From positions 1 through 20,698 of IMG/VR virus record IMGVR_UViG_3300046804_003146: a DNA stretch of 20,698 nucleotides, one strand, 5' to 3'. The notes under the pieces were generated by a model, which saw nothing but the letters and a program-made list of their open reading frames with translations, did not search any database and was not told the DNA's origin. The DNA is from a virus. Below are positions 1 to 20,698 of the stretch, one piece after another (the stretch's first letter is position 1; each line of letters opens with the position of its first letter). The position numbers and the translations under genes are program-made.

Positions 1-845
1 TAGCTGAGCTTGGTGGAATCGGTTGTATTCATCGGTTTATGACGATTGACCAGCAAGGAAAAGAAGTAGAAAAGGTCAAGACGTACACCAGAGGATTTGA
101 TGGTGCAACACATCACGTAATGGCAGCCATTGGCGCAAACGGTGATTATTTTGAACGGGCGTTTGAATTGGTCACTAAGGGTGCTAATATTATTTTGATT
201 GATGTGGCACACGGACATCATAGTTTTGTACGAGATGCATTACATCGTTTGAAAAGAGACTTACCTTCTCACATAGATGTAATTGCAGGAAATGTTGCTA
301 CCGCAAAGGGTGCGCTTGATTTACAATCGTGGGGAGCGGACGCTATTCGTGTCGGTATCGGTGGTGGGTCACTTTGTACCACTCGTATCAAGACCGGATT
401 CGGGGTTCCGAACGTAACTTCACTTCAAGATTGTGCACGTGAAGTCACGGTTCCGATTCTCGCGTGTGGTGGGGTTCGGTCAAGTGGTGATATTGCAAAG
501 GCACTTGCAGTGGGAGCTGATTCGGTCATTCTTGGGTCATTGTTAGCAGGAACTAAGGAAGCGCCTGGTGCAATTATTGAGAAGTCGAACGGATTATACA
601 AGCGGTATCGTGGCGCTGCGTCATTGGAAACGAAGAGTGTCCATAACCAAGCAAAGCGAAATGTTGAAGGTGAGTCTACGGTAATTCCTTTTAAGGGTGG
701 TGTAAAGTTTATCGTGGAAGGATTGACCGATGGATTACGTTCTGCTCTGTCTTACGCTGGAGCACAGAATCTTGGGGAATTCTTTCCAGAATATATGGTG
801 GTCACGGGCGCTGGTATGGCTGAGGCTCGTCCCCACTTACTCTAA
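1..845 (+). CDS. guaB: IMP dehydrogenase/GMP reductase family protein, CBS-less (5' partial)
   Basis: Enzyme of guanine nucleotide metabolism. The frame is open from base 3 ([12 protein letters not shown] before the Met at 39), and GGIGxIH is an internal TIM-barrel motif of the family, so the true start lies upstream. Visible motifs are [16 protein letters not shown], the catalytic loop [11 protein letters not shown] with its Cys, [18 protein letters not shown] and [12 protein letters not shown]. The C-terminal AGMAEARPH resembles IMPDH. In full-length IMPDH a pair of CBS domains of about 120 residues sits after the GGIG-IH/MSIEEQ segment; here only about 20 residues separate MTIDQQ from the next barrel strand, so the CBS pair is missing. 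The flap after YRGAAS is short and I see no Arg-Tyr pair typical of IMPDH, which is more like GMP reductase, so the reaction direction is uncertain. It is probably an auxiliary metabolic gene that raises guanine nucleotide supply during infection. Confidence 0.85.
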
Positions 846-856
846 ACGGAGGAAGT

Positions 857-1384
857 ATGAAATACCTCTCTATGATTGTAATGACAATAATGGTTTTAGC
901 AGTAGGTACGGCAAAAACAGTATATATTCCCGATGGTATTGTGCGGTCAGAACCAACCGAACTGGAAAGGTTCTTGGACCATATGGCTCGCCGGGAAAGT
1001 GACAATACACCAAACGTGGTTAATAAGTTTGGGATGATGGGAAAGTACCAATTTGACCCAAGAACGGTTCAGGTCTTAGGGTACCACGTATCAAAGAATC
1101 AATTCCTACGTAATCCTGAATTACAGGACAGCGTAATGGTAAGCTATATGAGAGCAAATAACTCACTGTTGGACCGTATTATCGAAAATTACGAAGGTCG
1201 GAAGTTCAAGGGAATTCGTATTACTCGGTCTGGTGTTCTCGCCGCCGCTCATTTGGCCGGTGCAGGTAACGTAAAGAAGTATTTCGCAGATGGTGATATG
1301 CATGGTCGAACAGACGCAAATGGTACGTCTATTCGAGATTATCTGCAAGAATTTAACAAGTACAAATTACGGGAAACTTTCTAA
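857..1384 (+). CDS. Exported lysozyme-fold (transglycosylase-like) protein
   Basis: A 175-residue protein with an N-terminal hydrophobic stretch (residues 4-19, ending AVGTA before Lys20) that looks like a signal peptide. The segment ARRESDN (Glu47 as candidate catalytic acid) followed by FGMMGKYQF fits the Glu-containing first helix and the G-x-YQF loop of the SLT/lysozyme superfamily. A later AAAHLAGAGNV segment and the terminal D-x-NGTS-x-x-DYL segment occur in phage transglycosylase-like proteins. By inference it cuts peptidoglycan from the periplasmic side, for lysis or entry. It has a strong Shine-Dalgarno (GGAGG, 847-851) and starts 12 nt after the preceding gene. Its stop overlaps the next start by 1 nt (TAATG), so the two are probably translationally coupled. 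The substrate and bond cleaved cannot be read from the sequence. Confidence 0.65.
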   Translation: MKYLSMIVMTIMVLAVGTAKTVYIPDGIVRSEPTELERFLDHMARRESDNTPNVVNKFGMMGKYQFDPRTVQVLGYHVSKNQFLRNPELQDSVMVSYMRANNSLLDRIIENYEGRKFKGIRITRSGVLAAAHLAGAGNVKKYFADGDMHGRTDANGTSIRDYLQEFNKYKLRETF

Positions 1385-1668
1385 TGTTAATTTTTTTGGT
1401 TGGGGCCTTGACAATTATCGTTGCGTTATTATCTTTCGCAGTATATAATTTATTAAATAAAAATGAAAGATTAGAGGACGCTATTAATGAGTTTTATGGT
1501 CGCACAAACGCCACCGTAAGACTCATGCGTTCTATAGATAGTCGTCAGATATTTGAACAAGACGATGAAGTGGGAACAACGTTTAAACAATTGGTTGAAT
1601 GCGTAGATTTATTGTCCGCATTCGTTACGGAGATACGTGATGGTAACTACGAGGAAGAAGAACGATAA
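1384..1668 (+). CDS. Small one-pass membrane protein, unknown function
   Basis: A 94-residue protein. Residues 2-23 are hydrophobic (LIFLVGALTIIVALLSFAVY) and form one N-terminal membrane segment; the rest is charged and probably helical, ending in an acidic run (EEEER). Similar short membrane-anchored proteins with an IFEQDDEVG-type segment are, from memory, common in T4-like aquatic phages, but I know of no function. It overlaps the lysozyme-like gene upstream by 1 nt and the sigma factor gene downstream by 29 nt. The position next to an exported peptidoglycan enzyme allows a lysis role (spanin- or holin-like), but there is no lipobox and only one membrane segment, so this stays speculative. 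Confidence 0.6.
   Translation: MLIFLVGALTIIVALLSFAVYNLLNKNERLEDAINEFYGRTNATVRLMRSIDSRQIFEQDDEVGTTFKQLVECVDLLSAFVTEIRDGNYEEEER
1629..1632 (+). promoter_or_regulatory. Ribosome binding site deciding the sigma factor start
   Basis: GGAG lies 7 nt before ATG 1640. The in-frame GTG at 1637 would have only 4 nt of spacing, so ATG 1640 is preferred. Confidence 0.6.
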
Positions 1669-2377
1669 GGTTTATTTTACCGAAGAAACTGAAAAAGCGA
1701 TAATCGCATACAATAAATCAGATGACCCCGACACTCGGGAACAATTATTTAGAAGTAAAATTCAAGGACCGCTTGATAAGCTAGCAGAAAACGTTATCAA
1801 TCGGTTCAAATTTCCATATATGGAGGGTACCTTCGACGAAATCAAGGCGCAGGTAGTCTCCTTTTTGGTTATCAATCTTCATAAATTTACCGAAGATAAG
1901 GGTAAGGCATTCTCATATTTTAGTGTTATTGCCAAGAACTATTTGATTTTACACAATAATAATTCGTATAAAGAAGAAAAGCGGGTACTATACTTTTCAG
2001 ACCAGACAGAGGATTCTTTTACACTGGAAGAAATGTTGATTGTAGAACCAGAAACCCGTGATTCTACGGTAGATATGAAGGAATTTCTCAAATTATTAGT
2101 CCAATACTGGGAGTTCAACACCACAAAGATATTCAAGAAGAAGCGTGATATCGAAATCGCAACCGCAATCGTCAAATTAATCGAACGAATCGATAATATT
2201 GATAATTTCAACAAGAAAGCCCTCTATCTGATGGTACGGGAGATGACAAATTACAAAACCGCCCATATCACTAAGGTTATCAACAAGATGCGACCCCACA
2301 TTATCCGTATGTTGGGAGAATTTAGACAAAATGGACATCTTTCCGACCCATCCTCCTATTTCTCGTATAAAAGATAA
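1640..2377 (+). CDS. 55: Late-transcription sigma factor, T4 gp55-like
   Basis: A 245-residue sigma70-family protein similar to T4 gp55, which directs host RNA polymerase to short late promoters. It begins with VYFTEETEKAIIAYN, followed by REQLFRSKIQGPLDKLAENVI and then GKAFSYFSVIAKNYLI at about residues 88-105, the conserved region-2-like core that contacts the polymerase clamp and the -10 element. The C-terminal part (about residues 190-225, LYLMVREMTNYKTAHITKVI) looks helix-turn-helix-like. At 245 residues it is somewhat longer than T4 gp55 (185). It overlaps the upstream membrane-protein gene by 29 nt and is followed by an inverted repeat with a TATAAT element. Sitting directly upstream of the baseplate genes, it probably controls them as late genes. 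Confidence 0.85.
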   Translation: MVTTRKKNDKVYFTEETEKAIIAYNKSDDPDTREQLFRSKIQGPLDKLAENVINRFKFPYMEGTFDEIKAQVVSFLVINLHKFTEDKGKAFSYFSVIAKNYLILHNNNSYKEEKRVLYFSDQTEDSFTLEEMLIVEPETRDSTVDMKEFLKLLVQYWEFNTTKIFKKKRDIEIATAIVKLIERIDNIDNFNKKALYLMVREMTNYKTAHITKVINKMRPHIIRMLGEFRQNGHLSDPSSYFSYKR

Positions 2378-2404
2378 TTCCTATCTATTTATAATATAGG
2401 AATT
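2376..2404 (+). promoter_or_regulatory. Inverted repeat with -10-like element (candidate late promoter)
   Basis: A perfect 9-bp inverted repeat (AATTCCTAT 2376-2384 and ATAGGAATT 2396-2404) with an 11-nt loop. The loop holds TATTTATAAT (2386-2395), including a consensus TATAAT, and no -35 element stands 16-18 nt upstream. gp55-type late promoters need only a -10-like box, so this could be one. A transcript would start near 2402, just beyond the hairpin and just before the Shine-Dalgarno. The stem has no U-tract, so it is a poor terminator. Confidence 0.4.
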
Positions 2405-2405
2405 T

Positions 2406-2412
2406 AGGAGGT
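2406..2412 (+). promoter_or_regulatory. Consensus ribosome binding site
   Basis: AGGAGGT, fully complementary to the 16S rRNA tail, 4 nt before ATG 2417 and 1 nt after the inverted repeat. A hairpin so close could affect ribosome access. Confidence 0.7.
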
Positions 2413-2416
2413 TCCA

Positions 2417-2806
2417 ATGGATATAAACTCAGAATTATATGATGGGAAGAGTCTAGCAGACATTTTCTCAGAAATTCACAAAAATACAGACAGTAAACGA
2501 ACCCAAATCAACTCGTTTATTATGAAAATGGTCCAACTCATCCGCACGCCAGAAGATGCTGCGGTGATTGGACCTATTGTGCAGGGATTCATCGAAGTAA
2601 ACGTCAAGAACGATGAACATTTGGTTCGCGTTGCGCAGATTGCACAACGCATCGTGTCTGTTGGTGTCAAGTCTAACGCATCGTTGGACGGTTTGTTGTC
2701 TGAAGAAGAAAAGAACGCATTACTTGGGGACATTCAAGTAGAAATCCAAGGACTTCAAGAAGATGTGAAGGACTTGGATGATGTGTTTGCGAGTAAGTCA
2801 AAATGA
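2417..2806 (+). CDS. Conserved T4-like phage protein of unknown function
   Basis: A 129-residue soluble protein that looks mostly helical. It begins MDINSELYDGKSLADIFSEIH and has a central KNDEHLVRVAQIAQRIV segment and an acidic C-terminus (EDVKDLDDVFASKSK). I recognise the pattern from aquatic T4-like phages, where it lies near gp55 and baseplate genes, but I know no assigned role. It is not an obvious gp33 (late coactivator) homologue, though its position beside gp55 makes a transcription role possible. It has the strongest ribosome binding site in the window, which suggests high expression. Its stop overlaps the next ATG (ATGA, 2803-2806), so it is probably coupled to the spike gene. Confidence 0.7.
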   Translation: MDINSELYDGKSLADIFSEIHKNTDSKRTQINSFIMKMVQLIRTPEDAAVIGPIVQGFIEVNVKNDEHLVRVAQIAQRIVSVGVKSNASLDGLLSEEEKNALLGDIQVEIQGLQEDVKDLDDVFASKSK

Positions 2807-4179
2807 GAACATTCGGGTCGGTACCGTACGGCGTAGACATTAATCAGCTAGGTGCCTCCGAGGTTCCTAGATTTTCTATTAACCAACCTTCTCCGTATAT
2901 CGATGGGTTGGTGGAAGATGTAATCGTTAACGAAAGCCATCCTCTATACTCCGCTGACGGGAGTAATTTGGGTGATATTCTTGTTAGAATTATTCCTGAT
3001 GACCGTGGTGTTCCAAAAGAAAAACTAAACTGGGCAAGTCCATTAGAATTTAGTATCCAAGAATTTCCTCTAAAAAATGAAACCGTACTAATTTTCTACT
3101 CGTTCGGAAAGTTATATTACACACGACCCGTAAACACAGCGAAAAAGGTAACAGAAAATTCTTGGCCTGGACTAAGTGCGAGATTTTCTCCTATTTCAAC
3201 AGCGGTCAATAGTGATTCAGCACAACTAGCAGCTCAAGGTGGACCCTCATACCAACCCTCCGAACCACAAGAAGCATTTACTCTGGGTAATGAGTTCAAG
3301 GAAAACGCCGATGTAAAACCGATTCGTGCAAATGAAGGGGATGTTATCTTACAAGGAAGATTCGGAAATATCATCAGATTTGGGTCTAGTTTATTTAGCA
3401 ACCAAACGACAACTTCACCAAAAGCCAATTTACTTATTACTGTGGGTCAAAATGCCACACCTAAAGAAGTCTCTACGGCTACAACGACCCAATACTCTCT
3501 AGTATACGAAGATATCAATAAAGATTTAAATTCTATCTGGTTAGTTACGGATGAAACGGTTCCATTTGAAGCAGCAACACTTAACACCGCATCCGGTAAT
3601 AAAGCACATTTACGGTCTACAGAAATATCAAGACAATCTCCATATTACACCGGAGCACAGATATTCGTAAATTCTGATAGAGTTATTTTAAACAGTAAAA
3701 AAAATGAAATGTCGTTGTTCTCTAAGTCGGAAATAAACCTTAGTGCTATCGGTTCTATTACCCTAGACTCCGAATCATCGGTGTTTATGACGGCTAATTC
3801 TGATATAAACCTTGTTGCAGCCGATGATTTGTTTCTAAAAGGTAATAATGTAGTACTTTCTTCTGTAAAAAATTTGTCATTTAAAACGGACGGTAATTAC
3901 ACAATTCTAGGTAAAAAGATATTTATAGGAACGTCAAATGACCCAACCGAACCTATGGTTCTGGGGGCGACATTGGCTAGTTTCTTAGGGAAGTTGATAG
4001 ACGTATTCACTACACAGTTACCATTGACCACTGTGGTGACGCCCGTTGGACCAGGTACAGCGGTATTTCTTCCTTTAATTACTGGGTTGAAGGCGTTACA
4101 ACTCAGCCAATTAGGATTAGTACCACAATCAGCGGTTTTCAACAGTACAGATAACTTTGTCACAAAGAAGAATGTATGA
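2803..4179 (+). CDS. Baseplate central spike/hub protein, gp5-like without lysozyme domain
   Basis: A 458-residue protein that should form the membrane-puncturing spike at the baseplate centre. An N-terminal OB-fold-like region (about residues 30-110, with VIVNESHPLYS and GDILVRIIP) is followed by the segment EGDVILQGRFGNIIRFG (about 178-195), which is characteristic of gp5/gpV/VgrG-like proteins. After that come short hydrophobic/polar repeats (about residues 285-365, such as EINLSAIGSITLDSESSVFM) consistent with a trimeric beta-helix or needle. T4 gp5 carries a lysozyme domain between the OB and needle parts; no such domain is seen here. A hydrophobic C-terminal stretch (LGATLASFLGKLIDVF) may pack the tip. 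Start and stop overlap both neighbours by 4 nt (ATGA). Confidence 0.75.
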   Translation: MRTFGSVPYGVDINQLGASEVPRFSINQPSPYIDGLVEDVIVNESHPLYSADGSNLGDILVRIIPDDRGVPKEKLNWASPLEFSIQEFPLKNETVLIFYSFGKLYYTRPVNTAKKVTENSWPGLSARFSPISTAVNSDSAQLAAQGGPSYQPSEPQEAFTLGNEFKENADVKPIRANEGDVILQGRFGNIIRFGSSLFSNQTTTSPKANLLITVGQNATPKEVSTATTTQYSLVYEDINKDLNSIWLVTDETVPFEAATLNTASGNKAHLRSTEISRQSPYYTGAQIFVNSDRVILNSKKNEMSLFSKSEINLSAIGSITLDSESSVFMTANSDINLVAADDLFLKGNNVVLSSVKNLSFKTDGNYTILGKKIFIGTSNDPTEPMVLGATLASFLGKLIDVFTTQLPLTTVVTPVGPGTAVFLPLITGLKALQLSQLGLVPQSAVFNSTDNFVTKKNV

Positions 4180-4550
4180 ATATAAAAATTCCATTAGATA
4201 CGATAGTTCCAGATGGTACCTTTTCTGGGTCTATAGATGAAATAAAACAACGAGCAAACAATATCGTTGACACATACGAATCTAAAATTCCGCAAGTACC
4301 ACAGATACCTCAAATTCCTAGTTTAACTCAACCAGTTGTTCCAACCATACCATCATACGCTGAAGTAAAAGAGTATATTAATTTCAGAATTAATGAATTA
4401 AAACGACAAAAGCAAGAAGCGACTATTAATGCACAACGTGATTTGGCTAAAAAAGCAGAAAGTACGTTTACCGTTAGAAAAGAACAGATTACTAATAATA
4501 GTATAAGAAATATAAGTCGTAATGTTTTAGGACGATTTAACAACCGATAG
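4176..4550 (+). CDS. Small proline-rich, coiled-coil protein, unknown
   Basis: A 124-residue protein with three visible parts: an N-terminal segment; a proline-rich stretch at about residues 38-62 built on a PQ(V/I)P repeat (PQVPQIPQIPSLTQP); and a basic, helical, probably coiled-coil region (INFRINELKRQKQEATINA and onward). I do not recognise a family. It overlaps the spike gene by 4 nt (ATGA) and lies between spike and gp25, so a small baseplate hub, spike-tip or assembly role is likely. No PAAR motif or signal peptide is visible. Confidence 0.6.
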   Translation: MNIKIPLDTIVPDGTFSGSIDEIKQRANNIVDTYESKIPQVPQIPQIPSLTQPVVPTIPSYAEVKEYINFRINELKRQKQEATINAQRDLAKKAESTFTVRKEQITNNSIRNISRNVLGRFNNR

Positions 4551-4558
4551 AGGATTTT

Positions 4559-4891
4559 ATGGACAAAGCACTATTTAGAGCATACGTAAAAGAACTTGTA
4601 AAGGAAGCGGTGGAAGAAGAAGTTAAAAAAGTTCTTCCTAAGTTACTCGGTGAAGCTGTTGCAGAAGTAAAATCACTTCAAGAATCTACACCGACCGCAA
4701 CACCAAAACCAAAACTTTCACGTGCGCAATTAGCAGAAATGATGGGTCTTGACCGTATTGGTGATACCATTGTAGCAACAACCGGTAAGGTAATGCCAAC
4801 ACCACCAAAGGGTGTTCAAGAAGATAACCCAGCATTCCAAGCAATCAATAAAGATTATTCTGCTATGATGAAAGCAATGAAGTTGGTCTAA
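4559..4891 (+). CDS. Small acidic/helical baseplate-region protein, unknown
   Basis: A 110-residue protein. The N-terminus is an amphipathic charged helix (KELVKEAVEEEVKKVLPKLL), followed by a Pro/Thr linker (TPTATPKPK), a short LSRAQLAEMMGLDRIGDTI segment, and a C-terminal helix ending MMKAMKLV. The linker suggests two small binding modules. I do not recognise a named family. It sits 8 nt after the preceding gene with AGAGGA as ribosome binding site, and 3 nt before gp25. Its place between spike and wedge genes suggests a baseplate structural, chaperone or assembly role. Confidence 0.6.
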   Translation: MDKALFRAYVKELVKEAVEEEVKKVLPKLLGEAVAEVKSLQESTPTATPKPKLSRAQLAEMMGLDRIGDTIVATTGKVMPTPPKGVQEDNPAFQAINKDYSAMMKAMKLV

Positions 4892-4894
4892 TTT

Positions 4895-5278
4895 ATGGCA
4901 CAAAAATTCATCGGAGTTACCATCCCAATACGTCGGGGCCAGACAGGAATGTTTGACCAATCGACTACGTTGATTGAACAAACTCGGTCAAATTTTAAGA
5001 ATTTAATTTTGACCAAGAAAGGAGAACGTATTGCTCAACCGAAATTGGGATGTGACCTCTGGAGAGTTTTGTTTGACCCAAGCACAGAAGATTTATTGAC
5101 CGAAGCACGTTTGGCTGTCGCAGAAGCTATTGACAGATGGTTACCGTATTTAGAACTTACTGATTTTCAAATTACGCAAAATAGTGATGAGAATATAATC
5201 AACATCACATGTACATATAAATTTAGAAATAACCCAAATGTCACCGACACCGTGACCATTTCTACACGGGGAGTATGA
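4895..5278 (+). CDS. 25: Baseplate wedge subunit gp25
   Basis: A 127-residue member of the GpW/gp25 family, matching the usual size of T4 gp25 (132). The signature segment is GERIAQPKLGCDLWRVLFDP (about residues 43-62), followed by an alpha helix (LLTEARLAVAEAIDRWLPYL) and the strand pattern INITCTYKF near the C-terminus. In T4 gp25 lies at the junction of the baseplate core bundle and nucleates sheath assembly with gp6 and gp53. Directly followed by gp6 with a 1-nt gap, the same order as in other T4-like phages. Confidence in the family is high. Confidence 0.9.
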   Translation: MAQKFIGVTIPIRRGQTGMFDQSTTLIEQTRSNFKNLILTKKGERIAQPKLGCDLWRVLFDPSTEDLLTEARLAVAEAIDRWLPYLELTDFQITQNSDENIINITCTYKFRNNPNVTDTVTISTRGV

Positions 5279-5279
5279 G

Positions 5280-7199
5280 ATGTCCAGTAACCAAAGAATC
5301 AATTTACAACCTCGACCAAACGTTAAGCAGATTAACTATCTTTCTAAGACATTTGGAGATTTTAGACAGAATTTAATTGAGTTTGCGAAGTCGTACTATC
5401 CGAACACATATTCAGATTTTAACGAAACTTCTCCAGGTATGATGTTCATTGAAATGGCATCATATCTTGGTGATGTCTTATCATTCTATATTGATAATCA
5501 ATTCAAGGAAAATCTCTTAGCTTACGCCGAACAAGAAGAGAATGTTGTTACTATTGCTCAATTTTTAGGATACAAGCCAAAGTTAATTTCACCCGCAACG
5601 GCAACTGCAAAACTATACCAACTAGCACCAGCAGTTTTAAGTAATGGTGTGTACGTCCCAGATACTAAATACTTGGTCAAGGTCGGAGCAGGAAGTAGAT
5701 TTACGACAGCAGGACAAAATGTCATCCAATTCAGACTACTTGAAGATGTAGATTTCTCGGATATCACCGCAGAAAACTATATTATTAATTCATTCTCTGG
5801 TGGTAATCCATCAACCTTTATCGTTACCAAAGAAGCACGTCTTATTGCGGCTGTAGAAAAGACAGCAACGTTTACATTTGGAAGTGCGGAACAATTTACT
5901 TCCGTTCTTCTCCCAGACGAACAGATTATTGGAATCTCAAATATCGTAGATTCTGATGGAAATAAGTGGTATGAAGTTGATTATCTAGCACAAGATGTTA
6001 TTTTGGATGACCTTGACGTAACTACAAACGGAGAAATTGGTAATCTTCCATCTTCTAAGTTAAGATTACGTAAAGTACCAAGACGATTTGTTACACGAAT
6101 CAATAGAGAACTTCGTATGGAGTTGTTATTTGGTTCGGGCGTCGATAACACAGCTGAAACTAATTTAGTTCTGGATTCTCGTCAAATTGCAAACGCACAA
6201 TACGGTAATACGATTCAAAATATTCTAGGAAACACTGCACTTAATAATGTAAATTTCTTAAATAGTAATGCATACGGATTAGCACCAGCAAATACTACAC
6301 TAACCGTAACATATTTGGTTGGGGGTGGTGTGGAAACCAATACACCATCAAATACTATCGTTAATGTGGGCAACCTAATCACATTGAACGACACAACAGC
6401 ATACACGGCAGCAGAATTACTAGCGTTTAATGCAGCAGTCCAGAGTATGACAATTAACAATGACTTACCTGCAACTGGCGGCGGAGCCGGAGAATCTGTT
6501 GATGAAATTCGTCAAAACGCACTTGGATTCTTTAATGCACAGAACAGAGTGGTTACCGCTGATGATTACACAATCCGTGCATACTCACTTCCTTCCAAAT
6601 TTGGTCGGGTGTCCAAGGCATACGCAGTACGTGACGAACAAATTAATCAAATATTAGCAACAAACGATATCAACTACGTCAATAATCCAGTCCGACCAAA
6701 CGCAATTAATTTATATACATTAGGATATGATAAAGACGGTAAGTTAGCTACATTAAACACTGTAACCAAAGAAAATCTAGCAAGATATTTGGAACAATAC
6801 AGACTGTTGACAGACGATGTTAATATTCTTGATGCATTTATCATTAATATCGGTGTACAATTTGATATTTCGGTGTTCCGTAACTATAATTTAAACGATG
6901 TACTTGCTCGTACTATCGGGACAGTACAAGATTTCTTCAATATTGAAAAGTGGAACATTGGTCAACCTATTATTTTAGCAGATTTAACCTATGCTATCGG
7001 TATGGTAGACGGCGTTCAAAACGTTCGTGATGTTCGTATCTTCAACAAGTATCAATTTAAGGATGGTGCAAACTATCAAAATTATCGCTATTCAATTAGT
7101 GATGCAACGGTTGATGGAGTTATTTACCCAAGTCTCGACCCAAGTATATTTGAGTTGAAATATCCACAAACTGATATTATAGGAACTGCCTCACAATGA
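5280..7199 (+). CDS. 6: Baseplate wedge subunit gp6 (baseplate J-like)
   Basis: A 639-residue protein close in length to T4 gp6 (660). The N-terminal segment (about residues 24-102) carries the conserved FAKSYYPNTYSDFNETSPG and ASYLGDVLSFYIDNQFKENL pattern of gp6/gpJ wedge proteins. A central segment at about residues 404-430 (DEIRQNALGFFNAQNRVVTA, then DDY) is the typical J-like motif. gp6 forms the ring that joins the six wedges and changes shape when the baseplate switches to its contracted state. It starts 1 nt after gp25 and overlaps the next gene by 4 nt (ATGA). No unusual feature seen. Confidence 0.9.
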   Translation: MSSNQRINLQPRPNVKQINYLSKTFGDFRQNLIEFAKSYYPNTYSDFNETSPGMMFIEMASYLGDVLSFYIDNQFKENLLAYAEQEENVVTIAQFLGYKPKLISPATATAKLYQLAPAVLSNGVYVPDTKYLVKVGAGSRFTTAGQNVIQFRLLEDVDFSDITAENYIINSFSGGNPSTFIVTKEARLIAAVEKTATFTFGSAEQFTSVLLPDEQIIGISNIVDSDGNKWYEVDYLAQDVILDDLDVTTNGEIGNLPSSKLRLRKVPRRFVTRINRELRMELLFGSGVDNTAETNLVLDSRQIANAQYGNTIQNILGNTALNNVNFLNSNAYGLAPANTTLTVTYLVGGGVETNTPSNTIVNVGNLITLNDTTAYTAAELLAFNAAVQSMTINNDLPATGGGAGESVDEIRQNALGFFNAQNRVVTADDYTIRAYSLPSKFGRVSKAYAVRDEQINQILATNDINYVNNPVRPNAINLYTLGYDKDGKLATLNTVTKENLARYLEQYRLLTDDVNILDAFIINIGVQFDISVFRNYNLNDVLARTIGTVQDFFNIEKWNIGQPIILADLTYAIGMVDGVQNVRDVRIFNKYQFKDGANYQNYRYSISDATVDGVIYPSLDPSIFELKYPQTDIIGTASQ

Positions 7200-8245
7200 A
7201 AAAATTCTTAACAGCCAGTAAAGACACGACCCTTTACGAAGCATTTCCAACAATTAATGTTGGGTTAGATGAAATTCTTGAAATTGGTAAAGTCATCGAC
7301 ACGAGCGTGGAAGTTACCAGTTCAACAGCGTATTCAACGGGGTCAGCTCGTACATTAATTTATTTTGATTTACCAACAACCGCTAGTGTATTTTCTGGGT
7401 CAAACTTCTATTTGAACTTGAAATTAGCTAATGCGGAAAATATAAGAAGAAATCAACAAATTATTATCTACCAAGTATCTCGGTCGTGGGATGAAGGTAG
7501 TGGATTTTTCTATCAAAACGTAGAAAATGTAAACGATGGAGCGACATGGAGACAAGCAAGTGGTAGTCTGTCGTGGAGTATGTACGGTGGTGACTTCTTA
7601 ACGGGGGCTACCACACAAAGTATCACGCTTTCACAATACCCACTACAAGATATTAGAGTAGACGTTACTAATATCATCCGTCCCTTGGTCAGCCAATCGT
7701 TGCAATCAACGTTCCGTGGGTTGGCGTTACAATTCCCAATTTCCGATGAATTGGATGTAAACAACAAGGGAGTATTGAAGATTTTTTCAACACAAACTCA
7801 TACCATTTACCAACCAACACTTGAAATTACATGGAATGACCAAATCTTTTCAACAGGTAGTTTACAAGCAATTCCATCTACGTTGAATGTTAAAATTATT
7901 CCATCAAATTTAAAACAAACATACACACAAGGTGATGTTACACGGGTTAGTTTAGTAGTACGTGATGAATACCCATTAAAGTCGTTTGATTCTATCTTAA
8001 GATATAAGAACAAGTATTATCTACCAACATCGTCGTACTACTCCATTGTAGACGTAGAAAGTAATACTACTGTAATGCAATTTGATGACTCCACCAGAGT
8101 CAATACAGACAATAGTGGGTCGTATGTAGTTTTGGATACAACATCACTATATCCAGGTAGATTCTATACATTGAAATTAAAAGTAGCAAGTGGTAGTTAT
8201 TCACGTGTGTTCAATACTGATACAGTTTTCCAAATTGATTTATGA
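7196..8245 (+). CDS. Baseplate-region structural protein with DNRLRE-like domain
   Basis: A 349-residue protein. Residues 1 to about 215 follow the pattern of DNRLRE (CBM96-like) beta-sandwich domains: D-x-T at the start, a P-x-x-N-x-G segment, ARTLIYFDLP, YLNLKLA, VSRSWDEGSGFF, a GATWR segment, then VDVTNII and RGLALQFP, ending with PTLEITW. Such domains are known mainly from surface and carbohydrate-associated proteins of bacteria and archaea. The remaining 130 residues look like one or two more beta domains. It overlaps gp6 and the following gene by 4 nt each (ATGA). By position it is probably a wedge-associated or peripheral baseplate protein, possibly touching the host surface. The domain call rests on pattern reading only. 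Confidence 0.55.
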   Translation: MKKFLTASKDTTLYEAFPTINVGLDEILEIGKVIDTSVEVTSSTAYSTGSARTLIYFDLPTTASVFSGSNFYLNLKLANAENIRRNQQIIIYQVSRSWDEGSGFFYQNVENVNDGATWRQASGSLSWSMYGGDFLTGATTQSITLSQYPLQDIRVDVTNIIRPLVSQSLQSTFRGLALQFPISDELDVNNKGVLKIFSTQTHTIYQPTLEITWNDQIFSTGSLQAIPSTLNVKIIPSNLKQTYTQGDVTRVSLVVRDEYPLKSFDSILRYKNKYYLPTSSYYSIVDVESNTTVMQFDDSTRVNTDNSGSYVVLDTTSLYPGRFYTLKLKVASGSYSRVFNTDTVFQIDL

Positions 8246-8550
8246 TTCCTATTTTAGTGAGCGGGTCAAATCCTGATAGTGGTAGTGTTATCAATAAAGA
8301 AACGATTGATATTTCGTTTACTTTAACTGATGTTACTGCTTCATCTGCTAATAGTGGGTCGATGAACGGAATGAGTTACACATCGTCAATCAAATCTAAC
8401 TACACCGCAACAGGACAAACCGTTGTCATTCCACGTGACCCGGATAACATTCAAGATGGATACGTGTATTATACTCCAATATATACTGAAAAAGTTAACT
8501 ATGAAGTTTGGAAGCAACGAGTAAATAAAAATTTTCAAGAGTTAAGCTGA
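8242..8550 (+). CDS. Small structural-region protein, unknown
   Basis: A 102-residue protein rich in Ser, Thr and Asn. It starts MIPILVSGSNPDSGSV, has a beta-type pattern (TIDISFTLTDV), then VVIPRDPDNIQDGYVYYTPIY, and ends with a short helix (YEVWKQRVNKNFQELS). I do not recognise a family. It overlaps the DNRLRE-like gene by 4 nt (ATGA) and the next gene by 1 nt (TGATG), so it is translated within the baseplate block and is probably a virion or assembly protein. Confidence 0.6.
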   Translation: MIPILVSGSNPDSGSVINKETIDISFTLTDVTASSANSGSMNGMSYTSSIKSNYTATGQTVVIPRDPDNIQDGYVYYTPIYTEKVNYEVWKQRVNKNFQELS

Positions 8551-9404
8551 TGGCAAATCAAGAAAACTATAAAAGTAATTTACAAACATTAAGTGAACAG
8601 TATAACAAGTACACTGTTTCACGTATTGTTGCCACAACTAAGGATAACCTACTGGAAATGGAAGTACCAGCAGACTTTCCGCAAAGAATTACTAAAGCAA
8701 ACATTGAAATTAATCTATACAGTTTATCCGATAATTCTTTAATTTTCTCTGATTTTATTTCAAATAGTATTACCGGAGCAGTTACATTACAACCATTACA
8801 ATACAGTAATGATGGAATGCGTAGAAATTTACTCTTCATTGACTTCTCAAAAGTAACCGACTTATTTGTTCCAATTGGTCAATACGCGGTTTCCCTTAAT
8901 TTCTTTGAAGATGAAATTGGGTCGTATGACAACCGTTCACTCAGTATTTCTACCATTTCTCCTTCACGTACTGAAGTAGAATTATTAGGTACAGATATTA
9001 ATGAACTAAATCAGTTTGCATTACCATCATTAAATTCTGTTTGGGTAAAAGATGCCTTGAAGCAGGTATTTAATCAAACGGGAAGTAATGTACGTATTCC
9101 TGCAGACAATACAGTATTAACTACTGGTTCCATTGGTCAGCAAATGCCACAATTTGTCGCTACATCCATCGAACAATATAATTTTGATGGGGTGTACAAC
9201 ATAGCACAGTCTATATTAGACGGCGCATATATTACCGCTACAACGGAAGTGGATAGTTTACTAGCTAATAATACAACTAGATTTACCAACGCAACTTTAG
9301 CAACTATTATCAGTAGTTCATTAGTAGCAGAATATAAAAAATATTTAGATACCAACACAACAACAGTTGGTCAGTTACCATATGACTTAGTGGTAGGAGA
9401 TTGA
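8550..9404 (+). CDS. Structural-region protein, unknown
   Basis: A 284-residue protein. The first half (about residues 15-150) alternates hydrophobic and polar residues in a beta-sandwich-like manner (ANIEINLYSL, NLLFIDFSKV, GQYAVSLNFFEDEIG). The second half (about 150-284) looks helical and ends LPYDLVVGD. I do not recognise the family. Tandem coupling with neighbours (TGATG upstream; the next ATG 2 nt beyond its stop) and the gp6-proximal location make a wedge or tail-fibre-attachment protein likely. Gene-order comparison suggests a gp8-like position, but I see no sequence feature that proves it. Confidence 0.6.
   Translation: MANQENYKSNLQTLSEQYNKYTVSRIVATTKDNLLEMEVPADFPQRITKANIEINLYSLSDNSLIFSDFISNSITGAVTLQPLQYSNDGMRRNLLFIDFSKVTDLFVPIGQYAVSLNFFEDEIGSYDNRSLSISTISPSRTEVELLGTDINELNQFALPSLNSVWVKDALKQVFNQTGSNVRIPADNTVLTTGSIGQQMPQFVATSIEQYNFDGVYNIAQSILDGAYITATTEVDSLLANNTTRFTNATLATIISSSLVAEYKKYLDTNTTTVGQLPYDLVVGD
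9395..9399 (+). promoter_or_regulatory. Ribosome binding site deciding the next start
   Basis: AGGAG stands 7 nt before ATG 9407. A TTG in the same frame at 9401 would leave almost no spacing, so ATG 9407 is the likelier start. Confidence 0.6.
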
Positions 9405-9406
9405 TT

Positions 9407-9799
9407 ATGGCAATCACACCAACGGATGTAACCAGAGCATTTAGTGTAGTTTCTGGGTCAACAAATCTATTGAATAATAACTTGACTGTTACTTATATTA
9501 AAAATAGTAATGCGATTCCAGCGGACATGCCAATGACTGTCGCTAACGCTTCTGCTGATTTTTATATTAAAGTTTCTCCTGTACCATCAACACCTGTACT
9601 TGAAGTATATCGGTCTGGTAGTACAACATTGGTGAATACTAGCACTCCATTAATTATTCCACCAACTAGCTCAAGAGAATTAGTGGTTCGATTGAGTACG
9701 ACGCTGGAAAACTTTGAAGTACAAACACGACCAGAATCGATTACATTTAATTTGGTCGCAATGGTTACATCAAGTACTAGTACTAATTCTCAATTTTAA
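9407..9799 (+). CDS. Small beta-rich structural-region protein, unknown
   Basis: A 130-residue protein that begins MAITPTDVTRAFSVVSGS and is almost entirely beta-type, with Ser/Thr-rich loops (VPSTPVLEVYRSGSTTLVN, VVRLSTTLENFEV). It could be one immunoglobulin-like or sandwich domain. The ATG start is chosen because of AGGAG 7 nt upstream. It is followed after 10 nt by the large 1446-residue protein. I do not recognise a family; a small accessory baseplate or fibre protein is the best inference. Confidence 0.6.
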   Translation: MAITPTDVTRAFSVVSGSTNLLNNNLTVTYIKNSNAIPADMPMTVANASADFYIKVSPVPSTPVLEVYRSGSTTLVNTSTPLIIPPTSSRELVVRLSTTLENFEVQTRPESITFNLVAMVTSSTSTNSQF

Positions 9800-9809
9800 G
9801 AGATAATAC

Positions 9810-12800
9810 ATGAGTAAGATACGCGTAACTTGGCAAAATCCAGATTTCTTACAAAAGACCTATAATAAAGGTAAAGATGGGTTAGGTAAGGAATATACAT
9901 CGGACCAATATCAAATCACTTTCACAGCAGATGAATTAAATCGTTTGTTGGGAGAATTTGACACCAAAATAGCAAATTGGAGTGCATTTGATGGTAATGC
10001 TATTTCAAACTTTTTTAAAGAGAGCGGTGAAAGTTTAAGTGGCGCGATGGTTCGTCAATTAAAACGTGAACTAAACAGAATCTTGTTTAAGAACACGCTT
10101 ACTAATGTTTACACGTATTTTCCATTTAGTGATAAGCTTGCAACTTCGCAGTCTAAAACAAATGTGATGAAGTATATGTTAGATATCCTACAATCATATC
10201 GGGATATCACACAACGAATTTTAAATGTAGAGAGTGGATTAGCTGAGTACGCCGACTCAACACCTACTACGGGAGAAAAATTACCAACGCTGGTTGAAGT
10301 TCCAGAATCAAAGACACAAGTAACGGTAGGTGTAACTTTAGTTATTACCAAGTTACAAGTACCTCTATTGGAATCATTAATTAAGGCAGTTAATACCTCT
10401 ATTACAACTAAAGCATCAACATTTTTTGATGATACCCGTGAACTTAAAACATTATTAAATCTTGGAAATGACCGTCAAATAGTTGTTCAAGCGTGGAGAA
10501 AGTCTCCATCTAATCCAAGTGCAATTCAACTTAAGTTACTATCTGCATTAGACACTAATGTAGCATTGTACGATGTAGCATTTATTAGTCGTGAACTTGC
10601 AAAAACAGTCATCGACACTATTGAGTTTGATTTAGGACCAGAAGCTGATACCACGCCGTATCTTCGTCCGATGAATACGGATGTTTCTAAGTATATTTTT
10701 AATAAGCGTTCATTGAATGAAATGACGATGGAAACATTGGGTATCGCTACGGGGTCGGCTGGAGCAATTATCAGTGGTTCACAATTATCATTTGACGACA
10801 GAGCATTCCGCAGATGGTTTACTAGTGACTTTAATTCGTCGGAACTCAATATAGACTTTACTGACTACAACAACTTCGTGTATTATGGGTCAGCATATAG
10901 TAGACTTCTTTCTTTCAAACAAAAGTTATTAAAGATTGAAGAATTAACCTCTGCTAGTATTTCGGCTAGTGTGTCCAGTAGTACCATCGGTCAATCACTA
11001 AAAGCTATTGAAAAAGAAAATATTATTAGAAATTTTGACGGGTATGAACAATTCCTCTACTTTGCAACGGAATCGTTTGTATATACCGCAAGTGCATATT
11101 ACAACACTTCTGGTGTAGAATATCACGCTACCGCGTCCTGGCCAAAAATGTCAGACGGAACGCCGTGGAGTGCTAATAGTGTTACTGCATCAAACTGGTT
11201 GACTGTCCAAGGTGCAATTGCACAAAGATACGATGAAAATAACCCAAATTATCTGACGAAGCACCTTCCGTCACACATTCAAGACAATTCTGATTCAATT
11301 GAATTCTTGACATTGGTGGCAATGTTTGGTCACGTTATGGATAATTTAAAGCAGTATGTTGACCAATTTGGAAACGTCTATTCCACAAATCCAAATCCAT
11401 TTGAAGAATTGACAATGGACCAGGTGTACGAAGTAGCACAATCATTTGGTTTACGACTTCCTAACGCATATTCAATTGAAAATCTTGATACGTTTATCTC
11501 ATCAATTGCTGGTGAATCTGGTTCACGGTCATTGGTGGCGGAAACCTGGAAGAGATTCCTACATAGCGCAATTTACCTATCAAAAACTAAGGGGTCACGT
11601 ACTTCATTTAATGCTTTATTAAATACATACGGATTAAACTCACCAATTCTACAGATCAAGGAAACAACATATCCTGGCTCCTCTAACTATATCCAATCTG
11701 ATGAACTTACGTATGGTCTTGGATACACGGGGTCTGTAGAAAGTCATATTCAAATTCCGTTCGTCTCCGCGTCAATTATTGCACAAACATTACAACTACG
11801 ATTTAATCCAAGCACACGCACCAGCAGTTCTATCGTAACAGGTGACCAAAAGTGGGCAATTGACATTGTACCACATCCATCATCATCTAAATTCGATTAC
11901 GGTAGAATTCAAGTAGTAAGTGGGTCCGGACGTGCTGTCATCGCAACCAGTAGTTATTTCCCACTATTCAGTGATGATTATACAAACATTATGTTACGGA
12001 GTCAATCCGCTGACATTTCAATCATCCAAACAGACGGTGACCAAGTATTGTTCCAAGAATCGGCATCAGTAAGTCTTGGAGCACTATGGAATAGTACTAC
12101 GTTCGTTTATATCGGCGGTAGTGGTTCAATTAAGTTAGGAAATAAATTCGATGGTATTGTAGATGAAGTACGTTTGTGGGGAGAAAATATCTCAAACGAT
12201 GATTTTGTATCCCAAGCATATGACCCTGGTTCATATTACGGTACAAATTATACTTCATCACGGGTAAATCTCTACGTACACCTTCCATTCAGTATCCCGT
12301 CTGCGTCAGTAACTCAATCAATTGTAAATGAAAGTCCATACCAAAACATCTCAGTAATACCATCTGTCCCGGCAGTAGGCTTTACAACTGCTTCATATGA
12401 ACGTATATTGAGAGGTATCAAACAATTTACACCAATTGTTGGGTCTACAATTTACACTAATAAAAAGGTACACGTAGTCGCTCCACCAACCTTTAGTGCA
12501 AACTTCGTCGATGGAGATGGTACTAGAGTATTGAGTCCTAACTCCAGTATTAAGACAATTGAAGAAAAGCAATATACCAGTGGACAAAATGTTGTATCGT
12601 TCGCCATCTCACCAACTGATTTTATCAATCAAACCATTTTAAGAACAATGGGCGTGGTGGATGTCAATAATATCATCGGTAGTCCACGATATGTCACGGG
12701 TTCGAGTTATCCAAATTTAACTGAATTAAAGAACTATTTCTTATCATATTACAACGAAAAAATTAATCCAAACGAATACATCAGATTCTTCCGTAATCTT

Positions 12801-14150
12801 GTGGATGCACCAAGTGATTACGCAGAAGATATGGTCCCGGCCAGAGCAAAGTTGTTAAATGGAATTGTTATTGAGTCCTCTATCCTTGACCGTAATCGTT
12901 CAATTGTACAACCAAGTGTTGCTGTAGATGGTACGGCAACTAAAACATTTAATAATTATATTTCTGGGTCTGGGTCAGCTGATGTTGGAGCATATACGTT
13001 CGAGTTCTCATATCCAATCAGCGGGGTTCCAGATGTACTGTCTGATATCCTTCCGATGTCGGGTAACATTGATGTAACTGAAACCATTGGACCCGTCAGT
13101 AGTACGGCTCCAACTAAAATGCCAACGTTCAGACGTATTAAACAATATGTAAACAATGTGTTGGTTACTGCATCTATACTTGATGAAAACAGTTCATTTG
13201 ATGCATTGGAAGCAAATTCGATTGATGCAAACCCACGTGGAGATGTCACTTCATCGGGATATCCAAGAAATCCATACCTTGGTATTCCAAGTAGATTAGC
13301 AAGTGAAGAAAATACGTTGTTACCATATTACGATATTAGACCACGTGCCGACCTAACGGAAATTGGAACTACTTCATATTTCCACAAAAATAATGGTCAA
13401 TATTATTACGAATTTGACACCCTATACAGACAGTTGTATGTGGCTAAATTGGATACCAACGTATCCTCACCTCTTAACCAAGTATACGCAAATGTAACAT
13501 TGTTACAAACGGGTTCGCTTGTAGCAAAACCAGGTAGATATAGTTCAACTATCTCCACCACAACGGCTTATACTTCGGGGTCATACAATACGGGTGTCAT
13601 TAAGATGGCTAACTTGTTCTCTGTATATAACGTAAACGGCACATCGGGATTACGACTCAGACTGTATCGTGATAGTAATTCGAGAGATACGGACAGAACA
13701 CGGGCATTTACGACCGCTCCGACCGGTGACCATGGAGTTCTATTTGATGGATTACTCGAAGGTAATTCAGATGTATTCCCATACGTTATGATGCAAACAA
13801 CGGATTCCACCATTTATTATAGTATTGATAATACTACATCAAGTGATATAGCTCCAACCGATGTCGTATTGAGATATTTCGCCTATGACCCAGCAAGTCT
13901 GATTCCTATCGGATACCTCCCCCGCCACTACAAGTTTAGTCGGGATAATACTACGGCATTAAAGAGAAGAAATTATCTTGGATGTCGAGACGTTGGAACT
14001 ACATTTGATGGGTCGTCGCCTGTTATTGTTGGACCGTCCGTGGGTAATACTATTGTCGTCAATAGTACCAATATCCCATCGCAAAACATAAATTTACCAT
14101 CCGTCCCGCAAATTAGATTGGGGGGTGGGGGTCGATTAAGCGTCCAATAA
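9810..14150 (+). CDS. Very large baseplate/tail structural protein with LamG-like domain
   Basis: A 1446-residue virion protein, the largest gene in the window. An N-terminal helical part (about residues 1-140) is followed by a mixed region with EFLTLVAMFGHVMDNLKQYV (about 505-525) and VAETWKRFLHSAIYLSKTKG (about 575-595). Residues 645-800 read as a concanavalin/LamG-like jelly roll, with the terminal pattern KFDGIVDEVRLWGENIS. Beta-rich modules follow to a glycine-rich C-terminus (RLGGGGRLSV). Position after gp25-gp6 and the large size recall wedge protein gp7 (1032 residues in T4), but T4 gp7 is shorter and I cannot confirm homology. The LamG-like part suggests glycan binding or protein-protein contact at the periphery. 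Ends 63 nt before the next gene, the longest gap in the window. Confidence 0.7.
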   Translation: MSKIRVTWQNPDFLQKTYNKGKDGLGKEYTSDQYQITFTADELNRLLGEFDTKIANWSAFDGNAISNFFKESGESLSGAMVRQLKRELNRILFKNTLTNVYTYFPFSDKLATSQSKTNVMKYMLDILQSYRDITQRILNVESGLAEYADSTPTTGEKLPTLVEVPESKTQVTVGVTLVITKLQVPLLESLIKAVNTSITTKASTFFDDTRELKTLLNLGNDRQIVVQAWRKSPSNPSAIQLKLLSALDTNVALYDVAFISRELAKTVIDTIEFDLGPEADTTPYLRPMNTDVSKYIFNKRSLNEMTMETLGIATGSAGAIISGSQLSFDDRAFRRWFTSDFNSSELNIDFTDYNNFVYYGSAYSRLLSFKQKLLKIEELTSASISASVSSSTIGQSLKAIEKENIIRNFDGYEQFLYFATESFVYTASAYYNTSGVEYHATASWPKMSDGTPWSANSVTASNWLTVQGAIAQRYDENNPNYLTKHLPSHIQDNSDSIEFLTLVAMFGHVMDNLKQYVDQFGNVYSTNPNPFEELTMDQVYEVAQSFGLRLPNAYSIENLDTFISSIAGESGSRSLVAETWKRFLHSAIYLSKTKGSRTSFNALLNTYGLNSPILQIKETTYPGSSNYIQSDELTYGLGYTGSVESHIQIPFVSASIIAQTLQLRFNPSTRTSSSIVTGDQKWAIDIVPHPSSSKFDYGRIQVVSGSGRAVIATSSYFPLFSDDYTNIMLRSQSADISIIQTDGDQVLFQESASVSLGALWNSTTFVYIGGSGSIKLGNKFDGIVDEVRLWGENISNDDFVSQAYDPGSYYGTNYTSSRVNLYVHLPFSIPSASVTQSIVNESPYQNISVIPSVPAVGFTTASYERILRGIKQFTPIVGSTIYTNKKVHVVAPPTFSANFVDGDGTRVLSPNSSIKTIEEKQYTSGQNVVSFAISPTDFINQTILRTMGVVDVNNIIGSPRYVTGSSYPNLTELKNYFLSYYNEKINPNEYIRFFRNLVDAPSDYAEDMVPARAKLLNGIVIESSILDRNRSIVQPSVAVDGTATKTFNNYISGSGSADVGAYTFEFSYPISGVPDVLSDILPMSGNIDVTETIGPVSSTAPTKMPTFRRIKQYVNNVLVTASILDENSSFDALEANSIDANPRGDVTSSGYPRNPYLGIPSRLASEENTLLPYYDIRPRADLTEIGTTSYFHKNNGQYYYEFDTLYRQLYVAKLDTNVSSPLNQVYANVTLLQTGSLVAKPGRYSSTISTTTAYTSGSYNTGVIKMANLFSVYNVNGTSGLRLRLYRDSNSRDTDRTRAFTTAPTGDHGVLFDGLLEGNSDVFPYVMMQTTDSTIYYSIDNTTSSDIAPTDVVLRYFAYDPASLIPIGYLPRHYKFSRDNTTALKRRNYLGCRDVGTTFDGSSPVIVGPSVGNTIVVNSTNIPSQNINLPSVPQIRLGGGGRLSVQ

Positions 14151-14173
14151 TTAACTTAAATTAAATTACTTTA

Positions 14174-14183
14174 TACTTATAAT
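14174..14183 (+). promoter_or_regulatory. Candidate phage late promoter
   Basis: TACTTATAAT in the largest gap of the window, matching 9 of 10 bases of TATTTATAAT at 2386-2395. There is no good -35 hexamer at the proper distance. A transcript would start near 14190 and carry CAGGAG (14198-14203) as ribosome binding site, 10 nt before ATG 14214. The gene downstream appears highly expressed from its codon choice. Inference from two sites only. Confidence 0.4.
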
Positions 14184-14213
14184 TGTTGTACTTCACTCAG
14201 GAGATTTTAGACT

Positions 14214-14873
14214 ATGGGATACCTAGATAAATCCACAATTACCGTGGACGCTATATTAACCAATCGTGGACGGGAACTTTTGTCGCAAGGTACCGGCACG
14301 GGTAATTTCCAAATTACCAAGTTCGCTGTTGCAGACGATGAAGTGGACTACGGGCTATACAACACCGCCCACCCACTAGGGTCCAACTATTATGGGGCTG
14401 TCATCGAAAATATGCCAGTCTTGGAAGCAACTCCTGACGAAACCCAAATCATGCGATATAAGTTGGTTACCATCACGGGTAACGACTTGACTCGCTTTGG
14501 AAGTGTAGTCATTCCACAAATCGTTATCCAAGGAACCACGCTTCCAGCAAACAAGACGATTTACCTTTACTTTGACCCAACCCAAGGTACTAACACGATT
14601 ACTATTCGTCCAATCACTACATACACAGACAGTTCATCTGAAACAGAAAGTGTATACACATTGATGTTGGCGGACAGTACCTTAGCCTCTGTGGAAGTTG
14701 TCAACCCAGCAGCGGGATTGGTATCAGCAAATAATCGTGGGTCAATCGTCGCAAACGGGTTAGAATTTAACATCAAGGCACTTAACAAGACTGGTACCAC
14801 CTCGGTTAGTATTTATGGTGGTAGTTCTGGTGCTGTATATAACTTTACTCTTACGACCACCGCTTCAGCATAA
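14214..14873 (+). CDS. Virion structural protein, conserved in aquatic T4-like phages
   Basis: A 219-residue protein. The N-terminal pattern MGYLDKSTITVDAILTNRGR, then FAVADDEVDYGLYN and HPLGSNYYG, is one I recognise from structural proteins of aquatic T4-like phages; the exact place in the virion is not known to me. The C-terminal 65 residues (from about 155) look like an immunoglobulin-type domain ending in SIYGGSSGAVYNFTLTT. Codons end in C more often than in the genes before it (acc, aac, ttc), and it has its own candidate promoter, both suggesting abundant expression. It is followed after 14 nt by a second structural gene. Confidence 0.75.
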   Translation: MGYLDKSTITVDAILTNRGRELLSQGTGTGNFQITKFAVADDEVDYGLYNTAHPLGSNYYGAVIENMPVLEATPDETQIMRYKLVTITGNDLTRFGSVVIPQIVIQGTTLPANKTIYLYFDPTQGTNTITIRPITTYTDSSSETESVYTLMLADSTLASVEVVNPAAGLVSANNRGSIVANGLEFNIKALNKTGTTSVSIYGGSSGAVYNFTLTTTASA

Positions 14874-14887
14874 TCTAGGAACTTTAT

Positions 14888-15961
14888 ATGGCATATAATA
14901 TATTCACACAATTCGTTGCAGCTGACGACATTACCACGATTCGTGCAAATGAAGTCACTACGGGATTATGGACTGGAGACACGGGAAGTCTTTCAGCAGT
15001 GTACACTTCAAGTGTTCAAGTAGCTAACTCTGGTGAGTTCTACTACGATTTGTATAACGGTGCAAGTCCAACAACTTCCGATATCCAATTCTCAGTAGCT
15101 TACGGTCACGTAAGTGGTGGTGGGTCACCGACTCTTGCTACAAACGCAAATTCGACTCTCCCAACTCAAGTTATCTATTCTCAATATCGTAACATTCTTC
15201 TCGCAGAAGATGTTGAAAAGTTCTCATTTAACGGTGTAGATTCAAATGATATTTATGTTATCAATATTCAACGGGCTCGATTAAAGCAAGCAATCGACCC
15301 AGGCAACTGGCAATTAGGATTGTCTGGTTCAAAAGGACTATTTACATTTATTGATAATAGTGGACTTGGCACCGCAGTTGCTGGTAACCTTGTAGCAAAT
15401 AATGTATACGAAATCCGTTCTGGTAGTTTGACAGCTGGATTACATACAGCAAATACTCAATCATTTGGATTAGTATTCCCGGACTTCGGAGTTATGATTC
15501 TTTCACCGTCAGCAATCAGTTCTTCTGTCGGACTTACTGGGTCAAACTCAGTAGTTGACGCTAAGACTAAGTATCCAGCACTAAACCAACCATATGCACC
15601 ATACACTGGAAGTGCAGCAACTTCATATCAATATCAACATGAAGGGTTGGTTCGTTCCATCTCTGGCTCAATGGCCGCTGGTTCACCATTTATCGCACGG
15701 TCAGCAGAAAGTATTACTTCAACAAACTACTTCGTTCGATTAAAGAATAGTAACTACAACTACTCAAATAATCCAACTTACTATACTGGTTCAAATCCAC
15801 AAAACGTTCTTGAACCATTCCGTGTCAAGCCAATTACTTATGCTACAACAATCGGTTTATATAATGACCAAAACGAATTGTTAGCAGTAGCAAAACTCAG
15901 TAGACCAGTACAAAAGAGTACCGACAAGGAAGCATTAATTCGCGTTCGACTAGATTACTAA
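14888..15961 (+). CDS. Virion structural protein with shared C-terminal module (first copy)
   Basis: A 357-residue protein beginning MAYNIFTQFVAADDITTIRA. The last 70 residues (about 288-357) contain NYNYSNNPTYYTGS, then TTIGLYNDQNELLAVAKLSR, and end RVRLDY. The next gene ends with a clearly related module, so the two C-termini share an origin. The N-terminal part (about residues 90-285) is beta-rich, with Gly/Ser-rich loops. Similar C-termini are, from memory, found in structural proteins of marine T4-like phages. Its place in the particle is unknown; a tail-fibre or capsid-decoration role is possible. Confidence 0.7.
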   Translation: MAYNIFTQFVAADDITTIRANEVTTGLWTGDTGSLSAVYTSSVQVANSGEFYYDLYNGASPTTSDIQFSVAYGHVSGGGSPTLATNANSTLPTQVIYSQYRNILLAEDVEKFSFNGVDSNDIYVINIQRARLKQAIDPGNWQLGLSGSKGLFTFIDNSGLGTAVAGNLVANNVYEIRSGSLTAGLHTANTQSFGLVFPDFGVMILSPSAISSSVGLTGSNSVVDAKTKYPALNQPYAPYTGSAATSYQYQHEGLVRSISGSMAAGSPFIARSAESITSTNYFVRLKNSNYNYSNNPTYYTGSNPQNVLEPFRVKPITYATTIGLYNDQNELLAVAKLSRPVQKSTDKEALIRVRLDY

Positions 15962-15983
15962 ACCGCTTAATGGGTGGATATTT

Positions 15984-16811
15984 ATGACCAAACCTGTTAC
16001 TGCGTTTAAGTCACTAGCACCAAATGAATATACGATAACCCCGTTTCATGCGTACTCGTCACAAACGTATACGTATGTTTCGGGGTCCACCAGTAATTCG
16101 GTAGATGTAAATTTCTTGTTTGGTCGTAAGTATAGTACTTCAAGTGGATTACGGGTGGAAAATGCTGAACAAGAATTGTTTGATTCTGTAATACAAACAT
16201 TCTATTCTATACTTCCATCGACTCAATATGGTATCACACCATCATCGTATATTCCAACTGGGTCGGTATACGTAATCAGTATTACACAAGATATATTCGG
16301 TGAACAAATTCAGCCAAATACGATGAAGGTTACTATCGGTACATCATCGTCGTATGATGACGGAAAAGGTAATATGTACGTCTCGTCATCTGTTGGTAGT
16401 GGTTCAATTATTGGTTCAATCTTTTATGAAAAGGGTGTAGTATTATTAAAGACTACATCAAGTATCGCTGGTGGTGGAATATCAAATGATGGTGTCTATG
16501 TAGGAAATGGAAACAGTGTGCAAGTGCAATTCAGTTCATCAGTAATGTTACACGAACATGCTGTTAAAGTTAAACTGAATCCATCGGAATATAACTACTC
16601 GTTATATAATCCGACGACCAACAAGATTATGTATACGGGGTCAGCATCGCTTCCACGGGATTTAATGGCATCACAAAGTTTACTCCCATACATTACAACC
16701 ATCGGGTTATATAATGAAGCAAATGAATTGGTTGCAGTAGGAAAACTATCAAATCCAATTCAACGGACTTCTGATAGTACTCAAACCTTCGTTGTAAAAT
16801 TTGACACCTAA
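15984..16811 (+). CDS. Virion structural protein with shared C-terminal module (second copy)
   Basis: A 275-residue protein whose N-terminal 200 residues differ from the preceding gene but whose C-terminus is related to it: EYNYSLYN, YTGSAS, TTIGLYNEANELVAVGKLSN, ending FVVKFDT. The N-terminal part begins MTKPVTAFKSLAPNEYTITP and has SGSTSNSVDVNFLFGR and a Ser/Gly-rich region. The 22-nt gap upstream holds only a weak GGTGG ribosome binding site, so its expression may depend on read-through or coupling. A structural role is inferred from composition and neighbours. Confidence 0.7.
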   Translation: MTKPVTAFKSLAPNEYTITPFHAYSSQTYTYVSGSTSNSVDVNFLFGRKYSTSSGLRVENAEQELFDSVIQTFYSILPSTQYGITPSSYIPTGSVYVISITQDIFGEQIQPNTMKVTIGTSSSYDDGKGNMYVSSSVGSGSIIGSIFYEKGVVLLKTTSSIAGGGISNDGVYVGNGNSVQVQFSSSVMLHEHAVKVKLNPSEYNYSLYNPTTNKIMYTGSASLPRDLMASQSLLPYITTIGLYNEANELVAVGKLSNPIQRTSDSTQTFVVKFDT

Positions 16812-16829
16812 TAGTGGTGGAGAAATATT

Positions 16830-17282
16830 ATGAGTTTAGTAGATTTATATAATCAAGCTGCAAACGGAACCTATGTCGGCGAAGTTAAAGCAAAGCAAGC
16901 TACCGACGTTGGTGCGAAAGATGGTGTAAACTTTATGGATGGAACTCGTCGCCGCAATCCAGAACCAGATGAATTCCAAACCGAATTTAAGAGAAACGCA
17001 GAAGGTACCTATGCAGTTGGTGGAGCACAAGGAACTGTATCTCCAACCAATAATAAGACCTACGAACTTTCTCGCTGGACTCCAAAATCTCTAAAATTGG
17101 CATTCGAACAAGAAGGGCCAGCTTCCTTAAGTAGCGGATTTTACAACAACAGATTCAGAACCGCAACAACTGCTAAAGGAACTCAAATTATACACAATTA
17201 CACCCCACTTAACAACAAGGGATATGTAAATTTGAATTCTTTTGCGGCAGCTCGGGTCAACTCATCAGCAACAAGTTTCTAA
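16830..17282 (+). CDS. Small virion-region protein, unknown
   Basis: A 150-residue protein beginning MSLVDLYNQAANGTYVGE, with a basic/hydrophilic middle (DGTRRRNPEPDEFQTEFKR) and a C-terminal half of short Asn/Thr-rich segments (LSSGFYNNRFRTATTA, NNKGYVNLNSFAAARVN). Little predicted regular structure; it may be a linker or partly disordered particle protein. It has a clear GGTGGAG ribosome binding site 9 nt upstream and is the last gene of the structural block. No family recognised with certainty. Confidence 0.6.
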   Translation: MSLVDLYNQAANGTYVGEVKAKQATDVGAKDGVNFMDGTRRRNPEPDEFQTEFKRNAEGTYAVGGAQGTVSPTNNKTYELSRWTPKSLKLAFEQEGPASLSSGFYNNRFRTATTAKGTQIIHNYTPLNNKGYVNLNSFAAARVNSSATSF

Positions 17283-17296
17283 TATAAGAGGTTACA

Positions 17297-17647
17297 ATGA
17301 AACCACGTAGTGCAAAAAATAAAGGTAAACGGTTACAAAACGCAGTTCGAGATATGATTTTAGAAAACTTCACACAATTGGAACCCGATGATGTGGTTTC
17401 AACTTTGATGGGTGATAGTGGAACAGATATTAAATTGTCACCTGCGGCCCGTAAGGTGTTTCCATACTCTCCAGAGTGCAAGAACCAAGAAAAGATGAAC
17501 ATCTGGGCGTCTCTGGAACAAGCAGAAGGGAATACGAAAGAAGGGACTACTCCCGTTCTATTCTTTAAGAGAAATAATACACCAGTGTACGCGGTTATTC
17601 CCGCAGAACACTTTTTTCAATTAGTTAATAAAAAACCAGTTGAATAA
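17297..17647 (+). CDS. PD-(D/E)XK-type nuclease
   Basis: A 116-residue protein with the core of the PD-(D/E)XK nuclease fold. Gly10 and Gln14 lie in the first helix (KGKRLQNAVRDMI), followed by MGDSGTDIKLSPAARKVFP with Asp44, then the strand SPECKNQE with Glu60-x-Lys62, and a final helix IWASLEQAEGNTKEG followed by TTPVLFFKR. Asp44, Glu60 and Lys62 are the candidate metal-binding and catalytic residues. Small enzymes of this pattern in phages are often labelled Holliday-junction resolvase-like or recombination nucleases; the substrate is not readable. It stands between the structural genes and the primase, upstream of the primase promoter, so it is probably co-transcribed with the structural genes. 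Ribosome binding site AGAGGTT. Confidence 0.7.
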   Translation: MKPRSAKNKGKRLQNAVRDMILENFTQLEPDDVVSTLMGDSGTDIKLSPAARKVFPYSPECKNQEKMNIWASLEQAEGNTKEGTTPVLFFKRNNTPVYAVIPAEHFFQLVNKKPVE

Positions 17648-17653
17648 GAAAAC

Positions 17654-17682
17654 TTGACAATTTGCAGAAGAGGGGTTAGATT
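17654..17682 (+). promoter_or_regulatory. Sigma70-type promoter before the primase
   Basis: TTGACA at 17654-17659 is a perfect -35 hexamer; 17 bp later TAGATT (17677-17682) matches 4 of 6 of the -10. Spacing is optimal. The expected start is near 17689, almost at the ATG of the primase (17689), so the mRNA may be leaderless or nearly so. It separates structural from replication genes and is probably read by host RNA polymerase early in infection. Confidence 0.6.
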
Positions 17683-17717
17683 TCATATATGAATCTAATC
17701 TCTCTTTTGTCGCAAAT
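17660..17717 (+). repeat. Long inverted repeat spanning the primase start codon
   Basis: Bases 17664-17682 pair with 17692-17710 in 19 consecutive pairs, of which 4 are G-U. The loop, 17683-17691, contains the start codon (17689-17691), and the purine-rich ribosome-binding-like GAGGGG (17670-17675) lies within the stem. An outer six-pair helix (17660-17665 with 17712-17717) can form as an alternative extension, with a three-base bulge. In RNA made by read-through this would bury the ribosome binding site. A transcript from the promoter at 17654-17682 lacks the left arm. Confidence 0.6.
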
Positions 17718-18600
17718 ATTAGGTGATTATAAGCAATTTGGGAACGGGGAACACTATTTCTCGTGCCCTTTCTGTCATCACCAAAAGAGAAAATTCGCTG
17801 TTAATTTATTAAAAAACGTTTTTCATTGTTGGCACTGTGGAGCAAAAGGACGTTCTTTAATAACATTATTTAAGAGACTGGATGTATCCCCTTCACAAAT
17901 GAAGGAGTTGCGGTCACTACTTTCTGATGACCAAGTACGGAATTACGTAGAATCCGCAGATGAAGTTACAAGCTTACATCTTCCACCTGGATACAAGCCG
18001 TTATGGATACCCACCAAGAGCTTACATTATAAACACGCCTTACGATATCTTACAAATAGAGGTATTAAGGGGTATGACATTATCCGCTACCAGATGGGAT
18101 ATACCATTGACGGTCCATATGCGAATCGTATCATTATTCCGTCATACGATAAAGACAATAAGTTGAACTATTTTATCGCTCGTAGTTTTTATGAAGATGG
18201 GATGAAGTATAAGAATCCACCCGTGTCAAAAAACGTGGTGATGTTTGAGAATCAAATTAATTGGAAGATGCCTGTGGTTCTCTGTGAAGGTGTATTCGAC
18301 GCGATTGCAATCCGTCGAAATGCTATACCACTCTTGGGTAAGTTTGTACCCAAAAAGTTGTTGAAAGAACTGGTCAAGAATAAAGTAAAAGATGTGTATG
18401 TTGTACTAGACGATGATGCATTGACAGATGCAAGAGAAATCGAACGAACGTTGAACGCTTATGAAATGAATGTCAAGCTGGTAAACCTTGACAAGAAAGA
18501 CCCTTCGGAGTTAGGTTTCAAAGATACGTGGGAATGTATCGAGCGTGGGTCCGCAACAACATTTAAAGACTATATTGGTGGCAGGTTACAGAATATATGA
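17689..18600 (+). CDS. DNA primase, zinc-finger plus TOPRIM
   Basis: A 303-residue primase of the DnaG/T4 gp61 type. The N-terminal zinc-binding domain has Cys26, Cys29, Cys47 and Cys50 (CPFCHH and CWHCG), the CHC2-type pattern for template recognition. The catalytic TOPRIM has Glu200 in EGVFDA and the Asp cluster 241-243 in VVLDDDA, which bind metal for RNA primer synthesis. Slightly shorter than T4 gp61 (342). The preceding codons in frame hit a stop (TAG 17677-17679), so ATG 17689 is the first possible ATG start. It lies inside the loop of a long inverted repeat and just after a sigma70-like promoter. The stop overlaps the next ATG by 4 nt (ATGA). Confidence 0.9.
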   Translation: MNLISLLSQILGDYKQFGNGEHYFSCPFCHHQKRKFAVNLLKNVFHCWHCGAKGRSLITLFKRLDVSPSQMKELRSLLSDDQVRNYVESADEVTSLHLPPGYKPLWIPTKSLHYKHALRYLTNRGIKGYDIIRYQMGYTIDGPYANRIIIPSYDKDNKLNYFIARSFYEDGMKYKNPPVSKNVVMFENQINWKMPVVLCEGVFDAIAIRRNAIPLLGKFVPKKLLKELVKNKVKDVYVVLDDDALTDAREIERTLNAYEMNVKLVNLDKKDPSELGFKDTWECIERGSATTFKDYIGGRLQNI

Positions 18601-20698
18601 GAATTGACGTATCATTTAACAAGTTACGAAAAATTGTACATACCGCAGATATTCACATTCGTTTATTCAAACGGCATGAAGAATATCGGGAAGCATTCAA
18701 TACCTTTTACGACCAACTTCGTCAAACGGATTTAACTGACGGGGTAATCGTCGTTGCTGGTGACATCCTCCACGCTAAGACCGATATGAGTCCAGAAATG
18801 GTGGAACTCGCCTCAGAGTTTCTCCGCAATCTTGCCGATATCGCTCCTACGTTCGTCATCGCAGGGAACCACGACCTCAATCTGTCCAATATGAATCGGT
18901 TGGATAGTCTGACGCCGATTATCAAGAATCTCAATCATTCCAACTTACATTATCTTAAGCACTCCGATATCTACCAAGTTGCTGACGTAGATTTCGCAGT
19001 ATGTTCTATATTGGATGATCGTGAACAATGGCCGTCTGTCCAAGACTGTCGGAAGAATGCAAAGAAGATTGCACTCTATCACGGACCTGTCCACGGGGCA
19101 CAGACAGATGTTAAGTATGTTATTACCAACCGTCACGTAGATGTTACGGCATTCGAAGGATACGACATCGTACTCCTTGGTGACATCCACAAGTATCAAA
19201 TTCTTCAAGAAAGTAATCCTGTCATCGTGTATTCCTCGTCACTCATTCAGCAGAACCACGGGGAAACAGTCAACAATCACGGATGGTGTTTATGGAATGT
19301 GGAAGATTGCACACATACGTTTCATGAACTTCCGAACGCCTACGGATACTACACGTTAGAACTCCAAGACGGAAAGATTAATTTCCCAACCGATATGCCA
19401 AAGAATGTCCGCCTTCGTTTATTTACGGGGACGGCAGATACGTCATTGGTCAAAAAGACCACTGCGGCATTACGGAAAAGGTATAACATCATTGAACTCA
19501 GTATCAACAAGAATCGGTTCAATCAAGCAAGTAATGTCAATCGTAGAGGAAATCACGTTACTACGGATGTCACGAATGTCAACACACAGAATACGCTGAT
19601 TCAAGATTGGATTGAACGGAATCACGAAACTGTTGATGATGATTTGATGAAAAAAATTATTGGTATCAATAATACATTGAATGCCCAAGTCAATCACGAG
19701 GACCAATCACGGAATATTCACTGGCGTCCGTTGAAGTTTACGTTCTCTAATATGTTCTCGTATGGGGAAAACAACGAGATTGATTTTGAGAATCTCCAAG
19801 GTATTCACGGTATCTTCGCGTCAAACGCATCCGGCAAGAGTTCGTCGATGGATGCACTCATCTTCTGCTTGTACGACAAGACTCCACGTGCGTTCCGTGG
19901 TGACCACATTATGAATAATCGCCGTGACCAGTTCGAATGTGAATTGAAGTTTGAAATCAATCAAGAAATCTATTATATCCGCCGTATTGGTAATCGTAAG
20001 AAGGGTGGAGATGTCAAGGTAGACGTATCATTCTGGAAGGAGAATCCAGACGGAACCCACACTTCGTTGAATGGTGAAGACCGCCGGGACACTAATGCTA
20101 ACATTCGTAACTATGTCGGTAGTTATGAAGATTTCGTATTGACCACGCTCAGTAGTCAGACGGGGAATGCACTCTTTATTGACAAGTCTCATTCTGAACG
20201 AAAGGACTTACTCATCCAGTTTATGGGGCTGAATGTGTTTGATAAGTTATTTGATGAGGCAAATGAAGAGAGTAAGGAGCTTACTGGTGCGTTGAAGAAG
20301 TTCAAGAAGATTGATTTCGGTCAACTTCTAGCAGAAACACAGACGAAACTTGAAGATACTAAAGTCAATCACCAACGGGTGGAAGGGCTTGTCGATGATA
20401 TTAAAGAAGAACGGGATATGTTGGATGTCAAGTTACGGGACTGGCAGAGTCAAAAGCGTCCAGTACCGAATATCACGTTAGATATTGATGTATTACGGTC
20501 TGACCTTCAAAAAACAAATACGTTAATAGTCAAGTATACCGAAGAAAAGCTGAAGGCAGAAGGACGATTAGAAGAAATCAATAATACTATTAGAGAACAA
20601 ACCCAACAAGTGATTGACGCCAATATCCCAGAACTTCGGAAATCAGTAGAGGAATATAATAAGTTATCTACCTTACTGAACAAGGGAACATCGGCACT
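18597..20698 (+). CDS. SbcD/gp47-SbcC/gp46 fusion protein (3' partial)
   Basis: One open frame of at least 700 codons with no stop to the window end. Residues 1 to about 300 are an Mre11/SbcD-type phosphoesterase: Asp18-x-His20 (HTADIH), GDILHAK with Asp56, AGNHDL with Asn91 and His92, YHGPVHG with His162, and LLGDIHKYQ with His198. After a short helical linker (about residues 320-375) the ATPase begins: FSNMFSYGENNEIDFENL, the Walker A loop ASNASGKSS (Lys414), then the Q-loop-like LSSQTGNALFID and SERKDLLIQFMGL typical of Rad50/SbcC. Residues from about 555 look like coiled coil. In T4 and E. coli these are two proteins. The pair processes DNA ends for recombination-dependent replication. 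It overlaps the primase stop by 4 nt (ATGA). Confidence 0.85.
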   Translation, partial: MRIDVSFNKLRKIVHTADIHIRLFKRHEEYREAFNTFYDQLRQTDLTDGVIVVAGDILHAKTDMSPEMVELASEFLRNLADIAPTFVIAGNHDLNLSNMNRLDSLTPIIKNLNHSNLHYLKHSDIYQVADVDFAVCSILDDREQWPSVQDCRKNAKKIALYHGPVHGAQTDVKYVITNRHVDVTAFEGYDIVLLGDIHKYQILQESNPVIVYSSSLIQQNHGETVNNHGWCLWNVEDCTHTFHELPNAYGYYTLELQDGKINFPTDMPKNVRLRLFTGTADTSLVKKTTAALRKRYNIIELSINKNRFNQASNVNRRGNHVTTDVTNVNTQNTLIQDWIERNHETVDDDLMKKIIGINNTLNAQVNHEDQSRNIHWRPLKFTFSNMFSYGENNEIDFENLQGIHGIFASNASGKSSSMDALIFCLYDKTPRAFRGDHIMNNRRDQFECELKFEINQEIYYIRRIGNRKKGGDVKVDVSFWKENPDGTHTSLNGEDRRDTNANIRNYVGSYEDFVLTTLSSQTGNALFIDKSHSERKDLLIQFMGLNVFDKLFDEANEESKELTGALKKFKKIDFGQLLAETQTKLEDTKVNHQRVEGLVDDIKEERDMLDVKLRDWQSQKRPVPNITLDIDVLRSDLQKTNTLIVKYTEEKLKAEGRLEEINNTIREQTQQVIDANIPELRKSVEEYNKLSTLLNKGTSA

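Follow-up and report, generated by a model that had tools for sequence, protein, structure and literature searches.

Gene content of the window and the primase junction

The stretch of DNA analysed here, referred to as the window, is 20,698 nt (20.7-kb) long and corresponds to positions 1 to 20,698 of IMG/VR record IMGVR_UViG_3300046804_003146. By its sequence the phage is a T4-superfamily myovirus from an uncultured T4-like lake phage group. The capsid of a close relative had its best matches in Flavobacterium phage immuto, an uncultured 484-kb phage, Microcystis phage Mel-JY01 and Rhodothermus phage RM378, with T4-like phages placed after those. The genes and signals around the primase start were as follows.

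14214 to 17282, plus strand: gene block upstream of RusA, read as tail/structural from context
17297 to 17647, plus strand: RusA-like Holliday junction resolvase, last gene before the primase
17654 to 17659, plus strand: -35 hexamer TTGACA
17664 to 17682, plus strand: hairpin left arm, lying within the promoter spacer and -10
17670 to 17675, plus strand: purine run GAGGGG in the stem, not at the standard Shine-Dalgarno position
17677 to 17682, plus strand: -10 hexamer TAGATT, 6 nt before the ATG
17683 to 17691, plus strand: hairpin loop of 9 nt, containing the ATG (17689 to 17691)
17692 to 17710, plus strand: hairpin right arm, equal to primase codons 2 to 7 plus the first base of codon 8
17689 to 18600, plus strand: DnaG-type primase (CHC2 zinc ribbon), 303 aa
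18597 to 20696, plus strand: SbcD-SbcC-like fused nuclease gene, truncated by the window end

The upstream block, in which the genes at 14888 and 15984 have related segments in common, is the presumed source of read-through RNA into the primase, whose ATG lies 41 nt beyond the RusA stop. The SbcD-SbcC-like gene overlaps the primase stop, so that the two probably form one operon. Its SbcD- and SbcC-like parts (T4 gp47 and gp46) are a single open reading frame in the window as well as in the relative G008, a 98.8-kb contig (L084, 3668 to 6832; 1054 aa). We considered other starts for the primase and retained the ATG at 17689, because a TAG closes the frame 12 nt upstream in the window and the TTG at codon 7 is not kept, being TTA in other subclades. 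None of the bacterial genomes searched for the primase carried it.

A phage-borne IMP dehydrogenase was observed at 3 to 845 of the window, and the nearest genome matches of its G008 counterpart were two Chitinophagaceae MAG contigs at 64%. The presence of SD-like GGAG and TTGACA promoters argues against a typical Bacteroidota host; counter to this are the Chitinophagaceae matches of the IMP dehydrogenase and the nearest isolate by capsid, a Flavobacterium phage.

Stability of the hairpin over the primase start

The initial annotation placed the primase ATG in the 9-nt loop of a 19-pair hairpin spanning the RusA-primase junction, and all 19 pairs were verified base by base, four of them being G.U pairs (at 17664, 17667, 17673 and 17675). 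The annotation had also proposed comparing the stability of this fold with that of altered sequences, and the native sequence proved the more stable in each comparison. The minimum free energy of 17654 to 17717 was -24.5 kcal/mol; dinucleotide shuffles averaged -9.7 +/- 2.5, which gives a z of -5.84, and none of the 200 was as good. When codons 2 to 9 of the window were recoded synonymously with phage codon usage, none of the 2000 versions was as stable as the native one, and the same test applied to ten representatives gave at most 15 of 2000 versions matching the native energy in any of them. The primase start was the strongest fold among the 109 starts of G008 (-23.2, the next being -17.1), and it ranked second of all starts in G027, a member of subclade C. 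An Rfam covariance-model search of the window returned no matches at gathering score.

Conservation and covariation

Relatives were collected by protein and pattern scans of viral contigs and comprise the window clade and subclades A (L140, L141), B (L134-L136), C (L137-L139, L142, L143), D (L144) and E (L157, L158). Primases of the window clade are about 60-64% identical to those of the other subclades. The stem was present in the window clade and in A to E, at least six subclades, and the one exception among the contigs was L014. Upstream DNA is deleted in both L014, where the left arm is gone, and L005, where both hairpin arms remain. These two deletions (upstream of position 4001) share a left breakpoint in RusA and have two different endpoints at the primase start, and in L014 RusA is apparently fused in frame to the primase; both may be assembly artefacts.

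Across 20 distinct rows of the alignment, 95.9% of cells were paired, compared with 38-62% in slid-partner controls, and the covariation score was 0.136 against 0.092 for shuffled data (0 of 500). Compensatory changes in related phages, which the initial annotation had suggested looking for, were indeed found and the arms were conserved: pair 18-60 occurs as A-U, G-C, U-A and also G-U, and pair 24-54 as G-C or U-A. At both pairs the coding change is a synonymous third-base change (Leu6 and Ile4, respectively), each matched in the non-coding arm, and the covariation amounts to few independent events (two or three pairs). Chance or coding-driven complementarity is ruled out by the shuffles, the synonymous recoding and the covariation.

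Synonymous change in codons 2 to 8 was below that of degeneracy-matched codons elsewhere (P 0.0006). Codons 9 to 12 (17711 to 17728 in the window), just past the stem, were likewise conserved synonymously, with CAA and ATA invariant in 25 sequences, and alignment folding suggested a small second helix near them. Part of the codon constraint may thus have another cause.

Non-Watson-Crick cells in the core of the stem included 43 G.T (G.U in RNA) and no A.C. Since all departures are of this kind, the selected structure appears to be plus-strand RNA and not a DNA operator. In an operator the inverted repeat would bind a dimeric repressor and so keep the nested promoter closed, and the repeat does overlap the spacer, -10 and start region of that promoter. 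Its half-sites, however, are separated by loops of 9-13 nt across relatives (9 nt in the window), a difference of up to 4 bp, and DNA recognition would not impose an RNA-pairing rule that admits G.T and excludes A.C. The TTGACA-TAGATT element with the left arm was, moreover, found once per relative. Spacing and the G.U/A.C asymmetry lead us to discard the operator, which is strongly disfavoured and highly improbable. Covariation, strand-specific tolerance of G.U and synonymous constraint together support the hairpin as a selected RNA structure.

A predicted promoter overlapping the left arm

In the window, TTGACA and TAGATT are separated by a 17 nt spacer and the promoter overlaps the hairpin left arm; the -10 is only a 4/6 match. 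From the spacing of the -10, transcription is predicted to start at about 17688-17690, on or beside the A of the ATG. A core of ACTTG-N20-TANNNT was found in 21 of 22 haplotypes, its -10 lying 6-10 nt ahead of the ATG, and subclade E, read by eye, also carries it. All intact relatives thus retain ACTTG and the TTG-N20-TA core, which supports an expected start at or within a few bases of the ATG in every intact relative. CTTGACA-N-TATA(T/C)T promoters recur in other intergenic stretches of these phages, so the primase -35 is of the group's own type. The full TTGACA is confined to the window clade and B, while the corresponding hexamer is TTGTTT in A, D and E, and C combines TTGATT with TAGTTT or TAGTAT; in these four subclades the promoter may be weak, aided by some activator, or gone. 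The overlap of a promoter with the left arm and a start near the ATG, as first proposed, therefore stands by sequence, but the complete TTGACA is missing in four subclades that keep the hairpin. We regard the promoter as well supported in the window clade and in B and less so in the other subclades, with the hairpin the better-conserved part.

This persistence of the hairpin where the -35 is degraded would also be expected of a translational operator, or of an enhancer holding the AUG in a loop, that acts on every primase RNA and overlaps the promoter only incidentally. T4 offers precedents for both, with enhancing structures at genes 25 and 38 and a protein-bound hairpin at gene 43 (PMC3014915). 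The split-SD hairpins of genes 25 and 38 resemble the present one as conserved structures at a phage start site; they differ in lying between the SD and the AUG, where they aid translation (PMC3014915). The primase stem is not between an SD and the AUG and is very stable for an enhancer (about -19 to -27 kcal/mol), and neither the sequence nor the length of the loop is conserved as a bound operator would be, so that we regard this explanation as quite unlikely.

From about 22 to 77 kb of G008, the only TTGACA match in non-coding DNA is the primase promoter, and no other non-coding TTGACA promoter of this contig has a -10 as near to a start, bar that at the open reading frame start 13038, which is misplaced, having its own GGAGG and ATG just downstream. 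At 13007 to 13037 of G008 (L082), a TTGACA promoter lies over a GGGG...CCCC hairpin with a T-rich tail, followed by GGAGG and ATG, a terminator-promoter overlap.

Other signals were also observed. The motif (A)CTATTTATA occurs at 2386 to 2406 of the window and at many G008 sites (L082-L086). There are 20 copies of TATTTATA on the G008 plus strand versus none of TATAAATA. The former matches, in reverse complement, the T4 late promoter and is over-represented 30-43 nt ahead of gene starts, many of which belong to structural genes; it is a candidate late promoter or other signal. The unassigned 246-aa protein encoded at 1637 to 2377 of the window resembles, by eye, a gp55-type late sigma factor; no credible match was found in PHROGs or PDB, and we do not claim this identity.

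Absence of a spaced Shine-Dalgarno sequence

The purine-rich bases of the stem had been described initially as ribosome-binding-like. They are poorly placed for such a role: GAGGGG ends 13 nt before the ATG, and in no subclade does the stem purine run come closer than 13 nt, whereas other G008 genes have a purine-rich SD (GGAG) at about -11 to -7. No Shine-Dalgarno sequence at a working distance of the primase ATG was found in any subclade. With the -10 also adjoining the ATG, the local primase message probably has no leader or only a very short one. Leaderless translation is inefficient in many bacteria. The predicted message is similar to that of lambda cI from PRM, a leaderless phage mRNA whose transcription starts at the AUG and which has no SD; lambda cI is not known to have its start codon locked by a hairpin in read-through RNA.

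Termination and possible insulation at the junction

We found no convincing terminator between the tail genes and the primase in the window clade or in subclades A to E. One weak terminator match was observed in the window, inside RusA, and was absent in the relatives tested. In the cultured relatives Mel-JY01 and immuto (L103, L104), ordinary intrinsic terminators lie just upstream of the primase, so lineages seem to differ in how they insulate this junction. Marine relatives (L019-L080; 40-46% identity) keep the gene order, and neither hairpin nor terminator was found at their primase junction. A Bacteroidota-type promoter, TTG...TATATTTG, was observed in them about 20 nt before the primase ATG.

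The terminators of Mel-JY01 and immuto indicate that insulation is wanted at this junction, and the hairpin could itself be an intrinsic terminator of the tail-gene transcript, unable to form on RNA from the nested promoter. However, no T-run follows the stem, the sequence there being TTTTGTCGC in the window and CTTATCAC, ATTATCGC and GTTATCGC in relatives, while the likely terminators of the group end in TTTTT. Lacking a conserved T-run, the terminator was rejected as a very unlikely explanation.

Predicted folding of read-through and local RNA

The initial annotation held that read-through RNA would be folded and local RNA open, and the predicted folds bear this out. Opening the start site was predicted to cost about 22 kcal/mol when the RNA is read-through and 1.4 when it is local, and over 13 representatives the cost ranged from 14.6-23.4 kcal/mol in read-through RNA versus 0.1-1.4 for RNA starting at the ATG. 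Among 87 genes of G008, the primase was the costliest to open.

A stem at the boundary between gene blocks, with 17-20 base pairs kept by covariation and a variable loop, would also suit an RNase III-type processing site, at which cutting of the duplex cripples or removes the primase start and separates the tail from the replication messages. Processing, however, would not require the site to be centred on the ATG or to coincide with a promoter in each relative, and folding alone already hides the start; we judge it unlikely that processing is the main role of the stem.

The reading that we consider moderately probable is that the hairpin is a cis-acting lock on translation, dependent on which promoter made the RNA, with a leaderless local message. 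RNA entering from the tail and RusA genes would hold both arms and fold, hiding a primase start that also has no properly spaced Shine-Dalgarno sequence in such RNA. RNA from the nested promoter would begin at the ATG or about 0-3 nt from it, would have no left arm and so remain unstructured, and could be translated as a leaderless or near-leaderless message. The primase and the overlapping SbcDC gene would then rely on a sigma-70-like, early-type promoter of their own and be shielded from structural-block read-through. A switch that turns the primase off once late transcription prevails would be plausible in such an arrangement.

Comparison with known start-site hairpins

Hairpin devices with a measured effect have been described at T4 e, soc, 49 and I-TevI and at Aeh1 mobE (PMC3014915, PMC2988022), the effect being 100-fold for gene e (PMC3014915). 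A review describes all the T4 genes and homing endonucleases in which the device is known as late genes carried on early/middle RNA (PMC2988022). In T4 e (lysozyme), soc and 49, as proposed for the primase, the start is hidden in upstream-initiated RNA, and a promoter near the 5' strand gives open RNA (PMC3014915). In these late genes it is the early/middle RNA that is hidden and the late RNA that is open, and an SD is concealed, whereas the primase, a replication gene, follows structural genes, has a sigma-70-like promoter and no spaced SD, and carries its AUG in the loop. I-TevI is alike in having a promoter immediately upstream of the gene, the local RNA of which cannot form the hairpin (PMC2988022). 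I-TevI/II/III, segB and Aeh1 mobE differ in that all are described as late genes within polycistronic early/middle transcripts (PMC2988022) and in that the hidden element is an RBS about 8 nt from the AUG.

The primase shares with the T4 e and I-TevI class a stable structure over the translation start in upstream-initiated RNA and, by sequence, a promoter placed so that local RNA would be without the 5' arm, the full -35 being present in the window clade and B only. It has no well-spaced SD sequestered in the stem, and, with its TTGACA-type promoter, it is not a late gene with a late promoter in an early/middle transcript. The hairpin would thus work like this class without being a strict member, because the polarity is reversed and a spaced SD is lacking. 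The comparison with T4 gene e in reverse, drawn in the initial annotation, was apt in its logic, and I-TevI and mobE are equally close.

We put forward only tentatively, as slightly short of an even chance, the fuller reading that the primase start is locked save in leaderless RNA from the buried promoter, so that an early-type gene is silenced in structural read-through, the reverse of the T4 late-gene device. If true, a covarying device on a replication gene behind structural genes, with the promoter within the stem and a probably leaderless message, would mean that the T4 late-gene device is reversible, and it would be one way for genomes with nearly all genes on a single strand to deal with read-through. 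It would also offer a clean case, testable with reporters, of translation dependent on the origin of the RNA.
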